Part shown: positions 1-64,000 of the stretch, one piece after another | How positions within the stretch are numbered: the stretch's first letter is position 1 | Layout: each line of letters begins with the position of its first letter | Assembly (NCBI GenBank): GCA_902773665.1 | Contig: CACYFF010000001.1 | Location: 62,001 to 126,000, forward strand | Direction of reading: 5' to 3' | Length of the DNA stretch: 64,000 nucleotides | From: an uncultured Eubacteriales bacterium | GTDB lineage: Bacteria; Bacillota; Clostridia; Peptostreptococcales; Anaerovoracaceae | Position numbers and translations under genes: made by a program | Notes under the pieces: model-generated | The model's database searches: none | Seen by the model: the letters and a program-made list of their open reading frames with translations, nothing else | What the model was told of the DNA's origin: nothing

Positions 1-168
1 GCCGCCGGCCGCGCACAGCGAAAACACGAAATACATGCGGCTGCGGAAAGCTCCGCCGGCTGCGGCGCAGCAGACCAGGGCGATCCCGAGGTAGCGCATG
101 GAAAGAGCGTAGATCAGGCGGCGGCTGCGGCTCTTTGTTCTATTCAGCTCTTCGTCCGGCTGCATCAT
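1..168 (-). CDS. partial membrane protein, N-terminal 56 residues
   Basis: An open frame starts at a double ATG at 168/165 and runs off the window edge with no stop. It encodes a short charged head rich in Arg and Ser, then hydrophobic stretches around [16 protein letters not shown] and [12 protein letters not shown] that look like one or two membrane segments. It overlaps the end of the upstream peptide-transporter ATPase gene by about 29 bases, so it is probably the last member of that operon. The ribosome site is weak. I do not recognise the family; the call rests on the open frame, the hydrophobic pattern and the translational-overlap context. Confidence 0.5.
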
Positions 169-2164
169 CGATTTCTTTCTGGTAAATTGCGATCTCCTGA
201 CGGTTTGCCAGGATAAAGTGACCCGGCAGGATCTCCGTCCAGACCGGAGGATCGGTCTCATAACTGTGCATGCGGCTGTCGTAGGTCAGCAGGATCTTGT
301 TCCGTTCCACATCCGGATCCGGATAAGGGACCGCAGACAGGAGCGCTTTGGTATAGGGGTGCAGCGGCTGTGCGAACAATTCCTCGCAGGGAGCCAGTTC
401 CACCAGACGGCCTTTGTGGATCACGGCGATGCGGTCCGAGATAAAGCGTACGACGCTCAGATCGTGGGCGATAAACAGATAGGTCAGGTTTCTCTCCTTC
501 TTCATCTTGTTCAGAAGGTTGATCACCTGCGCTCGGATCGACACGTCCAGGGCAGAGATCGGTTCATCCGCCACGATAAAGTCCGGACCCATTACCAGAC
601 TGCGGGCGATGCCGATGCGCTGCCGCTGACCGCCGGAGAACTCGTGGGGAAAGCGTGTGATAAAGTCCTGGGACAACCCCACTTCCTGCATGATTGCCAC
701 GACTTTCCGCTCCCGATCCTTCTCATCTTCGTACAGATGATAGTTATACAGACCTTCAGAGATAATATAGTCGACTTTCGCGCGTTCATTCAGAGAAGCC
801 ATAGGATCCTGGAAGATCATCTGCATCTCCATGTGCAGATCCTTTGCCTTTTCCCTGGAAAGACGGCCGGTGATCTCCTCGCCTTCGTAGAGAATGCTGC
901 CCTCCACGTTGCTACCGTAGATGCGCATGATCGCTCGGCCTATGGTGGTCTTGCCGGATCCGGATTCGCCTACGAGAGACAGCGTTTCGCCCTTATAGAT
1001 GTCGAACGATACGGTATCGACCGCCTTAAACTGCTTTGCGCCGAGCTTGAAATTGACCGACAGATCCTTCACCTGCAGCAGTTTTTTTGCATGGCTGTAA
1101 TCAAAGGGGCTGTCCGGTACGATCTTGTCTTTTCTGGCAGCGTCCTCCGCCTCGATCTTTGCCCGATATCCCTCTGCCAGTGGATGCAGCAGCCACGTTT
1201 TCGCCCAATGGGTCTCTGAGATCTGGAACATAGGCGGTTCTTCTTCGAAATCGATCTCCATCGCCCGGGGATTGCGCGGCGCAAAGGCATCGCCCCGGAT
1301 CTCCTTGAACAGGTTCGGAGGTGTTCCTTTGATGGAATACAGCTCGTGACCCTTTACGCCCAGCTGCGGCAGAGACTGCAGAAGCGCTTTGGTATAAGGA
1401 TGAGCCGGTTCGTGGAAGATCTCGCGGACCAGTCCGTGTTCCACGATCTGTCCGGCATACATAACGCTTACGCGGTCTGCCACATTGGCGACAACGCCCA
1501 GGTCGTGGGTGATATAGACCACCGTCATATGGTATTCCTGCTGCAGTTCCTTGATAAGCTTCAGGATCTGCGCCTGCACCGTTACATCCAGAGCGGTCGT
1601 AGGTTCATCGCAGATGAGGATCTCGGGCCGGCAGGCAATCGCTGTAGCGATGACAACGCGCTGGCGCATTCCTCCGGAAAACTCGCCGGGATATTGCCGA
1701 TAGCGGACTTCCGCGTCGGAAATGCCGACCTTTTTTAAGATCTCGATGGCTTCCTGCTTCGCCTTTTCGTGCTCGGTGCCGAAATGCCAGGTGATGACCT
1801 CCGTGATCTGCTCTCCAATGGTCCGCACCGGATTCAGGGAAGTCATGGGATCCTGGAATACCATGGCGATCTTCTTGCCGCGGACCTTCAGCCATTCCTG
1901 TTCAGTCGTATAGGCAGTCAGTTCCTCGCCTCTATAGTGGATGCTGCCCCCGGTGACCCGTCCGTTTTTATCGAGCATGCCGATAAAGGATTTTGTAAAT
2001 ACGCTCTTGCCGCAGCCGGATTCCCCGACGATAGCCAGGGTCTCGCCCTCGTACAGATCCAGCGATGCGCCGCGTACGGCCGTCAGGATCTGACCGCGCA
2101 GATTGAATTGAATCCGCACGTCCTTGGCGGATAATATGGGTTCCTGTTTTCTTTGCTGTTCCAT
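140..2164 (-). CDS. peptide ABC transporter, fused double ATPase (DppD-DppF/OppD-OppF type)
   Basis: This gene supplies both ATP-hydrolysing subunits of a di/oligopeptide importer in one chain of about 674 residues. The first ATPase half has Walker A GESGCGKS near residues 49-56, signature FSGGMRQR near 164-171 and Walker B ILICDEPT near 184-191. Its oligopeptide-type C-terminal extension is the usual [14 protein letters not shown] region. The second half repeats the set: GESGSGKT near 397, FSGGQRQR near 510, and VADEP. Most bacteria encode these halves as separate genes; fused forms such as GsiA are known. I prefer the ATG at 2164, which sits 6 nt after GGAGG; an ATG at 2170 touches the ribosome site. 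It follows the OppC-type permease by a few bases and closes the transporter operon. Confidence 0.93.
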
Positions 2165-2176
2165 ATCCATCCTCCT

Positions 2177-3118
2177 CTAAACATGGTTGCGCGGGTCAGA
2201 AGCGTCCGCGAATTTGTTTCCGATCACGTAAAACGCTACCGTGATCAAGCACAGAATCGCCGTCGGCAGCAGCATCTGATAGGGATGCAGCGTAAAGGAC
2301 TGGCGCCCCTGATTTACGATATTGCCCAACGTAATGGCATCCACCGGCAGTCCCACGCCTACGAAGCCCATAAAGACCTCGGAACCGATGGAATAGGGAA
2401 TGCACAGTGCCGCTTCCATGATGATCAGACTGATGATATGGGGCACGATGTTGCGGAATGCGATGCGGTGCATCGGCGTGCCCAGGCAGCGAGAGGCGAT
2501 GTTGTACTCGCTGTCCCGGATCGACAGGATGCGGTTGCGGAAGAACCGGGCTTCCACGATCCATCCGCGGGAAGCCATCGCGAAGAACAGTGTAAGATAA
2601 CTGGTGTTCATGATGTAGGCCAGCAGCACCAGATATACCGTGGAAGGAATATTGGTGATGATGTTGTACAGTTCCACGAAGAAGGGATCCAGTTTTTTAT
2701 TGTATCCCCAGAGCGCGCCGGCCAGCGTGCCGAAGCCCACGTCCGAGCAGGCGATGGCAAAGCCCAGCAGGAAGGAGTTTCTCGCGCCGTACCAGGCCCG
2801 TGCCCAGATATCCCGGCCCAGAGAATCGGTGCCGAAAAAGTGATCCATACTCGGCCGCAGGTTCCACTGCCGGGGATCTACGACAACCGCACGGGGATCC
2901 ACAGAAGATACGATTGGGTACACGATGCTCATAACGATCATCGCCAGGACCGCCGTTACGAGAAAAACGACCGCTTTGCTGCGGAAGAAGGTCCGCAGCG
3001 TGGAACGCCAATAGGAATAATTGGAAAAACCCACGTCTTCCCCTGCGATCTGATCGTAGACCGCAGCCCGGAATTTCAAAGGATCAAGCGCTGCCGGCAT
3101 TTTTTTCTTTTCATCCAT
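2177..3118 (-). CDS. peptide ABC transporter permease, DppC/OppC family
   Basis: This is the second membrane subunit of the peptide importer, 313 residues. The N-terminal cytoplasmic arm is followed by one membrane helix (FLVTAVLAMIVMSIVYPIV) and then the conserved periplasmic-loop motif FFGTDSLGRDIWARAWYGAR typical of OppC/DppC. The later helices carry the permease coupling loop around FRNIVPHIISLIIMEAAL. The length matches the family. It begins 3 bases after the stop of the OppB-type permease and is followed directly by the fused ATPase, so translation is probably coupled. Substrate specificity (dipeptide, longer peptide, or another solute) cannot be read from the permease. Confidence 0.92.
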   Translation of the reverse strand: MDEKKKMPAALDPLKFRAAVYDQIAGEDVGFSNYSYWRSTLRTFFRSKAVVFLVTAVLAMIVMSIVYPIVSSVDPRAVVVDPRQWNLRPSMDHFFGTDSLGRDIWARAWYGARNSFLLGFAIACSDVGFGTLAGALWGYNKKLDPFFVELYNIITNIPSTVYLVLLAYIMNTSYLTLFFAMASRGWIVEARFFRNRILSIRDSEYNIASRCLGTPMHRIAFRNIVPHIISLIIMEAALCIPYSIGSEVFMGFVGVGLPVDAITLGNIVNQGRQSFTLHPYQMLLPTAILCLITVAFYVIGNKFADASDPRNHV

Positions 3119-3121
3119 AGC

Positions 3122-4060
3122 CTATTCTCCTTCCGTCAGTTTGATCCGCGGATCCACGAAGGCTACCAGCAGATCTCCCAGAAAAACACCGATGACTGAC
3201 AGGATCGCGTACATCAGCACGATCACCTGCACCAGATTGTTGTCCTGGCTCTTGATGGCTGTGGTCAGCAGGCCGCCGGTTCCGGGAATAGCATACAGCG
3301 TCTCGATCACGAGGGAACCTGCGATGATCATCAGCAGATCATAGGGGATATAGATGATTAAAGGGATGGCCGCGTTTTTAAAGACGTGGCGCTTCAGAAC
3401 TTCCCGTTTCGGCAGTCCCTTGACCTGTGCGAATTTTACATAATCCTGATTTTCTTCATCCACCATAAAACGCCGCAACCAGAGCGCATAATACGCGATG
3501 CTGCTTAATGAGAGGCAGATGGTCGGAAGGATCCAGGAAATGGGCCGATCCTTGTAGAAAATCAGCGGCAGATTGAACCATTTCGAGATCCACACCTGAA
3601 TAAAGAACAGATAGATGAGGCTCGGAACAGCCCGCACCAGCAGGATAAACACCGTGCCCAACTTGTCACCGGCTTTGTCTTTAAAGCGCACCATAAAAAG
3701 CCCCAGCCCGACACCGAAAACGATGCCGATCAGCATGCTGGCAAATCCGAAAGCTGCCGTTACGGGGATTTTCTCCTTTAACAGCGTCGCGATGGGGACT
3801 TTGGGATAGACCGTCAAGCTGCGGCCCAGATCGCCGTGGAACATATTGCCGACAAAACGGCCCAGCTGTACCATCGGATGGTCCAGAAGACCTTGGTTCC
3901 GCAGATAGACCATACGGGTCGCTTCGTCTGCTTCTTTGATCATTTCCGGCGGGAAATAGCCGCTCAGGGGCATGAGCCGCAGCAGCATGAAGACTGCCAC
4001 AAACACGATCACCACCGTGAGCAGCGAGCGCAAAGCCCGCCTCAGGATGTATCGGGACAA
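3122..4060 (-). CDS. peptide ABC transporter permease, DppB/OppB family
   Basis: This is the first membrane subunit of the peptide importer, 312 residues with about six membrane helices. It opens with the family hallmark MSRYILRRALRSLLTVVIVF and contains LGRSLTVYPKVPIATLLKEK, the usual OppB/DppB segment after the first periplasmic loop. The C-terminal coupling region includes KNAAIPLIIYIPYDLLMIIAGSLVIE. Length and order (binding protein, B, C, ATPases) fit the family. It is separated from the binding-protein gene by an 84-base gap holding a GC-rich hairpin, which may let the binding protein be made in excess over the membrane parts. Confidence 0.92.
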   Translation of the reverse strand: MSRYILRRALRSLLTVVIVFVAVFMLLRLMPLSGYFPPEMIKEADEATRMVYLRNQGLLDHPMVQLGRFVGNMFHGDLGRSLTVYPKVPIATLLKEKIPVTAAFGFASMLIGIVFGVGLGLFMVRFKDKAGDKLGTVFILLVRAVPSLIYLFFIQVWISKWFNLPLIFYKDRPISWILPTICLSLSSIAYYALWLRRFMVDEENQDYVKFAQVKGLPKREVLKRHVFKNAAIPLIIYIPYDLLMIIAGSLVIETLYAIPGTGGLLTTAIKSQDNNLVQVIVLMYAILSVIGVFLGDLLVAFVDPRIKLTEGE

Positions 4061-4094
4061 AGAAATACCTCCGATTCGAATAATCGTTTGGAAA

Positions 4095-4124
4095 GCGCGC
4101 CGCCAGCAGATGCAGACGGCGCGC
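4095..4124 (-). terminator. intercistronic stem-loop between binding protein and permease genes
   Basis: GCGCGCCG (4095-4102) and CGGCGCGC (4117-4124) form a perfect 8-bp stem with a 14-base loop. Only a short T-rich stretch follows on the minus strand. It lies 3' of the binding-protein stop and before the permease start. The position is typical of partial terminators or RNA-stabilising hairpins that raise binding-protein level over permease level. Confidence 0.6.
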
Positions 4125-4144
4125 AGAAGGGTTAACGGTCTTTC

Positions 4145-6091
4145 TTATTTCGCTTTCAGCGCTTCGGCCCGTTCGATATCGTACTGAGCATCCAGTGCCT
4201 GGAACTCTTCAAAGGTGATGGGCTCCGTCATGACCTGGCAGCCCTTGTACTTATCGTTGCCGTACAGCGTAAGCGGACTGGTATGCGGAACACAGTAGCT
4301 CATGTAGTAGCCTCTCAGAGAGGAGATAAAGGGAATAACAAAGCCCTTTCCTGCTAAATAAGCTTCTGCTTCTGCAAACTTCTGCAGTCTGTCTTCGAAC
4401 GTATCCGCAGCCAGCGCTTCTTCGATCAGCGCATCGTACTCCGGAACATCATAGCAGCCCACGTTTTCCGCGCCGTCCGTGGTGAGACGGGTAAGAATAC
4501 CGGAAGGATCGGCGTAATTTGTGGACAGGGAGTCGAAGTAAATGTCGTAGTTCAGAGGATCTGCTACGGTGCCGTAGGTCCAGCCGGAGAACGCTTCGAT
4601 GTGGAAATCTACGTTCTCTGTACCCAGAGCTTCCTCGATCATCGCCTTGAGGAGCTGCGCCATAACGATCTCGTCTTCATCGTCGGTTCCGACATAGCAG
4701 ATGGTGACAGGCAGTTTGCCGTCGACAGCAAAGCTGCAGACCGGCAGATAATCCACGGTAGTGGGTTCGCAGCCGATGATGTTGCCGTCGGCATCGCACA
4801 GTTCTGCGATCGCCTTTTCCATGTATTCCTTTGCCAGATCCGGATTGGTATAATCCATCTCCTTGATTTCCTTCAGCGGGCTGTAATCCGTATAGTCCTT
4901 GCCGTTGGAGTCGAAAATTGCGCCTTCCGCATTGATGGTGTTGCGGAGGATACGGGAAGGATCCACCGGTTCGCGCAACGCGCCGATAGCTTCTCTGTTC
5001 ATGGCATACATTAAGGCCAGACGGAAGTTTTCGTTGTTGACGAACGCATTGAACTCCGGGTTCTCTCCGTCAAAATCCAGCCACAGATAGTTCGTGGAGA
5101 AGCTGTGATCCGTGGGAATCAGTTTGTCGCCCCATTCCGTTCCCTGCATGGAAAGATACTCTTCCGCAGCGACTGTCGTATAGTCCGTTTCCCCTCTCTT
5201 GAACATTTCCACAGAAGTGGTGTCGTCGGAGATCATCTGGTACTCGACAGTTGCCAGATTGACGTGGTCCTTATCCCAATAGTGGGGGTTTGCCGTAAGT
5301 GTGATCGCCTTGTCCCGCTCGAACTGGGAGATATAGTAGGCGCCGCAGTACAGCATATGTTCGTTATCAATGCCGAAGTCATCGCCCATTTCCACCGCAT
5401 AGTCATATTCGATGGGCAGGAGCAGCATGGAACTTTCGATCAGAGACAGGAAATACGGGGCGCTGCTGTCCAGCGTGTACTGTACCGTATAGTCATCTAG
5501 AGCCTTTACGCCGACCATTTCGTCGAAGCGGGCAGCGGCTTCTTCTCTGGTCATATCGGTCTTATCGCCGCAATCGATATCGTCCAGATCCCAGTAATAG
5601 TCATACAGACCGGAGATCAGGTTGCGCACGACACGCATGGAATAGGCGTCGTTCTGGGGATCCGCGATATAACGGATGCCGTCCACGAAGTCCTGCGCCG
5701 TCAGATCGTATTCGGTTTCTGCACCGGTGTGATCCACCCATTTCAGGCCCTGGCGGATATGGAATGTCCAGACGGTCTCATCGTCATTCGTTTCCCAGCT
5801 TTCTGCCAAAGACGGTACATAGACACCGTAGATGTCCGGTTCCACCAGACCGTCGATGCAGTTGGATACGATTTCCCGAACCGTGGCATAGGCCGTGGAA
5901 AAATAGTTGAAAGATGCATAGGAGCTGCTGAAATAAGTCTTATATGTGTCCACATAGGTCTTGCCTTCCAGCACATCCTGCGCATCTGCCGCAGATGCTC
6001 CTTGGTCCTGAGTGCCCGAACTCGTGCAGGCAGCCAGTGAGAAGATCATTGCGGCGGCCAGCAGCAGAGCCAGCATACGCTTCATTTTCAT
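4145..6091 (-). CDS. peptide-binding lipoprotein, OppA/DppA family (SBP_bac_5)
   Basis: This is the extracellular solute-binding subunit of the peptide importer, 648 residues. The start at 6091 is chosen because GGAGGA lies about 6 nt upstream and the protein then begins with a lipoprotein signal: MKMKRMLALLLAAAMIFSLAAC, with the lipobox Cys near residue 22. An upstream in-frame ATG at 6154 would add 21 unlikely residues. The mature part has the family pattern, including VWTFHIRQGLKWVDHTG and TANPHYWDKD. It is longer than the usual 530-600 residues, within the range of Clostridial homologues. It heads the operon. An amino-acid-fermenting host would use such a system to take up peptides. Confidence 0.93.
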   Translation of the reverse strand: MKMKRMLALLLAAAMIFSLAACTSSGTQDQGASAADAQDVLEGKTYVDTYKTYFSSSYASFNYFSTAYATVREIVSNCIDGLVEPDIYGVYVPSLAESWETNDDETVWTFHIRQGLKWVDHTGAETEYDLTAQDFVDGIRYIADPQNDAYSMRVVRNLISGLYDYYWDLDDIDCGDKTDMTREEAAARFDEMVGVKALDDYTVQYTLDSSAPYFLSLIESSMLLLPIEYDYAVEMGDDFGIDNEHMLYCGAYYISQFERDKAITLTANPHYWDKDHVNLATVEYQMISDDTTSVEMFKRGETDYTTVAAEEYLSMQGTEWGDKLIPTDHSFSTNYLWLDFDGENPEFNAFVNNENFRLALMYAMNREAIGALREPVDPSRILRNTINAEGAIFDSNGKDYTDYSPLKEIKEMDYTNPDLAKEYMEKAIAELCDADGNIIGCEPTTVDYLPVCSFAVDGKLPVTICYVGTDDEDEIVMAQLLKAMIEEALGTENVDFHIEAFSGWTYGTVADPLNYDIYFDSLSTNYADPSGILTRLTTDGAENVGCYDVPEYDALIEEALAADTFEDRLQKFAEAEAYLAGKGFVIPFISSLRGYYMSYCVPHTSPLTLYGNDKYKGCQVMTEPITFEEFQALDAQYDIERAEALKAK

Positions 6092-6152
6092 GAGATTTCC
6101 TCCTTTATCAGATACCGGCGAAGGACAGACATCGTCCTTCGATTTCATTCTC

Positions 6153-6158
6153 ATTATA
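6153..6158 (-). promoter_or_regulatory. -10 box for the peptide transporter operon
   Basis: A perfect TATAAT on the minus strand lies about 60 bases before the binding-protein ATG. No clear -35 box is visible at the expected distance. Confidence 0.4.
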
Positions 6159-6220
6159 GAATCGTTTTTCCGTCAGAAAAGCAATTGGAACGTTTTTTAG
6201 CAGAGTTTTAACAGCAAAAC

Positions 6221-6229
6221 TGGTACAAT
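6221..6229 (+). promoter_or_regulatory. extended -10 (TGG TACAAT) for the histidine kinase operon
   Basis: TGG TACAAT is an extended -10 element placed about 43 bases before the GTG start of the sensor kinase, in the region shared with the divergent peptide operon. The -35 region is poor, as is common with extended -10 promoters. Confidence 0.4.
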
Positions 6230-6272
6230 AGAAGCAGATTTCATAGATTTGATGCAGAGAGGAGAAAACGGA

Positions 6273-7760
6273 GTGCAGCGCCGCAGTATGCCGGCTTTGG
6301 AGCGAAGGATCCTCCGCTGTCTTTCGACAGCGGTTCTTTCCGTGCTGCTGTATCCGCTCTTTTCCTTTCTTTTTCATGAGAGCTGGTATGCGCTCCCCTT
6401 CCTCCCGATCACCGGCGTGTTTTTCTCGTTCCGAGAACGATCCGGCATACTCCGCGGCATCCTGGGGATGCTGGCCTGCATCCCGTTTATTGTACTGGAT
6501 GCGCTCACGGGCCGCACATTCCCTATTGGATTTGCCATAGCTGTCTGCCTGAGTTCTGCCGGAATCGCTTGGATGCTGGGCAAAGTTTACGGACAGCAAG
6601 CGGGAAGAGCCCGCGATCTGGGGAGAGAATTAGCGCAGGTACAATCCGTCTCCAACTTGAGCGGCAGCCTGCTTACGGCCTCAGCACCGCACCAGCTGTA
6701 TACCCTTACGCTGCAAAGCCTGTACAGCGTTACCGACTGCCCCTGCGTATTGTTTACACCCCAGGGCGAGACGTTCCGCAGAGAAGCGAGCATCCCAGAA
6801 GGATTGATGCTCTACCCGGCAGACAACCTGCTGCATTACTGCGCAAACCGAAGCCGGCGCTGCGGCCGAGGGACAGACTACAGCAATTCCAGCCCCCTAA
6901 GTGTATTCCCGGTAAAAGGCGAACACAGCCTGCTCGCCGTAGCGGCGATCTTAACAGGAACGGACAGAGTCTTGGAAGAGCCGGTACTCAGCACCATAGA
7001 ACACCTGCTGCTGCGCACCGGGATCGCGATGGAGCGTCTCACCTACCTGGACCGGGAACATGCGATCCTCATGGACAAAGAACTGGAGCACATGCGGTCC
7101 GATTTTCTGCGGTCCATCTCCCACGATCTGCGGACGCCACTCACCGGGATCATCGGGGCATGTTCCACCCTGGAGCAGGAGGGCGTGACCATCGGAGAAT
7201 CCGACCGGCGGGAGCTGGTCCACGGCGTCCATGAAGAAGCGACCTGGCTTCTGCGCATCGTGGAAAATCTGTTGTCTGTAACGAGGGTCGGATCCAGCGG
7301 CCCAAAACTCAACCGCAGCGAAGAGCCCGTGGAAGAACTGCTGGCGGAGGTTCTGGATAAGACCCGCAGCCGCTTCCCCGCGGTGGATCTTCGGATCAGC
7401 CAGCCCGACCGTCTCGTTCTGGTTCCCGTGGATCCGACGCTGATCGTGCAGGTCCTGATGAACCTGGTGGACAATGCAGTCAAATATGCCGGCAGCAGTC
7501 CTATTGAACTGAGCGCTGTCGAAGAGGAAGAAGAAATCCGCTTTATCCTGCGCGATCACGGCCCCGGTCTGTCGGAAGAAGCGCTGGCTAACCTGTTTGA
7601 ACCCTACGGACATCATCCCGGCGACTACGGGCACGGGATGGGATTGGGCCTGTCTATCTGCCGCAGCATCATCACCGCCCATGGCGGTACCATTGAAGGG
7701 GAGAATGCGCCGGACGGCGGTGCTGTATTCACCGTGACGCTACCCAAGGAGACTTTATGA
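6273..7760 (+). CDS. sensor histidine kinase, KdpD-like C-terminal architecture
   Basis: This membrane sensor kinase of about 495 residues phosphorylates the response regulator encoded next. I choose the GTG at 6273, which follows AGGAGA by about 8 nt; an ATG at 6252 is the alternative. Hydrophobic helices fill roughly residues 20-105 (a KdpD/DUF4118-like block). A GAF-like stretch (about 125-250) follows, then the HisKA motif FLRSISHDLRTPLTG with the phospho-His near residue 284. The ATPase has the N box NLVDNAVKYA, the G1 box DHGPGL and the G2 box GHGMGLGLSICRSI. The KdpD-type SHDLRTPLTG motif and the KdpE-like partner point to the KdpDE family. The large N-terminal KdpD/USP sensor domain is absent and no kdpFABC genes are nearby, so the signal is unknown. 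Confidence 0.9.
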   Translation: MQRRSMPALERRILRCLSTAVLSVLLYPLFSFLFHESWYALPFLPITGVFFSFRERSGILRGILGMLACIPFIVLDALTGRTFPIGFAIAVCLSSAGIAWMLGKVYGQQAGRARDLGRELAQVQSVSNLSGSLLTASAPHQLYTLTLQSLYSVTDCPCVLFTPQGETFRREASIPEGLMLYPADNLLHYCANRSRRCGRGTDYSNSSPLSVFPVKGEHSLLAVAAILTGTDRVLEEPVLSTIEHLLLRTGIAMERLTYLDREHAILMDKELEHMRSDFLRSISHDLRTPLTGIIGACSTLEQEGVTIGESDRRELVHGVHEEATWLLRIVENLLSVTRVGSSGPKLNRSEEPVEELLAEVLDKTRSRFPAVDLRISQPDRLVLVPVDPTLIVQVLMNLVDNAVKYAGSSPIELSAVEEEEEIRFILRDHGPGLSEEALANLFEPYGHHPGDYGHGMGLGLSICRSIITAHGGTIEGENAPDGGAVFTVTLPKETL

Positions 7761-8476
7761 ACACGCCGAGACCCACCATCCTCATCGTCGAGGATGAGAC
7801 CTATATCCTAAAAGTGCTCAAGACCCTGCTGGAAGCCGATGCCTACCGCGTGCTTCTGGCAAAAAACGCGGCAGCAGCAGAAATGGCCGTAGCATCCCAC
7901 ATGCCAGACCTCATCCTGCTGGATCTGGGACTGCCGGACCAGGACGGTATCGTCTTTTTGCAGGAGCTACGCCGCTGGAGCCAGGTGCCGGTCATCGTGG
8001 TGAGCGCGCGGAATCTGGAACAGGACAAGATTTTGGCGCTGGATAACGGAGCGGATGATTACATCGCAAAACCGTTTTCTGCACCGGAGCTTCTGGCCCG
8101 GATCCGTGCGGTGCTCCGCCGACGCACCGGCTCTGCCCTGCCCGAAGATTCCTATAACGTAGGCGGCTTTTTCATCGATTTCAATAAGCGCAGCGTAAGC
8201 GTGGACGGTCAGCCGATCCGCCTCACTCAGGTGGAATACCGCATCGTCGAACTCATCGCCCGCAATCCGGGGAAAGTCCTCACCTACAGCTTCCTGATCC
8301 ATAACATCTGGGGGCCCTATGCGGATGCGGAAAACAACCGCATTTTGCGGGTCAACATGTCCAACATCCGCCGGAAGATCGAAAAGGACCGCATGGCGCC
8401 CCGCTACATTTTGACGGAGATCGGCGTCGGCTACCGCATGGCAGAACAGATTCCGGGGGATAAAAAGCAAAGATAG
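7757..8476 (+). CDS. response regulator, OmpR/KdpE family
   Basis: This two-domain transcription factor of 239 residues is the cognate partner of the kinase, whose stop it overlaps by 4 bases (ATGA). The receiver domain shows the acidic pair VEDE near residues 11-14, phospho-acceptor Asp56 in LILLDLGLPDQDG, and conserved Lys105 in IAKPFSAPELLARIRAV. The C-terminal winged helix includes RLTQVEYRIVELIARNPGKV and the recognition region NNRILRVNMSNIRRKIE. Length and layout are typical of OmpR/PhoB regulators, which usually bind tandem direct repeats of about 11 bp. Targets are unknown. Confidence 0.93.
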   Translation: MNTPRPTILIVEDETYILKVLKTLLEADAYRVLLAKNAAAAEMAVASHMPDLILLDLGLPDQDGIVFLQELRRWSQVPVIVVSARNLEQDKILALDNGADDYIAKPFSAPELLARIRAVLRRRTGSALPEDSYNVGGFFIDFNKRSVSVDGQPIRLTQVEYRIVELIARNPGKVLTYSFLIHNIWGPYADAENNRILRVNMSNIRRKIEKDRMAPRYILTEIGVGYRMAEQIPGDKKQR

Positions 8477-8499
8477 AAATACGCCGGGCATCCTTTTCC

Positions 8500-8528
8500 T
8501 TGTGTCGTTCCCCGTCTTGATGTAAAAT
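8500..8528 (+). promoter_or_regulatory. promoter of the bactofilin gene
   Basis: TTGTGT (8500-8505) and TAAAAT (8523-8528) are separated by exactly 17 bp, about 50 bases before the bactofilin ATG. The region lies downstream of the response regulator stop, so bactofilin probably has its own promoter. Confidence 0.5.
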
Positions 8529-8578
8529 GGAATAGAATATTGAGTAATCATTCATTGCGAAAGAAAGGCAGTATAAAT

Positions 8579-9076
8579 ATGGCTATGTTTGGCACAAAGA
8601 AAGAAAAAGAAGCACCGGTCCCTGTCGTAAAGGCAGCGCCGGCTCCCGTCGTCGAAGAACCGGTCGCGCCCGCGGTTCCCGAAGTCAAAAGACCGCGCAC
8701 CCTCATCGGCCCGGGCATCAAATTCACGGGTAACATCGAGGCGTCCGAAGACATCGAGATCAACGGCAGAGTGGAAGGCAATATCAGCTCCGGCAACACC
8801 ATCACCGTAACGGAAGGCGGCTCCATCAAGGGCGATATCGCAGCGGAGAACTACATTCTGGACGGCGTATCCGAAGGAAATGCGAAAGTCCAGAAGTTCT
8901 GCAAGATCGGCAAAGCCGGCAGCTTTACCGGCGAACTGTTCGCTTCCACCCTCGTTACGGAGGACGGTTCCGAATTCGAAGGCACGCTGCATCTGAAGAA
9001 GGCAAAGGCACCGGTCTTTGTACAGCCGGAAGAGCCCGCCCCGGAAGAGGCTCCGGCGGAAGAACCGGCCTTCTAA
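8579..9076 (+). CDS. bactofilin family cytoskeletal protein (polymer-forming)
   Basis: Bactofilins polymerise into filaments without nucleotide and help localise cell-envelope enzymes. The 165-residue protein has a proline/alanine/valine-rich disordered head, then a beta-helical DUF583 core from about residue 40: GPGIKFTGNIEASEDIEING, followed by repeats such as GRVEGNI, GGSIKGDI, GKAGSFTGELFAS and EGTLHL. The tail is acidic and proline-rich. The start at 8579 (MAMFGTKKEK) is preferred over an upstream TTG at 8540; an AAAGG-like ribosome site lies before it. A strong terminator follows, so the gene is probably monocistronic. Confidence 0.9.
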   Translation: MAMFGTKKEKEAPVPVVKAAPAPVVEEPVAPAVPEVKRPRTLIGPGIKFTGNIEASEDIEINGRVEGNISSGNTITVTEGGSIKGDIAAENYILDGVSEGNAKVQKFCKIGKAGSFTGELFASTLVTEDGSEFEGTLHLKKAKAPVFVQPEEPAPEEAPAEEPAF

Positions 9077-9090
9077 ACCCGCAACCCTGA

Positions 9091-9115
9091 GGGCGAGCCA
9101 GTCTCGCCCTTTTTT
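9091..9115 (+). terminator. Rho-independent terminator after bactofilin
   Basis: GGGCGAG (9091-9097) pairs perfectly with CTCGCCC (9103-9109) around a 5-base loop and is followed by six T residues. Confidence 0.9.
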
Positions 9116-9138
9116 ATACCGTCGGTTGGAGTGTTTTT

Positions 9139-10950
9139 ATGAATATCTTTAACGTGATCTCACTATTGGGCGGTCTGGCCATGTTCCTGTACGGCATGCG
9201 CATGATGGGCGACGGACTGAAGGAAAGCTCGTCCGGCACACTGAAGATCGCCATGGAGCAGGTGACGAACAATCCCTTTAAGGCGTTTCTGCTCGGCGTT
9301 CTCGTAACGGCCATCATCCAGTCATCCACCGCCACCATCGTCATAACGTCCGGTCTGGTGGGCGCCGGCATCATTACGCTCAAACAGTCGCTGGGCATCG
9401 TCATCGGCGCCAACGTCGGCACCACGGTGACAGGCCAGATCATTCGGCTGCTGGACGTCGACGATTCCGCCACCTCCTGGCTGCAGTTCTTTAAACCTTC
9501 CACGCTGGCACCCCTCGCCCTCATCATCGGCATGGTGCTCATCATGGGCTTTAAGTTTAAGAACTCCAGCCGCATCGGCACCATCGCCATCGGCTTCGGC
9601 ATCCTGTTCTCCGGCCTGATGAACATGACCGGTTCCGTCACCAGCCTGTCGGACAGCGGGCTTTTCGAAAACATGTTCTCCCGCCTGGGAGATAACCCGC
9701 TCATCGGCTACCTTACAGGGGCCGGCATCGCGTTCCTGCTGCAGAGCTCTTCCGCTACCATCGGTATCCTGCAGGCCTTCTCCATGACGGGGCTGCTGTC
9801 CTGGAACGCCATCTACGCCGTCATCGTCGGCATCTATCTCGGCGACTGCGTGACCACCGCCATCGTCTGTTCCATCGGGGCAAAGCCCGAAGCGAAGCGG
9901 GTGGGCGTGGTCAACATCCTGTTCAATCTGAGCGAGACGGTCGTGGTGCTGCTGGGGGTCACCATCGCGCACAAGCTGGGGCTGCTCGATTCGCTGTGGA
10001 CGCGCACCGTGAATTCCGGCCTCGTAGCCAACACCAATACGATCTTCAATCTCACCTGCGCGCTTCTGCTGTTCCCGATGCTGCCCGTGTACGAGAAGCT
10101 CTCGCGCAAGATCGTCAAGAACGAGCCCATCGCGGAAGGTAAATACGACGACCTGCTGGAAGCCCTGTCTCCCGCGTTCTTCAGCACGCCGGCTCTGGCG
10201 CTGCGCAGCTGCTACAACGCGCTGATGGCGATGTACGAAGCCGCCCGCACGAATATCGAAAAGGCCATGAACCTGCTCCACGTCTACGACGAAAAGGTCG
10301 TGGAGGATATCATGGAGGAAGAGGACAACATCGACACCATCACCGACGAGATCTCCAACTATCTCGTGGCGCTGTCTCCGCACATCAAGGAAGACTACCA
10401 GGTGCGCATCCTGAACGAATACTACAAGGTCGTTACGGAATTCGAGCGCCTCGGCGACCACGCGGTAAACATCGCGGAGATGTCGCAGGATCTGGACCGC
10501 AAGGGCTTAAAGTTCTCCGACGACGCCATCCGGGAGATCGACATCCTGGAAGACCTCATCTACCGCATCCTGGATCTGACGCGGCAGGCTTTCGAAAAGA
10601 GAGACGTGGATGCCGCCATGCAGATCGAACCGCTGGAAGAGGTGACGGACGACATGGTGAACGCGCTGCACGATCTGCACCTGGAGAGACTTCGCAAAGG
10701 ACAGTGCAGCGTGGATGTGGGTTCCAGCTTCCTCAACCTGCTGTCGGACCTCGAGCGTATCTCCGACGTGTGCTCCAACGTGGGCGTCGAGACCCTCACC
10801 CGCGTAAACGTGGAGCTGGAGAGCAAGGCCCACGAGTTCATCTCCTCGCTGCATTCCGGCCACGACGAGACCTTCAACCAGCGCTACGATGAGGCTCACA
10901 AGGAGTTCTTCGGACGGCTGGATAACAAAGAGCAGCCGGCAGCCAAATAG
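9139..10950 (+). CDS. Na/Pi cotransporter family protein with PhoU-like C-terminus
   Basis: This predicted sodium-dependent phosphate transporter has 603 residues. The N-terminal half contains two inverted copies of the Na/Pi core, with the characteristic glutamine-serine motifs IIQSSTATIVI (about residue 55) and LLQSSSATIGI (about residue 200), plus GANVGTTVTGQ. About eight membrane helices are visible up to residue 320. The cytoplasmic C-terminal part (about 350-590) is helical and acidic, like PhoU: FERLGDHAVNIAEMSQDL and DLERISDVCSNVG carry the usual metal-binding pattern. Gram-positive NptA/YjbB-type proteins have this fusion. A GGAG ribosome site precedes the ATG and a terminator follows the stop, so it is likely transcribed alone. 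Confidence 0.92.
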   Translation: MNIFNVISLLGGLAMFLYGMRMMGDGLKESSSGTLKIAMEQVTNNPFKAFLLGVLVTAIIQSSTATIVITSGLVGAGIITLKQSLGIVIGANVGTTVTGQIIRLLDVDDSATSWLQFFKPSTLAPLALIIGMVLIMGFKFKNSSRIGTIAIGFGILFSGLMNMTGSVTSLSDSGLFENMFSRLGDNPLIGYLTGAGIAFLLQSSSATIGILQAFSMTGLLSWNAIYAVIVGIYLGDCVTTAIVCSIGAKPEAKRVGVVNILFNLSETVVVLLGVTIAHKLGLLDSLWTRTVNSGLVANTNTIFNLTCALLLFPMLPVYEKLSRKIVKNEPIAEGKYDDLLEALSPAFFSTPALALRSCYNALMAMYEAARTNIEKAMNLLHVYDEKVVEDIMEEEDNIDTITDEISNYLVALSPHIKEDYQVRILNEYYKVVTEFERLGDHAVNIAEMSQDLDRKGLKFSDDAIREIDILEDLIYRILDLTRQAFEKRDVDAAMQIEPLEEVTDDMVNALHDLHLERLRKGQCSVDVGSSFLNLLSDLERISDVCSNVGVETLTRVNVELESKAHEFISSLHSGHDETFNQRYDEAHKEFFGRLDNKEQPAAK

Positions 10951-10968
10951 AAAACCAAAGCAAACGAA

Positions 10969-11002
10969 AAGCGCCCCGCTTGTTAGCGGAGCGCTTGTTT
11001 TT
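10969..11002. terminator. terminator between convergent genes
   Basis: The stem AAGCGC-c-CCGC / GCGG-a-GCGCTT (10969-10979 with 10986-10996) has one mismatch and is followed on the plus strand by GTTTTT. It sits between the convergent Na/Pi transporter and SLH-protein genes and may act in both directions. Confidence 0.8.
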
Positions 11003-11010
11003 ATGCTCGT

Positions 11011-12303
11011 TTACTGACCCAGGATATTGGAGATCATGACGCAGACCTCCGCTCTGGTGATGGTGTTCTCCGGACGGAACGTGCCGTCTTCGTAGCCGCC
11101 GATGACGCCGGCTTTATACAGCTCGTTGATGTCGCTGCGGAACGGCGTGCGGGAATTCACATCCGAGAACCTCGCTCTGCCGTACACTTCCTTGAGCACG
11201 CCGGAAGGCAGTGCGTTCGCGAAGATGTGGGCGACCTGCGCTCGCGTGGCAGGCGCGCTGTAATCCTCGAAATCGTCATCTTCGATGATGCCCTGCTTCG
11301 TGGCGTAGCTTACGTACATGCTGTACCAGGGCGTGCCGCCTGCGGGGAACGTGCCGTCACCGCCGTTGTAGATGTCGCGCATGTTGGAGGCGATCACCAG
11401 GCACTCGCCCACCGTAATGCTGCCGCCGGGCTGGAACGTGCCGTTGCTGTAGCCGCCCATCAGGCCGTAGCTCGTGCATTTCGCCACGTATTCGTCGAAC
11501 CAGTTGGTCATGTAATAGGGCATATCCAGGTACTGGCCCCGGATATAGGATCGCTTGATCTTAAACCGCGCCATGCCCGTCTCGGGCTTGCTGGGCTGGA
11601 TCTCGTAGCGCGCGCTTTCGATGAGTTCCTTCAGACCGGGCCACTCGTAGCTGGAGACCTTCTCCAGACGGCCGTTCTCCAGGAAATACTGCAGCATCTC
11701 GTCGTTGAGCACCAGGATAAAATTATAGCCCACCGGCAGGTAATCGAGTTCGATCTCTGCCGCTTCGGCTTCCCGTGCCGCCTGTTCGTAGGTGCGTTCA
11801 TCACCCGGATCCGCGGAGACAGGAATCGCCGCAACGCCTGTGTACAAACCCGGACCTGCGGTAAAGTGCATCACCATAGTGTCGTTGTCGAAGCTGTACA
11901 GCCCGCCCTGCATATCCAGGAATCCGTAGGTGTACATATCCTTCCAGCCGATGACGAGGTCGCTTCCCGGCAGCACCGAGATGCCATATGGGGTCAGCCT
12001 CGCGCTTAATGCGCCGTAGAGGCAGTCTCCATCCCATTTGTCATCGGGCACGTACAGCACCATGACCTTGCTCTCGGCTTCCCCCAGCCGGGTGTTCAGC
12101 ACGGCGTTAACCGTTCCCATGTAATAAGGCATCGACAGCGCAGCCGTAAGGCCTGCCGCCGCATTGCTCTTATCCGTATACTGGAGCGTCTGGGTCCTGT
12201 ACCCGTAACGCACCTCCTCCGCCGCGTCGTCCGCATAGACGCCGGGCGGGACCGCCGCCAGCAGCAGCAAGACTGCCAGCAGCAACGCAATAGATCTCTT
12301 CAT
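11011..12303 (-). CDS. SLH-domain surface protein
   Basis: This secreted cell-surface protein of 430 residues begins with a clear signal peptide (KRSIALLLAVLLLLAAVPP, cleaved near YADDAA). The middle (about 30-260) is an unrecognised globular domain. The C-terminus carries three S-layer homology repeats: around YGLMGGYSNGTFQPGGSITV, KQGIIEDDDFEDYSAPATRA, and KAGVIGGYEDGTFRPENTIT. SLH repeats bind pyruvylated secondary cell-wall polymer, so the protein is probably anchored non-covalently to the wall. An AGGAGG site precedes the ATG. It lies just downstream of the DUF1846 gene and could share its transcript. Confidence 0.88.
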   Translation of the reverse strand: MKRSIALLLAVLLLLAAVPPGVYADDAAEEVRYGYRTQTLQYTDKSNAAAGLTAALSMPYYMGTVNAVLNTRLGEAESKVMVLYVPDDKWDGDCLYGALSARLTPYGISVLPGSDLVIGWKDMYTYGFLDMQGGLYSFDNDTMVMHFTAGPGLYTGVAAIPVSADPGDERTYEQAAREAEAAEIELDYLPVGYNFILVLNDEMLQYFLENGRLEKVSSYEWPGLKELIESARYEIQPSKPETGMARFKIKRSYIRGQYLDMPYYMTNWFDEYVAKCTSYGLMGGYSNGTFQPGGSITVGECLVIASNMRDIYNGGDGTFPAGGTPWYSMYVSYATKQGIIEDDDFEDYSAPATRAQVAHIFANALPSGVLKEVYGRARFSDVNSRTPFRSDINELYKAGVIGGYEDGTFRPENTITRAEVCVMISNILGQ

Positions 12304-12324
12304 ATATACCTCCTGAACCCTGTG

Positions 12325-13839
12325 TTACCCCAAATACAGGTTGTTCGTGCTGAATTCCGCCTCGCAGGTGGTATCGATGCGCAGGTCGTGGAAGATCTGC
12401 GCGTCCGCGTCGGACAGGATGGCCGTGCAGTGCGCCCGGCAGCCCGCCAGCTGCGGCAGTTTTTCCACCGCCGTCTCCGCGACCGGATTGACCGTCGCCG
12501 AGATCGTGAGGGCGGAGAGGACTTCCTCCAGAGAAAGCGTGCTCTTTTCGCGCTTTAAGATATCGGTCTTCAGGTGCTGCAGCGTCGCCAGGACTTCCTC
12601 CGAGATGAGCATCATCTCCTCGGGGATGCCGCACAGATGGCGCACCGCGTTGAGGACCAGGGCTGCGCCCGCCACCATCAGGTGCGAGCTCCTGCCGGTG
12701 ATCATCGCGCCGTCCGGCAGTTCCATGGCCATGGCGACCACGTTCTGAAAGCGCTCCGGATCCAGCTGGCGCTTCATCTCCACGTAATCCAGGGCAGGCT
12801 GCACGCATTTGCGGTCGGTCACTGTCTTGCCCACTTCGTCCATCAGCAGCTTCGCCCGCTCCAGGGAATCGGCCCCGATAAGGCCTTTCTTAAAGTCCAC
12901 CCGGGCCATCAGATAGCGCCGGATGATCTCCTGGCAGGCGGCTTCGCGGCAGGCTTCGTCGTCCGTAATGCAGAAACCGGCCCGGTTGACGCCCATGTCC
13001 GTGGGCGAATTGTACTCCGCTTCGGATCCGGTGATCTTCTCGATGATCCGCTTGACCACGGGGAACATCTCCAGATCCCGGTTGTAGTTGACCGCCATCT
13101 GGCCGTAAGCCTCCAGATGGAAGTTATCGATCATGTTAACGTCCTTCAGGTCCACCGTCGCCGCTTCGTACGCGATGTTGACGGGATGCTTCAGCGGCAG
13201 GTTCCAGATCGGGAACGTCTCAAATTTCGCGTACCGCGCGGATACGCCCCGTCTGTTCTCGTGGTAGAGCTGGGACAGGCAGGTGGCCAGTTTGCCGGAG
13301 CCGGGCCCCGGTCCGTTGACCACCACCAGGGGCTTCGTGACTTCGATGTAGGGGTTGGCGCCGTAGCCTTCTTCCGATACGATCGTGTCTACGTCCGTGG
13401 GATAGCCTTTCGTGTAGTAATGCTTATAGGTGCGGATGCCCCGGCGCTCCAACTTCGTAATGAACTGGTTGACCGCGGGATTGTCCTCGTAGCGGGTGAT
13501 GACCACGCTGTTGATGGACAGCTCGTATTTGCGGAAGGTGTCGATCAGGCGCATGACCTCCAGATCGTAGGTGATGCCGTAGTCCGCTCTGGTCTTGTTG
13601 GCGATGATGTCGCCGGCGTAGATCGGGATGATGATCTCCGCGTGGTCCTTCATGCGGGCCAGCAGCTTGATCTTCGCGTTTTCGTCGAAGCCCGGCAGTA
13701 CGCGGGCCGCGTGCTTGTCCTGGACCAACTTGCCGCCGAACTCCAGGTACAGCCTTTCGCAGGCGTGCCCGTTGATCCGTTCCAGAATGTATTTGGACTG
13801 TTCCTCGAGATATTTTTCGGAGTCGAAACCGATCTTCAT
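12325..13839 (-). CDS. DUF1846 (UPF0371) family protein
   Basis: This conserved cytoplasmic protein of 504 residues belongs to a Firmicutes family without an established reaction. Family-typical segments are [28 protein letters not shown], the phosphate-loop-like [20 protein letters not shown] near residue 190, and [15 protein letters not shown] choose the ATG at 13839, 8 nt after GGAAGG; the longer open frame to 13905 runs through a palindromic promoter region. The glycine-rich GPGPGSGK motif suggests nucleotide or phosphate binding, but this is inference. Length matches the family. Confidence 0.85.
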
Positions 13840-13868
13840 GTGTTGCCTTCCGTGTTTTTTGCAAAGAA

Positions 13869-13907
13869 AAATGTGGTACCTATACTTCTGTATAGTATAC
13901 CACATTT
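13869..13907. repeat. inverted repeat between the small DUF6514-like gene and the DUF1846 gene
   Basis: AAATGTGGTA (13869-13878) pairs with TACCACATTT (13898-13907), and an inner TATAC/GTATA pair extends the stem. Read on the minus strand it ends in TTTTTC, so it may terminate the small upstream gene. It also contains a TATACT that could serve the DUF1846 gene, so it may be an operator-promoter as well as a hairpin. Confidence 0.6.
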
Positions 13908-13914
13908 CCTCTCT

Positions 13915-14127
13915 TCATGGCAGCATGTGTTCGATAATGTCGCCGATCCTGGCCGGATCCACGTCTATGCGATTGAACATCGCAGCCATCTCTTCGACGA
14001 AGTTTTTATCCGTCGAGATGTCGTGGATGGTGCCGGAGCGGGTCAGCATTCCGTAGGAGCGGTAAGGGACTTCCTCGCAAACCATGGTTTCGCAGATCAC
14101 CTGGTAACAACGGTTTCTTTGCGGCAT
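13915..14127 (-). CDS. small protein, possibly DUF6514-like
   Basis: The 70-residue protein has an excellent ribosome site (AAGGAGG, about 8 nt before the ATG at 14127). It begins with an antiparallel-looking segment (CYQVICETMVCEEVPYRSYG) and continues with DISTDKNFVEEMAAMFNRID and a C-terminal VDPARIGDIIEHML. This order resembles small Clostridial DUF6514 proteins of about 70-80 residues, but I recall the family only loosely, so the assignment is tentative. No signal peptide or membrane segment is present. Its promoter region shares an 11-bp motif with that of the next gene (DUF1846), suggesting joint regulation. Confidence 0.7.
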   Translation of the reverse strand: MPQRNRCYQVICETMVCEEVPYRSYGMLTRSGTIHDISTDKNFVEEMAAMFNRIDVDPARIGDIIEHMLP

Positions 14128-14158
14128 TTCGAACCTCCTTCCGTGCCTCCAACATCCG

Positions 14159-14169
14159 GTGGTACCTAT
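14159..14169. repeat. GTGGTACCTAT motif shared with 13873-13883
   Basis: The 11-mer GTGGTACCTAT occurs here, about 32 bases before the small-gene ATG, and again at 13873-13883 before the DUF1846 gene. In both places it lies about 10 bases downstream of a possible -10 box on the minus strand (TATCCT or TATACT). The GGTACC core is self-complementary, as expected of an operator. Confidence 0.45.
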
Positions 14170-14237
14170 GAGGATAGCACGAAAGGAAAAGATTTACAAC
14201 TATTTATTTGTAATTATTGTTAATTTTTATCAGTTCC

Positions 14238-15509
14238 CTATTCCAGGAGCAGTTCGAGCGCGTTCTCGACGATCTCGCGCTGACGGGCTTCTTCCTTATC
14301 GGGCGGCAGGTTCGGGTTGCCTGCGGGGTAAGGAATGGCCTGCGCGCCGGAGATACGGGCTGCGCCGACGGTCTTGGAGATGGGAGTGACTGTGCAGACG
14401 TGGGCGGCGGGAATGCCGGCCTTCTCGATCTGCTTGACGATCGTTGCACCGCAACGTGTACAGGTCCCTCAGGTGGAGGTGAGGATGACGCCCTGAACGC
14501 CCGCGGCCTTCAGCTCCTCAGCGATCTCCTTTCCGAATCTGGTGGCGTCTGCCACGGAGGTGGAGTTGCCGGTGGTGGTGATCAGATAGGGATAAAGCTC
14601 TCCGATCTCGCCTTCCTTTTCCATCTCCTTGAGTACGTTATAGGGTGCAACGCGGTTCGGGTTCTGGTTCGCGTATACGGGGTCGTATCCCGCGTGGACC
14701 GACTCGAATTTGCCGGGCGTAAGCTCGTCCAGGCCGTGAAGGTCGTATTTCTTCCAGAACTTCGCGGATGCCGCTGTTAAGTGGTCCGGGTTGCCCATGG
14801 GAACGATGCCGCCGGAGGTGCACAGCGCGATCTTCGCGCCCTTCAGATCCTTCAGCGGTGCGGCCGGGTCCACCTTCTCGTAGGTGGAGATCTCCAGCTC
14901 GGTCTCGTAGGGCTCGCCGTTGAGTTTCTTGATGAGCATTTCCACCGCGCGGACCGCGCCGTTCTTCTCGTGGAAGACGTTGACGCGCTTGCCCATGGGG
15001 AAGTAGCCTTCTTCCTTGGGAAGACCCAGCTTTTCGCCGTTTAAGATCTTCTTCGCAAGAGACGCGATGGCGGGGATCGCCTGACGCATGCCGGCTGCAG
15101 ACTTCGCAGTCTGTACGATCTTGCAGTTCGCCTTGAACATGTCGACCGCCGGGTTTTCCTCGTACATGCCGGTGATGGCCGGAATGCCCAGTTCGTCCTG
15201 CACCAGCTTGCAGCTCTCGCCGCAGGCGATGCCGAAGCGGCCTGCGTTAAAAGCCGGACCGGCGATAAACAGATCGGGCTGGTATTTTTCGACCTGCGCG
15301 CGGATAAAGTCCTTGCACTTGTCGATGTTTTCCGCAAAGTAGTTGTCGCCGCAGATGATGGTGGCGACGATCTCCGCATCGGGGATCGCAGCCTTTAAGC
15401 CTACCGCGGGGCCCTTGGGGCCTTCTTCGACGAAAGGTTCGGTGTAGGCAAATTCCTCACCGCCGATCTGGCCGAAGAACTGATTCGTATAGAAAAGTAT
15501 TTTCTTCAT
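14238..15509 (-). CDS. selenoprotein B (beta/gamma subunit) of a glycine/sarcosine/betaine-type reductase, GrdB/GrdF/GrdH family
   Basis: This is the substrate-activating selenoprotein of a Stickland-type reductase, 423 residues when the in-frame UGA at 14469-14471 is read as selenocysteine (residue 347). The frame continues cleanly after the UGA with GTCTRCGATIVKQIEKAG, the conserved active-site motif U-G-T-C-T-R-C-G, and stops at TAG 14238-14240. The total length then matches the family of about 430. Other hallmarks are MKKILFYTNQFFGQIGGEE, CGDNYFAEN and CGESCKLVQDELGIPAI. A perfect hairpin 12 nt after the UGA is a plausible SECIS. AAGGAGG precedes the start. It forms an operon with grdX and a GrdE-type gene. 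Without grdA, C and D nearby, the substrate (sarcosine, betaine or another N-substituted glycine) cannot be assigned. Confidence 0.93.
14442..14456 (-). promoter_or_regulatory. candidate bacterial SECIS hairpin
   Basis: CGTTGC-GGT-GCAACG on the minus strand is a perfect 6-bp stem with a GGU loop. It begins 12 nt after the in-frame UGA and lies within the coding sequence, where bacterial SelB-binding elements are found. A G/U-containing apical loop is expected of such elements. Confidence 0.65.
14469..14471 (-). other. in-frame UGA selenocysteine codon
   Basis: TGA in the frame of the GrdB-type gene, at the exact position of the conserved Sec in the motif U-G-T-C-T-R-C-G. The 77 codons that follow remain open and match the family, so this is recoding and not termination. 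Confidence 0.93.
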
Positions 15510-15520
15510 GCCAAACCTCC

Positions 15521-16804
15521 TTAGATCGTAACAGCGCCAACCAGGGTGTTGCCCTGCAGATTGTGACCGCCCATAATGCCGTGGATCTCGACGAGCAATC
15601 TGCCGTCGGGCTGGATGGAATTCACGGTACCGCCGCAGACGCGCTCGATATCTTTCAGCACGCCGATGGTCTTGTCCATGGCGGGAAGCATTAAGGTCGC
15701 GTTGGAGTTGCCGGTGGTCACGATGGCGTTGGCCTCGGGCACGCTGTCGGGCAGGGATTCGCTCATGCCGTCGATGCCCGCGTCCTCATTGGTGATGATG
15801 ACGGTCTTGATACCGTTTCTCTCCAGTTCCTGGCACACGATCATCAGGTCGGTCGTCGGATTGCCGAAGCCTTCCTGGGAGATGAGCGCGCCGTCCGCGC
15901 CGAGCATCTTCACCTGGCGCACCGTGAGCATGCGGTTACGGAACTTCTCCTTCAGGGTGGTCATCAGCGGACAGAGCACGATGCCGACGAAGTTGAAGTC
16001 CTTGCCGTGATGCTTCAGCAGTTCCAGGATGCAGGCGTTGTTCTGGTGCATGTAGGTCGTGGTCTTGGACCCCGGCGATACGCAGTTGCCGGAGACCAGG
16101 GCGCCGTCGAAGATCTCGAGGGGCGTGAGCATCGTCGGAACGATGATCTTGGAGTCGCGGCCATAGAGGTAGGAGTCGTGCAGCAGGCCCTGCGACATGC
16201 AGTTATAGACGTAGACCACCTTCGGCAGGTCGGGATAGGCGTTGTAGTTCTCGCCGATGTTGCCCCAGCTGTAGAATTCGCTCTTGAAATCCTCCACCAG
16301 GAAGCCCAGCTCCGCCAGGTTCTGCGCCAGTTTAAGACCGGCCAGGCGGACGACCTCTTCGTGTTCGTGGGGATCCACGTAATCCTGCTTCTCGATGATC
16401 ATGCACAGGTGGCACAGCTTGGAATACACGTTGTACTCCGCCGCCGGACCGCTCATGTCGATGAGCCCTTCCTGGAAGCCGACGATGGGGCCTGTGGTGG
16501 TCACCACGCAGCCCTCCAGACAATACGTAATACCCTCGCCGCCTTCCTGCATGTCCTCGTGGAAGGTTCCGGGGAAAGTCTCGCCGTCGGGCTTTGCTCT
16601 CGGCTCGATGACGTCTTTGACCGGAAGGATCCGCGTGGATGACCCGGGCAGCGCGATGTCGAACGAAACGTCCTTGATCCGGCTGTCTTCCAGGATCAGC
16701 TCGCGCATCGCGTCGGGATCCGCGATGAGCGTGTCCCCCTCGATGCGCGCGGGACTGCCGAACTCGATGTTCCGTATGGCGATCTTTCTGAGTTCCAGTT
16801 CCAT
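15521..16804 (-). CDS. pyruvoyl-type proprotein of the same reductase, GrdE/GrdG/GrdI family (component B alpha/beta)
   Basis: This precursor of 427 residues is cut between Asn240 and Cys241 in the motif GALVSGNCVSPG. The Cys becomes the pyruvoyl group that binds the amino substrate as a Schiff base. Length, cleavage site and segments such as YNVYSKLCHLCMIIEKQDYV and TTTYMHQNNACILELLKHH match GrdE, GrdG and GrdI proteins. AGGAGG lies before the ATG. The gene sits 11 bases upstream of the selenoprotein B gene and downstream of grdX. In glycine reductase operons grdA lies between E and B; its absence favours the sarcosine/betaine arrangement (GF or IH), but the sequence alone does not fix the substrate. 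Confidence 0.92.
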   Translation of the reverse strand: MELELRKIAIRNIEFGSPARIEGDTLIADPDAMRELILEDSRIKDVSFDIALPGSSTRILPVKDVIEPRAKPDGETFPGTFHEDMQEGGEGITYCLEGCVVTTTGPIVGFQEGLIDMSGPAAEYNVYSKLCHLCMIIEKQDYVDPHEHEEVVRLAGLKLAQNLAELGFLVEDFKSEFYSWGNIGENYNAYPDLPKVVYVYNCMSQGLLHDSYLYGRDSKIIVPTMLTPLEIFDGALVSGNCVSPGSKTTTYMHQNNACILELLKHHGKDFNFVGIVLCPLMTTLKEKFRNRMLTVRQVKMLGADGALISQEGFGNPTTDLMIVCQELERNGIKTVIITNEDAGIDGMSESLPDSVPEANAIVTTGNSNATLMLPAMDKTIGVLKDIERVCGGTVNSIQPDGRLLVEIHGIMGGHNLQGNTLVGAVTI

Positions 16805-16867
16805 GCATACCTCCTTTTCTCGTTAGTCTTGCTATGATTGCTTATAGAAAGTTGAAAGATCAACGTT

Positions 16868-17272
16868 CTATCGTATGCCGAGCTCCTGCAGGATGCCCGT
16901 AAACAGTTCGCAGCTGATGAACCGCAGATCGGGAAGAAGCGGCTCATCGTATTTTTTGCGCATATTTATGTATTTTTCCTCCTCCGCCAGGCAGTATTCG
17001 ATGATCTCCAGGCTGGGAAGATCGATGGCCGGCTCCTTGGAACGGACCTCCGGGCCCGCATCCAGCACCACCGTCATGTAAGGCGTCTCGTTCGGGCGCA
17101 GGCGGCCCGCCATGGGATGAGCCAGGAGCTTTGCGCCGAGATGGATGCGGTCACGCGCGGCGGTAAGCACCGCCTTGGCCGGTGACCCTGCCATCCCCGT
17201 AAACGAAAAGGTTTTCGGCACCAGCGCTTCGATGTCCGGATTGTTGGAAATGATTTCTGCTTTTGCGGCCAT
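16868..17272 (-). CDS. grdX: GrdX family protein
   Basis: This cytoplasmic protein of 134 residues is of unknown reaction and accompanies glycine, sarcosine and betaine reductase operons. The family pattern is visible: EIISNNPDI at the start, then ARDRIHLGAKLLAHPMAGRL and the strongly conserved KPNETPY-type motif, here RPNETPYMTVVLDAG, and a helix LPSLEIIEYCLAEEEKY. It is the first gene of the three-gene operon, with a -10 box TATAAT at 17301-17306 about 29 bases upstream. A GGGAGG site precedes the ATG at a rather long spacing of about 12 nt. Confidence 0.85.
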   Translation of the reverse strand: MAAKAEIISNNPDIEALVPKTFSFTGMAGSPAKAVLTAARDRIHLGAKLLAHPMAGRLRPNETPYMTVVLDAGPEVRSKEPAIDLPSLEIIEYCLAEEEKYINMRKKYDEPLLPDLRFISCELFTGILQELGIR

Positions 17273-17300
17273 TTGCCGAAGCGCCTCCCTTCTCAGTTTG

Positions 17301-17306
17301 ATTATA
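17301..17306 (-). promoter_or_regulatory. -10 box for the grdX operon
   Basis: A perfect TATAAT on the minus strand about 29 bases before the grdX start. It sits in an AT-rich gap of 112 bases downstream of a strong terminator. No convincing -35 is visible. Confidence 0.45.
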
Positions 17307-17384
17307 ATATACGAATAAATCTGCCGCCACTATTACTTTTTTATATAACTGCAAATCTTCCGATAAACAATGCAAGCAATCCAA

Positions 17385-17410
17385 TAAAAAAGCCGGCCCG
17401 AAGGCCGGCT
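17385..17410 (-). terminator. Rho-independent terminator of the GltB-like gene
   Basis: AGCCGGCC-TTCG-GGCCGGCT on the minus strand, with a UUCG tetraloop, is followed by a run of T residues. It separates the GltB-like gene from the grdX operon, so the two are independent transcripts. Confidence 0.93.
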
Positions 17411-17438
17411 GATGCAGCGGGACAGGTCCCTTGCGTCG

Positions 17439-18962
17439 TTACCATTCAAACCAGGTGCCCTTTAAGAGCATGCGGGCATCCTGCGTAAGCGGAATGAGGT
17501 CGCTGCGGTCCGCCAGGGCGAGATCGAACTTGCGGTTGAGCGTCGCAAAGTGCTGTACACCGAAGGTCATCTTGCGCAGATAGGAATATGCACCCACAGC
17601 GCCCAGGGACATGCTGTCCGCTTCTTCGCCGTACAGGCTGCGGACTTCGCCCAGCTCCAGGAACAGCTCGTCCGCCGTTTTGCCGAACTTCTGCAGATGA
17701 GTGGGAACAGTGCCTTCCTTCAGCAGGTCGCCCACCTTCTTGCCCACCATCGCCGCTGCCATGGTGGCGCGGCACAGACCGACAGCCGTCACGTAGGGAG
17801 CGCCCAGTGCCAGCGCCTTATAGGCCTGGTCTTCCGTAGCGAATCCGCCGGTGATGACGATGGACGGGATATATTTCCCTTCCGCCTTCAGCTTGTCGCA
17901 CATAGGAACGATGGCGCTTTCGATGCAGGCAGCAGGCAGGCCGAACTCATTCATCATCTTGTTCGGGCTGTAGCCGGATCCGCCGCCGGCACCGTCGAAG
18001 GTGATCATATCCACTTCCAGATCGGACGCGATGCGCAGCAGTTTCTCAAGATCGGCGGGGTCAAACCCTGCGGTCTTGAAATAGACATTCTTCAGTCCCA
18101 TGGCTCGCAGCGCTTCGATGCGCTTGGCCAGCGTCTCCTCCGTCCACAGCGGATGGCGCGCATAGGACCAGAACCCCGGTGCTGCACCGCGCTTAGCGGC
18201 TTCCGCGACAGCCGGATCCTCCGGGTCGGGATAGACGATAAAACCGTCGCGTTTCTTGGCGATGGCGGCCTCCAGAGAACCGATGCGGTTTGCGGGCTGC
18301 GTGCCTTTCGCGCTCTGACCGAACTTGAACTCGATGCCCTCGGCGCCGCACTCCCGGATCGCATATTCCGGCAGCCCCATGGCGTCGTCTTCCACGTTGC
18401 ACTGCAGCACGATCTGTCCATAGCCCCGGTAATAGCGGTTGAATGCGCCCAGCATCTCCTTCAGTTTTTCAAAGCGGACGATCTTTCCGTTCTCCGTCTT
18501 CAGATCCGGGTCCTTGCTGGGAGATCCCTCGCCGATGACGCAGATGGTGCCGGCCATGGCGGCTGCCGCAAAATAGTCCTTCCAATTCAGTTTGATGAGC
18601 GCCGGCAGCGTAAAGGGGAGCGCAATCTTGATTGGATTGCGTTTGCCGATGGTGCGTTCCGTCTTAACGTGATAGATCGACGGATACTCGCCGTTTTCCG
18701 GTGCGCCAAGCGCCCCGAAGCAGCGGCCGTTGATGTTGAAGATCGAGTAGTCGATGGGATTATCTTTTTCGCTGGCGATCTGATTGCTTCCCGTATTGGT
18801 GGGATAGACCATCGCCTTGCCCAAAACAGCGGAGAGACCGATCTCGCAGGTCCCGATGCAGTCTTCCGTGCAGAAGGAGCACATGCCCGAGCAGGGCGTC
18901 AGCTTCTGGCCGCGTGTCTTGGTATCGCTGAAAGCGGAATCGTTGTTGCGGACGAATGACAT
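17439..18962 (-). CDS. FMN-binding glutamate synthase-like (GltB2) protein
   Basis: This flavin-dependent oxidoreductase of about 507 residues is related to the central/FMN domain of glutamate synthase, without the N-terminal glutaminase part. The N-terminus has a compact Cys cluster, CSGMCSFCTEDCIGTC (about residues 25-40), likely to bind an Fe-S cluster. The barrel part includes GYGQIVLQCNVEDDAMGLPE, VDMITFDGAGGGSGYSPNKM and IVITGGFATEDQAYKALALG. I use the ATG at 18962, 6 nt after GAGGTG; a GTG at 18971 overlaps that site. It could supply glutamate from ammonia or act on another substrate. It lies upstream of the reductase operon but has its own terminator. Confidence 0.85.
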   Translation of the reverse strand: MSFVRNNDSAFSDTKTRGQKLTPCSGMCSFCTEDCIGTCEIGLSAVLGKAMVYPTNTGSNQIASEKDNPIDYSIFNINGRCFGALGAPENGEYPSIYHVKTERTIGKRNPIKIALPFTLPALIKLNWKDYFAAAAMAGTICVIGEGSPSKDPDLKTENGKIVRFEKLKEMLGAFNRYYRGYGQIVLQCNVEDDAMGLPEYAIRECGAEGIEFKFGQSAKGTQPANRIGSLEAAIAKKRDGFIVYPDPEDPAVAEAAKRGAAPGFWSYARHPLWTEETLAKRIEALRAMGLKNVYFKTAGFDPADLEKLLRIASDLEVDMITFDGAGGGSGYSPNKMMNEFGLPAACIESAIVPMCDKLKAEGKYIPSIVITGGFATEDQAYKALALGAPYVTAVGLCRATMAAAMVGKKVGDLLKEGTVPTHLQKFGKTADELFLELGEVRSLYGEEADSMSLGAVGAYSYLRKMTFGVQHFATLNRKFDLALADRSDLIPLTQDARMLLKGTWFEW

Positions 18963-19004
18963 GTATGACACCTCTTTTCTATCCGTTCCGTGTTAAAATC
19001 TGCT

Positions 19005-19010
19005 ATTATA
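19005..19010 (-). promoter_or_regulatory. -10 box for the GltB-like gene
   Basis: TATAAT on the minus strand about 43 bases before the ATG, with a TTGGTC about 15 bp further upstream as a weak -35. Confidence 0.4.
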
Positions 19011-19054
19011 AAAGTACCACAAAAAGACCAACCCGTAAATCAGTAGGATAAATG

Positions 19055-19104
19055 AACTGTCGGGGACGTAACTGTCGGGGACGGTTCTTTACTGTTCATT
19101 TTTT
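19055..19104. repeat. GGGGACGG-family repeat with tandem copy and hairpin
   Basis: AACTGTCGGGGACG occurs at 19055-19068 and again at 19070-19083. The pair is enclosed by AATGAACTGT (19051-19060) and ACTGTTCATT (19091-19100), complementary at 9 of 10 positions, followed by a T run. It lies 16-20 bases before the ATG of the tRNA-deacylase gene. Related GGGGAC motifs occur near 31914, 33178 and 63767. Confidence 0.6.
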
Positions 19105-19119
19105 ATCTGCAGCAGCATC

Positions 19120-19626
19120 ATGAATAAACAGGAAATTTACGATTTTTTAAAACAGCAGCATATAGACTTCGAAATCACGGAACACCCCGCCGTCTGGAAC
19201 ATGGAGGATGTGGCGCAGCTGGAAATGCCCCACCCGGAGGCGGACGCCAAGAATCTGTTCGTGCGGGAGGACAAGACCAGGAATTACTATCTGATCACCG
19301 TAAAGGGCGACAAGCGGGTGGATCTGAAGGCGCTGCGGAAAAGTGAAGGTCTGCGGCAGCTGAAGTTCGCATCTGCCGGGGAGTTGGCGGATCTGCTCGG
19401 GCTTTACGCCGGGGCCGTCACGCCCCTGGGGCTGCTCAACGACGAAAGCCGCACCGTGACCCTCATCATCGACTCGTATTTCCTGCAGCCGCCGGCCCTC
19501 ATCGGCGCCCACCCCAACGACAACACCGCCACCGTCTGGCTGAAGACGGAGGACCTGCTGTGGTTTCTGCGTTCCCACGGAAACGAGGTGCTGGTCCGGG
19601 ATCTCCCCTACGTGCCGGAGGAATAG
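19120..19626 (+). CDS. YbaK/ProX-type aminoacyl-tRNA deacylase (prolyl-tRNA editing domain)
   Basis: This stand-alone trans-editing domain of 168 residues hydrolyses mischarged tRNA, probably Ala- or Cys-tRNA(Pro). The fold pattern is clear: LKQQHIDFEITEHPAVWNME at the start, then EADAKNLFVREDKTRNYYLI, the conserved VKGDKRVDLK strand with its lysine, the glycine-rich GLYAGAVTPLGLLND loop, and HPNDNTATVWL near the end. This matches the ProX/PrdX branch more than short YbaK. PrdX-type proteins also occur beside proline reductase in Stickland fermenters, but no prd genes are seen here. The ribosome site is weak. It precedes the agmatinase-like gene by 49 bases. Confidence 0.85.
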   Translation: MNKQEIYDFLKQQHIDFEITEHPAVWNMEDVAQLEMPHPEADAKNLFVREDKTRNYYLITVKGDKRVDLKALRKSEGLRQLKFASAGELADLLGLYAGAVTPLGLLNDESRTVTLIIDSYFLQPPALIGAHPNDNTATVWLKTEDLLWFLRSHGNEVLVRDLPYVPEE

Positions 19627-19675
19627 AACGGCACATACGGCAACCCATTGTTTTCGAACAGAAAGGAGATCTCCC

Positions 19676-20614
19676 ATGGGCACAAAAGATAAATATTCCC
19701 TCGATCCCAACACCTGGTGCGGGCTCAACCGTCCGAACATGCCTCTGGAAGAGGCGGACACCGTACTGTTCGGCATTCCCTTCGACGGCGGCGCCAGCTA
19801 CCGCGCGGGGGCAGCCCAGGCACCGGACATGCTGCGCGCCAACACCCTGCAGTCCACGCCCTGCACGGAGCGGCTGGAATGGTTCGATACCTTTAACGTC
19901 GTGGACGCCGGCAATTTTCCGCTCACCATGGACGACCGGGAGGAGGTCTTTGCGGATATTCAGAAATTCGTCTGCGGACTCGTGAAGGCCGGCAGGAGAT
20001 TCACGATGGTCGGAGGCGACCACAGCGTAACGATCCCCGTGGAACGCGGCATCGACGATGCGCTGGATGAGCCCTTCGGCATCATCCACATCGATGCGCA
20101 TATGGACCTGTGCGACGCGCTGGAAGGCGATAAGCTGTCCCACGGCAATACAGAGCGCAGAGCCCTGGAGCTGAAGAACATCCAGGGGTTCGAAAACCTG
20201 TATTTTATCGGCATCCGCTCCATCGAGCCGGACGAATTCGAATTGTATAAGACCAACCCCATTCAGGTAAAAACGGCTTACGACTGCTATGCGGAGGGCA
20301 TCGAATCCGTCGCGAAGGACTGCATCGATAAGATGAGCCGGTACAGCAAAGTCTACCTCACCTTCGACATCGACGCGCTGGACCCTGCCTACGCCGCAGG
20401 CACCGGCACGCCGCAGTTCGGCGGACTTACGTCCCGGATGGCACTCACGCTCCTCAACATGCTGTTTGAAGCGCTTCCCATCATCGGATTCGACGTGGTG
20501 GAGATCGCGCCGCCCCTCGATCCGTCCCTGGCCGCCATGTACGCCGGCCGCAAACTTATTACGGAAGCCTGGGGCAACTGGGCTAAGCAGATCGGAAAAC
20601 TGCAGAGCAAATAG
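19676..20614 (+). CDS. agmatinase/arginase (ureohydrolase) family enzyme
   Basis: This manganese ureohydrolase of 312 residues cleaves agmatine or a related guanidino compound to release urea. Metal ligands are visible in VGGDHSVTIP (about residue 118), IIHIDAHMDLCD (about 143-154, usual form DAHTD) and FDIDALDPAYAAGTGTPQFG (about 230-250). The SHGNTERRAL segment replaces the common SHGTPFRRA. AAAGGAG precedes the ATG and a strong terminator follows. Agmatinase, guanidinobutyrase and formiminoglutamase share these motifs, so the substrate is not certain. Confidence 0.88.
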   Translation: MGTKDKYSLDPNTWCGLNRPNMPLEEADTVLFGIPFDGGASYRAGAAQAPDMLRANTLQSTPCTERLEWFDTFNVVDAGNFPLTMDDREEVFADIQKFVCGLVKAGRRFTMVGGDHSVTIPVERGIDDALDEPFGIIHIDAHMDLCDALEGDKLSHGNTERRALELKNIQGFENLYFIGIRSIEPDEFELYKTNPIQVKTAYDCYAEGIESVAKDCIDKMSRYSKVYLTFDIDALDPAYAAGTGTPQFGGLTSRMALTLLNMLFEALPIIGFDVVEIAPPLDPSLAAMYAGRKLITEAWGNWAKQIGKLQSK

Positions 20615-20631
20615 CAAAAACGCATACGCAA

Positions 20632-20668
20632 AGACCCGCAGGAAACGCCCTGCGGGTCTGCTGTTTTT
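20632..20668 (+). terminator. Rho-independent terminator after the ureohydrolase
   Basis: AGACCCGCAGG (20632-20642) pairs with CCTGCGGGTCT (20649-20659) as an 11-bp stem and is followed by GCTGTTTTT. It lies between convergent genes. Confidence 0.9.
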
Positions 20669-20702
20669 CTCGCTATTCCTTTACGAGGAGCCTGCTTCGT
20701 GT

Positions 20703-21257
20703 CTATTTCAGGCTTTCGTCGTAAACGGCACGGTTGCCGCCGATGAACTTCGGACGCACGCGGCAGGCGGTCAGATGGGCCTCGCCGATCTGCTTCATGG
20801 ACAGGCGCACGGGCACGCAGACCTTATCCATGTGCATGCCGATAAAGGTGTCTCCGATATCCAGGCCGGCTCTTGCGATATGCATCTCCTCAATGGCCAC
20901 GGGCTTTTCGAAGTTGGCGTAAGCCGCCGTCGCGAAGGAGCCGCCCGCCTTCTTCTGGGGCACCACGTTGACCCGGGGAAGGCCGTACTGCTTCGCGCAG
21001 GCAGCTTCCATGATGATGGCCCGGTTGAGATGCTCGCAGCACTGGGCCGCCAGCCATACCTTATGGGCCTTTGCGGTCTCCCAGATGCCGGCGAATACAG
21101 CCCGCGCCACGTCTTCGTTGGAGTCGGAGCCGATCTTCTGCCCGCAGATCTCGCTGGAGGAGCAACCCACCACGAGCACGTCTCCTTCTTCCAGCTTCGC
21201 CGCTGCCATGATCTCTTCCGCGGCCTGTGCCGCCTGGTTTTTCAGTTCTTCATACAT
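20703..21257 (-). CDS. TIGR01440 / UPF0340 family protein (YwlG-like)
   Basis: This conserved cytoplasmic protein of 184 residues has unknown reaction. It matches the family in length and segments: GDVLVVGCSSSEICGQKIG, AAQCCEHLNRAIIMEAACA, the GLPRVNVVPQKKAGGSFATA strand, and the C-terminal GEAHLTACRVRPKFIGGNRA. Several conserved Cys and His residues could bind metal, which is inference. It is the last gene of a six-gene operon beginning with hslO, 6 bases after the second S41 protease gene, with an AGGTGA ribosome site. Confidence 0.85.
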   Translation of the reverse strand: MYEELKNQAAQAAEEIMAAAKLEEGDVLVVGCSSSEICGQKIGSDSNEDVARAVFAGIWETAKAHKVWLAAQCCEHLNRAIIMEAACAKQYGLPRVNVVPQKKAGGSFATAAYANFEKPVAIEEMHIARAGLDIGDTFIGMHMDKVCVPVRLSMKQIGEAHLTACRVRPKFIGGNRAVYDESLK

Positions 21258-21263
21258 CGTGTA

Positions 21264-22688
21264 TCACCTCAACAATTCCAGCGCCTTCGCCAGCGCTGCA
21301 TCTTCCGTTCCCGGATCGCACCAGGCATCGAACTTGTCCTTCACGATGCCCAGGGTGCAGAAGTCCAGCGCGCCGTAGGGGCATACCCCCGCTTCGGTCT
21401 GGACGAGTTTTAACGCCGCGACCGTCTTCGCGTCCATCACGCCGCTCGCTTCTACGTCGTAGCCCATCTTGGCCAGACGCTGCTGCACGCCGTAGACGTT
21501 TAAGCCGCTGTCGCCTGCGTAGTATTTCTTCGCCTCGTTGATGGGAGCGACGGATGCGCGGATCTGCGCGATCTCTTCGGCGGTCCGTTCGCCCTGCGCA
21601 TAGGCCGCGACGTCGGGCACGATGCCCACACCGTCGATGTCGCTGCCCTTCGGAGACAGGAAATAGTAGACAGATAGTTTAAAGTAGTTGCCCTGGCCGC
21701 CGGACCCCACGAACTGGGCTACGCCCTTGCCGTAGGTGGTCTCGCCCACGATGGTGGCCGCCTGGCGGTCCTTGAGGGCTGCCGTCAGCAGCTCGGAGGC
21801 GCTGGCGGTCTCGTGGTCAACCAGGCATACGACGGGAAGATCCGCAAAACTGTCCGTCGTCGAGCGCACAGTCTCGATCACCTCGCCCTGCCGCTTAAAG
21901 ATGGAGATGACGCCGTCCGTATGGATCAGATGGTCCGCCACCGCTACGGCTTCGCCCACGGAGCCGCCGCCGTTGCCTCTCAGGTCGAGCACGATGGCCT
22001 TCGCGCCCTGGGCAGCCAGCGCGTCGTATTCTGCAGCGAAGCGGTCTGCCGTGCCCGCCGCGAAGGAACTCACCTGCACGTAGCCCGTGGTCTCATCCAG
22101 CATTTTGGAGGAGACGGTGTCTGTGCGGATCACCTGGCGCACCACCTCGAACACCCGGGTATCGCCCTGCCGGTCCACGGTGAGCGACACGGTGCTGCCG
22201 GAGCTGCCCCGGATGAGGAGGGACACCTCTTCGGACGTCATCTGCGTAACGTTCTGAGCGCCGACTTTTAAGATATAGTCGCCGGAACGGATGCCGGCCA
22301 GCTGGGCCGGTGACCCGCTCACCACGCTGGAGATGCGGATGCCGGAATTCGTCTTGCGGATGACGATGCCGATGCCTTCGTAGACCTCATCCACGTCGTT
22401 CGTTACGAAATTCGTGCCGTCATCGGTCTTGTCCACCGTAACGTAGGCGGACCAGGGATCGCCCAGGCTGCTGAACAGCCCCTGATAGATGCCGATGAAG
22501 ATATCGTCCAGCTTCGTTTCGTCCTTATAGTTTTCCCGCACTTCCTCGATGATCTCCTGCAGCGCGTCCATGCGCAGATCGATGGGTGTCTCGCCGTAGA
22601 AGAACGTCATGGCGCTGACGGGAGCCGCGCCGGTCAGCACGATCCCTGCCGCAGCCAGAAGGGCCGCCGCTTTTCTCAGAAGCCTCAT
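21264..22688 (-). CDS. S41 family C-terminal processing protease (second of a tandem pair)
   Basis: This exported serine protease of the CtpA type has 474 residues. A signal peptide opens the protein (LRKAAALLAAAGIVLTGAAP). A PDZ domain covers about 115-195 (GIGIVIRKTNSGIRISSVVS, GIRSGDYILKVG). The catalytic serine lies in DHETASASELLTAALKD and the lysine in TTYGKGVAQF, the standard Ser-Lys dyad. The C-terminal part (about 395-474) looks like a peptidoglycan-binding repeat (LNVYGVQQRLAKMGYDV), suggesting wall localisation. It overlaps the first S41 gene by 4 bases and shares its layout, so the pair probably arose by duplication. Confidence 0.9.
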   Translation of the reverse strand: MRLLRKAAALLAAAGIVLTGAAPVSAMTFFYGETPIDLRMDALQEIIEEVRENYKDETKLDDIFIGIYQGLFSSLGDPWSAYVTVDKTDDGTNFVTNDVDEVYEGIGIVIRKTNSGIRISSVVSGSPAQLAGIRSGDYILKVGAQNVTQMTSEEVSLLIRGSSGSTVSLTVDRQGDTRVFEVVRQVIRTDTVSSKMLDETTGYVQVSSFAAGTADRFAAEYDALAAQGAKAIVLDLRGNGGGSVGEAVAVADHLIHTDGVISIFKRQGEVIETVRSTTDSFADLPVVCLVDHETASASELLTAALKDRQAATIVGETTYGKGVAQFVGSGGQGNYFKLSVYYFLSPKGSDIDGVGIVPDVAAYAQGERTAEEIAQIRASVAPINEAKKYYAGDSGLNVYGVQQRLAKMGYDVEASGVMDAKTVAALKLVQTEAGVCPYGALDFCTLGIVKDKFDAWCDPGTEDAALAKALELLR

Positions 22689-24160
22689 TGCAGCACCTCG
22701 ATCGCTTTCTGCAGTTGTTTATCGGTGCCGTCGCCGTACAGGAATTCGTAGAATGCCCGGTCCACCAGTTCGATGGTGCAGAAATCCAGTCCGCCGTAGG
22801 GCGATGCGCCGTAGAGCGCCTGGATGCGCTTGAGCGCGTCCATCGTAGCCGCCTCCATCACCGCATTCTGCGGCACTTTATAACCGAGGATGTTCAGCCG
22901 CTGCTGGGCTGCCAGCACGTTCAATCCGCGCTGGCCCTTGAAATACTTCTTGCCTTCATCCATGGGAAGCACGGATTCCAGGTATTTCGCGATCTGCTCC
23001 TGCGTCAGGGCAGAGCCGTTGGAGATCGCGATGTCCGGCGCGATGCCGACCTTGTCGATGCGCTGCTTGTTCGGGGTGAGGAAATGGCAGAACGTCAGCT
23101 TAAAGCTGTCGCCGTTGTCCATGGTCACCAGCTCCTGCGCCACGCCCTTGCCGTAGGTCGTGACCCCCACCAGCGTGCCGGCGCCATTGTCCTTGACGGC
23201 TGCCGCCAGGCATTCGGAGGCGCTGGCCGTATGATCGTTGATGAGGACGACCAAAGGCACATCTTTGTAGGTGCCGCCGGCGGAATACTCCTCGTCGATG
23301 ATCTCTCCCTGTTGTTCGTAGAACACCAGCGGTTTTCCCTGGGGAATGAGCATGCCGGCGATGTTCAGGGCATCGCCCATCACGCCGCCGCCGTTGTCCC
23401 GGACGTCGACGATCAGTTTTTCCATGCCGTCCGCGATCAGGTTGAGCTTGGCGGTGCGGAATTCCAGCCAGGTCTCGCCGGAGAACTGGGAGATGGCGAT
23501 GTAGCCGATCTTATTGTCCAGCATCTGGTAGGTGACGGTCTGCGCTTTGATGTTCTTGCGCTCGATCTCCATGGTCTGCAGCGCGCCATTGCTTTCCAGC
23601 TGCAGCACGGCCTTCGTGCCCGGTTCGCCGCGCACGAGAGAGGAGATCTGATCCAGGGTCATCCCGGCGATGCTCTTGCCGTCCACGCTCCGGATGATCA
23701 TCCCCGCCGTAACGCCCGCTTCGTAGGCCGGCCCCAGCGTGTTCACCTGGGTGATGACGCAGTTTCCGCTGCCGTCCAGGGTCATCGTGACCCCGATCCC
23801 GGCGTAATTGCCCGTCACCTGGCTGATGAAGGCGTCCTTTTCCTCCTTGGTCTTGTAGAACACGGACCACTGGTCCAGCGCGTCGAACACGCCGTTGTAG
23901 GCCGCATCCGTCAGATCTTCCACGTTGACGTCGTCCGCGTAGTTCTCGTCGATATACTGCACGACGTCCCGCAGCTGATCCAGCTTGCTGAGGTTCTTGT
24001 CGATGGTCTCCTGGCTCTCCGCCGCGTAGACGTATAGCGTTCCGGTCTCGCCGGAGAAAGCCGCCAGCAGCGTGAACCCGGTCATCATCAGCATCGAGAT
24101 GACGACGACGATGGCCAGGATGCGCGCCAGTTTCTTGTTTCGTTCCTGTTTGCGGTTCAT
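22685..24160 (-). CDS. S41 family C-terminal processing protease (first of a tandem pair)
   Basis: This membrane-anchored or exported serine protease has 491 residues. One N-terminal hydrophobic segment (ARILAIVVVISMLMMTGFTLL) follows a basic head. The PDZ domain covers about 125-205 (GIGVTMTLDGSGNCVITQVN, GMIIRSVDGKSIAGMTL). The catalytic Ser is in DHTASASECLAAAVKD and the Lys in TTYGKGVAQELV. The C-terminal LNVLAAQQRLNILGYKV region resembles a peptidoglycan-binding repeat. It overlaps both neighbours by 4 bases (DUF1934 upstream, second S41 downstream), which indicates coupled translation. Substrates of such Clostridial Ctp proteins are mostly unknown. Confidence 0.9.
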   Translation of the reverse strand: MNRKQERNKKLARILAIVVVISMLMMTGFTLLAAFSGETGTLYVYAAESQETIDKNLSKLDQLRDVVQYIDENYADDVNVEDLTDAAYNGVFDALDQWSVFYKTKEEKDAFISQVTGNYAGIGVTMTLDGSGNCVITQVNTLGPAYEAGVTAGMIIRSVDGKSIAGMTLDQISSLVRGEPGTKAVLQLESNGALQTMEIERKNIKAQTVTYQMLDNKIGYIAISQFSGETWLEFRTAKLNLIADGMEKLIVDVRDNGGGVMGDALNIAGMLIPQGKPLVFYEQQGEIIDEEYSAGGTYKDVPLVVLINDHTASASECLAAAVKDNGAGTLVGVTTYGKGVAQELVTMDNGDSFKLTFCHFLTPNKQRIDKVGIAPDIAISNGSALTQEQIAKYLESVLPMDEGKKYFKGQRGLNVLAAQQRLNILGYKVPQNAVMEAATMDALKRIQALYGASPYGGLDFCTIELVDRAFYEFLYGDGTDKQLQKAIEVLQ

Positions 24161-24621
24161 TGTTTTACCCCTTCCCCCGAATGGGTGATCTCCAATTCCA
24201 GTTTGTTTCTGGATTCCATAAAGCCCTTCAGGCTGATGTGATAGTCGATGGACAGCTTCTGCCTGCCGTCGCCGGCGTCTTCCAGCCCCGTCACGTCGTT
24301 CGTCAGCAGTTCCATGCCGATGGGGCCGTAAGGCGTCTCATACATGCCGTAGAAGCGCTCGCCCTTCTTGAACTCCATCTCCGTATCCGCAGCCAGCGCA
24401 TTGCCGCTGCGCCGCATCTTCACCTTGTCCTTCGTGATGATGAGGGACGTGGTGCAGCCTTCCAGCCCGGAAAGCTCGCTCTCCGGGTATTTGATGAAGG
24501 TCGTCGAACCGCGGTGGAACAGCTGTCCTGCGGTCACGAATTCCATGATGTCTTCGTGTTTCTCGCGGCCTTCGTCCTGTCTTACCGTCTTACCGGTGAT
24601 TTTCAGCATGATATCTTTCAT
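24157..24621 (-). CDS. DUF1934 family protein (YwiB-like)
   Basis: This calycin-like cytoplasmic beta-barrel of 154 residues has unknown ligand. Family features are the opening MLKITGKT, TTFIKYPESELSGLEGCTTS, the GERFYGMYETPYGPIGMELL motif, and the closing LSIDYHISLKGFMESRNKLE. The ATG at 24621 lies inside the end of ddl (32-base overlap) and has GGAG about 6 nt upstream. DUF1934 genes are often found near cell-wall or arginyl-tRNA synthetase genes in Firmicutes; here it sits between ddl and the S41 proteases. Confidence 0.85.
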   Translation of the reverse strand: MKDIMLKITGKTVRQDEGREKHEDIMEFVTAGQLFHRGSTTFIKYPESELSGLEGCTTSLIITKDKVKMRRSGNALAADTEMEFKKGERFYGMYETPYGPIGMELLTNDVTGLEDAGDGRQKLSIDYHISLKGFMESRNKLELEITHSGEGVKQ

Positions 24622-25570
24622 AACCCAACTCCACGATCCGGTCGATGATCTCCGGATACTTCATGCCTGCCGCCTGCATCAGCATGGGGAACATGCTGAT
24701 CTTCGTAAAGCCCGGGATGGCGTTGATCTCGTTGATGTAGATCTCGCCTGTGGCCTTGTCCATCAGGAAGTCCACCCGCGCAAAACTGCAGCAGCCGCAG
24801 GCTTTATACGCCCTTTTGGCCATATCCAGCACCTCCGCCTCCTGCTCGGGCGAGATAGGCGCCGGAATGAGCAGCTGGCTGGTGCCATTGAAATATTTAT
24901 CGTCGTAATCGTAAAATTCCGCGCCGGGGATGATCTCTCCCACCTTGCCGCAGACGAGCACGTTGTTGCCCATCACGGCGCTTTCGATCTCCCGGGCGTC
25001 GATGCCCTGTTCGATCAGCAGGCGGCTGTCGTAGCGCTCCGCCAGTTCGATGGCGGCCTTCAGCTCTTCCCGGTCGTGGGCTTTGGTGATGCCCACAGAG
25101 GAGCCCATGTTGGAGGGCTTGACGAACATGGGGAACGTCATCGTGCGGCAGGCCTCATCCATCACCGCCTCCACGTCGTCCGCGTCGGAAAATGCGATAT
25201 AGGGGGCTTGTTTTAAGCCCTCGGATGCGAAGACTCTCTTCGCCACGATCTTGTCCATGGTCACCGAACAGCTCAGCACGCCGCAGCCGCCGTAGGGGAT
25301 ATTCGCCAGCTTCAGCAGGCCCTGCACCGTGCCGTCCTCGCCGTTGGGGCCATGCAGGATGGGCAGGGCAAAATCGATATAGCTGCGCAGGTCCCAGGGA
25401 TTCAGGGGCTGACCCGCGATCGTCCACCAGCCTTCTTTGCTGATGAAGATGCGCACGACTTCGTATTTCTCCGGGTCGACGGCCGCGATGACGGAATCCG
25501 CCGACATGATGGAAACTTCATGCTCGCTGGACTTGCCTCCGTAAATTACGCCTAATCTAATCTTGTCCAT
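24590..25570 (-). CDS. ddl: D-alanine--D-alanine ligase
   Basis: This ATP-grasp enzyme of 326 residues joins two D-alanines for peptidoglycan synthesis in the cytoplasm. Motifs are IRLGVIYGGKSSEHEVSIMS at the start, the ATP-binding FVKPSNMGSSVGITKAHDR, and the magnesium site YINEINAIPGFTKISMFPML. YDYDDKY, in the substrate-specificity loop, fits D-Ala-D-Ala rather than D-Ala-D-Lac enzymes. The start at 25570 follows a GGAGG site and matches the family N-terminus; the open frame extends further to 25609. It overlaps the end of hslO by 14 bases. Confidence 0.93.
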   Translation of the reverse strand: MDKIRLGVIYGGKSSEHEVSIMSADSVIAAVDPEKYEVVRIFISKEGWWTIAGQPLNPWDLRSYIDFALPILHGPNGEDGTVQGLLKLANIPYGGCGVLSCSVTMDKIVAKRVFASEGLKQAPYIAFSDADDVEAVMDEACRTMTFPMFVKPSNMGSSVGITKAHDREELKAAIELAERYDSRLLIEQGIDAREIESAVMGNNVLVCGKVGEIIPGAEFYDYDDKYFNGTSQLLIPAPISPEQEAEVLDMAKRAYKACGCCSFARVDFLMDKATGEIYINEINAIPGFTKISMFPMLMQAAGMKYPEIIDRIVELGYERYHAENHR

Positions 25571-26459
25571 GGGATGCCTCCTCGAGCAGCGTCCGCAGCT
25601 CCTGTTCATCGAAATAATACTTTTTCAGGCAGAACTGGCAGGTGAGCTCCGCGCCGTGGTCCTCTTCGATGATCTCCGTCAGATCCTTCCTGCCGATGGA
25701 GACGAGCGCTTTCGCCATGCGTTCCCGGCTGCAGTCGCAGAGCCAGGAGACGCTGCGCTCCTCCAGCACGTGGGGACGGAATTCCTCCGGCAGCTTGCCG
25801 AAGATGATGTCCAGAAGTTTGTAGAGGTCACCCTCCGCGTCCTGGATGAGCAGCGTAAGGTCGTCCAGCAGGAAAAGCGTCTCCTCCAGGGCGTCCAGCG
25901 CCTCTTCCTTCGCATCGGGCAGCACGTGGACGATAAATCCGCCGGCGTACGCCACGTGAGTCAGGTCCTTCGTGAGCCGCACACCCAGCGCCACGCTGCC
26001 GGGCTGCTGCTCGGAAGCCGCGAAATACTGGGTAAAGTCCCGGGCGATCTCGCCGTTCACGAGGGGAATGGTGCCGACGTAGGGCTCTTTTAAGCCCAGG
26101 TCCTTGATGACCGTAAGGCTGCCTTTTCCCACGATGCCGCCTACGTTGAGGTGACCGTCGGAGCGGGGCGGCATCTCCGCCGCCGGATTGGCGATATAGC
26201 CTTTGACCCTGCCCAGCGCGTCGGCGGTCGCCAGGATCTGCTGAGCCGGGCCGTCGCCCTTGATCTGTACGGTGAGCTTGTCGCCCAGGCCTTTGAGGCC
26301 GAGGCCCATCATGCCGGCGCAGGTGAGCGTGCGGCCGAGGGCTGCTGCCGATGTGGGCGTGCAGCCGTGGATCTGCATGGCCTGCTCGCACAGGTCGGTG
26401 GTAACGGCTAAGGTAACGCGGTAAGAACCGCTGTTGTCTACTGCGATAAGTGTGTTCAT
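25557..26459 (-). CDS. hslO: Hsp33 redox-regulated chaperone
   Basis: This cytoplasmic holdase chaperone of 300 residues is activated by oxidation. The C-terminal zinc site is present as CDCS (in VSWLCDCSRERM) and CQFC (in ELTCQFCLKKYYF), the CXC...CXXC arrangement that releases zinc on disulfide formation. The N-terminal domain has the family pattern GRTLTCAGMMGLGLKG and GIVGKGSLTVIKDLGLKEPY. I use the ATG at 26459 (MNTLIAVDNSGS), preceded by AAGGA; an extended -10 TGG TAAAAT lies a further 20-25 bases upstream. It is the first gene of the six-gene operon and is divergent from ispE. Confidence 0.93.
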   Translation of the reverse strand: MNTLIAVDNSGSYRVTLAVTTDLCEQAMQIHGCTPTSAAALGRTLTCAGMMGLGLKGLGDKLTVQIKGDGPAQQILATADALGRVKGYIANPAAEMPPRSDGHLNVGGIVGKGSLTVIKDLGLKEPYVGTIPLVNGEIARDFTQYFAASEQQPGSVALGVRLTKDLTHVAYAGGFIVHVLPDAKEEALDALEETLFLLDDLTLLIQDAEGDLYKLLDIIFGKLPEEFRPHVLEERSVSWLCDCSRERMAKALVSIGRKDLTEIIEEDHGAELTCQFCLKKYYFDEQELRTLLEEASHGQD

Positions 26460-26499
26460 TTTGTCCTTCTTTCTTAACAAATAATTTTACCATATTTCG

Positions 26500-26508
26500 T
26501 GCTATAAT
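26500..26508 (+). promoter_or_regulatory. extended -10 promoter of ispE, predicting a leaderless mRNA
   Basis: TGC TATAAT is a perfect extended -10. Only 6 nt separate it from the ATG at 26515, so transcription should start at or within a base of the start codon. No ribosome-binding sequence is present. Confidence 0.65.
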
Positions 26509-26514
26509 ACCCGT

Positions 26515-27375
26515 ATGAACACCATAGAATTAAAGGCAAAAGCAAAAGTAAATCTCATCCTGAACGTGCTGGGAAAACGCCCGGACGGATACCACGAACT
26601 GCAGATGGTGATGCAGGCCATCGACCTGGCGGACGACGTGCGTATCGAATGGGAACGGCAGACCGGCGAGATGGCGATCCGGGGCTGTTTCCTGGGAGGC
26701 ATGCAGATCGCGCTGGATCCGGGGCATAAAAAACTGCCCTCCGGGCCGAACAACCTGGCGTATCAGGCAGCATCGAAGATGTACGATGCGTTCCACCGGG
26801 GCAGGCGGGAAGTCTGCACGATCGAGATCCGCAAGAACATTCCCCTGGCTGCAGGCCTGGCGGGCGGTTCGACGGATGCTGCGGCAGTCATCTGGGGTCT
26901 GGCGAGGCTCTGGGACCTGGCGCCGAACGAAACGGATGAAGGAATGGACCCGGAAGTGCGGCAGACGCTGTTCGACATCGCGCTTTCCATCGGCTCGGAC
27001 GTGCCCTTCTGTCTGGCGGCTGCCATGGGTCACACGGCGGCCATTGCCGAAGGCCGGGGCGAAAAGCTGACGTACATCGAGCCGCTGCACGCCCGCATCG
27101 AAACGTACACGCCGCCTGTCGAGGTGCCGACGGCGAAGGTCTACGGGGCGCTGAAGCCGGAGGATTACGCCGTGCCTTACGACGTGGCCGGTTACCTGAA
27201 GGCGGAGACAGTGCGGGAGAAGTGTGCGTATCTGGGCAACCATCTGCAGGCGCCGGCCTGCCGGCTGTATCCCAGGATCGCTAAGGAAATAGAACGTTTA
27301 TCGCAGATAGACGATGGGCTTTGCACGCTGCAATCCGGCAGCGGACCCACGGTATTTACGGTTTTTGAACAGTAA
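26515..27375 (+). CDS. ispE: 4-diphosphocytidyl-2-C-methyl-D-erythritol kinase
   Basis: This GHMP-family kinase of 286 residues catalyses the ATP-dependent step of the MEP isoprenoid pathway. The N-terminus KAKAKVNLILNVLGKRPDGYHE is diagnostic, followed by the GHMP ATP loop NIPLAAGLAGGSTDAAAV (about residues 110-127) and C-terminal LQSGSGPTVFTVF. These N-terminal residues begin right at the ATG at 26515, so the start is secure even though no Shine-Dalgarno sequence precedes it. A TGC TATAAT element ends 6 nt before the ATG, which predicts leaderless translation. The dehydrogenase gene follows after 10 bases. Confidence 0.94.
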   Translation: MNTIELKAKAKVNLILNVLGKRPDGYHELQMVMQAIDLADDVRIEWERQTGEMAIRGCFLGGMQIALDPGHKKLPSGPNNLAYQAASKMYDAFHRGRREVCTIEIRKNIPLAAGLAGGSTDAAAVIWGLARLWDLAPNETDEGMDPEVRQTLFDIALSIGSDVPFCLAAAMGHTAAIAEGRGEKLTYIEPLHARIETYTPPVEVPTAKVYGALKPEDYAVPYDVAGYLKAETVREKCAYLGNHLQAPACRLYPRIAKEIERLSQIDDGLCTLQSGSGPTVFTVFEQ

Positions 27376-27385
27376 AGGAGCAACA

Positions 27386-28333
27386 ATGAAGATCGTCGTT
27401 TTGAACGGAGCAAAAGTAAACTACGATGGCCTGGCGGGCTACGATTCCCTGGGCGAAGAGGTCGTCTGCTACGACGCCAGCACCCCCGAACAGTACGCGG
27501 AGAGAGCGGAGGGCGCGGAAGTCCTGGTCTCCAAGGAGCTGCCCATGAACGCGGATTCCATCCGGGCTCTGCCGGACTGCGTCAAGCTCATCTGCGAAGC
27601 CGGCACGGGCTACAACAACATCGACCTGGCCGCCTGCAAGGAAAAGGGCATCAAGGTCGCTAACGTTCCGGCCTATTCCACGGACCGGGTGGCCCAGACC
27701 GCCGTCATGATGCTGCTCAACCTGTCCTCGGAGATGGGAAAGCAGATCCGGGCGCTGGAAAAGGGTGACCGCTCCAACTTTACGAAATATCTCGGGGTCA
27801 GTCATACAGAAGTGAACGGCAAGACGCTGGGCGTCGTGGGCGCGGGCCACATCGGCGGCAAGGTGATCGAGATCGCCAAAGCCCTCGGCATGAACATCCT
27901 GGTCTATACCCGCACACCGAAAGATTTCGGACCGGGAACGAAGAATGTGAGCCTGGAAGAGCTGCTGAAAGAGAGCGACTATGTAACGCTGCACTGCCCG
28001 CTCACGCCGCAGACGAAGCACATCATCAACGAAGAGAGCCTTAAACTGATGAAGCCCACTGCCTGCCTCATCAACGCGAGCAGGGGCGCTCTGGTGAACG
28101 AACCCGCCCTCATCCAGGCGCTGCAGGAAGGCCGCCTGGCAGGAGCCGGTCTGGACGTACAGGAGACGGAGCCTCCCGTTGCGGATAATCCTCTCTACGA
28201 CATGCCCAACGTCATCCTCACCCCGCACATGGGCTGGAAGGGTCTGGAGACCCGCCGCCGCCTCGTGCAGGTGCTGGCCGACAACATCGCCGCCTACGCT
28301 AAGGGTGAGAAGCTTAACATCGTAAGCGACTAA
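27386..28333 (+). CDS. D-isomer-specific 2-hydroxyacid dehydrogenase
   Basis: This NAD(P)-dependent oxidoreductase of 315 residues reduces a 2-keto acid or oxidises the D-hydroxy acid. The Rossmann motif GVVGAGHIGGKVIEIAKALG lies near residue 150. The catalytic Arg is in LINASRGALVNEPAL, the Glu in DVQETEPPVADNPLYD, and the His in VILTPHMGWKGLE. The start at 27386 has AAAGGAG 6 nt upstream. D-lactate, glycerate and hydroxyisocaproate dehydrogenases all fit, so the substrate is open; in amino-acid fermenters such enzymes often reduce the 2-keto acids formed by deamination. It is cotranscribed with ispE. Confidence 0.88.
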   Translation: MKIVVLNGAKVNYDGLAGYDSLGEEVVCYDASTPEQYAERAEGAEVLVSKELPMNADSIRALPDCVKLICEAGTGYNNIDLAACKEKGIKVANVPAYSTDRVAQTAVMMLLNLSSEMGKQIRALEKGDRSNFTKYLGVSHTEVNGKTLGVVGAGHIGGKVIEIAKALGMNILVYTRTPKDFGPGTKNVSLEELLKESDYVTLHCPLTPQTKHIINEESLKLMKPTACLINASRGALVNEPALIQALQEGRLAGAGLDVQETEPPVADNPLYDMPNVILTPHMGWKGLETRRRLVQVLADNIAAYAKGEKLNIVSD

Positions 28334-28364
28334 CCGCAGCCAGCGGTTTGCCGAAAGAGAAGAT

Positions 28365-28400
28365 GTTAAGCGTATTGACATTCTCCACAATTCGCTTAAC
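28365..28400. repeat. inverted repeat pair 1: GTTAAGCG-N20-CGCTTAAC
   Basis: GTTAAGCG (28365-28372) and CGCTTAAC (28393-28400) are perfect complements separated by exactly 20 nt. The 305-base gap between two convergent genes (28334-28637) holds no gene. It contains this pair, a bidirectional terminator and a second pair with identical spacing. Confidence 0.75.
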
Positions 28401-28474
28401 AGTTTTTCGCCCTACAAACCAGAGGATCGTGCGAGTCTTGATAGACCTTGAAAGCATTTGTTAAAAATAATGCG

Positions 28475-28515
28475 AAAAAAGTCCGTACGCTTAACATGCG
28501 TACAGACTTTTTTTT
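28475..28515. terminator. bidirectional terminator within the repeat array
   Basis: AAGTC-c-GTACGC (28479-28490) pairs with GCGTAC-a-GACTT (28498-28509) around a TTAACAT loop, flanked by A and T runs on the two sides. It suits termination of both the dehydrogenase gene (plus) and the phosphoesterase gene (minus). Its left arm and loop also form a perfect 15-bp inverted repeat with 28555-28569. Confidence 0.8.
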
Positions 28516-28554
28516 ATTGATCCTGATTAAATCTTTAAAAAGCGTTTAAATACT

Positions 28555-28590
28555 GTTAAGCGTACGGACAGTTATCGCGAAACGCTTAAC
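28555..28590. repeat. inverted repeat pair 2: GTTAAGCG-N20-CGCTTAAC
   Basis: GTTAAGCG (28555-28562) and CGCTTAAC (28583-28590) are again exactly 20 nt apart. The left element extends to GTTAAGCGTACGGAC, the exact complement of 28481-28495 in the terminator arm. Confidence 0.75.
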
Positions 28591-28637
28591 AACAGCTCGC
28601 GCGGCACGGACATACACGGGTCAGCAGCAAGGCATCT

Positions 28638-29807
28638 TTACAACGTCACGTCCACGCACACGATCTCGCTGTCCGTTCCCACCCGCAGAGGCACCTGGAA
28701 GACGCCCGCACCAGCGGATACGATGGAGGTCGTGTTTCTCGTTTTGGCGAGGCCGTGGAAATAGCCTTCGGGGAAGGCGCGGCCCACGAAGAAATTGTAG
28801 GGGAAGAACTGTCCCTGGTGGCTGTGACCCGCCAGCACCAGCTCCGCGCCGCAGTCTGCGGCCTGCGCGATGCCCATGGGGTCGTGATCCAGCACGACAG
28901 TGGGTTTTGCAGCGTCTGCCAGGGTCAGCAGTTTCTGCAGCGGCACCCGTCTCTCGCCGTCCGCTACCACGCCGGTGCGGCCCACCAGGTTAAACCCGTC
29001 CAGCACGACGCAGCCGTTGTCCAGCGGCGAGATACCGGACTCTTCGTAAAACTCCGCCAGCGCGGCATCGTCCGGCTCGGGATCGTGGTTGCCCAGGACG
29101 GCCCACTTGCCGTCTTCCGCCGTCAGAGTGTTTAGGATCGCAGCGACTTCGTGCTCGTCGCGGCACTCGTCCACATAGCTGTGGTTGAACTGGTCGCCGG
29201 TAAAGACGATCAGGTCCGGATGCAGAGCCTTCGTTTCCGCAGTGATGCGCTTGATCAGCCGCTCTCCCACGATCGCGCCGATGTGCAGGTCGGAAAGCTG
29301 CACGATGCGGTAGGGCCTGCCGCCCTTGGACTTTAGATCCACATCGTAATGCACGACCACCGGATGGGTCGCGTGGACCGTGCCGTTGATGACGACGCAG
29401 ATGCCGAAGAGCATGCCGGCGAGGATCATCCAGGCGCGGAAATGCGGCGCCTCGACAAAACGGTGCAGGGCCAGATAGATGAGGTCGCTCAGCACGATCA
29501 TGGGCGTGCCGTACATCAGCAGTCCCACGGCGACGCCGGAGATGCGCACACCGGTACGGTAGACCTTGGAATCGAGACGCGCGTCCGTGGAAAAACGCTG
29601 GAAAAAGGCCAGCACGATGGCGATCGCGCTGAGTTCCGGTCCGGGATTCGCACCGAAGATCTGCTCGATGGCATAACCGGTCCGCACGCTGGTGTAGACG
29701 CAGCATGCGATGGCGAACACCGTTACCGCCCCCTGGGGCCAGTGGTGTTTTTTATTGTTGTAGCGGTCCGTTCTCGCCGGATCGTTGAATTTCTTTAAAA
29801 GTTCCAT
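28638..29807 (-). CDS. membrane-anchored metallophosphoesterase
   Basis: This calcineurin-like phosphoesterase of 389 residues has about four N-terminal membrane helices (residues 25-150, for example AVTVFAIACCVYTSVRTGYA and MILAGMLFGICVVINGTV). The catalytic metal site follows: LSDLHIGAIVGERL, FTGDQFNHS, AVLGNHDPE, VLDHDPMGI, and the closing ELVLAGHSHQGQFFP. The family includes YkuE-type enzymes acting on phosphodiesters such as lipid pyrophosphates; the substrate here is unknown. The ATG at 29807 has no ribosome site; a TATAAT ends 9 nt before it, so the leader is at most a few bases long. Confidence 0.87.
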   Translation of the reverse strand: MELLKKFNDPARTDRYNNKKHHWPQGAVTVFAIACCVYTSVRTGYAIEQIFGANPGPELSAIAIVLAFFQRFSTDARLDSKVYRTGVRISGVAVGLLMYGTPMIVLSDLIYLALHRFVEAPHFRAWMILAGMLFGICVVINGTVHATHPVVVHYDVDLKSKGGRPYRIVQLSDLHIGAIVGERLIKRITAETKALHPDLIVFTGDQFNHSYVDECRDEHEVAAILNTLTAEDGKWAVLGNHDPEPDDAALAEFYEESGISPLDNGCVVLDGFNLVGRTGVVADGERRVPLQKLLTLADAAKPTVVLDHDPMGIAQAADCGAELVLAGHSHQGQFFPYNFFVGRAFPEGYFHGLAKTRNTTSIVSAGAGVFQVPLRVGTDSEIVCVDVTL

Positions 29808-29816
29808 AACAGTACT

Positions 29817-29822
29817 ATTATA
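29817..29822 (-). promoter_or_regulatory. -10 box of the metallophosphoesterase gene
   Basis: TATAAT on the minus strand lies 9 nt before the ATG, placing the transcription start within about 3 bases of the start codon. It follows directly after the terminator of the upstream gene. Confidence 0.5.
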
Positions 29823-29824
29823 CT

Positions 29825-29853
29825 GCAAAAGCCGGCGTTTGGCGCGCCGGCTT
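29825..29853 (-). terminator. terminator of the DUF4230 gene
   Basis: AAGCCGGCG and CGCCGGCTT (29829-29837 with 29845-29853) form a 9-bp stem, followed by TTTTGC on the minus strand. It lies between the DUF4230 gene and the metallophosphoesterase promoter. Confidence 0.75.
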
Positions 29854-29885
29854 CCAAATTTACGGGGTAGCCCCCTTTGCATTTC

Positions 29886-30578
29886 TTAATTCATCCAGGA
29901 GAAGACCACGGTGTAGCCCTCGATCTTGCCCGTCATGGTCAGGATGTCCTTTAAGACCAGTTCTGTGTTGGTGCGGACGTCGCTCCAAAATTCCTCATCC
30001 CCTGCGATCCGGTCTTCCTGGATCTGCTTGAGGGCGGATTCCAACCCCGCATAGTCCTCCAGCTTCGTCGTCGTAAAGACGGAATTCTTCAGGTCGTAGA
30101 TCCGAAAGCTGTCGATCTCGAACTCATGAGCCAGCACGGCAGGCTGCGGCAGAAAGACCGAGATCTCCTGCTTCTGGTTGTCCACGGAGATCTGCAGATC
30201 CTTCAGATCTACCCCTGCGCTGATCTGCCCGCGATACGCGAAGATGGAGCGGTCCTGCGTAAAGGGCACGGAGATGCCGGTGCCGAAGAACTTCTTCTCC
30301 TTCTGATAATCCGCCACGGATTCGTAGTGGTATTTGTAGGCGATCAGTTCCTTCGCGGATTGCACGGCGGTGAGCAGCGTGCCGGACTCCAGCGTGCCGC
30401 CTTCCCCCAGATCCACCGTTACGGGTGCGATGCCCGCGTCTTCCAGCGCCTGCTGATAGCCTTCCTCATGGGCCTTCGCGATGCGGTGACGCACGCCAAG
30501 GACCGCGCAGCCGATCACGACGAGCGTGATCAGAAAAGCGATCAGAACTGTCTTGATGCCATCCCCCTTCTCTCTCAT
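29886..30578 (-). CDS. DUF4230 domain protein, membrane-anchored
   Basis: This 230-residue protein has one N-terminal membrane helix (TVLIAFLITLVVIGCAVLGV) and an extracytoplasmic domain. The DUF4230 pattern is the segment LLTAVQSAKELIAYKYHYES, then GVDLKDLQISVDNQKQEISV and the turn motif IYDLKNSVFTTTKLEDY. The function of this family is unknown. It lies downstream of coaBC (10 bases apart), with a GGAGG site before its ATG, and ends at a terminator. Confidence 0.83.
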   Translation of the reverse strand: MREKGDGIKTVLIAFLITLVVIGCAVLGVRHRIAKAHEEGYQQALEDAGIAPVTVDLGEGGTLESGTLLTAVQSAKELIAYKYHYESVADYQKEKKFFGTGISVPFTQDRSIFAYRGQISAGVDLKDLQISVDNQKQEISVFLPQPAVLAHEFEIDSFRIYDLKNSVFTTTKLEDYAGLESALKQIQEDRIAGDEEFWSDVRTNTELVLKDILTMTGKIEGYTVVFSWMN

Positions 30579-30588
30579 GGCCGGCCTC

Positions 30589-31770
30589 CTATCCCAGGCA
30601 GAACTCCAGGATGCGGCGGGCCGTTTCGTCCTTGGACAGCTGGCCCAGGTCGTTTTCCCCGTCCTTCGACAGGATCGTTACGTGGTTCGTATCCACGCCA
30701 AAGCCTGCGCCTGCCTCCGTCAGGGTGTTGGCGACGATAAAGTCCGCGTTCTTCTTTTCCAGCTTCACCCGCGCATTCTTCAGCAGGTCCTGGGTCTCCA
30801 TGGCGAAGCCGATCAGCTTCTGCCCTTCCTTCTTCCGCTCGCCGCAGGTCTTCAGGATATCCACGGTGCGTGCCAGCGGCAGCGCCAGGTCGCCCTCCTT
30901 TTTCTTGATCTTCTGGTCGGAATAATCCGCCGGCTTATAGTCCGCGACAGCCGCCGCCATGATGGCTGCATCCGCATCGCCAAACCGCGAAAGAACAGCA
31001 TCCGCCATGTCGCCGGCGCTTTCGACAGTCACGACTTCCACGTTCACCGGGGGTTCCAGGTTCGTGTGACCCGTGACCAGGGTCACGCTTGCTCCCAAGT
31101 CTCGCGCCGCCCGGGCGATGGCATAGCCCATCTTGCCGCTGGAATGGTTTGTCAGAAAGCGCACCGGATCCAGGCTCTCCCGGGTGGGGCCGGCCGTTAC
31201 GACGATCTTCTTGCCGGCAAGCCAGCGGTCGCTCTCCATTAGACTGCAGACCGCATCGTAAATGTCCGATGCCTCGGGCATGCGGCCCTTTCCCGTGTCG
31301 CCGCAGGCCAGATAACCGCTGGCGCTTTCCAGGATGTGCATGCCCCGGGTCCGCAGGGTCTCGAGGTTCGCCTGGGTCGCCGGGTTCTCCAGCATGTGGG
31401 TGTTCATGGCAGGCACGACCAGCTTTTCGCAGGTCGCCGCCAGGAACGTGGACGTCAGCATATCGTCCGCGATGCCGTGGGCAACTTTTGCGATGATATT
31501 CGCCGTCGCCGGGGCGATGACGAACACGTCCGCCTTCTTCGCCAGCGCGATGTGGTGTACCTCCGGACTCTCGTCCAGGGAGAACAGATCCGTCACGACC
31601 CGGTTGCCGGACAGCGTCTGGAACGTGAGCGGTCCGACGAATTTTTCCGCTGCGGCGGTCATCAAAACATGTACGTCATGTCCGGCCTTCTTCAGGCGCG
31701 ACACCAGTTCGCAGGTTTTATAAGCGGCGATCCCGCCGGATACGCCGACCAGTATGCATTTCGATTCCAT
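30589..31770 (-). CDS. coaBC: bifunctional phosphopantothenoylcysteine decarboxylase / phosphopantothenate--cysteine ligase
   Basis: This coenzyme A biosynthesis enzyme of 393 residues acts in the cytoplasm. The N-terminal CoaC flavoprotein domain has VGVSGGIAAYKTCELVSRLK, the active-site His in VHHIALAKKADVFVIAPATA, and the PAMN motif in VVPAMNTHMLENPA. The C-terminal CoaB domain starts near residue 185 (KIVVTAGPTRESLDPVRFLT) and contains KMGYAIARAARDLGASVTLV and a lysine-rich KKIKKKEGDL segment (here SDQKIKKKEGDLAL). Length fits the fused family. It is followed by a DUF4230 gene in the same operon. Confidence 0.94.
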   Translation of the reverse strand: MESKCILVGVSGGIAAYKTCELVSRLKKAGHDVHVLMTAAAEKFVGPLTFQTLSGNRVVTDLFSLDESPEVHHIALAKKADVFVIAPATANIIAKVAHGIADDMLTSTFLAATCEKLVVPAMNTHMLENPATQANLETLRTRGMHILESASGYLACGDTGKGRMPEASDIYDAVCSLMESDRWLAGKKIVVTAGPTRESLDPVRFLTNHSSGKMGYAIARAARDLGASVTLVTGHTNLEPPVNVEVVTVESAGDMADAVLSRFGDADAAIMAAAVADYKPADYSDQKIKKKEGDLALPLARTVDILKTCGERKKEGQKLIGFAMETQDLLKNARVKLEKKNADFIVANTLTEAGAGFGVDTNHVTILSKDGENDLGQLSKDETARRILEFCLG

Positions 31771-31873
31771 GGGAGAATTCCTCCTCGCAAATTCTGAATG
31801 GATTGAGTTTTTACCATTGTACCATAAACGGGGAGCAACCGCACATGTTACCTGCCCTCCGGTGCTGCGGCGT

Positions 31874-31904
31874 CAAAACAAAACCGGCAGAATGACCTGC
31901 CGGC
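31874..31904 (-). terminator. terminator of the lrp-lysE operon
   Basis: CCGGCAG and CTGCCGG form a 7-bp stem around a 6-base loop, followed on the minus strand by TTTTGTTTTG. It lies 29 bases after the lysE stop. A GGGGACGGTT motif (31914-31923) sits between the stop and the hairpin. Confidence 0.8.
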
Positions 31905-31932
31905 GAAATACATGGGGACGGTTTGACCGCCC

Positions 31933-32550
31933 TCATTCTTTTTCTTTTTTCAGCAGCATTTTCAACCCGAAGAACACGATCAGCGCGCCGACGCACACGT
32001 TCAGGACGCTGGCAACAGCCGCTGAGATAAAGGTCGAAAGGATCGTGCCGAGGATCGCGACGAACGTCATGAACAGCAGCGTCGCGGAAACGAGGCCGCA
32101 CGAGAACACCAGCAGTTCCTTTTTACCGAATTCCTCCTCGATGATCTTCGTCGTCAGCACGCTGCCCCAGAACGCGATGGTCAGGGGGTTGGACAGGGTC
32201 AGCACGAGACCCTGGAGAAAGACGCTGGACGACGTGGGCCTGAGGTTCAGCCCCGGAATCAGATTGACCCCGAACACGCCCAGGATGATATTCAGCCCGA
32301 AGAGGATCAGAACGAGCGCGCCGATGACCTTGAAGATCTTCCTGACGCTCTCTTTCTCCATGATCCTGCTGACGCCGACGCTCGCCAGCGCGATATAGAA
32401 CGCGTCGACCAGGGCGACCGCCAGCACGAGCGACATCGCCACCCAGAATCCCGCGTTTTTCGCCGTATTGAACACCATCAGGCACATCGGGCCGATGGCG
32501 ATCTGCAGCAGCATGCCGAACCGCAGGCCGCTGAAATACCGTTGGATCAT
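31933..32550 (-). CDS. LysE family amino-acid exporter
   Basis: This membrane permease of 205 residues has about six helices, beginning with LQIAIGPMCLMVFNTAKNAG, the LysE/RhtB hallmark. Other typical segments are VGVSRIMEKESVRKIFKVIG, GALVLILFGLNIILGVFGV, and LTLSNPLTIAFWGSVLTT, the conserved NP-containing helix. Such proteins export basic or neutral amino acids. The Lrp/AsnC regulator gene lies 9 bases upstream and probably senses the exported amino acid. Confidence 0.88.
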   Translation of the reverse strand: MIQRYFSGLRFGMLLQIAIGPMCLMVFNTAKNAGFWVAMSLVLAVALVDAFYIALASVGVSRIMEKESVRKIFKVIGALVLILFGLNIILGVFGVNLIPGLNLRPTSSSVFLQGLVLTLSNPLTIAFWGSVLTTKIIEEEFGKKELLVFSCGLVSATLLFMTFVAILGTILSTFISAAVASVLNVCVGALIVFFGLKMLLKKEKE

Positions 32551-32559
32551 TTCTTCTCC

Positions 32560-33000
32560 TTAAACGTTGATCTCTTCTTTCAGGGTCGTCAGGTTGATGA
32601 TCGTCGTTGTCGTGACCACGCCCGGGATCCCCTTCAGAAAGTCGGAAATGAACGATTCCAGCTCGTCCGTATCGGCGACGAGCACTTTCAGCAGGTAATC
32701 GCTCTGCCCTGCCACGTGGTGACATTCCAGAACGTGCCTGCTGCGCACGACCTCCGCCCGGAAGCGGTTGATGTTCTCCGTCGTGTCCAGCGTGACCAGG
32801 ATAAACACGAGCAGTTTATAGCCCAGCGCCTTCCGGTTCACCTTCACCAGATATCCTTCGATGATGCCGCTGCGTTCCATCTTGCGGATGCGTTCCGCCG
32901 TCGCGGGAACCGACAGCGAGACCGCCTTGCTGACGTCGGATGCGGTCGCCCGCCCGTTTTTCTTCAGTTCTTCCAGGATCTTGACATCGATATCGTCCAT
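32560..33000 (-). CDS. Lrp/AsnC family transcriptional regulator
   Basis: This feast/famine regulator of 146 residues has an N-terminal helix-turn-helix (MDDIDVKILEELKKNGRATA, then SVPATAERIRKMERSGIIEG) and a C-terminal RAM domain (LLVFILVTLDTTENINRFRA, VLECHHVAGQSDYLLKVLVA) that binds amino acids and oligomerises. A GAGGAC site precedes the ATG. It is the first gene of a two-gene operon with the LysE exporter, a common arrangement in which the regulator induces export when an amino acid accumulates. Confidence 0.9.
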   Translation of the reverse strand: MDDIDVKILEELKKNGRATASDVSKAVSLSVPATAERIRKMERSGIIEGYLVKVNRKALGYKLLVFILVTLDTTENINRFRAEVVRSRHVLECHHVAGQSDYLLKVLVADTDELESFISDFLKGIPGVVTTTTIINLTTLKEEINV

Positions 33001-33078
33001 TTTGTCCTCTTATCTTTTTAAGAAATCATATACAGAAGGAGTAAACTATTCAATACAATCATTATAAATCAAAATCTT

Positions 33079-33105
33079 TTTAAGTTTATTCAGCTTATTC
33101 TTAAA
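33079..33105. promoter_or_regulatory. candidate operator upstream of the lrp-lysE operon
   Basis: TTTAAG (33079-33084) and CTTAAA (33100-33105) form an inverted repeat with a 15-base AT-rich spacer. It is just upstream of a TATAAT (33061-33066, minus strand) that could serve the Lrp gene. AT-rich imperfect palindromes are usual for Lrp/AsnC autoregulation. The assignment is inference. Confidence 0.35.
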
Positions 33106-33129
33106 CATCTTGCGCGTCGCACGGAAAGA

Positions 33130-33160
33130 AAAAGCGGGCCGCTCGCGCGGTCCGCTTTTC
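33130..33160. terminator. terminator after the thiolase gene
   Basis: AAAAGCGG-g-CCGC and GCGG-t-CCGCTTTT pair over 13 positions with one G-T wobble, flanked by A and T runs on both sides, so it can act in either direction. It ends the thiolase transcript before the Lrp promoter region. Confidence 0.82.
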
Positions 33161-33174
33161 GATTGCAAATGTCC

Positions 33175-33193
33175 CATGGGGACTGTCCCCATG
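33175..33193. repeat. GGGGAC-family palindrome next to the thiolase stop
   Basis: CATGGGGAC-T-GTCCCCATG is a perfect 9-bp inverted repeat around a single base, 9 bases from the thiolase stop codon. It shares CATGGGGAC with 31911-31919 and the GGGGAC core with copies near 19077 and 63767. Confidence 0.65.
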
Positions 33194-33201
33194 TGTACTT
33201 T

Positions 33202-34380
33202 TTACATCTCGACGATCATGGCAGTGCCCATGCCGCCGCCGATGCACAAGGTCGCCAGACCCTTGTGGCAGCCTCTCTTCTTCATCTCGTAGATGAGGGT
33301 GATGAGGATACGAGCGCCGGATGCGCCGATGGGGTGACCCAGAGCGATGGCGCCGCCGTTGACGTTCAGCTTCTCTTCGGGGATCTGCAGCTCTCTACCG
33401 ACTGCGACAGACTGAGCGGCGAAGGCTTCGTTGGCTTCGAACAGATCGATGTCGTCAACCGTCAGACCAGCCTTCTCCAGCGCCTTCTTGGAAGCGGGGA
33501 TGGGGCCTACGCCCATGATGGAGGGATCTACGCCTGCGGAAGCATAGGAAACGATCTTGCACAGCGGGGTGATGCCCAGTTCCTTCGCCTTGTCTGCACT
33601 CATAACGACGAGAGCAGCGGCGGAGTCGTTGATGCCGGATGCGTTAGCTGCGGTAACCTTGCCGTCCTTCTTGAAGGCGGGCTTCAGCTTGGCCATCTTC
33701 TCGAGGGAAGCGCCGAACTTGGGGAATTCGTCGGTGTCGAAGACGATGGGGTCGCCCTTCTTCTGGGGGATGACCACGGGAACGATCTCGTCCTTGAACT
33801 TGCCGGCCTTGATGGCAGCTTCTGCCTTCTGCTGGGACTTCAGAGCGAATTCGTCCAGTTCTTCTCTGGTGATGCCCCACTGATCGGCAACGTTCTCAGC
33901 GGTAACGCCCATGTGATACTGGTTGAAAGCATCCCACAGACCGTCGTTTACCATAACGTCGACCATCTTGGCGTCGAACATTCTTGCACCCCAGCGTGCA
34001 GCGGGCATCGCATAGGGAGCCATGGACATGGATTCGGTACCGCCGGCTACGACGATGTCGGCATCGCCAGCCTTGATGATCTGGGCAGCCAGACCTACGC
34101 TGCGAAGACCGGAACCGCAGACCTTATTGATGGTCATAGCGGGAGTCTCGATGGGGAGTCCTGCAGCCAGGGAGACCTGACGTGCGACGTTCTGGCCCAG
34201 GCCGGCCTGCAGTACGCAGCCGAATACGAGCTCGTCGACCTGTTCGGGCTTGATGCCAGCTCTCTTAACAGCCTCTTCGACAGCAGTCTTACCAAGGGTG
34301 ACGGCGGGGGTGTTCTTCAGGGTGCCGCCGAAGCTGCCGATGGGTGTTCTGGCTGCGCTGGCGATTACTACTTCTCTCAT
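33202..34380 (-). CDS. acetyl-CoA C-acetyltransferase (thiolase)
   Basis: This biosynthetic thiolase of 392 residues condenses two acetyl-CoA to acetoacetyl-CoA, the entry to butyrate or related fermentation routes. The nucleophilic Cys is in [16 protein letters not shown] (about residue 88), the His in [17 protein letters not shown] (about 348), and the second Cys in [14 protein letters not shown] (about 378). The start [20 protein letters not shown] is typical and has GGAGG upstream. It appears monocistronic. Other butyrate-pathway genes are not in the window. Confidence 0.93.
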
Positions 34381-34462
34381 GTGTTTTATCCTCCTAGATA
34401 TGTGAATAGTCCCGCATTTGCGGGTAAGTTATAACCAATTTAATATTGTATACCGAAAAGGT

Positions 34463-35248
34463 TCACTTTTCAAGGGATATGCCCCAGCTGCGCACCAGAT
34501 CCATCATCTTCGCATTCTCGTGCATCATCTGCACCGGTGTGAGGGTCACCCAGCCCTCCTGCCAAGCCGTTACATCCCATTCCGGGTCCGGATCGTCCCG
34601 GTAGGTAGCCTTGGAAACGTAGAGCCAGACTTCGCTGTCCCCTTCCTTGCGGACGAATTCGATGCCGTCGGTGTAGTCCCGCGGACCGATGGGACAGACG
34701 CGGACGCCCTTCAGCTGATCCGCCGGGATGTCCGGCACGTTGACCGAGAGGATGGTGTCTCTGGGCACGTTGCCCTTCGCCGCCCTAACGACCTGGGGGA
34801 TGAGATGCGGAAACGCCTCGAAATGCAGGGCTTCGTGGCTGCACAGGCTAAAGGCGATGGACGGAATGCCGAGGAAAAGCCCCTCCATGGCCGCGGAGAT
34901 GGTGCCGGAATAGTGGATGTCGCGGCCCAGGTTCGAGCCGTGGTTGACCCCGGTGCAGACCATGTCGATGGGGATGCCCTTCGAACGCAGGATCGAAACG
35001 CCGGTCTTGACGCAGTCCGCCGGCGTGCCGCTGCAGGCCCAGACGCCCTCGACGCGGTCGAAGCCCTCGGTGCTGTAGGGGGTCACCACCTGCTCCTCGT
35101 GCAGAAACAGCCCGTGACCCGCGCAGGAACGCTCCTGCGACGGAGCGAAGACGTATACGTTTACGTCTTCCATGGAAGCGAGCGCGTTCGCCAGGACCTT
35201 CAGTCCGTATTTGAAGACGCCGTCGTCGTTGCTGATCAGTATGTTCAT
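34463..35248 (-). CDS. surE: 5'/3'-nucleotidase SurE
   Basis: This metal-dependent nucleotidase of 261 residues removes phosphate from nucleoside monophosphates. The family opening MNILISNDDGVFKYGLKVLA starts at 35248 and carries the DD metal ligands. VYVFAPSQERSCAGHGL and VNHGSNLGRDIHYSGTISAA carry the remaining ligands, and SGTPADCVKTGV is conserved. A frame extending to 35278 adds ten unlikely residues. An AAAGG sequence precedes the chosen ATG. It is divergent from the DNA-repair operon. Confidence 0.92.
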   Translation of the reverse strand: MNILISNDDGVFKYGLKVLANALASMEDVNVYVFAPSQERSCAGHGLFLHEEQVVTPYSTEGFDRVEGVWACSGTPADCVKTGVSILRSKGIPIDMVCTGVNHGSNLGRDIHYSGTISAAMEGLFLGIPSIAFSLCSHEALHFEAFPHLIPQVVRAAKGNVPRDTILSVNVPDIPADQLKGVRVCPIGPRDYTDGIEFVRKEGDSEVWLYVSKATYRDDPDPEWDVTAWQEGWVTLTPVQMMHENAKMMDLVRSWGISLEK

Positions 35249-35300
35249 AACCTTTTTCCTCTTCAAAGTATTTCGCAAATCATTGTATCATATTTTATTG

Positions 35301-35330
35301 TTGAACATATGTTCTCTTTCGAAGTATAAT
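35301..35330 (+). promoter_or_regulatory. promoter with overlapping LexA (SOS) box
   Basis: TTGAAC (35301-35306) and TATAAT (35325-35330) are 18 bp apart. GAACATATGTTC (35303-35314) is a perfect palindrome that matches the Gram-positive LexA/DinR consensus GAACRNRYGTTY and overlaps the -35 box, so bound LexA would block RNA polymerase. The -10 ends 6 nt before the ATG of the radical-SAM gene, predicting a leaderless transcript. Confidence 0.75.
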
Positions 35331-35336
35331 TGGATT

Positions 35337-36785
35337 ATGCAGAACTTCGAATCCATTATGGAAAAACTGAAGATCCTTACCGATGCTGCGAAATACGACG
35401 TCTCCTGCAGCAGCTCCGGCCACGAGCGCCGGGGGCAGGACGGTCATCTGGGCAGCAGCGCCGCCATGGGCATCTGCCACACCTGGACAGCGGACGGCCG
35501 CTGCGTGTCGCTGCTGAAAGTTTTGTATACCAATAAATGCGTCTACGACTGTGCGTACTGCATCAATAGACGGAGCAACGATGTACCGCGGGCAGCTTTT
35601 ACGCCCCGGGAACTGGCAGACCTCACCATGGAGTTCTATCGCCGCAACTACATCGAAGGGCTGTTTTTGAGCTCTGCGGTGAACGGAAGCCCCGACCGCA
35701 CCCTGGAGGAGATCTGCGAAGCGCTGCGCATCCTGCGTTCGGACTACGGCTTTTTAGGCTACATCCACGCGAAACTCATCCCCGGCGCGAGCCCTGAGAT
35801 GGTGCAGCGCATCGGCATGCTGGCAGACCGGGTGAGCATCAACATCGAGCTGCCCTCCCGGGAAAGCCTGGCCGCCCTGGCGCCTCAGAAGACGGCAGCG
35901 GGCATCTTAACGCCCATGCGGCAGATCACGGATGCAATGGCGGAGCAACGTTCCCTCACCGGCGCGGGCAACAAGTATTCGAAGTACCGCTACCGTCCGA
36001 AGCAGCTGCCGGACAGCAATTTCGCGCTATTGGGCGAAGAAGCGCCCCGCGAAGGCCGCTATTCCACGGCGAAGATGGTGTTCCGCGGCGCCGGCAAAAA
36101 CCTTACCGTGCGGCAGATCGATGCGAAGATGGCGGTCAAGGAAGACCGGTTCGCCCCGGCGGGTCAGACGACGCAGCTGATGGTGGGCGCCTCCGGCGAG
36201 AGTGATCGCCAGATCCTCGCCCTGTCCCACGCGCTGTACAAGAATTTCTTCCTCAAGCGGGTCTACTTCTCCGCCTACATCCCGCTGATGAGCTCCCCGC
36301 TGCTGCCGCAGGTCGGGTCGGCTGTGCCCCTCACCCGGGAACACCGGCTGTATCAGGCCGACTGGTTGATGCGCTTCTACGGTTTCGACGTTTCGGAGAT
36401 CCTGGACGGAAACGATCCGAATCTGGATCTGCAGCTCGACCCGAAGATCGCCTGGGCGCTGCGCCATCCGGAATACTTCCCCATGGAGATCAACCGGGCG
36501 AGCCCCGAAGAGATCCTGCGCATCCCCGGCATCGGCACCATCTCCGCGGCCCGCATCGTAAGGCAGCGGCGTGTTGCCGCGGTCACCTACGACGACTTAA
36601 AGCGCATGGGCGTCGTCCTCAAGCGCGCCAAATATTTCATCACTGTCGGCGGGCGCTACTACGGCGGAGGCGTGCAGCAGGAAGATCTGCGCGAGCACCT
36701 CATCCTGCAGTCCGGCGGGCAGCAGCTCGACCTGTTCGCCCAGACAGACGAGCGGTTCCTCGGCACGAAACTGCAGATAGAATAA
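35337..36785 (+). CDS. putative DNA-repair/modification radical SAM protein (TIGR03916 type)
   Basis: This radical SAM enzyme of 482 residues has the cluster motif CVYDCAYC (C-X3-C-X2-C, about residue 67). The N-terminus KLKILTDAAKYDVSCSSSGH and the segment ADRVSINIELPSRESLAALA are family-typical. The C-terminus has a helix-hairpin-helix DNA-binding motif (ILRIPGIGTISAARIVRQRR). The family nearly always pairs with a TIGR03915/DUF4130 protein, encoded here 2 bases downstream. The ATG at 35337 lacks a Shine-Dalgarno sequence and lies 6 nt after a TATAAT. The overlapping LexA box supports a DNA-damage role; the chemistry is not established. Confidence 0.88.
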   Translation: MQNFESIMEKLKILTDAAKYDVSCSSSGHERRGQDGHLGSSAAMGICHTWTADGRCVSLLKVLYTNKCVYDCAYCINRRSNDVPRAAFTPRELADLTMEFYRRNYIEGLFLSSAVNGSPDRTLEEICEALRILRSDYGFLGYIHAKLIPGASPEMVQRIGMLADRVSINIELPSRESLAALAPQKTAAGILTPMRQITDAMAEQRSLTGAGNKYSKYRYRPKQLPDSNFALLGEEAPREGRYSTAKMVFRGAGKNLTVRQIDAKMAVKEDRFAPAGQTTQLMVGASGESDRQILALSHALYKNFFLKRVYFSAYIPLMSSPLLPQVGSAVPLTREHRLYQADWLMRFYGFDVSEILDGNDPNLDLQLDPKIAWALRHPEYFPMEINRASPEEILRIPGIGTISAARIVRQRRVAAVTYDDLKRMGVVLKRAKYFITVGGRYYGGGVQQEDLREHLILQSGGQQLDLFAQTDERFLGTKLQIE

Positions 36786-36787
36786 CC

Positions 36788-37531
36788 ATGGAATACCTGT
36801 ACGACGGCACATTCGACGGCCTGCTCACCTGCCTGTACGAGCACGTCTATACGGAAAAGGCGGACGATATCCGGGTCCTGGAAGAAAACGTCCAGCTGAG
36901 CCTGGGACGGCAGATGCAGGTGAAGACGGATCTCACAAAATCCGAGAAGGTCGCGAAAGCCATAGAAAAGAAAATAAGCCCCGCGGCGCTGCGCAGAGCC
37001 TACAGAGCGTACCTCACCGCGGAAAAGGGCAAGGAGATGGACGTGCTTCGCTACGTCTTTTTAGGGTTCAAGCTGGGCAGAGACGTTGACCGCCTCCACG
37101 GATCCGAGACCGTGCGCCGCATCGACGTGCTCAATCACAAAGTGTCCTGGGAAGCCGACCGCATCCTGGGCATTTTGCGTTTCTCTGTCATCGAAGGACC
37201 GGACGGAAAAGACGTGCTGTACGCTGCGATCCATCCGAACTGCGATCTCATCCAGAGCATCATGCCCCACTTTCTCAACCGGTTCCGGCAAGATCCCTTC
37301 ATCATCCACGATGTTGGCCGGGAGAAAGCGGGCTTCGCTAAAGACGATGAATGGGTCATGCGGCCTTTGCCCCGGGACTTCTCGCCCCAGTACACCGTCG
37401 ACGAACAGCAGTACCGGGAGCTCTGGCGGAACTATTTCCGCACCGCGGCCATCGACCAGCGCCGCAACCCGAAACTGCAGAAACAGTTTATTCCGACGCG
37501 CTACTGGCAGTATCTGACGGAGATGGGCTAG
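36788..37531 (+). CDS. TIGR03915/DUF4130 DNA-metabolism protein, partner of the radical SAM protein
   Basis: This 247-residue protein contains a central DUF4130 domain related to uracil-DNA-glycosylase-like folds. Visible family segments are the opening EYLYDGTFDGLLTCLYEHVY, VLRYVFLGFKLGRDVDRLHG, and the C-terminal RYWQYLTEM. It starts 2 bases after the radical SAM stop, so the two are cotranscribed under the LexA-box promoter. The 3' end overlaps the convergent methyltransferase gene by 44 bases. The role of the pair is inferred from co-occurrence and SOS control. Confidence 0.85.
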   Translation: MEYLYDGTFDGLLTCLYEHVYTEKADDIRVLEENVQLSLGRQMQVKTDLTKSEKVAKAIEKKISPAALRRAYRAYLTAEKGKEMDVLRYVFLGFKLGRDVDRLHGSETVRRIDVLNHKVSWEADRILGILRFSVIEGPDGKDVLYAAIHPNCDLIQSIMPHFLNRFRQDPFIIHDVGREKAGFAKDDEWVMRPLPRDFSPQYTVDEQQYRELWRNYFRTAAIDQRRNPKLQKQFIPTRYWQYLTEMG

Positions 37532-38108
37532 CGGTCCCCGCCACCTGGTACATCGTTTCGCTGTCGACCACCGCGGTGACCCGCAGAACCTCCCCGAAGA
37601 TCTCCGCCAGCCGTTCCGCCGGCATCAGATGATGGGAGACCGCATGGGCCGAGCCGCTGTGGTGTTCCTCCAGTTTCTCCCGGGACATGCCGTGGGCGAC
37701 CGTCAGCGTTCCGCCGGGCTTGAGAAGCGACGCTAAACGGTGGATCAGCCGCTCCGGATCCGGGAAGTGGGGAAACGCGTTGTAGACGACGATGCAGTCA
37801 AACCGCTTGCCGAAGTCCTCCGTCTCCACATCGCCGCATAAGACCTCAACGCCGAGAGGAGCAAACTTCTCCCGGGCGATCGCCGCCATGTTCGGCGCGA
37901 TATCGATGGCGGTCACCGAGGCGCCCCGCGCCAGATAATCCGGGATGAGCACTCCCGTGCCGCAAGCCACGTCCAGCACGGTCTTCCCTTCCGAAACGCC
38001 CGCGTTGTCCAGAATGCAGCGGATCACCTCTTCGTCCCGGACCATGTCCGCATCCCAGGAAGGCGCCAACCGGTCGAAGAATTCGATCACTTCGCTCTTC
38101 CGGATCAT
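37488..38108 (-). CDS. class I SAM-dependent methyltransferase
   Basis: This Methyltransf_11-type enzyme has 206 residues. The SAM loop is TVLDVACGTGVLIPDYLARG (about residues 43-62), the acidic residue after strand 2 is in VTAIDIAPNMAAIAREKF, and CGDVETEDFGKRFDCIVVYN and GGTLTVAHGMSREKLEEHH complete the core. The start at 38108 (MIRKSEVIEFFDRLAPSWD) is preceded by AGGAGG and overlaps the stop of the upstream membrane protein (ATGA). A longer frame to 38375 is a shadow of that gene. The HGMSREKLEEHH segment also occurs in small-molecule methyltransferases of unknown substrate. Confidence 0.88.
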   Translation of the reverse strand: MIRKSEVIEFFDRLAPSWDADMVRDEEVIRCILDNAGVSEGKTVLDVACGTGVLIPDYLARGASVTAIDIAPNMAAIAREKFAPLGVEVLCGDVETEDFGKRFDCIVVYNAFPHFPDPERLIHRLASLLKPGGTLTVAHGMSREKLEEHHSGSAHAVSHHLMPAERLAEIFGEVLRVTAVVDSETMYQVAGTASPSPSDTASSASE

Positions 38109-38617
38109 GCCTTGCACCTCCTGTACAGCGCCGCGCAGATCAGAAGACTGCAGACGGGAACATAGCTGCCCAGAAAGCAGCCGATGGCCGTGCCGATGCC
38201 GATCCGGTCTTCCTTGCGGCACCGCACGACGGCAGCGGAAAGGCCGATCCCCATCAGAAATACAGCCAGCAGGCAGATCGGAAGATAAAAGACGGAGATC
38301 GGGATCGTCATGATGGAAAACGGGAAGATGTAACTCGCCTGGAAATACAGCAGGTAAGCCGGGATCTGCGCGCACTTCGCCCGCAGCATCGTCTTCAGCA
38401 TGTCCCGGGCAGAACTGCCCCGGCGCACGCAGACAACGATCCAGACGAGTGACCCCAGAATGCCCGCCAGCGCGACGCAGCCCGAGGAAACCAGCACCGG
38501 CGGCGCCGCATTTTCGTAGAGCACACCGAATACGCCTTTCCGCATCAGGCGGACGGCGATCAGCACCCAGTATGGAAATACCGCTGCGGGAAACAGCCAG
38601 AGATCACGCATCTTCAT
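38105..38617 (-). CDS. integral membrane protein of unknown function
   Basis: This 170-residue protein has about four to five membrane helices (LFPAAVFPYWVLIAVRLM, CVALAGILGSLVWIVVCVRR, PISVFYLPICLLAVFLMGIG, GTAIGCFLGSYVPVCSLLIC). I do not recognise the family. The ATG at 38617 lies 6 nt after an extended -10 (TGC TATACT) and has no ribosome site, predicting a leaderless transcript. A frame to 38641 would start upstream of the likely transcription start. It overlaps the methyltransferase gene by 4 bases, so both form one operon. Confidence 0.75.
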   Translation of the reverse strand: MKMRDLWLFPAAVFPYWVLIAVRLMRKGVFGVLYENAAPPVLVSSGCVALAGILGSLVWIVVCVRRGSSARDMLKTMLRAKCAQIPAYLLYFQASYIFPFSIMTIPISVFYLPICLLAVFLMGIGLSAAVVRCRKEDRIGIGTAIGCFLGSYVPVCSLLICAALYRRCKA

Positions 38618-38623
38618 GCGTTT

Positions 38624-38632
38624 AGTATAGCA
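38624..38632 (-). promoter_or_regulatory. extended -10 (TGC TATACT), leaderless promoter
   Basis: TGC TATACT on the minus strand ends 6 nt before the ATG of the membrane-protein gene, the same spacing as at ispE, the radical SAM gene and the symporter gene at 58118. Confidence 0.6.
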
Positions 38633-38642
38633 TAAAAGCAAG

Positions 38643-38678
38643 AAAAAACGGACGCATCGACCGGCGGTGCGTCCGTTT
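38643..38678 (-). terminator. terminator of the metal-chelate ABC transporter operon
   Basis: AAACGGACGCA (38646-38656) and TGCGTCCGTTT (38668-38678) form a perfect 11-bp stem with an 11-base loop; on the minus strand it is followed by a T run. Confidence 0.88.
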
Positions 38679-38694
38679 CACGTTCTGTTCTTTT

Positions 38695-39885
38695 CTATTC
38701 GAAGAAAGTCTGCGTATCGATCTTCTGATAGCCGCCGAAGCTGGCCGGCATCGCCGCAATGGCGTCCGCCAGAGGCAGCCCCAGGAATGCTTCGGTCACC
38801 TCGTTGGTCTTTTCTGTCATGTCCACATCCGCAAAGAGGTCGGGATAGACGGATTTTGCGATAAACCAGGTGTTGATGAGGGAGATCTCGTAGTTGGTGT
38901 AGTAGGCGTTATACGCCATCTCCAGATAGACCTCGCCGTCCTGCCACGCCTTGCACTCGTCGAACATGGTGGGGTCTTCCTCGTACAGCGGCTTGATGTT
39001 CTTGACGGCCGCCGCATCCATGATCATGATATCCACATCCGGACCGATGGCGACGAATTTCTCCTCTTCGATGGGCAGTACGCCCTGGCCTTCCAGATCC
39101 GCCAGCACGTTCTTCACGTTGGCCACATTAAAGGAGATGTATTTCGGGGCGGTCATCAGGTGGTTCGTGGTGCCCCAGTTTCCGAGGCCGCACACGTAGA
39201 CGGAGGGTTTATCCGCATCCGCGATAGCCGCCGTTCTTTCCGCGATCTCAGCCTTCTGCGCTTCCACGAAGGAGACCAGCTCCTCCGCCCTTTCCTCTTC
39301 GCCGAACACCGTGCCAAGCAGCCGCATGCTGGCTGCGAAGGATTCGTCGAACACTGCGCCGGGGCCCGCTTTCAGGGTGACCACAGGAACACCGAGCTGT
39401 TCGGCCAGCGCATCTTCCTTTTCCACGTCTTCGTACTCGGAGATGACGATGTCCGGTTCACAGGCCAGGATCTTCTCCGCTTCCGCCGCCTGGGCGTTGG
39501 GTCCGCCTACGCCGCAGGAAGGCAGCGCCTTAAAGGCCTCTCCATAGGCCAGCACGTAGGGACGGGCTACGCCGTCGAACATCTTCGGCCGCTCCTCCAG
39601 GCTCAGGTTGTCGATATCTTCCACACCGCACAACAAGGCCGTGTCGGCGATATAGCTGTACATGCGCAGCGCGCCGGCACCGATGCATACGACGCGGCTA
39701 TAGCTGCCCGGAACGATCTCCATGTCCCGGCCGATCAGGTCGGTGACCGTCACAACATCTTCCGTGACCGGTACGCCCGGATCCTCCCCCGGGTCTTCGG
39801 TCTGCGCTTCCTGCTGCGTGCAGGCAGCCGCTGCAAATATCATAGCCAGCGCCAACAGCAGCGCCAGGATCTTCTTACTCTTCAT
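38695..39885 (-). CDS. iron/cobalamin-type ABC transporter substrate-binding lipoprotein
   Basis: This periplasmic-binding-like protein (TroA/FecB/BtuF class, Peripla_BP_2) of 396 residues has a lipoprotein signal, KKILALLLALAMIFAAAAC, with the lipobox Cys near residue 22. The mature domain begins with VVTVTDLIGRDMEIVPGSYS and contains EPDIVISEYEDVEKEDALAE and the long interlobe helix typical of the class. The substrate may be a ferric siderophore, heme or cobalamin; no residue decides this. An AGGTTTTTATG-type ribosome site precedes the ATG. It overlaps the ATPase gene by 11 bases and is the last gene of the operon. Confidence 0.87.
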   Translation of the reverse strand: MKSKKILALLLALAMIFAAAACTQQEAQTEDPGEDPGVPVTEDVVTVTDLIGRDMEIVPGSYSRVVCIGAGALRMYSYIADTALLCGVEDIDNLSLEERPKMFDGVARPYVLAYGEAFKALPSCGVGGPNAQAAEAEKILACEPDIVISEYEDVEKEDALAEQLGVPVVTLKAGPGAVFDESFAASMRLLGTVFGEEERAEELVSFVEAQKAEIAERTAAIADADKPSVYVCGLGNWGTTNHLMTAPKYISFNVANVKNVLADLEGQGVLPIEEEKFVAIGPDVDIMIMDAAAVKNIKPLYEEDPTMFDECKAWQDGEVYLEMAYNAYYTNYEISLINTWFIAKSVYPDLFADVDMTEKTNEVTEAFLGLPLADAIAAMPASFGGYQKIDTQTFFE

Positions 39886-40645
39886 AAAAACCTCCGTTGA
39901 TAACGATTCTCTTTCCTTCTATTTCTGCAATACGGACGTCTGCTTCAAATATATCCTGCAAAACAGATTCCGAAATCAGTTCCGGTCCGCCCGCATAGCG
40001 GACCTTTCCTTCCTTCAGGAAGAAAAACCGGTCTCCGAGATCGATCGCCTGATTGATGTCGTGCAGCGAAGTGAGGATGCCGATCCCCTTTTCCTTCGCC
40101 AGTCTCCTCGCCTCCCGGACGATCAGCTGTTCGTTGGCGATGTCCAGATTGCCCGTGGGCTCGTCGAACACCAGCAGCTTAGGTTCCTGCGCCAGCGCCC
40201 GCGCGATGGCGATCTTCTGGCGTTCTCCGCCGGAAAGCTCCGCGACGTTCCGCGTCGCGAACGCTTCCAGGTCCATGTCTGCGAGGATGCGCTCCACAGC
40301 GCTCTCGTCTTCCCGTCCGGCCTTCAGGCCGAAATAGGACATGCGCCCTGCCAGCACCGTGTCGAAGACGCTCAGGTCTCCGAACTGGATGTCCTGGGGC
40401 ACATAGGCGACGATCCTTGCCCGCTCTCTGCGGGTCATCGACAGCAGGTCGCGTCCGTCGAACAGGATCTGTCCGCCGCAGGGCTTTTCAATGCCCAGGA
40501 TGCTCTTGAACAGCGTCGTCTTGCCTGCGCCGTTGCGCCCCATCAGAACGCCGATCTCGCCGTCGCTGAGGGAAAGATCGACCCCGTCCAGCACGAGGGG
40601 GCCCCGCTTGCCGTAGCGGAATCTCAGGTCCAGGATCTGCAGCAT
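39875..40645 (-). CDS. iron/cobalamin-type ABC transporter ATPase (FecE/BtuD family)
   Basis: This ATP-hydrolysing subunit of 256 residues has Walker A GRNGAGKTTLFKSIL (about residues 35-49), Q-loop YVPQDIQFGDLSVFDTVLAG, signature LSGGERQKIAIARALAQEP, Walker B LLVFDEPTGNLDIANEQ and the switch His in SLHDINQAIDLGDRF. The start at 40645 (MLQILDLRFRYGKRGPLVL) has AGGAGG upstream and overlaps the permease stop by one base. A much longer frame to 41743 is the permease gene read in the wrong frame. Neighbours are the permease and the binding protein. Confidence 0.93.
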   Translation of the reverse strand: MLQILDLRFRYGKRGPLVLDGVDLSLSDGEIGVLMGRNGAGKTTLFKSILGIEKPCGGQILFDGRDLLSMTRRERARIVAYVPQDIQFGDLSVFDTVLAGRMSYFGLKAGREDESAVERILADMDLEAFATRNVAELSGGERQKIAIARALAQEPKLLVFDEPTGNLDIANEQLIVREARRLAKEKGIGILTSLHDINQAIDLGDRFFFLKEGKVRYAGGPELISESVLQDIFEADVRIAEIEGKRIVINGGFYEE

Positions 40646-41703
40646 CAGCGTCCGCCTCCTTTCCGCGAGAAGAGGATGGCAAGGAAGAACGGCGCGCCGA
40701 GCAGCGAGGTGATGGCGCCCACCGGCAGCGCAGAGCCCTGGCCAATGCTGCGCGCCAGCGTATCCGCCAAAAGCAGCAGGATGCTTCCTGCCAGGGCGGA
40801 GGCTGGGAGGGTCACCCGGTGGTCCTGCCCCAAAAGCCGCTTTACGACGTGGGGGCAGATGATCCCCACAAAGCCGATCATGCCCAGGAACGATACGCAG
40901 ACCGCCGTGATGAGGGATGCTGCCAGCATGGAGAAGAAGCGCAGCCGTTCCACGGAAACGCCCATGCTCTTCGCCGCGGCGTCTCCCGAGAGCAGCGCAT
41001 TCAGCCGCCAGGAAGCCAGCGCGAAATAGACGAGCCCCGCCAGCACCACGGCTGCCATGATCACATCCGTGCGATACGTGGCCCGGCCCAGATCGCCGAA
41101 GGTCCAGATGACCGCAGCGGACAGCCCCACATCCGTCGCGTAGAACTGCAGGATGGTGGTGAGCGCCGTCCACATCGAACCGATGGCGACGCCGGCCAGC
41201 ACCACGACCCCCGGCGCAAAGCTGCGCAGACGGCAGAGACCCAGGATGAGCAGGATCGATACCGCCGCGAACGCGAACGCCAGCAGCGAAGTAGCGTAGG
41301 GGTTGGCCCCTGTCGCGTAATTCGCCACGTTGCGTCCCGTGTCCAGGAAACCGCCCGCGAAGGCGATGATGGACAGGTTGGCGCCGAACACCGCCGCGTT
41401 GGAGACGCCCAGGGTGGAGGGCGACGCCATGGGGTTGTTCAGGTTCGTCTGCATCACGAGACCGGAGACAGAGAGCCCGGCGCCGGCGACGACAGCGGCC
41501 AGCACCCGCGGAATGCGGATGTTCCACAGGATGCGCACCTGCGCGGAGCTGCCCCGCTTCAGCAGGGCGTCCAGGCTTTCCGAAACGCTCATGCGCGACG
41601 GGCCGGCAAACAGGCACGCAAACGCCAGCAGCAGCGCGAGTACCGCCAGGACTATTACGATCCTGCGGTTCTTTGTTCTGTTTTTGCGCAGCGCGTCCGC
41701 CAT
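40645..41703 (-). CDS. iron/cobalamin-type ABC transporter permease (FecCD/BtuC family)
   Basis: This membrane subunit of 352 residues has about nine to ten helices. FecCD hallmarks are the segment LWNIRIPRVLAAVVAGAGLS (about residues 58-77), VMQTNLNNPMASPSTLGVSN, and the C-terminal GMIGFVGIICPHVVKRLLGQ with DHRVTLPASALAGSILLLLA. The start at 41703 follows AAGGAGG; a frame to 41748 would extend into the leader. It is the first gene of the operon, preceded by a leader of about 100 nt with two similar hairpins. Confidence 0.92.
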   Translation of the reverse strand: MADALRKNRTKNRRIVIVLAVLALLLAFACLFAGPSRMSVSESLDALLKRGSSAQVRILWNIRIPRVLAAVVAGAGLSVSGLVMQTNLNNPMASPSTLGVSNAAVFGANLSIIAFAGGFLDTGRNVANYATGANPYATSLLAFAFAAVSILLILGLCRLRSFAPGVVVLAGVAIGSMWTALTTILQFYATDVGLSAAVIWTFGDLGRATYRTDVIMAAVVLAGLVYFALASWRLNALLSGDAAAKSMGVSVERLRFFSMLAASLITAVCVSFLGMIGFVGIICPHVVKRLLGQDHRVTLPASALAGSILLLLADTLARSIGQGSALPVGAITSLLGAPFFLAILFSRKGGGR

Positions 41704-41804
41704 CCGGACCTCCTTCTTCGGAATAAAAAAGCCGCCAAGGCATGCCAAAAGAATTTGAGCAGCCTTCGTGGCTCGTTTTTTCGCTCCGTTACCTTCGTGG
41801 TAAC
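41704..41804 (-). promoter_or_regulatory. structured leader RNA with twin CC-ACGAA-GG hairpins
   Basis: The untranslated leader of the metal-chelate transporter holds two hairpins with the same loop. The first is CGTTACC-ACGAA-GGTAACG (7-bp stem, 41788-41806 region), the second AGCC-ACGAA-GGCT (4-bp stem, about 41760-41773). Next come GGCATGCC and GGCGGC followed by six U (about 41723-41737) just before the ribosome site. The layout resembles an attenuator or small riboswitch, but I cannot match it to a known class. Confidence 0.5.
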
Positions 41805-41805
41805 G

Positions 41806-41838
41806 TTGTAATTATACAGTAATTTAGGTAAAATTCAA
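41806..41838. promoter_or_regulatory. overlapping divergent promoters
   Basis: Plus strand: TTGTAA (41806-41811), 17 bp, TAAAAT (41829-41834), for the DUF3842 gene. Minus strand: TTGAAT (41833-41838), 16 bp, TATAAT (41811-41816), for the metal-chelate transporter. Each -35 overlaps the other's -10, so only one polymerase can bind at a time. Confidence 0.6.
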
Positions 41839-41869
41839 GTATCCGCAGAATCAGAAAGGACAACGCACC

Positions 41870-42277
41870 ATGAAAGTACTCGTCATCGACGGCCAGGGCG
41901 GCAAGATGGGCCGCGCGCTGGTCGAAAACATCCTAAAGCAGAACATTCCCTGCGAACTCGTGGCCATCGGCACGAACGCGCTTGCGACGGAGGCCATGCT
42001 CAAGGGCGGTGCGACCGCTGCCGCCACCGGCGAAAACCCTGTCATCGTCAACGCAAAGGACGCGGACGTCATCGCGGGACCCATGGGCATCATCGCCGCC
42101 AACGCGCTTTTGGGCGAGGTGACCCCTTCCATGGCGCTCGCAGTCTCCGAGAGCAGGGCGCTCAAGGTGCTCATCCCGGTCAACCGCTGCGGCATCTTCG
42201 CCGCAGGCACCGAAGACAAAACGCCCGCCCAGTACATCGAATCCGCCGTGCGGAAGATCGCGGAGGTCTGCCGTTAG
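41870..42277 (+). CDS. DUF3842 family protein
   Basis: This 135-residue cytoplasmic protein starts with a Rossmann-like nucleotide loop, VLVIDGQGGKMGRALVENIL, and continues with VAIGTNALATEAMLKGGATA, VIAGPMGIIAANALLGEVTP and NRCGIFAAGTEDK. Length and motifs match DUF3842, an uncharacterised Clostridial family. AGAAAGGA precedes the ATG. Its own promoter overlaps that of the divergent metal-chelate transporter. Its stop overlaps the convergent patatin gene by 4 bases. NAD(P) or metal-chelate binding is only a guess from the loop. Confidence 0.83.
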   Translation: MKVLVIDGQGGKMGRALVENILKQNIPCELVAIGTNALATEAMLKGGATAAATGENPVIVNAKDADVIAGPMGIIAANALLGEVTPSMALAVSESRALKVLIPVNRCGIFAAGTEDKTPAQYIESAVRKIAEVCR

Positions 42278-43497
42278 ACCAGCCCGTTCTTCACCGCCCA
42301 CAGCGCGGCGTTATAATCCTTGCTTACAGCGCCCCGTACCGGGGTCTCTTTCAGAGTGCGCTCCGCACTCTGTTTTTTGATGGTGTCGCACAGCCCGAGA
42401 AACACCGTCTGCCGGGAGTGGTCGCCCAGATTTTCAAGGCCGACCTTGACCGCCTTCCAGCTGACGCCCTTCTCCCACAGTTTCTTCAGGTCGCTCTGCA
42501 GTTTCTGCCCGTCCTGCAAGCGCCGCGTCTCCTCGATCGCAGCCAGCAGCGCCTGCCGGTAGGACTGCTTCGAATACAGCACACCGGAGTCCAGATCGAA
42601 GATCTCGCCGGCCCGCTCCGCGGCGGCGAGGCTGCGCTGATCCATGGAGCCCTTCAGGAACGTAAAGGAGTGGCCGTCGAAGGCGCCATAGATCTTCAGA
42701 GTGTCCAGGTAGCCCAGGCGCATGATGCGGCGGGTGTTGGCCGGGTCAAACACCACGATATTGCCCAGTTCCGCCGACGGTTCGATCATCGTCAGGCGGC
42801 TGCCCGCCTTTTCGATGTCTTCGCCCTGCACCCAGCCCACGGCCTCCAGATTGACGGCGATGATGCGGTCCGCACCGGCTTCCAGCGCCATGCGGACGGG
42901 GATGTAGTCGTAGAAACCGCCATCCAGGTATTTCGTGCCGTCGATGTCGTAGGGCTTTACGACCGGATAGCAGGAGCAGCTGGCCAGCACGTAGTCCATC
43001 ATCTTCCCTTCCGGGATGTCTTTCTTCCAGAGATACAGCGGCGTCCAGGTCTTGGGATCCATGGAGGCTTCTTCGTTCAGACGGACGGTGCACAGGCCGA
43101 AGTCCGTCTTCGAAGCGCGCACCTCCTCCTCGGGAAAGTCCTTCGCCAGGATATCCCGGATGCCGGTAAAGCTGCCGGCGCCCTCCTGCAGCACGCGGTC
43201 GAAATCGAACACCTCTTCGGTCTTCATGTCCAGCCACATGTCCCGGGCTTTTTCGTAAGAGCCGAGCGCGACGATGTAGGCGTTCATGGCACCGATGGAC
43301 GTGCCGCAGACCATGTCGATCGTTATGCCCAGTTCCCTCAGCGCCTGCCAGACGCCCAGCTCGTAGGCGCCTCTCGACGCGCCGCCGGACAGCACCAGCG
43401 CCGTTTTCTCCCTCTTGGCGGGTATCTCCGCCTTTTCTTTGGCCTTCTGACCCGCTTTTTTGACGATCTGAGAGCTTTTTCTCGCCTCGTCGAGCAT
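42274..43497 (-). CDS. patatin-like phospholipase family protein
   Basis: This lipid acyl hydrolase of about 407 residues has the glycine-rich oxyanion loop LVLSGGASRGAYELGVWQAL (about residue 33), the nucleophile motif GTSIGAMNAY (GXSXG, about residue 63) and the catalytic Asp in LDGGFYDYIPVRMALEAGAD (DGG). The start at 43497 (MLDEARKSSQIV) lies 5 bases after the Sir2 stop with AGGAAAG upstream; the N-terminal 30 residues are Lys-rich. The extra C-terminal 120 residues (SKQSYRQALLAAIEETRRLQ and beyond) resemble Clostridial patatins. It is cotranscribed with sir2. Confidence 0.88.
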   Translation of the reverse strand: MLDEARKSSQIVKKAGQKAKEKAEIPAKREKTALVLSGGASRGAYELGVWQALRELGITIDMVCGTSIGAMNAYIVALGSYEKARDMWLDMKTEEVFDFDRVLQEGAGSFTGIRDILAKDFPEEEVRASKTDFGLCTVRLNEEASMDPKTWTPLYLWKKDIPEGKMMDYVLASCSCYPVVKPYDIDGTKYLDGGFYDYIPVRMALEAGADRIIAVNLEAVGWVQGEDIEKAGSRLTMIEPSAELGNIVVFDPANTRRIMRLGYLDTLKIYGAFDGHSFTFLKGSMDQRSLAAAERAGEIFDLDSGVLYSKQSYRQALLAAIEETRRLQDGQKLQSDLKKLWEKGVSWKAVKVGLENLGDHSRQTVFLGLCDTIKKQSAERTLKETPVRGAVSKDYNAALWAVKNGLV

Positions 43498-43502
43498 CTT
43501 TC

Positions 43503-44240
43503 CTATTCTATGTTCAGGCATTCTCCTAAGACCTCTCCGATAGGATCGTGGATGACGAGATCGGCGCGGTCGTCCGCCGCCGTCTCGGATTTGTTGAGGA
43601 TCACCAGCTTGTCGCCCTTGAAATAGTGAACGAAGCCTGCCGCCGGATACACGACCAGGGACGTACCGCCGATGATGAGGACATCTGCCTTCGAGATCGC
43701 GTTTACCGCACCGCGGATGCAGTCGTCGTCCAGCATCTCGCCGTAGAGCACGACGTCGGGCTTGATGGTGCCGCCGCAGCTGCACTTGGGCACGCCTTTC
43801 TCGCAGTTCGCCTCGTCCAGGATATAATCGAGGCCGTATTTTTTGCGGCAGCGCAGGCAGGTGTTGCGGTGAACGCTTCCATGGAGCTCGTAGACTTTCT
43901 TGCTGCCGGCCAGCTGGTGCAGGCCGTCGATGTTCTGTGTGACCACGCCGATCAGCTTGCCCTGCTCTTCCAGCTTGGCCAGGGCCTTATGGGCCCGGTT
44001 GGGCTTGGCCCAGGTGGCGATGAGGTTGTTCTTGTAATAGTCGAAGAACGTTACCGGATCGCTCTCGAAGAAATCGATGGACAGCATCTCTTCGGGGCTT
44101 CTGCCGTAGTTGTGCTGCGCGTGATACAGACCGTTTTCGCTGCGGAAATCCGGCACACCGCTCTCAGTGGATACGCCGGCGCCGCCGAAAAAGACGATGC
44201 GCTGCGCTTTGTCCAATATCTCTTTCAGTTCTTCGTACAT
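43503..44240 (-). CDS. NAD-dependent protein deacylase, sirtuin family
   Basis: This 245-residue sirtuin removes acyl groups from protein lysines using NAD. Motifs are FFGGAGVSTESGVPDFRSEN (NAD loop, about residues 18-37), TQNIDGLHQLAG (about 100), the catalytic His in LHGSVHRNTC, zinc ligands CLRCRKK and CSCGG with an upstream C, and IIGGTSLVVYPAAGFVHY. Length is typical of bacterial CobB/SrtN. AAAGGAG precedes the ATG. It heads a short operon with the patatin gene. Confidence 0.93.
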   Translation of the reverse strand: MYEELKEILDKAQRIVFFGGAGVSTESGVPDFRSENGLYHAQHNYGRSPEEMLSIDFFESDPVTFFDYYKNNLIATWAKPNRAHKALAKLEEQGKLIGVVTQNIDGLHQLAGSKKVYELHGSVHRNTCLRCRKKYGLDYILDEANCEKGVPKCSCGGTIKPDVVLYGEMLDDDCIRGAVNAISKADVLIIGGTSLVVYPAAGFVHYFKGDKLVILNKSETAADDRADLVIHDPIGEVLGECLNIE

Positions 44241-44263
44241 GGTTGCTCCTTTCTACCCAAAGC

Positions 44264-44289
44264 AAAAGCGGCCTCGAAAGGCCGCTTTT
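44264..44289 (-). terminator. terminator between the glutamine synthetase and sir2 genes
   Basis: AAAAGCGGCC and GGCCGCTTTT (44264-44273 with 44280-44289) form a perfect 10-bp stem with a 6-base loop and symmetric A/T ends. The gap 44290-44461 also holds a small perfect hairpin GGGAGGC-TC-GCCTCCC (44331-44346) and otherwise nothing recognisable. Confidence 0.8.
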
Positions 44290-44461
44290 CCCGGATGTGT
44301 GTATCTTTATTGTATAGAAGGAAAACTATCGGGAGGCTCGCCTCCCACTCTTTGCTGCTTGCTACACCTAAAGAATACTGGCCTTTTGTGTGTTTCCTGT
44401 GAAGCCCCTGTGGGATTTGTCTTCACTTTATCTCATTATTGCCCCATTTTTCGCATATTCT

Positions 44462-46366
44462 TCAGTCAAGAATGTTTTTCCGGTAAGTCGCATACAGTTT
44501 TTCCAGTTTTTCGATACTGGCCTGCGCCGCCAGCTGCATGTCGGAAGCGGTGTCGAAATCGCCCGCGTCCAGCGCGTCTTCCAGCCGGGACAGGAAGCAC
44601 TTGTGATGCAGTCCGTCCTGGATAAGGTCTTTGCGGAGCTGGCAGATCTCCGTCCAGCGCTGTTCGTCCAGCTGCTTGCAGTTGTCGCTGTCGTGTACCT
44701 TTTTCAGTTCGTGCACCCGGTCTGCCATCTGCGGCACGATGCGGTCGCGAAGCGACAGAGCCCACTGCTCCACGACGGAAGCCTCGAAGGATTCCAGATC
44801 GATCGGCGCAAACGCGTTGCCGCGCAGCAGCACCTTGTATTTCTCCGGATACTCCTTGAAGGAGCACAGGTTCTCCCAGACGGTGCCCGGGCACTTGCCG
44901 AACAGCTTTACGCGCTCTTCCTGTGTATAGTCCTCGAAGATGTTGTTCTCCGCCCGGTACACGCGGTCCTTTTCCAGATAGAAGTCCTCCTCGCCATATT
45001 GCTTGGAGATGGACGCGCAGAGCTCCTCCGGCGTCTTCTTCGCCTTCAGCACCGCTTCCAGACCGTCCAGCATGGCGAGATATCCCGCCGCCAGCACCAG
45101 ATAGGTATTGCTCTTGGGGTTGGGGGCGCGCATCTCGAAGCGGGTCGCCAGCGGGCTGTTGATGTCGCGGATGAGCCCCAGCAGCACCGTACGGTTGCGG
45201 GAGGGCTTCTCCACACTGTGACCCAGCGCCGTACAGATGGAGACCGGCGCCTCGAAACCGGGCTTTAATCTCTGGAACGCGTTGTTGCGGCAGTTGGCGA
45301 TGGGCGAAATGACCTCGTAGTTCTTCAGAATGCCCATCAGCGCGCCGTAGCCCAGGGGGCTGAGGTAGTCCTTGGATGGGTCAAGCGCCGTAAACAGGTT
45401 GACGGTGCGGCCGTCCTTCAGCTTCGCAGCCACGCCGAAATGGGTGTGCTTGCCGCTGCCCGCGACGCCTTCCACCGGCTTGGACATAAAGGTAACGTCC
45501 AGCCCGTTCCTGCGGAATTCGTCCTTGATCATGTAGCGGACGAAATAGTCGTTGTCCGCCGCCTGCAGCGCCGTGGAGTATTTAAAGTCGATCTCCAGCT
45601 GCTCCATGATGTGCTCGTAGCCGCCCTTGTGCAGCTCCGGCTTTACGCCGCCCACCTCTTTATGGCCCATCTCGATGTCCAGGCCGTAGTGGTCCAGCAG
45701 AAGCAGCGCCTTTTCCATGGCGGTGCGCACGGGACCGATGGTGCGCTTCCAGTACTGTTCTTTCAGCTCCTGGGATACCTGCAGCCGGTCTCTGTCCGCC
45801 ACGTCGTGGGGCGTCTTTACGTAGAATTCGATCTCCGTGGCCGAGGTCAGGGAGAGGTCCTCGATGTCGTCCACGCTGTCGAAGGGCAGATACTCGAAGA
45901 CGTAGGGATTTTCCGCCAGCATGCGCAGCAGTTCCTTTTTAAAGACGTCTACCGCGTCGCGCAGGATGACCCGCGAGCCGACGTCCCGGGAATTGTTGTG
46001 CTTCAGGAAGGCGGGAATACGCAGGCTTCCCACGGGAAGCCCGGTCTCGTCGTCGATGTGCCCGAAGTTATAGTCCACGTACCAGTTGACGTCGCGGTCG
46101 GGGATGAGGTCGACCTTGGCGTCGGAGATGTCCGCGATCTTGGGCAGCAGTACGGAAGAGCCGTCGGTCTGCTGACCCTCGGACAGGAACTTATCCACGT
46201 CCTTGAGCATAATGCGGATGGGGATCTTTTCGTCGGTGTCGTTGCCGAAGATGTCCGCGGCTGCCAGGCTCACGAAGCGGATCTCGGGGTGTTCGGAAAG
46301 CAGCGCTCTTACAGCCTCTGCGTCGTGTTTATCCTTGGGGATGGTAAAAAGCATTTTGTCGAGCAT
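44462..46366 (-). CDS. glutamine synthetase family enzyme, long form
   Basis: This ATP-dependent ligase forms glutamine from glutamate and ammonia and is 634 residues, well above the 440-470 of type I. Catalytic-core motifs are SATEIEFYVKTP (metal Glu), GVAGSGKHTHFG (usual SGMHXH), SRNRTVLLGLIRD and FEMRAPNPKSNTYLVLAAGY (metal Glu and Arg). The C-terminal 150 residues are helical (SFEASVVEQWALSLRDRIVP, QLAAQASIEKLEKLYATYRK) and resemble extended GSIII-like enzymes. It follows the UPF0182 gene by 2 bases. Such extra glutamine synthetases are often assimilatory, but a GlnA-like ligase with another amine is possible. Confidence 0.85.
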   Translation of the reverse strand: MLDKMLFTIPKDKHDAEAVRALLSEHPEIRFVSLAAADIFGNDTDEKIPIRIMLKDVDKFLSEGQQTDGSSVLLPKIADISDAKVDLIPDRDVNWYVDYNFGHIDDETGLPVGSLRIPAFLKHNNSRDVGSRVILRDAVDVFKKELLRMLAENPYVFEYLPFDSVDDIEDLSLTSATEIEFYVKTPHDVADRDRLQVSQELKEQYWKRTIGPVRTAMEKALLLLDHYGLDIEMGHKEVGGVKPELHKGGYEHIMEQLEIDFKYSTALQAADNDYFVRYMIKDEFRRNGLDVTFMSKPVEGVAGSGKHTHFGVAAKLKDGRTVNLFTALDPSKDYLSPLGYGALMGILKNYEVISPIANCRNNAFQRLKPGFEAPVSICTALGHSVEKPSRNRTVLLGLIRDINSPLATRFEMRAPNPKSNTYLVLAAGYLAMLDGLEAVLKAKKTPEELCASISKQYGEEDFYLEKDRVYRAENNIFEDYTQEERVKLFGKCPGTVWENLCSFKEYPEKYKVLLRGNAFAPIDLESFEASVVEQWALSLRDRIVPQMADRVHELKKVHDSDNCKQLDEQRWTEICQLRKDLIQDGLHHKCFLSRLEDALDAGDFDTASDMQLAAQASIEKLEKLYATYRKNILD

Positions 46367-46368
46367 AA

Positions 46369-49314
46369 CTAGTTGTCCTCACTGGTGTCCAGGTCCTGGA
46401 CCGGCTCCTGCGGTTCTTCGGACATGCCGCCGGCCAGATCCAGGTATTCCTTCATTTGCTGCAGATATTCCATAGCCTTTTCATAGGCTTCTCCTGCCAG
46501 CTCCAGATAGTCAGGAGCGGCCTCTTCGCCCGGGTCAGCCGTGTCGCTGCCGGGCTCCGTCTGCGGCGGCTTCGAAGGATCGACCTCGCCCTTTTCGATG
46601 GCCTCCGCCATCAGGCGACCTTCCTCGATGGGATAGGCAGTCGTAAGCGGCGTGCCGGCGCCTTTGCCGAATAGCTGGTCCAGGCACTCCGCCAGCGTGG
46701 ACTCGTAGGCGACCTTGTCGCCGTAGTACATGATGACCCGCTTCACCTCCGGAAGGCTTCCGCTGGAAGCTTCCAGATAGATGGGTTCCGCATAGAGCAG
46801 GCTCCCTTCCACGGGCAGCACGTACAGATTGCCCCGGCTGTAGGTAGAGCCGGAGTTGTTCCACAGGGAGAACTCCTTGGAGATCTCCGCATCCTGGTTG
46901 ATCTGCGCCTCGATCTGCGCCGGGCCGTAGATGATGCGGTCCTTGGGCAGCCGGTACAGGATGATCTCGCCGTAATTCTCGCCGTCGGAACGGGCGGTGA
47001 GGATGCCCGTCATGTTGTTCTTGCCGCTGGGCGTATAGGGGATGGAGCTTACGAATTCCACGTTCTCCTCGCCGGGCAGCTTCATGATGAAGTAGTTCGG
47101 GGTCATCTCGACCTCGGTCTGGCCGTAGCTTTCCCGGGCGATGTCCCACAGGTCTTCGTTCTGGTAGAAGACCGCCACATCCGTCATGTGGTACTTCTGG
47201 AAGACGTCCGCCTGGATGCCGAACATGGCGTTGGGGTACTGCACGTGTTCCTTGAGGGCGTCCGGCATGTACTCGAAGCTCTGGAACAGTTTCGGATAGA
47301 TCTTCTGCAGGGTCTGCACCACGGGATCGCTTCCGTCGCAGATGTAGAAGTCCGTGTCGCCGTTATAGGCGTCCACCACGATCTTGACGGAGTTGCGGAT
47401 GTAATTGATGGCAGAATCCTTCGCGTAGGGCTCGGAATACGGATAGTATTCGCTGCCGGTGTAGGCGTTGATCATCCAATAGGCCTTGCCGTCCGCGACG
47501 ACCACGTAAGGATCGTCGTCCAGCATCAGGAACGGCGCGATCTTGGAGACTCTCTCCGTGATGTTGCGGTAGATGAGGATCTTCGAATCCGATTTGATGT
47601 TCGTGGAGACGAGCATCTTGAGGGAGCGTTCCCGGATGGCGAACAGGATGCGGTTGAAGAAATTGAGCGGAATGCCGCCTGTCCCTTCGTACTCGCAGTA
47701 CACGTTGGATTCGCCGCTGGGATAGTCAAACTCCGTTTCGGACGTGTTCGTAATGACGTAATCGTTCGTGGATTCGCCGAAATAGATCTCGGGCCGGTCG
47801 ATCGAGATCTCGGGCACTTCGGACACCGGCGGAATGCTGTCGATGAGCATGTCCGGCTGGCCGGAGGCCGTCACCTTGTCGACACGCGACAGCGTAATGC
47901 CGTAGCCGTGGGTGTACTTCAGGTGGCGGATGAGCCACTGATCCTCGATCCGGGCCTGGTTGATCTCTCTGGCGGACAGGAAGACCTGGGTGTATTCGCC
48001 GTTCACGTTGTAGCGGTCCACGTCCACGTCGTTGAATTCGTAGTACGTACGGATGGACTGGGTCTGGTTATAGAACTGCTGGGCAGGCTCGAAATCGTTG
48101 ATCCGGATGTTGGAGAACGTGCCCATGTTGAGCAGCACGTCCTTCATGGACAGGTTGTTCTGGGGCACGAAATCCCGCACCGCGATGTCCTGCAGATCGT
48201 AGGCCATGCGGGTGTAATCGATGTTGTTCTGCAGATAGGTGCGCTCTTTGTTGATCTCGTCCGGCGCCACGACGAGGTTCTGCACAGCGGTGCCGGCAAG
48301 CGTGCCTGCGCCGAACACGACCGCCATTAGGATGGGGGCAGCCACGCCGAGCTTAATGCTGCGCTTCTTCAGCGCTGCGACGAAGCAGACCGCGGAGACG
48401 ACCGCAAGGGCCATGCAGATGCGGTAGACGTTGAGCGTAACGTTGATGTCGGTGTACCCGGCGCCGTAGGCCACGCCCGTGCCGGAATACAGCAGATCGT
48501 AGCGGGCGAGGGCAAAGCGGACAGCCAGCAGCAGGAAGCCGAGAAATCCCAGAATCGCGATCTGGGTGCCGGCGACCCGCAGGATGGCGTGTCCGGTCTG
48601 CTTTAAATTCTTGCCTTCTCTGGGCTGTTCCTCCCTGGAAAAGCCCCGCTTCGTAAACAGATCGATGATCTTTTTGGCGGGGTCATCCCGGCCGGGGCTG
48701 TCCTCGCCGGGAATGTCGTACTCGTAGGTATCCGCCTCGGTCTCCTGCGCGGTGCCGTCTGGCTCCACCAGGTTGATGAGCATCACGTAGTAGATGACGG
48801 TGGCCAGGAGCAGGAAGCCCACGATGCTGAGGGCGGAGGCGCTCAGGGATTCGAGGAATTCAAGTTTGAACACGTAAAAGCCGACGTCGTTGCCGAACAG
48901 CGGGTCTGCGACGTTGAATTCCGTTGCGTGCAGGAACTGCAGAATCTGCCACCAGAGGCGGGAGATGATGCCTGCGGAAGAGATGACGCTGAAGAGGACG
49001 CTCAGCAGGATGCCTGCTTTGCGCAGTTTTTTCGCGTCCGCGTCCTCCAGCTTATAGCCACCCTTGCTCAGAAACGCTTTCTTCAGGGCGGAAAGGAAGG
49101 CCCACATGAGGAGCGCCACGACGATGACCACGGGGATGCCCACCTTGATCTTCGTAAGCAGCTCTGTAAAGAACACCGACACGTAGCCGGTCTCCCGGAA
49201 CCACAGCAGGTCCGTCAGAAAACCCGTAAGGGCGTAGATGAGTACGGCCAGCAAGACCAGTACGCCGAGCGCGATGCGTAGCTTTGCGCCTCTCCTGTGT
49301 TTTTCCTTCTCCAT
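46369..49314 (-). CDS. UPF0182 family membrane protein
   Basis: This large membrane protein of 981 residues has unknown function. About seven helices lie in the first 330 residues (LGVLVLLAVLIYALTGFLTD, VVIVVALLMWAFLSALKKAF, IAILGFLGFLLLAVRFALAR and others). A large extracytoplasmic domain follows, with family-typical IRTYYEFNDVDVDRYNVNGE, YTHGYGITLSRVDKVTASGQ and PDALKEHVQYPNAMFGIQAD. The final 100 residues are acidic and proline-rich. Length and order match UPF0182/COG1615. It lies 20 bases after a zinc-ribbon membrane protein and 2 bases before the glutamine synthetase, so the three share a transcript. Confidence 0.9.
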   Translation of the reverse strand: MEKEKHRRGAKLRIALGVLVLLAVLIYALTGFLTDLLWFRETGYVSVFFTELLTKIKVGIPVVIVVALLMWAFLSALKKAFLSKGGYKLEDADAKKLRKAGILLSVLFSVISSAGIISRLWWQILQFLHATEFNVADPLFGNDVGFYVFKLEFLESLSASALSIVGFLLLATVIYYVMLINLVEPDGTAQETEADTYEYDIPGEDSPGRDDPAKKIIDLFTKRGFSREEQPREGKNLKQTGHAILRVAGTQIAILGFLGFLLLAVRFALARYDLLYSGTGVAYGAGYTDINVTLNVYRICMALAVVSAVCFVAALKKRSIKLGVAAPILMAVVFGAGTLAGTAVQNLVVAPDEINKERTYLQNNIDYTRMAYDLQDIAVRDFVPQNNLSMKDVLLNMGTFSNIRINDFEPAQQFYNQTQSIRTYYEFNDVDVDRYNVNGEYTQVFLSAREINQARIEDQWLIRHLKYTHGYGITLSRVDKVTASGQPDMLIDSIPPVSEVPEISIDRPEIYFGESTNDYVITNTSETEFDYPSGESNVYCEYEGTGGIPLNFFNRILFAIRERSLKMLVSTNIKSDSKILIYRNITERVSKIAPFLMLDDDPYVVVADGKAYWMINAYTGSEYYPYSEPYAKDSAINYIRNSVKIVVDAYNGDTDFYICDGSDPVVQTLQKIYPKLFQSFEYMPDALKEHVQYPNAMFGIQADVFQKYHMTDVAVFYQNEDLWDIARESYGQTEVEMTPNYFIMKLPGEENVEFVSSIPYTPSGKNNMTGILTARSDGENYGEIILYRLPKDRIIYGPAQIEAQINQDAEISKEFSLWNNSGSTYSRGNLYVLPVEGSLLYAEPIYLEASSGSLPEVKRVIMYYGDKVAYESTLAECLDQLFGKGAGTPLTTAYPIEEGRLMAEAIEKGEVDPSKPPQTEPGSDTADPGEEAAPDYLELAGEAYEKAMEYLQQMKEYLDLAGGMSEEPQEPVQDLDTSEDN

Positions 49315-49334
49315 GCGGGGTCCTTTCTAAATGT

Positions 49335-52136
49335 TTAGTTCGTGATGTTGTAGTAGTCCTTGATCTTGAGTTCTTCGCCTACGGGCACGAGCTCGTAGAC
49401 CATAAAACCGGAGGACTGGGCTGTCGCTTCGTCCTGGGTGACCTCGATGGTCTCTCCGGCGAAGGCAAAGTATGCGCCTTCGGTCTTGCGGATCTCGCCG
49501 ATCTCCAGCTTCTTGAACACTTCCGTGATCTGTCCGATCTTGTCGAACGTAACGGCGCTGCGGTAGGCGGTGCCGTCGGCTTTCAGGAAGTTGAGGCAGT
49601 CCTGGCTCGTTCCGTTGATGAAGTCGATCCAGGCGCTGTTGTATCCGATGAGGGTCTTGCAGACCGCGGTCTTCTCCGCCGTATCAGTTACGAGCTGGGA
49701 GGCAGCAAGTCCGGGCACGTCGTAGGAACGCTGGGAATCGTAGCCGATGGCCAGGTTCTCCACGACTTCCTCGATGTTCTTGTTGTTCTCCGCGATCAGG
49801 TCGGAAAGCACGAAAGCGGGACCTTCTTCACCCTGCGGTTCGCCTTCCGGCACGGTCTCTTCCGGCTCGTCCTTCTGGAACTTCGCCTTGATCTGATCGA
49901 AGCTGCTCTGTACGAACTGGATGACGTTCTGCTCGATGCCCGTCGTGATGATGGACGCCGGCGAATCAGGCGCATAGTGGCGCAGGGCGATCGTGCCGCC
50001 CTCCGCAGCACCGGCTACGATGAGGAGCGCCAGCAGGAACTTCAGGAACCAGTGACTGTGTTCGCGCTTCTCCTTCTTTTCGGTCTCCTCTTCCACGTCG
50101 TCCAGGATCTCTCCGAGGACTTCGGTCTTATCCCGTTCGGGCTGCGCCTTGACGGGAATTTCCTTCGTATCTCCCTTGGGTTCTTCTGCCGGACTTTCCA
50201 CAGGTGTTTTTTCCGGTTTTTCTTCCGGCTCTTCGGCGGTTTCCGGCTGGCGGGAGACCACTTCGTCCAGCGCGTCCAGACCCAGTTCCTTCTCCTGGGC
50301 TTCCTGCGCGGCCTTCATCTCGGCTTTCGCCTGCTCGATGGCAGCGGCGCGTTCCGCGGCTTCCCGCTCTGCGGCCTTCTTCGCCTCTTCCGCCTTTTCG
50401 GCGGCGATCTGCTCCGCCGTCTTTTCCGGAACGGCCTCTCTTACGAACGGCTCGTGGGAGATGCGGGCTTCCTTCTCCAGCTGTGCCTTGAATTCCGCGT
50501 CCTTTACGGCCTTCATCTCGGCTGTCATGGTGCGAAGGCTTGCAAAATAGGCTTCTCTGGCCTTCGCCATGGCCTCCATGCGCTTCCTGTGCTCGCTCTT
50601 GGCGGCCTCTTCCGGCGTCTGCGGCACCGGTTCGGGTTCCGGTTCCGCGGCAGGCGCGGGTGCGGGCGCTTCGCCTAAGGGATGCGTATCGCCGGCCTTC
50701 GTGGGCAGCGGATCGATCAGCTCTTCCGCGGACAGGGCTGCGCCCTTGATGCGGTCACGGTTGATCGCCAGGGTCTCGTCCCCTTCCGCGTCCTTCGTGC
50801 TCTCCATCAGCATCTTCTCGAATTCGCTCAGATCGGTGCTGATGTCGTTGTTATGGAAAAAGTCCTGCGCCGGGGTGGGCTGGAACGTGTCTTTCCGGTA
50901 GATGGATGTGCGGCTGAGATCGTCGAGATCTCCGCCGTGGAGGTTCCGCAGGCGCTCGTATTCCTGGTTGAGCAGCTGCTGGAACTCCTCGTTCTTCTTA
51001 TTGAACGTGAAGAACCGCTCCGGAAGCCGTCCATTCTCGTCCGGTTCCAGATCCGTCTGCGTCTCCGCGAAGATCGAAGTCTCCAGCGGTGATTCGCATT
51101 TGGGGATCTCCTCCGAAGGCTCCTCCGTCGTTGCGACGATGTGTTCTTCCAGGATGCGTTCCTTCGGTTCCGCTTTGGGTTCTTCCTTCGGCTCTTCCTT
51201 TATCTCGACTTTCGGCTCTTCGACCGGAGCGGGTGCAGGAGCCGGAGCCGGTGCAGGTTCTGGCTGCGCCACAGGTGCGGGTTCGGGAACAGGCGCCGGG
51301 GCAGGTGCAGGCTGAACCGGAGCAGGGGCTGGTGCCGGTGCTGGTGCAGGCTGTTGCGGATATGGCGGGGTCACCGCCTGATAGACGGGCACCACCGGCG
51401 GCTGCGGCTGGATATAGACGGGCTGAGCCGGCTGGGTGACGTACACTTGCTGGCCGGGCTGCGGCTGGGGCGGGATCGTCCATGCCGTCTGGGGCTGCGT
51501 ATACTGGGCCTGGCTATACTGCGCGCCGTACTGCTGTGTAAACGTGGTGGGCGCGTACGCCGGCGAGATCGGCGGGATCTGCACCTGGGGCTGGGGCGGC
51601 GTCTGCACGCCGTAGGGCGTCCAGGTGGGTTCGGGCTGCATCTGCGGCATCTGCCAGGCTCCCTGGGTAAAGGGAGGCGTCTGGAACGTCTGCTGCGGCT
51701 GCGGCGTCTGGACCTGAGGCCCTGCCGGCTGAGGTGCCGGTGCGGGTTCGGGCTGCGGCGGAGCAGCCTGGGGTGCCGGAACCGTAAAGGACGGCGCTTC
51801 CGGTACGGGCTGTGCGGCTTTCGGGAAATCCTGCTGCACCGAGGCCCAGGGATCGGGCATGGGTGTTTCCGGTTTCGGCGTCTCCCGGACCGGTGTGCGG
51901 ATGAATCCCTCCGTCGCGTCCTGCTTCATCGCCGATACCGCGCCATCCGCTCTGGGGTTGAGGCTCGGCCAATGCATCTCTATATCTTCCAGCTTCTTCG
52001 GTTTGGGGAAATCGTAGGTATTCCACGACATTTCCTCTTCTTCTTTTCGCCGTGTCTCTGCGGGGATCTTGCTCCCGCACATGGGACAGTATTCGCGATT
52101 CGAATCAAACTCGTATCCGCATACTTTACACTTCAT
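49335..52136 (-). CDS. zinc-ribbon, proline-rich single-pass membrane protein of unknown function
   Basis: The 933-residue protein has four visible parts. A zinc ribbon (Cys3, Cys6, Cys17, Cys20) opens it. A very long Pro/Gln/Ala-rich disordered region (about 60-330) follows, with many PAPAPAP-type runs. Then comes an acidic, Glu/Lys/Ala-rich probable coiled coil (about 540-690). One membrane helix (FLLALLIVAGAAEGGTIALR, about 692-715) leads to an extracytoplasmic domain of about 215 residues that ends with IKDYYNI. I do not recognise the whole protein. The topology places the zinc ribbon inside and the globular end outside. GGAGG precedes the ATG. It is the first gene of the operon with UPF0182 and glutamine synthetase. 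Confidence 0.82.
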   Translation of the reverse strand: MKCKVCGYEFDSNREYCPMCGSKIPAETRRKEEEEMSWNTYDFPKPKKLEDIEMHWPSLNPRADGAVSAMKQDATEGFIRTPVRETPKPETPMPDPWASVQQDFPKAAQPVPEAPSFTVPAPQAAPPQPEPAPAPQPAGPQVQTPQPQQTFQTPPFTQGAWQMPQMQPEPTWTPYGVQTPPQPQVQIPPISPAYAPTTFTQQYGAQYSQAQYTQPQTAWTIPPQPQPGQQVYVTQPAQPVYIQPQPPVVPVYQAVTPPYPQQPAPAPAPAPAPVQPAPAPAPVPEPAPVAQPEPAPAPAPAPAPVEEPKVEIKEEPKEEPKAEPKERILEEHIVATTEEPSEEIPKCESPLETSIFAETQTDLEPDENGRLPERFFTFNKKNEEFQQLLNQEYERLRNLHGGDLDDLSRTSIYRKDTFQPTPAQDFFHNNDISTDLSEFEKMLMESTKDAEGDETLAINRDRIKGAALSAEELIDPLPTKAGDTHPLGEAPAPAPAAEPEPEPVPQTPEEAAKSEHRKRMEAMAKAREAYFASLRTMTAEMKAVKDAEFKAQLEKEARISHEPFVREAVPEKTAEQIAAEKAEEAKKAAEREAAERAAAIEQAKAEMKAAQEAQEKELGLDALDEVVSRQPETAEEPEEKPEKTPVESPAEEPKGDTKEIPVKAQPERDKTEVLGEILDDVEEETEKKEKREHSHWFLKFLLALLIVAGAAEGGTIALRHYAPDSPASIITTGIEQNVIQFVQSSFDQIKAKFQKDEPEETVPEGEPQGEEGPAFVLSDLIAENNKNIEEVVENLAIGYDSQRSYDVPGLAASQLVTDTAEKTAVCKTLIGYNSAWIDFINGTSQDCLNFLKADGTAYRSAVTFDKIGQITEVFKKLEIGEIRKTEGAYFAFAGETIEVTQDEATAQSSGFMVYELVPVGEELKIKDYYNITN

Positions 52137-52201
52137 AGATTGCTCCTCCCAATGTGAGAATATATCTCATTAGATTATATTACATTTAGGGAGCGTAGGC
52201 A

Positions 52202-52230
52202 AATAAAACGGACCCCTTTGCAGGGGTCCG
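52202..52230 (-). terminator. terminator of the isc operon
   Basis: CGGACCCCT (52209-52217) and AGGGGTCCG (52222-52230) form a perfect 9-bp stem; the minus strand continues with TTTTATTTG. It lies 26 bases after the iscR stop. Confidence 0.88.
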
Positions 52231-52255
52231 CCGCGTGTGTTTTCCATGCCTGCGA

Positions 52256-52651
52256 TCAGGCCAGTTCCGCCAGCGTAATGCCGTCCAGATAGCCGTTGAT
52301 CATCAGATTGAGTTTGTCCCAGACGGGGAGCGTCTTGCACTCTCCCGCATATTCGCAGGGGGCCGCACCGTGTTCCAGGCAGGCGACCGGCGCCAGGTCT
52401 CCTTCGGTGACCCGGAGGATCTCCCCGACGGTATATTCCTCCGCGGGTTTGTTCAACCGGTAACCACCGCCCTTGCCGTGGACGGCGTCAACGAGACCTG
52501 CCTTCGACAGGCTGGCCATGATGGCTTCGATGTATTTTTTCGAGATGCGCTGCCACTCGGCGACTTCCTTTAAGGGCGTATAGGTCTCTCTGCCCTGCTC
52601 CGCCAGGTCGATCATCACCCGGAGCGCGTATCTTCCTCTTGTCGAGATCAT
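52256..52651 (-). CDS. iscR: Rrf2/IscR family transcriptional regulator
   Basis: This 131-residue Rrf2 regulator has a winged helix (MISTRGRYALRVMIDLAEQG, then RISKKYIEAIMASLSKAGLV) and the three Cys residues that bind a [2Fe-2S] cluster in IscR: CLEHGAAPCEYAGECKTLPV (about residues 92-106). It therefore probably senses Fe-S status and controls the operon in which it lies. AAGGAGG precedes the ATG. It is the last gene after nifS and the scaffold gene, the reverse of the order in Escherichia coli, and ends at a strong terminator. CymR-like regulators lack these Cys residues, which supports the IscR call. Confidence 0.88.
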   Translation of the reverse strand: MISTRGRYALRVMIDLAEQGRETYTPLKEVAEWQRISKKYIEAIMASLSKAGLVDAVHGKGGGYRLNKPAEEYTVGEILRVTEGDLAPVACLEHGAAPCEYAGECKTLPVWDKLNLMINGYLDGITLAELA

Positions 52652-52684
52652 AGATCCTCCTTCTGCCCCCTGGCAAACTGTGGT

Positions 52685-53080
52685 CTACGCCTGCAGTTTA
52701 CCCGCCAGCTTTTTATTCTGGTAATCTTCCAGGGCTGCCTGGATGGCTTCTTCGGCCAGAACGCTGCAGTGCATCTTGTGGGCGGGCAGGCCGTCCAGCG
52801 CCTCTGCCACGGCTTTATTGGTAAGCTCCATGGCTTCGGAGATGGGTTTTCCCTTGATGAGCTCCGTCGCCATGGAACTGGAAGCAATAGCGCTGCCGCA
52901 GCCGAAGGTCTCGAACTTGACGTCTTCGATGATGCCGTCGTCGCTCACCTTCAGGTAGATCTTCATGATGTCGCCGCACATGGTGTTGCCGACTTCTCCG
53001 ATGCCATCCGCGTCCTCGATGACGCCCACGTTTCTGGGATTGCGGAAATGGTCCATTACTTTGTCGCTATAGAGTGCCAT
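52685..53080 (-). CDS. iscU: Fe-S cluster assembly scaffold, IscU/NifU N-terminal type
   Basis: This 131-residue scaffold holds nascent Fe-S clusters. The three ligand Cys residues are in NTMCGDIMKI (about residue 35), FGCGSAIASSSMATELIKG (about 61) and HKMHCSVLAEEAI (about 104). The opening SDKVMDHFRNPRNVGVIED is diagnostic. It lies 12 bases after nifS and 33 bases before iscR, with GGAGGAAA upstream of the ATG. The length is that of a stand-alone IscU-type protein, without the C-terminal NifU domain. Confidence 0.93.
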   Translation of the reverse strand: MALYSDKVMDHFRNPRNVGVIEDADGIGEVGNTMCGDIMKIYLKVSDDGIIEDVKFETFGCGSAIASSSMATELIKGKPISEAMELTNKAVAEALDGLPAHKMHCSVLAEEAIQAALEDYQNKKLAGKLQA

Positions 53081-53092
53081 ATATGTTTCCTC

Positions 53093-54283
53093 CTACTTGA
53101 GTACGTATTCTCTCTTGCCTTCCTGCAGGTCTCTCCAGACGGGAGACATGTTTCGCAGGTACGTTACCACGTCGGTGACCGCCTCGATCATGTAGTCGAT
53201 CTCCTCTTCCGTGATGTCTTCTCCCAGGCTCAGCCGCAGGCTTCCGTGGGCCACGTCGTGCACCCGGCCGATGGCCAGCAGCACGTGGCTGGGATCGAGA
53301 GACCCGGATGTGCAGGCGGAACCGGACGAAGCGCAGATGCCCTTGTCGTCCAGCAGGAGCAGCAGGCTTTCGCCTTCGATGCCTTCGAAGCAGAAGTTGA
53401 CGTTGCTGGGAAGACGGTTCGTGCGGTCCCCGTTCAGGATGGAATGGGGGATCGCCTCCAGCCCCGCGATCAGCTTATCGCGCAGCGGGATCAGATGCGC
53501 CGCATTCTTGTCGATGTTCGCGCAGGCTTCTTCCAGGGCCGCTGTCATGGACATGATACCCGCGATGTTCTCCGTGCCGCCGCGCTTGCCCCTTTCCTGC
53601 GCGCCGCCTTCGATGATGTTCGTCAGAGCGATGCCCTTCTTTGCGTACAGCACGCCCACGCCTTTCGGCCCGTGGAACTTGTGTGCCGACAGCGAGAGCA
53701 TGTCGATGTTCTGCGCCTGTACGTCGATATGGAGATGGCCCGCCGCCTGTACGGCGTCTGTATGGAACAATACCCCTTTTTCCCGGCAGACCGCGCCGAT
53801 CTCGGGGATGGGCTGGATGCTGCCGATCTCGTTGTTGGCATACATGATGGTGACGAGGCAGGTATCCGGCCGGATGGCTGCCGCCACTTCCTCCGGCGTA
53901 ACGATGCCGTTTTCATGCACGTCCAAAAGCGTTACTTCGAAGCCCTCCTTCTCCAGCTTCGCCAGCGTATGCAGCACTGCGTGGTGCTCGAAGGCAGTGG
54001 AGATGATATGCTTTTTGCCCTTCTTTTCGCCGATCCGGGCGGCGGATATGATGGCCTGGTTGTCCGCTTCGCTGCCGCCGGACGTAAACAGGATCTCCCG
54101 GGCGCTGCAGTTGAAGATCTTTGCGACGCGCTCCCTTGCGCTCTGCAGGGCTTCGTTCGCCTTCTGCCCAACGGTATGTAAGCTGGACGGGTTGCCGTAG
54201 ATCTCGCCCATGTAGGGGATCATGGCGTCGATGGCCGTCTTGCTCATCCTTGTGGTCGCCGCATTATCTGCGTATATGTTCAT
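53093..54283 (-). CDS. nifS: cysteine desulfurase, NifS/IscS family
   Basis: This PLP enzyme of 396 residues takes sulfur from cysteine for Fe-S clusters. It opens with MNIYADNAATTRMSKTAIDA at 54283 (GGAGG upstream). The PLP lysine lies in LSLSAHKFHGPKGVGVLYAK (about residue 203) and the sulfur-carrying Cys in SSGSACTSGSLDPSHVLLAI (about 325-330). The SSGSACTSG form is typical of group I NifS/IscS. A longer frame to 54403 runs through the promoter. It is the first gene of the isc operon, with a near-consensus promoter and an inverted repeat upstream. Confidence 0.93.
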   Translation of the reverse strand: MNIYADNAATTRMSKTAIDAMIPYMGEIYGNPSSLHTVGQKANEALQSARERVAKIFNCSAREILFTSGGSEADNQAIISAARIGEKKGKKHIISTAFEHHAVLHTLAKLEKEGFEVTLLDVHENGIVTPEEVAAAIRPDTCLVTIMYANNEIGSIQPIPEIGAVCREKGVLFHTDAVQAAGHLHIDVQAQNIDMLSLSAHKFHGPKGVGVLYAKKGIALTNIIEGGAQERGKRGGTENIAGIMSMTAALEEACANIDKNAAHLIPLRDKLIAGLEAIPHSILNGDRTNRLPSNVNFCFEGIEGESLLLLLDDKGICASSGSACTSGSLDPSHVLLAIGRVHDVAHGSLRLSLGEDITEEEIDYMIEAVTDVVTYLRNMSPVWRDLQEGKREYVLK

Positions 54284-54323
54284 GTGCTTTCCTCCTTTTG
54301 CGGTCCTATGTTCTTGCAAAAGG

Positions 54324-54356
54324 AGTATAAGCCTATTTACCCACTGTGTCAATAGG
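54324..54356 (-). promoter_or_regulatory. isc operon promoter with overlapping inverted repeat
   Basis: On the minus strand TTGACA (54347-54352), exactly 17 bp, TATACT (54324-54329): a near-consensus promoter about 40 bases before the nifS ATG. CCTATT (54332-54337) and AATAGG (54351-54356) form an inverted repeat covering the spacer and -35, a fitting place for repression by the IscR encoded at the end of the operon. Confidence 0.7.
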
Positions 54357-54359
54357 TTA

Positions 54360-55352
54360 TTATTCTTCCGGCTTGTTCTCCTGCGCCGCAGCGGAACCCG
54401 CAACCCCGGGCTTCCAGTGCAGTTCCATATTCTTTAAGTCCCGTTTTGCGTACTTGGGCGCCACTTTTGCGTTGAATTCCGCCGCATCGTCCCTTTTGAT
54501 CCGGTCGAAGAAGCCCTTCTTTCTCAGGACGAGCAGCACCGCGACGTAGACCGCGTCGATGATCAGGGTCACAACGAGGTCCAGGGAGCTCACCTCGGAG
54601 CCGATGGCCCCCAGTCCGAGCCCGTCCGCATAGAACGCGACCATGTTGTTGACGATGTGGATCGCAGACGACGCCTCGATGCCCCGGGAGATCCAGGCCA
54701 TCAGGCCCATCATGCAGCCCGTCGCCAGGATCGTCAGTTTGCCGGTGAGATTATACGGATGCATGGCCATGAAGATGAGGGCCTGCAGCACCACCGCGAT
54801 CACCGGGATGCGGAACCAGCCGCCGAAGGTCTGCATGAGCAGCCCCCGGAACATGTACTCCTCCGCGATGCACTGCAGCGGCCCCATCACGGTAAGCAAC
54901 AGGAAGGTGGCGATGGTAAACTGGTTGTTCAGCGGCCCGTGATCCAGCAGGATCCAGACCAGATTCGGCACGCCGCAGACGAGCAGCGCCAGCAGCATCA
55001 TCCGGCCGAATACGCTCCAGTCCCAGCCGCCCCGGGCGGAGGAATAGGAGGAAAAAGGCCGGTCGCGCACGATGAGGGCGGTGAGCGCCAGCAGGGGGAT
55101 GGCGACCGCCAGTGACCCCAGATTCAGCAGGATGCCGGGGCCGCTCGACACGTCCATGGTGTCGTAGCTGCCGGCGATCTTCATGACGCTCTCCAGTCCT
55201 CCCTGGTTCAGCGCACCCAGGAGAACGATGGCGACGGTCGAGCCAAGATAGAGCACGGCAAACAGCAGGCCCGCCAGGAGGGGTTTAAACCAGCGGTAGG
55301 AGATGAACCGCCGGGGATAGGTCGGATATTCGTGTTCGGGTACGGGTTTCAT
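54360..55352 (-). CDS. CPBP family intramembrane metalloprotease
   Basis: This 330-residue membrane protein has about eight helices and the CPBP/Abi motifs: EEYMFRGLLMQTFGGW (EEXXXR, about residue 162) and FMAMHPYNLTGK (conserved His, about 200), plus a third motif in HIVNNMVAFY. Family members are Rce1-like proteases. In bacteria they act in bacteriocin self-immunity or membrane-protein processing; the substrate is unknown. AAAGGAC precedes the ATG. Upstream are a TAAAAT -10 and three tandem 11-bp repeats. The last 45 residues are charged and cytoplasmic. Confidence 0.87.
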   Translation of the reverse strand: MKPVPEHEYPTYPRRFISYRWFKPLLAGLLFAVLYLGSTVAIVLLGALNQGGLESVMKIAGSYDTMDVSSGPGILLNLGSLAVAIPLLALTALIVRDRPFSSYSSARGGWDWSVFGRMMLLALLVCGVPNLVWILLDHGPLNNQFTIATFLLLTVMGPLQCIAEEYMFRGLLMQTFGGWFRIPVIAVVLQALIFMAMHPYNLTGKLTILATGCMMGLMAWISRGIEASSAIHIVNNMVAFYADGLGLGAIGSEVSSLDLVVTLIIDAVYVAVLLVLRKKGFFDRIKRDDAAEFNAKVAPKYAKRDLKNMELHWKPGVAGSAAAQENKPEE

Positions 55353-55414
55353 AAAAATGTCCTTTCTGATCGTTTTTCATCCTATTTTACACCGCCGCGG
55401 GCGGAGCATCGAAA

Positions 55415-55447
55415 AGTTGCTTAAAAGTTGTTAGAGAGTTGCTTAAA
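55415..55447. repeat. three tandem 11-bp direct repeats upstream of the CPBP gene
   Basis: AGTTGCTTAAA (55415-55425), AGTTGTTAGAG (55426-55436) and AGTTGCTTAAA (55437-55447) repeat with an exact 11-bp period. They lie directly upstream of the likely -35 region of the CPBP gene. This is the arrangement bound by OmpR/PhoB-type response regulators. Confidence 0.6.
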
Positions 55448-55460
55448 TTTAGTCTCATTT

Positions 55461-55506
55461 CAGACACCCTGATTCCTCAAAATACGTGTGAAAATCAGGG
55501 TGTCTG
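55461..55506. repeat. 14-bp inverted repeat carrying a tRNA-Lys fragment
   Basis: CAGACACCCTGATT (55461-55474) and AATCAGGGTGTCTG (55493-55506) are perfect complements with an 18-base loop, followed by TTTTTATTTC on the plus strand. The 12-mer GACACCCTGATT in each arm is identical to 55589-55600 inside tRNA-Lys (tRNA nucleotides 37-48). Confidence 0.8.
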
Positions 55507-55527
55507 TTTTTATTTCACAGAAAATGA

Positions 55528-55560
55528 AAAAGCCTTGAAACCGTTGAGATTTCAAGGCCT
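55528..55560 (-). terminator. terminator of tRNA-Lys
   Basis: GCCTTGAAA and TTTCAAGGC form a 9-bp stem (about 55533-55559), followed by TTTTTC on the minus strand. It begins directly after the tRNA 3' end. Confidence 0.85.
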
Positions 55561-55636
55561 TGGTACACCATCACGGGCTCGAACCGTGGACACCCTGATT
55601 AAGAGTCAGGTGCTCTACCAACTGAGCTAATGGTGC
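55561..55636 (-). tRNA. tRNA-Lys, anticodon CTT
   Basis: A complete 76-nt cloverleaf with encoded CCA. The acceptor pairs GCACCAT with ATGGTGT (one G-U). The D-arm is AGCTCAGTTGGTAGAGC, the anticodon stem CCTGA/TCAGG encloses loop CTCTTAA with anticodon CTT, and the T-arm is CACGG-TTCGAGC-CCGTG. It has its own near-consensus promoter and a terminator, so it is a single-gene transcript. Confidence 0.97.
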
Positions 55637-55640
55637 ATGT

Positions 55641-55683
55641 CAAACGCAAGTAATATATTAACCGTGCGGCTTGCGTTTGTCAA
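55641..55683 (-). promoter_or_regulatory. tRNA-Lys promoter spanned by a 10-bp inverted repeat
   Basis: TTGACA (55678-55683), 17 bp, TAATAT (55655-55660) on the minus strand is a strong promoter. CAAACGCAAG (55641-55650) and CTTGCGTTTG (55670-55679) are perfect inverted repeats that flank the -10 and reach into the -35 and the expected transcription start. Confidence 0.75.
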
Positions 55684-55715
55684 GAAAGAATTTAAGCAAT
55701 TTTAAAAATTTTAGA

Positions 55716-56318
55716 CTAGAACCCCAGGTCTTCGCCCACCAGCACCACTTCCACGTCCATGCCGTTCATCTTCTGCATGTAGATGGCCAGTACGTTGCAG
55801 ATGCGGCGAGGCGCGTGGCAGTCGTAGCACTTGCCCGTCTTCGCGCAGGGCGTCGCGTAGCCGAACTTCTTCGTGTTCGTCGGCGCCGCCACATTGCGGG
55901 CCCGGAAGATGGCTTCTTCCAGCGTAGGTTCGATCTTCTTGGTGCTGGCCACCATGTAGACTTTTTCGTGGCCGAAGATGGACCCAGCCACCCGGTTTCC
56001 GGTGCCGTCGATGTTCACCAGGGCGCCGGTCTCGGAGATGGCGTTGACGGAAGTAAGGAAGATGTCCGTCAGCTGCGTCTTCCTTGCGATCTCCATAAAC
56101 TCGCCGTCGTCGTGGATGCCGATGGGATCGTAGACCGTATTGTGCTTTGCCAGCATGGCGGAGATGCCCATCACCCGCAGGGTCTCGGAGTCGCCGAAGC
56201 CTACGGTCTTGCCGTCGATCCGGCTGTCCAGATAGGCCGCAGCTTCCGCTCCGGTCTCGAAATAGCTGACTTCGAATTCATTCTTCTTCAGATTTGCGAT
56301 CGTTTTTTCCAGATCCAT
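55716..56318 (-). CDS. LutC/YkgG-type lactate utilisation (LUD domain) protein
   Basis: This 200-residue LUD-domain protein matches Clostridial lactate-utilisation proteins. The core has KTVGFGDSETLRVMGISAML, DIFLTSVNAISETGALVNID and NRVAGSIFGHEKVYMVAST. The C-terminal Cys-rich segment CAKTGKCYDCHAPRRICN is usual for this subgroup and may bind metal or Fe-S. No lutA or lutB partner is nearby, so lactate oxidation is not shown; stand-alone copies are common in anaerobes. GGGAGG precedes the ATG. Confidence 0.85.
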   Translation of the reverse strand: MDLEKTIANLKKNEFEVSYFETGAEAAAYLDSRIDGKTVGFGDSETLRVMGISAMLAKHNTVYDPIGIHDDGEFMEIARKTQLTDIFLTSVNAISETGALVNIDGTGNRVAGSIFGHEKVYMVASTKKIEPTLEEAIFRARNVAAPTNTKKFGYATPCAKTGKCYDCHAPRRICNVLAIYMQKMNGMDVEVVLVGEDLGF

Positions 56319-56338
56319 CGGTTCCTCCCGGGGTCACA

Positions 56339-56509
56339 CTACCCTCTTCTGTTTACGAGCACGCCCGCCAGGGCGCAGACGATCCCCAGGACGATGCAGA
56401 ACCAGCCTACCGCGCCGAAATCGTGGCGGAAGGGATTTTTGAACCACAGCACGGAAGCGATCTCCCACACTACGGCGCAAACGAAAAGGATCTTTGCAGT
56501 CTTTCTCAT
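56339..56509 (-). CDS. small two-helix membrane protein (56 residues)
   Basis: A short gene with an AGGAGG site about 5 nt before the ATG at 56509 and a stop at 56339. It encodes two membrane helices, KILFVCAVVWEIASVLWF and GWFCIVLGIVCALAGVLV, joined by a short loop KNPFRHDFG. It fills the gap between the transporter and LutC-type genes, 10 bases after the transporter stop, and so is probably cotranscribed with it. I do not recognise the family. Confidence 0.75.
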   Translation of the reverse strand: MRKTAKILFVCAVVWEIASVLWFKNPFRHDFGAVGWFCIVLGIVCALAGVLVNRRG

Positions 56510-56519
56510 AACGGCCTCC

Positions 56520-58118
56520 TTATTTCTGCCGCCGTATGACCTTGCGGTCCAGAACGCCCAGCGCGTCCGAGCTGTTGACCAGCTCCATCTGCAGCATGGC
56601 GCAGTCCACAGCGCGTCCGATAAAGGTAAAGATGATATCCAGAACGATGGCGACGCCCAGTCCGCCGGCGGGGATGTTCAGGCGGCCCAGCATAATGGCG
56701 TAGCAGGCGAGGCCGCTGCCGGGGATGGGCGGCAGCGCGATGGCCATCATGGTGCAGATGATGGTCGCGACGATCATCCAGGTAAGATCGACCTCCACGT
56801 GATACACTTCCGTCAGATAATAAGCGGTGGCGATGAAGGAACAGATCGTGGCCGGCATGAACATCGTCTGTCCGATGGGAAGGGCGAATTCCGTCAGCCG
56901 GGACGGAACGCCGAATTTCCGGGTCACGATGCTCTCCGTTTCGCCGTAGGAGGCGCCGGCAGAAGCCGTCAGGAACGAGGTCATCATGGCCGGTTTGAGC
57001 GTCTTCAGCAGCCATTTCTTTTCCACACCGTATTTGGTCGCCGTGTGGTTGAGCATCAGGACCAGCATCAGGAACATCCCCATCACGTAGACGAGGACGG
57101 GCTTCCAGATCCCGTAGAGCTGGGAGATCTGACCGTTCCAGATGTAACTGATGATGGTGAGCGAGATGAACACCGGCGAATACCGGCCGATGCTCTCCAT
57201 CAGGTAGTTGACCAGAGAGTTGCCCTGGGTGACGACACGGCGCAGCGTGCCCGCCGATTCGCCCATCGCCAGAAGGCCGATGCCCAGCGCAAAGCCCATG
57301 AAGATCAGCTGGATGGAGTCGTTGTTTGAAAAAGGCGAGACCGGGTTCGCCGGGAGTATGCTGGCGACCAGTTTCAGAAATTCCGAAAGACTTTCACCCG
57401 GCTGGATGCTGCCGCTGGTCCGGATCGTAAAGAACGGATAGAAGATCGCCTCGGCCAGGACAGCGGCCAGGAAGGAGAAGGCGATGAACCGGTTCATCAC
57501 CCGCTTGCCGTAGCGGCTGTACGTAACGATATCCCCCAGGTTCGATACAGCACTTCCGAGGAACAGGAACAGCGACAGACTGGCAAAGGTGCCGAAGACG
57601 CCGAGGAACGCGTTGAAAAACAGCGTAAGCACATTCTCGTCGATGTAGTCGCCTGCCGCGTCCGGAAGCTGGAAGAACAGGATGCCGAAAAGGATGCCGG
57701 CGAACACGCTGATGGGGATCGTCAGGGTGGCAAAACGCCGTTCCTCATGGATCCGCAGCGTAACGCGGTTCTTGCTGCCCCGCCGGCTCCAGACGGGCGC
57801 AAATCCCATGTCCACCATCAGGCGGCGGCTGAACTCGTCTTCGCCGGTGTCGAGCGTCGTCGGGTTAAACCGGTCCCCTTCGTACTCGATGGTGATATAG
57901 TCCCGGCGCATCCGGGAATCCATATATACCGTGCACGATATCTTGCCGCCGAAGTGCTCGCAGATGCGCAGCAGCGTATCCTCCATCGCGAGACGGATGC
58001 GGATGCGGTTGCGGTTTTCCAGCGAAAGCGTCTGCAGGAACTCCCAGATGTCCTCCGAGATCCTGTCCACGCCGCGGCGGTCCAGCAGATATACAGTTTC
58101 CACGAGTCTTCTCTTCAT
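56520..58118 (-). CDS. dicarboxylate/amino-acid:cation symporter fused to an N-terminal degenerate GHKL (anti-sigma-like) domain
   Basis: The 532-residue protein has a cytoplasmic N-terminal domain (about 1-128) and an SDF/GltP-type transporter (about 130-530). The transporter part shows SDF features: the hairpin segment LTASAGASYGETESIVTRKF, ALPIGQTMFMPATICSFIAT, and VDLTWMIVATIICTMMAIAL. The N-terminal part aligns by eye with the RsbW-type ATPase in this window: LAMEDTLLRICEHFG against LAVEELFVNIASYAY, and YEGDRFNPTT against RDSGIPYDPT. The ATP-site Asn (Arg51 here), Asp (Tyr79) and glycine loop are replaced, so it is probably a non-catalytic pseudo-ATPase. The ATG lies 6 nt after TATACT with no ribosome site (leaderless). 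It is divergent from a STAS/kinase/phosphatase operon. Confidence 0.82.
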   Translation of the reverse strand: MKRRLVETVYLLDRRGVDRISEDIWEFLQTLSLENRNRIRIRLAMEDTLLRICEHFGGKISCTVYMDSRMRRDYITIEYEGDRFNPTTLDTGEDEFSRRLMVDMGFAPVWSRRGSKNRVTLRIHEERRFATLTIPISVFAGILFGILFFQLPDAAGDYIDENVLTLFFNAFLGVFGTFASLSLFLFLGSAVSNLGDIVTYSRYGKRVMNRFIAFSFLAAVLAEAIFYPFFTIRTSGSIQPGESLSEFLKLVASILPANPVSPFSNNDSIQLIFMGFALGIGLLAMGESAGTLRRVVTQGNSLVNYLMESIGRYSPVFISLTIISYIWNGQISQLYGIWKPVLVYVMGMFLMLVLMLNHTATKYGVEKKWLLKTLKPAMMTSFLTASAGASYGETESIVTRKFGVPSRLTEFALPIGQTMFMPATICSFIATAYYLTEVYHVEVDLTWMIVATIICTMMAIALPPIPGSGLACYAIMLGRLNIPAGGLGVAIVLDIIFTFIGRAVDCAMLQMELVNSSDALGVLDRKVIRRQK

Positions 58119-58124
58119 GCCTTT

Positions 58125-58130
58125 AGTATA
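58125..58130 (-). promoter_or_regulatory. -10 box (TATACT) of the fused symporter gene, leaderless spacing
   Basis: TATACT on the minus strand ends 6 nt before the ATG at 58118. A CTGAAC about 15 bp upstream may serve as -35. Confidence 0.55.
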
Positions 58131-58192
58131 CTACATTTTCGGAAAGTTCAGCATTCTCCCATAATTTATTGTTTTACGAAAAAGCGAATTCA

Positions 58193-58201
58193 TGAGATAA
58201 T
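58193..58201 (+). promoter_or_regulatory. extended -10 (TGA GATAAT) of the STAS operon
   Basis: TGA GATAAT lies about 53 bases before the STAS-gene ATG, in the 99-base gap shared with the divergent symporter gene. The -35 is not clear. Confidence 0.35.
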
Positions 58202-58235
58202 AAATTGATTATGTAGTATGCATAAGGAGGTCCCT

Positions 58236-58532
58236 ATGACGATCACAAAAACCATCGAATCCGATGCTCTTACTCTCGCCCTCTCCGGCAGACTGGACAC
58301 CACCACTTCCCCCGAACTGGAGGATGAGATCAACGCTTCTCTGGCAGGCATCCACAAGCTTACGCTGGACTTTACGGAACTGAGCTACATCTCTTCCGCA
58401 GGCCTCCGCGTGCTGCTGGCTGCCCAGAAGAAGATGAACGTCCAGGGAGAGATGCGTGTCGTCGGTGTCAACGACACGATCATGGAGATCTTTGAGGTCA
58501 CCGGATTCTCCGAGATCCTGACGATCGAATAA
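58236..58532 (+). CDS. STAS-domain anti-sigma factor antagonist (RsbV/SpoIIAA-like)
   Basis: This single STAS domain has the open frame 58218-58532; I favour the ATG at 58236 (MTITKTIESDALTLALSGRL), 6-7 nt after AAGGAGG. The strand-helix pattern SGRLDTTTSPELEDEINASL, LDFTELSYISSAGLRVLLAA and MEIFEVTGFSEIL is typical, and the serine pair in YISSAGLRV is the usual site phosphorylated by RsbW-type kinases. It is followed by a STAS-kinase fusion and a phosphatase-kinase fusion, which together make up a partner-switching set. Confidence 0.88.
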   Translation: MTITKTIESDALTLALSGRLDTTTSPELEDEINASLAGIHKLTLDFTELSYISSAGLRVLLAAQKKMNVQGEMRVVGVNDTIMEIFEVTGFSEILTIE

Positions 58533-58545
58533 TGCGGGCGGACTT

Positions 58546-59724
58546 ATGAAAGAAGTCAGCTTTATCCCAAATCAAACCATTCCTACGCTCCGGCTGTCCG
58601 GGCGCATCGATTCGACGAACGCCGCAGCCGCAGAGCAGGAGATCCAAACGCTGCTGCAGGACGTGCCCGGCACGCAGGTGCAGGTCGACGCGGAGGACCT
58701 GGAGTACCTTTCTTCCGCAGGTCTGCGCGTGCTGCTGCGTCTGCGCAAGAGCCGCACCGGTCTTACGGTGGTCAACGTCTCTCCGGAAGTCTACGACGTG
58801 CTGGAGATGACGGGCTTTACGGAGATCATCCCCGTATCGAAGGCGTTCCGCCGCATCTCAGTGGAAGGCTGCGATGTCATCGGCGAAGGCGCCAACGGCA
58901 CCGTCTACCGGCTTGACCCCGACACCATCGTAAAAGTCTACCTCGACCCGGACGCCCTGGACGATATCCGCAAAGAGCGCGAACTGGCCCGCACGGCCTT
59001 TATCCTCGGCGTTCCCACCGCGATCCCCTACGACGTGGTAAAGGTGGGAGACCTGTACGGCTCCGTCTTCGAGCTGCTCAACGCGAAGTCCTTCGCGGAG
59101 CTTCTGATGGAAGACCGGGAGAACGCGGACAAGTATATCCGGCAGCTGGCGGATCTGCTCAAGCTCATCCACAGTACCGAAGTCAAGCCCGGTTCCATGC
59201 CCGACATGAAGCAGACGGTCCTCGGCTGGGTGGATTTTCTGGAGGAACAGTTGCCCGAGGCCCAGTGGAAGAAACTGCGCAGCCTCGCAGCGGCGGTGCC
59301 CGAGCGGCACACCATGCTGCACGGCGATTATCACGCCAAAAACGTGATGATGCAGAACGGCGAGGTCATCCTCATCGACATGGACACGCTCTGCATGGGT
59401 CACCCCGTGTTCGAGATGGCGTCGGTCTTTAACGCCTACACCGGCTTCTACGTGACCGGCACCCGCAAACGCGGCTCCTTTATCGGCCTCGACCCGGAGA
59501 TGGCGGAACGGACCTGGAACGGCATCCTGCTGCGCTATGCAGATGACGATCCGCAGCTCGCGGCAAAGATCGAGCAGCGGGCGGCCCTCATCGGCTACGT
59601 GCGTCTTTACCGCCGCATCCTGCGCAGAAACGGTCTGAACACGCCGGAAGGACGGCAGGAGATCGAACTCTACCGGAAGAATATCGGCGAACTGTTGGAG
59701 CAGGTGGACGATCTCACCTGGTAA
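58546..59724 (+). CDS. STAS domain fused to an aminoglycoside-phosphotransferase-like kinase (TIGR02172 type)
   Basis: The 392-residue protein begins with a second STAS domain (about 1-98, with VDAEDLEYLSSAGLRVLLRL carrying the usual serine pair). A kinase of the choline/aminoglycoside phosphotransferase class follows (about 105-392). The glycine loop is CDVIGEGANGTVYRL, the ATP lysine is in TIVKVYL, the catalytic loop is HGDYHAKNVMMQNG, and the metal Asp is in VILIDMDTL. The kinase half resembles TIGR02172. It starts 13 bases after the STAS gene. The kinase could phosphorylate a small molecule or a protein in response to the STAS switch; its substrate is unknown. Confidence 0.87.
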   Translation: MKEVSFIPNQTIPTLRLSGRIDSTNAAAAEQEIQTLLQDVPGTQVQVDAEDLEYLSSAGLRVLLRLRKSRTGLTVVNVSPEVYDVLEMTGFTEIIPVSKAFRRISVEGCDVIGEGANGTVYRLDPDTIVKVYLDPDALDDIRKERELARTAFILGVPTAIPYDVVKVGDLYGSVFELLNAKSFAELLMEDRENADKYIRQLADLLKLIHSTEVKPGSMPDMKQTVLGWVDFLEEQLPEAQWKKLRSLAAAVPERHTMLHGDYHAKNVMMQNGEVILIDMDTLCMGHPVFEMASVFNAYTGFYVTGTRKRGSFIGLDPEMAERTWNGILLRYADDDPQLAAKIEQRAALIGYVRLYRRILRRNGLNTPEGRQEIELYRKNIGELLEQVDDLTW

Positions 59725-59733
59725 GGAGGATCC

Positions 59734-61878
59734 ATGCCCGCGAAAAGCGTCCGGGAGATGACCCGCATCGAGCGTCTCCGCCATTCTCTTGGTGCGAGGA
59801 CGTTCCAGGCGGTCCTCATCCTGAGCATACTCATCGGCGTGCTGGTGGAAGCCTTTGGCATCACGCTGTACGCCCACACGGCAAAAAACGAATATACGCA
59901 GGCAGCAGAACACTTAGCAGACACAGCCGGCTCCGTCATGCAGTATGAGGAGCAGGCTGTTTATGAGTATGCCCGGAAAATCGTCCAGCGGTATACCGAT
60001 GCCGGAAGCGATCTTCAGGCAGATCCCGAGAGCGCGGCCTACCGCCTGCAGTTTCAGGAGTTTCTGGACGACGAGACCTGGCTGGAGGTGAACACGCTTC
60101 TGAAACGGCTGTCCGACAGTAACGAAGCCGACGCGGTCTACGTAGCGGCCCTGGACGAAGACGCCCTGCGCTTCGTCTACATCTTCGACTCGCAGGGACC
60201 GGACAGTCCGGAGCTTCCCGGCGACTGGGATCCGCTGATGAAAGCGGAACTGACCCGCTACCTCGAAGGCCTGGAGGAGCCCGTCTCCTACCTGGGTCGC
60301 ACCGCGGAGTACGGCGTGCAGAGCACCGGCGCCCGCTATCTGTTCGAAGTGAACGGCATGAAGGTCTTCGCCTTCGCCGACATCAATCTCAACCACGTGA
60401 TGAAGCGCAGCCTGCGCTTTCTGTGGCAGTTCGGCCTGCTGCTGGCAGTGCTGGTCATCGCGGGGTCGCGCCTGCTGGCGAACCGCCTTCAAAAGGAGGT
60501 CGTTGACCCCATCAACCGCCTGTCCGACGCTGCGGCGCAATATGTCGAAGACAAGCGGAAAGGCCGGCAGGAGGCGGATCACTTCGCTAAGCTGGGCATC
60601 GCTACGGGCGACGAGATCGAAAACCTCAGCCTCATCATGGCGGATATGGAATCCGATCTGACGACATACATCGAAGATCTTACCCGGGTCACCGGCGAAA
60701 AGGAGCGCATCGGCGCGGAACTGAACATCGCCCGAAAGATCCAGGAAGGTTCTCTGCCCGGCACGTTCCCGCCCTTCCCGGACCGCACGGAGTTCGACCT
60801 GTACGCCTCCATGCACGCAGCGAAGGAAGTGGGCGGCGACTTCTATGACTTCTTCCTGATCGACGACGACCATCTGGCGCTCGTCATGGCAGATGTGTCC
60901 GGCAAAGGCGTGCCGGCAGCGCTGTTCATGATGGCGTCCAAGATGCTCATCAGCAACTACGCAGCGATCGAAAAGGATTCGCCGGCGAAGATCCTCACCC
61001 GGGTCAACGAACGCATCTGCGCAGGCAATACGGCCGGCATGTTCGTAACGGTGTGGCTCGGCATCCTGGAGATCTCCACCGGCGTGCTGAAGGCTGCCAA
61101 CGCGGGTCACGAATACCCCATCCTGCGCAAGGCAGGACAGCCCTTCGCGCTGCTGAAGGACAAACACGGCTTCGTCGTGGGCGGCATGGAAGGCGTGCGG
61201 TACAAGGAATACGAGATCGCCATGGAAAAAGGCGACCAGCTGTTCCTGTACACGGACGGCGTCGCGGAGGCCAACGACAGAGACGAAAACATGTTCGGCA
61301 TCGACCGTACGCTGACCGCGCTCAACGGTGTTGAGCTCCCCTACTGCAAGAACGAGGTGGATGCCGTATCGGACGCGGTACACGCCTTTATGGGCAAAGC
61401 GGAACAGTTCGACGACATTACGATGCTCTGCTTAAACTACTACGGAAAGGAGACGCCCATGACGGAGGAAAAGAGCCTAACCATAGACGCGAAAGTCGAC
61501 AGGCTGCACGACGTGCTGGACTTTATCGACGCGTATCTGGAAGAGCAGGACTGCCCGCCGAAGGCGCAGATGCAGCTCGACCTGGCCGTGGAGGAACTGT
61601 TCGTGAACATCGCCAGCTACGCCTATCCGGACGGCGGAGGCACGGCAGAGATCCGCATCCGCGCCTTTGGAGAGCCGAAGCGGGCGGAGATCGTGCTGCG
61701 CGACAGCGGCATCCCCTACGATCCGACGAAGAACGAAGATCCGGACATCACGATGGCGGCGGAAGACCGCGACATCGGCGGCCTGGGCGTCTTTATGGTA
61801 AAGAAATATACGGACAGCGTCCAATACACATACGAAGACGGTCACAATGTGCTGACCATTACAAAAACGATCGAATGA
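59734..61878 (+). CDS. membrane PP2C/SpoIIE phosphatase with HAMP and C-terminal RsbW-type kinase domain
   Basis: The 714-residue regulator joins the two opposing activities of a partner switch. Helix 1 (FQAVLILSILIGVLVEAFGI, about 25-45), an extracytoplasmic sensor (about 46-227), helix 2 (about 228-248) and a HAMP region lead to the PP2C domain (about 330-570): KEVGGDFYDFFLIDDDHLAL, MADVSGKGVPAALFM, LFLYTDGVAEANDRDENMFG and DDITMLCLNYYG. From about residue 576 comes an RsbW/SpoIIAB-type ATPase: LAVEELFVNIASYAY (N box), RDSGIPYDPT and IGGLGVFMVKKY, all intact. The phosphatase would dephosphorylate and the kinase phosphorylate the neighbouring STAS proteins. No sigma factor gene is adjacent. 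A 4-base overlap links it to the next gene. Confidence 0.9.
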   Translation: MPAKSVREMTRIERLRHSLGARTFQAVLILSILIGVLVEAFGITLYAHTAKNEYTQAAEHLADTAGSVMQYEEQAVYEYARKIVQRYTDAGSDLQADPESAAYRLQFQEFLDDETWLEVNTLLKRLSDSNEADAVYVAALDEDALRFVYIFDSQGPDSPELPGDWDPLMKAELTRYLEGLEEPVSYLGRTAEYGVQSTGARYLFEVNGMKVFAFADINLNHVMKRSLRFLWQFGLLLAVLVIAGSRLLANRLQKEVVDPINRLSDAAAQYVEDKRKGRQEADHFAKLGIATGDEIENLSLIMADMESDLTTYIEDLTRVTGEKERIGAELNIARKIQEGSLPGTFPPFPDRTEFDLYASMHAAKEVGGDFYDFFLIDDDHLALVMADVSGKGVPAALFMMASKMLISNYAAIEKDSPAKILTRVNERICAGNTAGMFVTVWLGILEISTGVLKAANAGHEYPILRKAGQPFALLKDKHGFVVGGMEGVRYKEYEIAMEKGDQLFLYTDGVAEANDRDENMFGIDRTLTALNGVELPYCKNEVDAVSDAVHAFMGKAEQFDDITMLCLNYYGKETPMTEEKSLTIDAKVDRLHDVLDFIDAYLEEQDCPPKAQMQLDLAVEELFVNIASYAYPDGGGTAEIRIRAFGEPKRAEIVLRDSGIPYDPTKNEDPDITMAAEDRDIGGLGVFMVKKYTDSVQYTYEDGHNVLTITKTIE

Positions 61879-62828
61879 ACGAATCCCTGAATCCTGCCCG
61901 CCGTCGCATCGTCTGCTTCGGCGGCGCCAACATGGATCTGCACATCCAAAGCACTGTGCCGGTCATCCTGCACGACTCCAACCCGGGAAAGATCCACACG
62001 TCTCCCGGCGGCGTGATGCGCAACATCGCGGAAAACTGCGCGAGGCTGGGGGCAGCCCCCGTGCTGCTGTCCGCCGTCGGCAAAGATGCCTTCGGTGACC
62101 GCATCCAAAAGGACAGCGAAGCCGCCGGCATCGACATGAGCCGCGTCTATCTGCACCCCGACTGCCCCACGTCCTGCTACATGGCGTTTATGGACCGGAC
62201 CGGCGACATGCTGGTGGCGGCCAACGACATGCGCATCATGGACCTGCTGCCGGAGGACTATCTGACATCGCAGAAAGACGTGCTGCAGAGCGCGGCTGTC
62301 ATCCTGTGCGACGCCAATCCGCCGCTGGAGCGGATCCGTCAGCTCGTCGACCTGGCGGGAGACGTCCCCATCTTCGCGGATCCTGTATCCGTGGCAAAGG
62401 GCAGCAAATTCCTGGAGGTGCTGGACCGCATCTGGCTGTTTAAACCAAACCTCATCGAACTGCAGCACCTGAGCGGCCTGCCTTGCGGCACCGAAGAGGA
62501 GATCCGGACGGCGGCTGCCAGCCTGCTGGACAAGGGATTGCAGGCGATCGCCGTCTCCTTAGGCAGCAAGGGCTGCTACTACGCGGACCGGGAAGGACGC
62601 ACGTTCTTCCGGAGGCTGCGGGCGGTCACCGACATGGCCAACGCCACCGGCGCGGGAGACGCCTTTACGGCGGGGCTGACGACGGCATTCAGCCGGGGCG
62701 CTGCGCCCGAAGACATGGTGGATTATGCGCTGGCCTGCGGCGTGCTGGCCGTGCAGAGCGAAGACACCATCAACAAAAACATTTCCGATGCGCTGGTCCG
62801 GCGCACGATCGAAGAATACAGAGAATAA
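61875..62828 (+). CDS. psuK: PfkB-family carbohydrate kinase, probable pseudouridine kinase
   Basis: This ribokinase-fold enzyme of 317 residues has the N-terminal substrate motif FGGANMDLHIQSTVPVILHD and SPGGVMRNIAENCARLGA (the PfkB signature GGX2RN), ADPVSVAKGSKFLEVLDRIW, and the C-terminal signature ATGAGDAFTAGLTTAFSRG with the catalytic Asp. It precedes pseudouridine-5'-phosphate glycosidase, which makes pseudouridine kinase the most likely role (pseudouridine to its 5'-phosphate). The start overlaps the phosphatase gene stop (ATGA), so this metabolic gene is translationally coupled to the regulator. Confidence 0.88.
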   Translation: MNESLNPARRRIVCFGGANMDLHIQSTVPVILHDSNPGKIHTSPGGVMRNIAENCARLGAAPVLLSAVGKDAFGDRIQKDSEAAGIDMSRVYLHPDCPTSCYMAFMDRTGDMLVAANDMRIMDLLPEDYLTSQKDVLQSAAVILCDANPPLERIRQLVDLAGDVPIFADPVSVAKGSKFLEVLDRIWLFKPNLIELQHLSGLPCGTEEEIRTAAASLLDKGLQAIAVSLGSKGCYYADREGRTFFRRLRAVTDMANATGAGDAFTAGLTTAFSRGAAPEDMVDYALACGVLAVQSEDTINKNISDALVRRTIEEYRE

Positions 62829-62838
62829 CGGAGGAACT

Positions 62839-63756
62839 ATGAATTACAAGGATTATCTGGATATCAAACCCGAAGTCGCCCAAGCGCTGGCAGAAGGCAG
62901 ACCCGTCGTCGCCCTGGAGAGCACCATCCTGAGCCACGGCATGCCCTATCCGCAGAACCTGGAGTTTGCGGCGAAGGTCGAAGAAGTCGTCCGCAGCGAG
63001 GGCGCGGTGCCGGCTACGATGGCCCTCATCGACGGCCGCATCAAGGTCGGCCTGTCCGAGGCGGATCTGGAAGTTATGTGCAAGGCGGAAAACGTCGGTA
63101 AGGTGAGCCGCAGAGACTTCGCCGTCTATCTGACGGAGAAGAAGACCGGCGCCACCACCGTGGCCACCACCATGATGTGCGCGGCGTTCGCAGGCATCCA
63201 CGTGTTCGCGACCGGCGGCATCGGCGGCGTGCACAGACACGGCGAGGTGACGATGGATGTCTCCGCGGACCTGCAGGAACTGGGCCACACCCCGGTCTGC
63301 GTCGTCTGCGCGGGCTGCAAACAGATCCTGGACATCGGCCGCACCCTGGAATATCTGGAGACCATGGGCGTGCCCGTCATCGGCAATAAAACCGAAGACT
63401 TTCCCGCCTTCTACTGCCCCAAGAGCGGCCACAAGGTGGACTACGCGGCCAAGGATGAAGCCGATATCGCCCGCATCCTGAAGACTTCCCTGGATCTGGG
63501 CCTGCAGGGCGGCATGCTGGTAGGCAACCCCGTTCCGGCGGAATACGCCATGGACTTCGACTATATGGAAGGCATCATCGGCCAGGCGCTGGCGGAAGCC
63601 GACGAAAAGGGCGTCCACGGCAAGGAAATCACGCCCTTCCTGCTGGCCAAGGTCGTGGAGCTCACCGGCGGCGAATCCCTCGCCACCAACATCCAGCTGG
63701 CTCTCAATAACGCCCGCTGCGCATCCAAGATCGCAGCCGAGCTGGCAAGACTGTAA
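62839..63756 (+). CDS. psuG: pseudouridine-5'-phosphate glycosidase
   Basis: This 305-residue glycosidase splits pseudouridine 5'-phosphate into uracil and ribose 5-phosphate. Family motifs are RPVVALESTILSHGMPYPQN near the start (catalytic Glu), KVSRRDFAVYLTEKKTGATT (catalytic Lys region), FATGGIGGVHRHGEVTMDVS, and VGNPVPAEYAMDFDYMEGII. The ATG at 62839 has GGAGG 6 nt upstream; a frame to 62725 is a shadow of psuK. With psuK it would recycle pseudouridine from RNA turnover or the environment. A long palindromic terminator follows. Confidence 0.94.
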   Translation: MNYKDYLDIKPEVAQALAEGRPVVALESTILSHGMPYPQNLEFAAKVEEVVRSEGAVPATMALIDGRIKVGLSEADLEVMCKAENVGKVSRRDFAVYLTEKKTGATTVATTMMCAAFAGIHVFATGGIGGVHRHGEVTMDVSADLQELGHTPVCVVCAGCKQILDIGRTLEYLETMGVPVIGNKTEDFPAFYCPKSGHKVDYAAKDEADIARILKTSLDLGLQGGMLVGNPVPAEYAMDFDYMEGIIGQALAEADEKGVHGKEITPFLLAKVVELTGGESLATNIQLALNNARCASKIAAELARL

Positions 63757-63761
63757 AGTTA

Positions 63762-63831
63762 AAAACGGGGACGGTCCTCTGTCTCACTGCAGTGCTGCAG
63801 TACTGCTGAGACAGAGGACCGTCCCCGTTTT
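63762..63831. terminator. 25-bp perfect palindrome, GGGGACGG family, between convergent genes
   Basis: The arms at 63762-63786 and 63807-63831 are perfectly complementary over 25 bp, ending in AAAA and TTTT, so it can terminate in both directions. The 20-base loop contains CTGCAGT twice. The outer part CGGGGACGGTCC belongs to the same motif group as 19077, 31914 and 33178. Confidence 0.85.
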
Positions 63832-63840
63832 GTTGTCTTG

Positions 63841-64000
63841 CTATCCTACGATACCTTTCTTCTTTAAGGCTTCGACCTCTTCCGGACTGTAGCCCGCCAA
63901 GCCGAGGATCTCCGCGGCGTCTTCGCTCAGAAGCGGTGCGGCCTTTGTCTGCTCGTCCGGCTCACCCTCGAATTTGACGGGGGTTCCGGGGGTCACAAAG
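63841..64000 (-). CDS. CaiB/BaiF-type CoA-transferase, C-terminal fragment
   Basis: The last 52 residues of a gene that continues beyond the window. The end FVTPGTPVKFEGEPDEQTKA followed by APLLSEDAAEILGLAGYSPE and EVEALKKKGIVG is the usual C-terminus of family III CoA-transferases, with a G-X-P-V-X-F strand and the closing EDNEEIL-like helix. These enzymes move CoA between carboxylic acids, often in fermentation of amino-acid-derived acids. Only the tail is visible, so the substrate is unknown. Confidence 0.8.
   Translation of the reverse strand, partial: FVTPGTPVKFEGEPDEQTKAAPLLSEDAAEILGLAGYSPEEVEALKKKGIVG

Follow-up and report, generated by a model that had tools for sequence, protein, structure and literature searches.

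The stretch of 64,000 nt analysed here (hereafter the window) carries, in a gap between two convergent genes, an array of palindromes that, judged from its sequence and from related loci, is very probably an orphan site array of a nuclease family. The fuller reading, which we favour on balance, is that of an orphan same-face binding array for the nuclease encoded on contig C6 of the same assembly, the array being a non-autonomous part, a landing site or a scar of a mobile element that encodes this nuclease. Its parts differ in strength: direct binding of the arrays by the nuclease itself appears quite likely, and a mobility of the arrays driven by the nuclease has almost an even chance.

An initial annotation had reported five copies of a 9-mer within 230 bases, and the five GTTAAGCG/TGTTAAGCG copies are indeed where it placed them: GTTAAGCG is found five times in the 64-kb window, always within 28365-28590, a count reached in 2 of 100 whole-window shuffles, from which no clustering was required. 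The two exact GTTAAGCG-N20-CGCTTAAC pairs that it described are likewise present, at 28365-28400 and 28555-28590, and the fifth copy does lie inside a terminator-like stem. As this fifth copy is also the right arm of a further palindrome, the array consists of three palindromes, not two (Table 1), and their start-to-start spacing, when mismatches are allowed, is exactly 95 + 95 bp. Both flanking genes end at the gap, as had been noticed, the dehydrogenase gene (with a likelier start at the ATG at 27386) stopping at 28333 and the phosphoesterase gene at 28638.

Table 1. Features around the window array, and palindrome arms at the five nuclease genes of the window's assembly (G000).
Feature	Position in window	Strand	Remark
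Palindrome 1, TGTTAAGC-N22-GCTTAACA	28364..28401	.	two 8-bp half-sites
Palindrome 2, TGTTAAAA-N22-GCTTAACA	28459..28496	.	left arm degenerate, 2 mismatches
Palindrome 3, TGTTAAGC-N22-GCTTAACA	28554..28591	.	
Entire orphan array	28364..28591	.	228 bp, three same-face palindromes
Bidirectional terminator-like stem-loop	28475..28513	.	overlaps right arm of palindrome 2
D-2-hydroxyacid dehydrogenase gene	27314..28333	+	longest reading frame; converges on array
Calcineurin-like phosphoesterase gene	28638..29882	-	converges on array
Empty G000 counterpart of the Lrp-upstream orphan array of G001	33105..33127	.	
G000 nuclease C6			arm TGTTAAGC
G000 nuclease C33			arm TGTTACCT
G000 nuclease C5, first (C5a)			arm CCTAAGCG
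G000 nuclease C34			arm TCTAAGTC
G000 nuclease C5, second (C5b)			arm TGTATCGA

The initial annotation would have reduced the array to a local duplication had there been no second occurrence, no conservation and no transcript; the search of the genome and its relatives found the first two. In G000, the assembly to which the window belongs (2.22 Mb, 41 contigs), TGTTAAGCG occurs 12 times, with five copies in the window array and five clustered on contig C6, where the palindrome cluster encloses an open frame of 294 codons, that of the C6 nuclease (L070:6667-7551). The pattern GTTAAGC-N18..26-GCTTAAC is found 6, 6, 4 and 10 times in G000, G001, G002 and G004, respectively, always with a spacer of 22 or 23 nt. 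No copy of the looser TGTTAAGC-type palindrome exists in G003, G005, G006 and G007, which are of the same genus, and the reversed control pattern is absent from all eight congeneric genomes. With stricter arms, the palindrome is present in 4 of 61 genomes, all four congeneric. The distribution follows that of the nuclease: TGTTAAGC palindromes occur only in the four of eight congeneric genomes whose best nuclease match shares 59% or more identity with the C6 protein; G003, G005, G006 and G007 have no nuclease at that level.

Homologues of the C6 nuclease were detected in 17 of 61 genomes and in none of 24 from other families of the order; across the class, a profile search of 291 genomes gave matches in 33, some of them within large proteins, and a single genome may have up to eight or more copies. 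The named relatives come from metagenome assemblies of Bacillota and Clostridia, 9 of the 14 records bearing titles that refer to ruminant stomach samples, and no nuclease match was obtained in viral contigs (alignment A3). None of the members tested reaches the cut-off of any Pfam or NCBIfam family, and a profile built from 23 members detects T7 endonuclease I chains with E values of 0.0043-0.04. The AlphaFold2 model computed from 13 members (mean pLDDT 87) predicts an N-terminal helix, a beta hairpin and a long helix, followed by a PD-(D/E)XK domain. By VIA-align, the closest structure to this nuclease domain is TnsA (Z 8.6, 3.1 A over 120 residues, a Z that is middling taken alone), and Bax1 is matched with Z 7.4 and a Foldseek E of 1.6e-3; model and profile match together assign to the protein the PD-(D/E)XK core fold. 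For the N-terminal domain, the fold search gave nothing beyond generic coiled coils, which is uninformative as to the relatives of this domain. Among the 23 proteins, the acidic catalytic residues are conserved (E187 and D217 invariant, E231 nearly so), and the Lys of the E-x-K motif is absent from its usual position, with L, F, A or others following E231-H. Several accepted PD-(D/E)XK members likewise deviate at this Lys, and K247 or K185, both nearly invariant, may stand in for it.

We then come to the correspondence between nucleases and sites. The profile search finds five copies of the nuclease family in G000, all of them flanked by their own palindromes and with five different arm sequences (Table 1). 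The scores of these five arrays were reached by none of 20 shuffles each, nor by any of 12 non-array pieces of the window. The C6 and C33 nucleases are 42% identical, and the others about 21-31% over the matched parts. The pattern GTTACCT-N-AGGTAAC matched on both sides of the C33 nuclease and nowhere else; it revealed no orphan array. In the wider set, 28 of 54 nuclease loci scored positive for arrays, against 0 of 26 control pieces (Fisher 6e-7), the other 26 loci having no array by the score used. The 54 loci comprise L021-L050, L059, L063 and 22 of the 30 loci from the class-wide profile search; left out were L064-L069, L056-L058 and L060-L062 (the latter two ranges as duplicates) and, from the class-wide search, L112 (the C6 copy), L137-L141 (large proteins), L129 and L130. 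The controls are 16 window pieces and 10 loci, L104 having been dropped since it holds the C6 element.

L086 (G004:C324) has a full TGTTAAGA-type nuclease gene (3587-4471) and a truncated second N-terminal copy (4830-5231); an orphan TGTTAAGA array is present in G001 (L083:3110-3356); and in L125 (G144), arrays of 15 and 9 palindromes with a nearly constant 53-bp pitch lie one on each side of the nuclease gene, mutually inverted (213-1107 and 2392-2855 on the nuclease-sense strand).

Across subfamilies, the palindromes are set whole turns of B-DNA apart, with a best period of 10.5 bp. The centre-to-centre spacings of neighbouring TGTTAAGC-type palindromes include 53.5, 64, 74-75, 84-86, 93-96, 105-105.5, 113-115 and 126 bp; from 30 such spacings, 25 of them under 130 bp, a scan of periods from 6 to 30 bp gives 10.47 bp as the best (R 0.81), with an offset of 0.35 bp at a period of 10.5 bp. 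The loci with other arms, picked for showing arrays and blind to spacing, give 10.52 bp (13 loci, 43 spacings, R 0.845), and four of the own-genome paralogues have R 0.89 over 12 spacings. A third set, assembled automatically from distant genomes, is weak alone: after deduplication (n=17), its best period is 11.3 bp (76 of 4000 random sets as good), with R 0.575 and p 0.004. When all sets are pooled and each distinct spacing is counted once per locus, the resulting 55 spacings give 10.54 bp (R 0.74), and none of 4000 random sets was as good. Note that these p-values are rough, because the loci are partly related. Such phasing points to proteins on one face of duplex DNA. A protein-binding array had been among the options first proposed, and this option is supported by the helical phasing together with a cognate nuclease gene that carries the same sites.

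The anatomy of the nuclease loci is that of a gene between arrays. The genes often have palindromes on both sides, with internal spacings that are often matched (64-42-63 on either side at L043, about 50-42 on either side at C34). In 4 of 10 loci compared, the flanking arrays are long direct repeats, identical at 193 of 212 columns (91%), 128 of 134 (95.5%), 123 of 133 (92.5%) and 147 of 177 (83%); at L125 and C5a they are inverted, and at C5b, C33, L120 and L121 they have no long similarity. In C6-type loci, the upstream region of the nuclease gene is enclosed by two palindromes at a distance of ~190 bp, and one lies within the 5' codons; of the genes nearby, those scanned encode a Cys/Met PLP enzyme, a DUF6773 protein and an HTH_3 protein. 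In G000, G001 and G002, nuclease and arrays lie between the DUF6773-type and Cys/Met PLP genes; in G004, this gap holds a four-palindrome array without nuclease, the nuclease being found beyond the PLP gene instead. Several species keep the nuclease in its position next to the Cys/Met PLP gene, so it is not highly mobile. At the same locus in G003, the flanks are 97-98% identical to those of G000, the nuclease itself shares no more than 41% identity and TGTTAAGC palindromes are lacking; comparison of the whole locus between these two genomes revealed no clean element border. Near this replaced allele (L076, G003:C40), full and partial copies of the Cys/Met PLP gene (404-1597 and 3584-4051) and a direct repeat of roughly 75 bp (near 4127 and 7268) were also observed.

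Orphan arrays are inserted in a species-specific manner, in keeping with the non-autonomous mobile remnant that the initial annotation listed as another option. In G004, 316 nt with a three-palindrome array are cleanly inserted between pyrD and pyrF (assigned by Pfam), genes that adjoin or lie a few bases apart in all six other genomes compared (G000, G001, G002, G003, G005 and G007). In G001, about 300 nt with an array lie upstream of the Lrp gene, and this array is absent from G000, where the Lrp gene is at 32560-33000 and the empty counterpart site lies upstream of it (Table 1), and from G002 and G003. The window array is itself absent from the orthologous gap of G003 and G001, which measures about 105 and 90 bp versus 304 bp. 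The earlier argument that the array cannot act as a 5' element holds for the window copy alone, since other copies stand upstream of Lrp or in the pyrD-pyrF gap. Neither of these two insertions showed a target-site duplication, but their flanks differ between species and the border is uncertain by about 30 nt at one of the two. In 28 pairwise comparisons of eight arrays, the orphan arrays have only the arms and short adjoining matches in common. This suggests either conservation of the arms with drift of the remaining sequence, or donors that lie outside these assemblies.

From these features a mechanism can be proposed. A dimer of the nuclease would recognise both 8-bp half-sites across the roughly 22-23 bp that separate them, and dimers at adjacent sites would align on one face of the DNA to form a single complex. 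Each array would be an end, a landing site or a leftover scar of a mobile element organised as array, nuclease gene and array, and the nuclease is predicted to cut at these arrays. Loss of the gene could then follow from cuts that provoke recombination between the direct repeats and leave a solo array, much as solo LTRs form, and gain could occur when, after nuclease cuts, an array is copied or joined into breaks elsewhere. Since one palindrome of the C6 subfamily overlaps codons about 10-22 of the nuclease, this site within the 5' end of the gene would allow the protein to repress its own expression, as it probably does.

The arrays might instead be operators of a regulator of the host or of the element, the nuclease genes carrying their own control regions and the orphans being sites co-opted by other genes. 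The bracketing palindromes of the C6-type loci, together with the one in the 5' codons, resemble looping repression, and the orphan array of G001 does stand upstream of a regulator gene, Lrp. We nevertheless consider this explanation unlikely: arrays are also found downstream of nuclease genes and in convergent gaps, where promoters are not expected, and five arm types at five nucleases within one genome would call for five separate regulators.

A defence system, in which invading DNA is the target of the nuclease and the arrays serve to park, tether or titrate the enzyme on the host chromosome, would account for the presence in one genome of many divergent copies whose sites differ, and for the allele replacement in G003 between nearly identical flanks. 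All 23 members tested also give matches to the nuclease domain at the C-terminal end of PDC-S68, a PADLOC candidate, and the same nuclease domain was observed at L137-L141 within open frames of about 820-970 codons; the large-protein copies and the PDC-S68 match suggest an origin shared with candidate defence proteins. However, the PDC-S68 models are ~1,200 positions long and do not describe stand-alone nucleases, no antitoxin or modification partner was identified, and the 18-base site is absent from the viral contigs searched, so that a phage target finds no support. Defence thus appears distinctly unlikely as the role of the arrays.

Action by folding, as a small RNA, a terminator pair or a DNA cruciform, is very improbable. 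It could draw on the bidirectional terminator-like stem and on an alternative pairing that the initial annotation had pointed out and that is indeed perfect over 15 nt, between the terminator arm GTCCGTACGCTTAAC (28481-28495) and 28555-28569. But this pairing is not common to the other arrays, and the arms do not evolve as paired strands. In 41 TGTTAAGC-type palindromes (the four tandem copies of G004 counted as one, the TGTTAAGA type left out), whose arm core GTTAA is nearly invariant, 37 arm pairs depart from the consensus; in 34 of these 37 a single side is altered, with a G-T pair left in 11, and two carry Watson-Crick compensated changes. Such one-sided changes fit two independent protein half-sites, and a phasing of 10.5 bp is characteristic of duplex DNA. 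The Rfam scan of 28000-29000 gave no match at the gathering score, and a promoter search at the array gave no signal clearly above chance. With arms almost never compensated and bodies unshared as well, the small RNA first listed among the options is not sustained, nor are the two mutually exclusive folds drawn from the 15-nt pairing.

A chance occurrence or a local duplication of some short repeat, to which the single array in the window without further copies in its remainder might have pointed, is refuted by the cognate arrays elsewhere in G000 and in three relatives, with no match to the reversed-pattern controls, and has a negligible probability.

The orphan binding array for the C6 nuclease that we favour has likenesses with several known systems. 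REP sequences and their RAYT partners (REPtrons) also combine short intergenic palindromes with a related gene, which possesses sites of its own; here, however, the partner is a PD-(D/E)XK nuclease and not a Y1 HUH transposase, the arms have 8 bp with 22-23 bp between them, the hairpin is not kept and the sets are helically phased. MITEs and non-autonomous IS relatives are, similarly, non-coding insertions whose recognition sites belong to a gene at another place in the genome, and the C6 nuclease locus, which carries the same palindromes, is a candidate for such a cognate element; unlike in MITEs, no known transposase acts as the partner and no body is shared, and at the two insertions mentioned above, with flanks that differ between species, no target-site duplication was seen. 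The array/nuclease pair thus fails one testable defining feature each of REP/RAYT and of MITEs. Tn7 shares the fold of the TnsA nuclease domain and transposon ends with multiple protein-binding sites, whereas the present nuclease is stand-alone, has an N-terminal domain of helix, beta hairpin and long helix, and is associated with same-face palindromes. Homing endonuclease genes are free-standing nuclease genes beside their own sites, present or absent among relatives, but the sites here are intact on both sides of the gene, not split, and several are phased in each array. Solo LTRs and integron cassettes offer an analogy, in that a gene lies between direct repeats of the array and solo arrays occur; they differ in that no reverse transcriptase or tyrosine integrase is known here and that the arrays are inverted in two loci. 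The portions of the open-licence literature available, preprints excluded, contained no account of the nuclease/array system or of a function of the nuclease.

Taken at its widest, and with somewhat less than even confidence, this would be an undescribed class of mobile elements in gut Clostridia, built of TnsA/T7-endonuclease-I-like stand-alone nucleases and of 8-bp half-sites ~23 bp apart, commonly in three same-face palindromes, that spread both the gene and gene-less arrays via their own breaks; related nucleases, whose arms differ, would then supply a naturally occurring collection of orthogonal nuclease/site pairs. Genes for stand-alone members of the family are common, and many are accompanied by their own palindromes at whole DNA turns. 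Should the nucleases move DNA, they would constitute mobile elements of a new kind; should they do no more than bind it, they would make up an extensive family of orthogonal DNA-binding systems.

A phage or plasmid origin of the array body was considered and discarded: the matches were two records of one virus over 36 nt (E 0.08), and a further search returned none. Two other repeats were encountered in the course of the analysis. A different conserved palindrome, GTTAAGAGRCAA...GCCTCTTAAC, is present at G000:C3:120012-120046 and in counterparts in G001, G002, G003 and G005; its spacer is largely conserved too, and it looks like an unrelated hairpin. A second short repeat family, GGGGAC...GTCCCC / GGGACGGTTCCTTGTCCCA, occupies gaps in the window (33170-33195) and in L053 and L081.

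Follow-up and report, generated by a model that had tools for sequence, protein, structure and literature searches.

The gene examined here, from a gut-type Clostridia bacterium, lies on the minus strand of the window, i.e. the whole 64,000-nucleotide stretch of DNA that was analysed, and encodes a fusion of an RsbW-like pseudokinase domain with an SDF-type transporter (Table 1), for which AF2 gave a full-length model with pLDDT 87.9 and pTM 0.84. Divergent from it, on the opposite strand, lie genes for a lone STAS protein, a STAS-APH protein and a PP2C-RsbW membrane protein, as the preliminary description of the locus had stated (two STAS genes and a PP2C-RsbW gene). The RsbW-type kinase domain of the latter protein spans amino acids 585-711, with N625, D657 and the GGLG motif (682-685) all present. 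STAS protein, RsbW kinase and PP2C phosphatase, i.e. a partner-switch set, are thus encoded together at 58218-61878. Long plus-strand open reading frames across the fusion gene (e.g. 55671-57329) were taken as antisense shadow frames and set aside.

Table 1. Position of the fusion gene, its domains and motifs, and the neighbouring partner-switch genes in the window.
Feature	Position	Strand	Evidence
Fusion protein, 532 aa, ATG start: N-terminal RsbW-like pseudokinase domain and SDF-type transporter	56520..58118	-	
Residues 1-129, GHKL pseudokinase domain of anti-sigma-factor type, cytoplasmic by prediction	57732..58118	-	HHalign, fold match, dN/dS
Residues 43-57, former N-box (LAMEDTLLRICEHFG): acidic D47 retained, Asn replaced (R51)	57948..57992	-	Joint alignment
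Residues 79-87, former D-box (YEGDRFNPT): Asp replaced (Y79), Gly81 and Pro86 retained	57858..57884	-	
Residues 133-497, SDF transporter domain (GltPh-fold)	56628..57722	-	Pfam PF00375 E 4e-41, Foldseek
Residues 384-392 (TASAGASYG), altered HP1 serine motif; local unfused SDF has TASSSSTLP	56943..56969	-	
Residues 420-424 (FMPAT), where the TM7 NMDGT sodium/substrate motif is expected	56847..56861	-	
Residues 493-513, TM8 (LDIIFTFIGRAVDCAMLQMEL): canonical D...R..N...D residues not conserved	56580..56642	-	
Lone STAS protein, RsbV-like, phospho-acceptor serine motif YISSAG	58218..58532	+	Pfam STAS 2e-17, TIGR00377 1e-20
STAS fused to APH-type phosphotransferase domain	58546..59724	+	Pfam APH 7e-21, STAS_2 1e-12
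Membrane sensor combining a SpoIIE-type PP2C phosphatase with an intact kinase domain of RsbW type	59734..61878	+	Pfam SpoIIE 1e-44, HATPase_c_2 4e-22

Downstream of the PP2C-RsbW gene, and overlapping it by four bases, is a gene for a PfkB-family kinase, followed by one resembling a pseudouridine-5'-phosphate glycosidase (61875-63756). Two congeneric species share this pair, which occurs nowhere else in the set. A role of the transporter in pseudouridine breakdown, as the psuK/psuG-like genes might suggest, was not adopted, the pair being confined to the genus of the window. In relatives (e.g. L156:2165-3760), the STAS and APH domains are joined to an RsbW kinase domain as well, all within a single protein.

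In a single-sequence search, the N-terminal domain of the window protein alone (residues 1-129) gave no credible match in Pfam or among PDB sequences; the likeness of the first 128 residues to RsbW-type kinases, proposed by eye in the preliminary description, therefore needed a test at the level of the family. E-values from an iterated HMM were set aside for their circularity in favour of a decoy-controlled test, in which a profile of 15 genuine RsbW domains, without any fusion, was run against the N-domains of 81 fusions and against 1,460 reversed or shuffled sequences (reported maximum 6.5 bits). The fusions scored a median of 14 bits, with 57 at 10 bits or more and the best at 36, and the window domain, at 8.9 bits, lay above all decoys. 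When the profile of the fusion N-domains was aligned with the RsbW profile, hhalign returned a probability of 98.8% (E 9.5e-17, 118 columns), and controls with a reversed profile and a STAS profile gave no convincing match. Pfam HATPase_c_2 (PF13581) was called in 15/81 fusion N-domains (best 1.6e-6), with the window domain alone below threshold; identity to RsbW is only ~15%.

The predicted fold agrees with this assignment. An AF2 model of the window N-domain (pLDDT 88) gave VIA Z values of 13.4 to UsfX (8ih8), 12.9 to RsbW (6m37) and 12.5 to SpoIIAB, compared with at most 7.2 to ATPase domains of histidine kinases and intermediate values (9-10) to LvrC and SiaB, which are also kinases of the RsbW kind. 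A viral fold search returned nothing at E <= 0.001. Hence, profile, Pfam and predicted-fold comparisons place residues 1-128 in the anti-sigma branch of the GHKL proteins (RsbW/SpoIIAB-type), and the proposed likeness held; the check on the fold, which a fold other than GHKL would have failed, was passed. The nearest solved relatives of the domain all bind STAS proteins or sigma factors.

The pairings drawn by eye were likewise recovered in the joint alignment, namely LAMEDTLLR with LAVEELFVN (R51 opposite N625) and YEGDRFNPT with DSGIPYDPT (Y79 opposite D657). The claim that the Asn, Asp and glycine-loop residues needed for ATP are lost (Arg51, Tyr79, SRRL) also held, with the glycine loop aligning slightly off from SRRL. 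This loss is a family trait: the D-box Asp occurs in 0/81 fusion N-domains and the N-box Asn in 13/81 (Arg in the window protein), and the GGLG loop is replaced. Judged from its sequence, the window domain thus fails the criteria for an active anti-sigma serine kinase (R51 for Asn, Y79 for Asp, no GGLG). At the alignment position matching RsbW Glu49, the catalytic-Glu position, 74/81 fusions have E or D; in the window protein this is D47, an acidic residue that the preliminary description had overlooked. Further retained positions are Gly81 (77/81), Pro86 (59/81) and Asn117 (80/81), as well as a Y-x-Y pair in most fusions. In the RsbV-RsbW crystal structure, Glu49 of RsbW hydrogen-bonds the phospho-acceptor Ser56 of RsbV (PMC7340262). 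The pattern of retained and lost residues is the one expected if ATP use had been lost and a STAS-facing surface kept, although the Glu may instead be kept for structural reasons, and loss of the ATP lid takes away part of the known STAS interface, which counts against STAS docking. In close pairs, dN/dS was 0.11-0.24 for the N-domain and 0.07-0.18 for the transporter part. The N-domain is therefore under purifying selection, on which ground a decaying relic was rejected, and the SDF part is constrained as a working protein would be.

The transporter core itself is atypical, a point likewise missed in the preliminary description. Its membership of the SDF family is supported by the Pfam match to residues 133-497 (PF00375, E 4e-41) and by Foldseek matches of the transporter part to GltTk/GltPh (E 1e-12 to 1e-10; best target-normalised TM about 0.79). 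The criteria for a sodium-coupled dicarboxylate/amino-acid symporter are, however, not met (FMPAT, TASAGASYG, LDIIFTFIGRAVDCAMLQ). Many STAS-linked relatives resemble the window protein in having YMP or FMP in place of NMDGT, changed HP1 serines and no TM8 substrate and sodium residues; a different subgroup of fusions retains NMDGT. Because these motifs are lost, what the window protein carries, and with what coupling, remains undetermined, and the earlier designation as a symporter was an assumption only.

The same architecture was found in two species of the window's genus (64% identity), in three other genera of the family and in numerous further genomes across the order, class and phylum. 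Altogether, 82 fusions were collected with their surroundings, 81 of which are covered by the N-domain alignments and profile tests. A comparison of the window protein with named genomes found no relative, and a scan with the L070 subgroup matched only uncultured MAGs, without any cultured host. The family includes a subgroup of 747-764 aa (L160, L161, L162, L164, L165, L167, L187) with ~230 extra residues before the pseudokinase domain, apparently comprising several membrane helices; for this segment of L160, no Pfam family could be named. A 619-aa fusion (L146:5550-7409) carries an insertion of ~80 residues inside the pseudokinase domain, and two loci (L166:5219-8360 and L182:5701-8863) harbour a tandem pair of SDF fusions adjoining STAS and PP2C-RsbW genes.

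A STAS gene lies within 5 kb of the fusion in 23/82 cases, and any STAS, PP2C or RsbW gene in 26/82, compared with 0/20 control loci of unfused SDF genes having a STAS or other partner-switch gene nearby (Fisher p 0.003); chance alone, estimated from genome sizes and the numbers of STAS genes, would account for ~1.3 of 82. The check for homologous fusions near STAS genes was thus also passed. G036 is additionally linked by hand count, with a STAS gene past the 3' end of the fusion on a second contig. Because the linked sequences are partly close relatives, these 23 do not represent 23 independent events; the tree of fusions requires ~10 changes of linkage state, at least 7 of them on starred branches. 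Gene orders vary, including STAS-RsbW-fusion (L033), STAS/PP2C-RsbW/fusion (L070, L169), fusion-STAS-(STAS-APH-RsbW), in which stop and start codons overlap (L157, L158), STAS-(STAS-APH-RsbW)-fusion (L151, L156) and fusion-STAS-(PP2C-RsbW)-(STAS-APH) (L152, L153), besides the divergent order seen in the window. Several neighbouring genes at linked loci share four bases, as translationally coupled genes do. Fusion and STAS genes thus lie together far more often than chance would give, and do so repeatedly in distinct arrangements.

This linkage is far from universal. No STAS gene occurs within 5 kb of 59/82 fusions, including most of the NMDG-keeping subgroup, so that partners would need to act in trans there; STAS proteins are encoded in 60/60 fusion genomes searched. 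Linkage differs even among close relatives: of 19 rabbit-gut loci, 7 or 8 are accompanied by partner-switch genes. The fusion locus lacks the PP2C-RsbW gene in G001 and G002, both from the same genus as the window. At several linked loci, e.g. L031, L032 and L174, a STAS gene stands without an adjacent RsbW gene. Linked PP2C proteins bear sensor regions of their own, such as Cache-HAMP in L176 and 5TMR in L070.

No SigB/F/G-type sigma factor was found above the TIGR02980 cut-off in eight linked genomes (G000, G001, G002, G022, G707, G684, G658, G685), where the best match was a housekeeping-length sigma factor (~130-140 bits versus 234); G036, G659, G766, G315, G1160 and G147 did exceed the cut-off. 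As most genomes are drafts (that of the window, G000, has a completeness of 94%), this absence is supportive, not proof. Both STAS genes and the sole RsbW over the Pfam cut-off in G685, and the single STAS and single RsbW over this cut-off in G022, adjoin the fusion. From this gene content, the transporter may be inferred to be the most obvious candidate output of the switch in these genomes. G000, G001 and G002 encode a second STAS/RsbW/PP2C module elsewhere, which could possibly serve other targets. The one in G000 (contig C9; L209:6724-9204) adjoins a 96-aa MATE-like fragment, and a gene for a SulP-like permease follows a few kb downstream of it.

Taken together, the fusion may represent an output of a partner switch, a reading to which a probability of roughly 60% is assigned. 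In this view, the PP2C-RsbW membrane protein would set the phosphorylation state of the lone STAS protein, the proposed mobile partner, and possibly also that of the STAS-APH protein. Unphosphorylated STAS would dock on the pseudokinase domain as RsbV docks on RsbW and thereby alter transport, and phosphorylation by the genuine RsbW domain would cause it to leave. Support comes from the identity of the domain, the loss of ATP residues with an acidic position kept where the STAS serine is contacted, purifying selection, recurrent linkage and the lack of a detected SigB/F/G factor in the eight linked genomes. The overall interpretation of the preliminary description is thus supported; its proposal that docked STAS proteins tie solute uptake to the switch remains inference. 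That STAS docks physically, that phosphorylation controls this docking and whether transport is opened or closed by it are all matters of inference, without binding or transport data.

A bolder reading, for which the evidence is evenly poised, would see here a widespread design of Clostridia, in which partner switching acts directly on transporters via pseudo-anti-sigma receptors. It would span the SDF proteins (82 cases) and perhaps MATE proteins with HATPase_c_2 (G036, probably G538 and G012), in which the domain may or may not be dead. The G036 protein (L212:2024-3859, contig C78) is a transporter of the MATE family that bears HATPase_c_2 at its C-terminus (E 3e-6, passing the Pfam cut-off), and its gene shares its neighbourhood with a STAS gene and an SDF fusion; probable full-length relatives are encoded at G538:C8:161598-163361 and G012:C12:50089-51876.

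The main rival, which is possible, is a transceptor: the transporter would sense its solute and the pseudokinase domain would sequester or release STAS, making the transporter an input of the switch instead of its output. The altered NMDG, HP1 and TM8 motifs of the STAS-linked clade would suit a sensor, as would the extra N-terminal membrane segment of ~230 aa on some fusions, and there is a precedent in E. coli DctA, which belongs to the same SDF family and determines the state in which the sensor kinase DcuS is found (PMC5703999). However, without a detected SigB/F/G-type target in the eight linked genomes the onward output would be unclear, the linked PP2C proteins already possess sensor regions (Cache-HAMP, 5TMR), and the SDF part shows the constraint of a functional protein.

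Two other explanations appear unlikely. The pseudokinase domain could pair with genuine RsbW, either to bring it to the membrane or to inhibit it, without receiving STAS at all; RsbW and SpoIIAB dimerise via helix 1 and strand 1 (PMC7340262), and the fusion model retains both elements. Such a heterodimer is difficult to reconcile with the low identity to RsbW, with those loci that have STAS but no adjacent RsbW (L031, L032, L174) and with the trimeric state of SDF proteins, which is established for GltPh. Alternatively, the domain may in most members be a module unrelated to STAS that serves assembly, stability or binding of another ligand, with linkage reflecting co-regulation only. The 59 unlinked fusions, among them most of those keeping NMDG, favour this idea; linkage well over chance in varied arrangements and the binding partners of the closest solved relatives, all of them STAS proteins or sigma factors, speak against it.

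Partner switching, SDF transporters and STAS control of transporters are each known. The locus shares with RsbV/RsbW/RsbU and SpoIIAA/SpoIIAB/SpoIIE a STAS protein with a phospho-acceptor serine, an RsbW-type kinase and a PP2C phosphatase, and the fusion N-domain has the anti-sigma fold; it differs in that the linked target is a membrane transporter with a dead kinase copy and that no SigB/F/G-type sigma factor was detected in the eight linked genomes. Compared with SDF/DAACS proteins (GltPh, GltTk, DctA), the window protein shares the Pfam match and the GltPh-like predicted fold, yet adds the N-terminal pseudokinase and has changed NMDGT, HP1 serine and TM8 D/R/N/D residues. Membrane transporters under STAS control are exemplified by MlaB on the ABC transporter MlaFE (PMC7367683) and by the STAS domain of SLC26/SulP (PMC8256260), where STAS is a transporter subunit or covalent domain; here, in contrast, the receptor for STAS would sit on the transporter, with the state of STAS governed by a kinase/phosphatase pair. 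The DctA-DcuS and DctA-DauA pairs of E. coli (PMC5703999) likewise place an SDF transporter within a signalling complex, but DctA lacks a GHKL domain, and DauA contacts DctA via membrane domains, not STAS. In CapK/CapS (PMC13373217) and SypE/SypA (PMC10120452), an RsbW-type kinase acts on a STAS protein with non-sigma output: CapS is a DNA-binding repressor and SypA acts in biofilm control, neither output being a transporter. A search of the open-licence literature gave no description of an SDF-RsbW or HATPase_c_2-symporter fusion. Hence, the fusion of an anti-sigma domain to an SDF transporter, in a partner-switch-like setting whose linked target is a transporter with a dead kinase copy, appears to be new.

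Partner switches are known mainly for the control of sigma factors. If the output reading is true, transporters with dead anti-sigma domains would give orphan switches without a detected SigB/F/G factor a target, namely the membrane, and an enzyme fold would have been reused as receptor for its own former substrate. The bolder reading, if true, would mean that transport is controlled post-translationally, with no sigma factor involved. Gut Clostridia, in which RsbW, STAS and PP2C genes without an assigned output occur, offer a clear test of these ideas.
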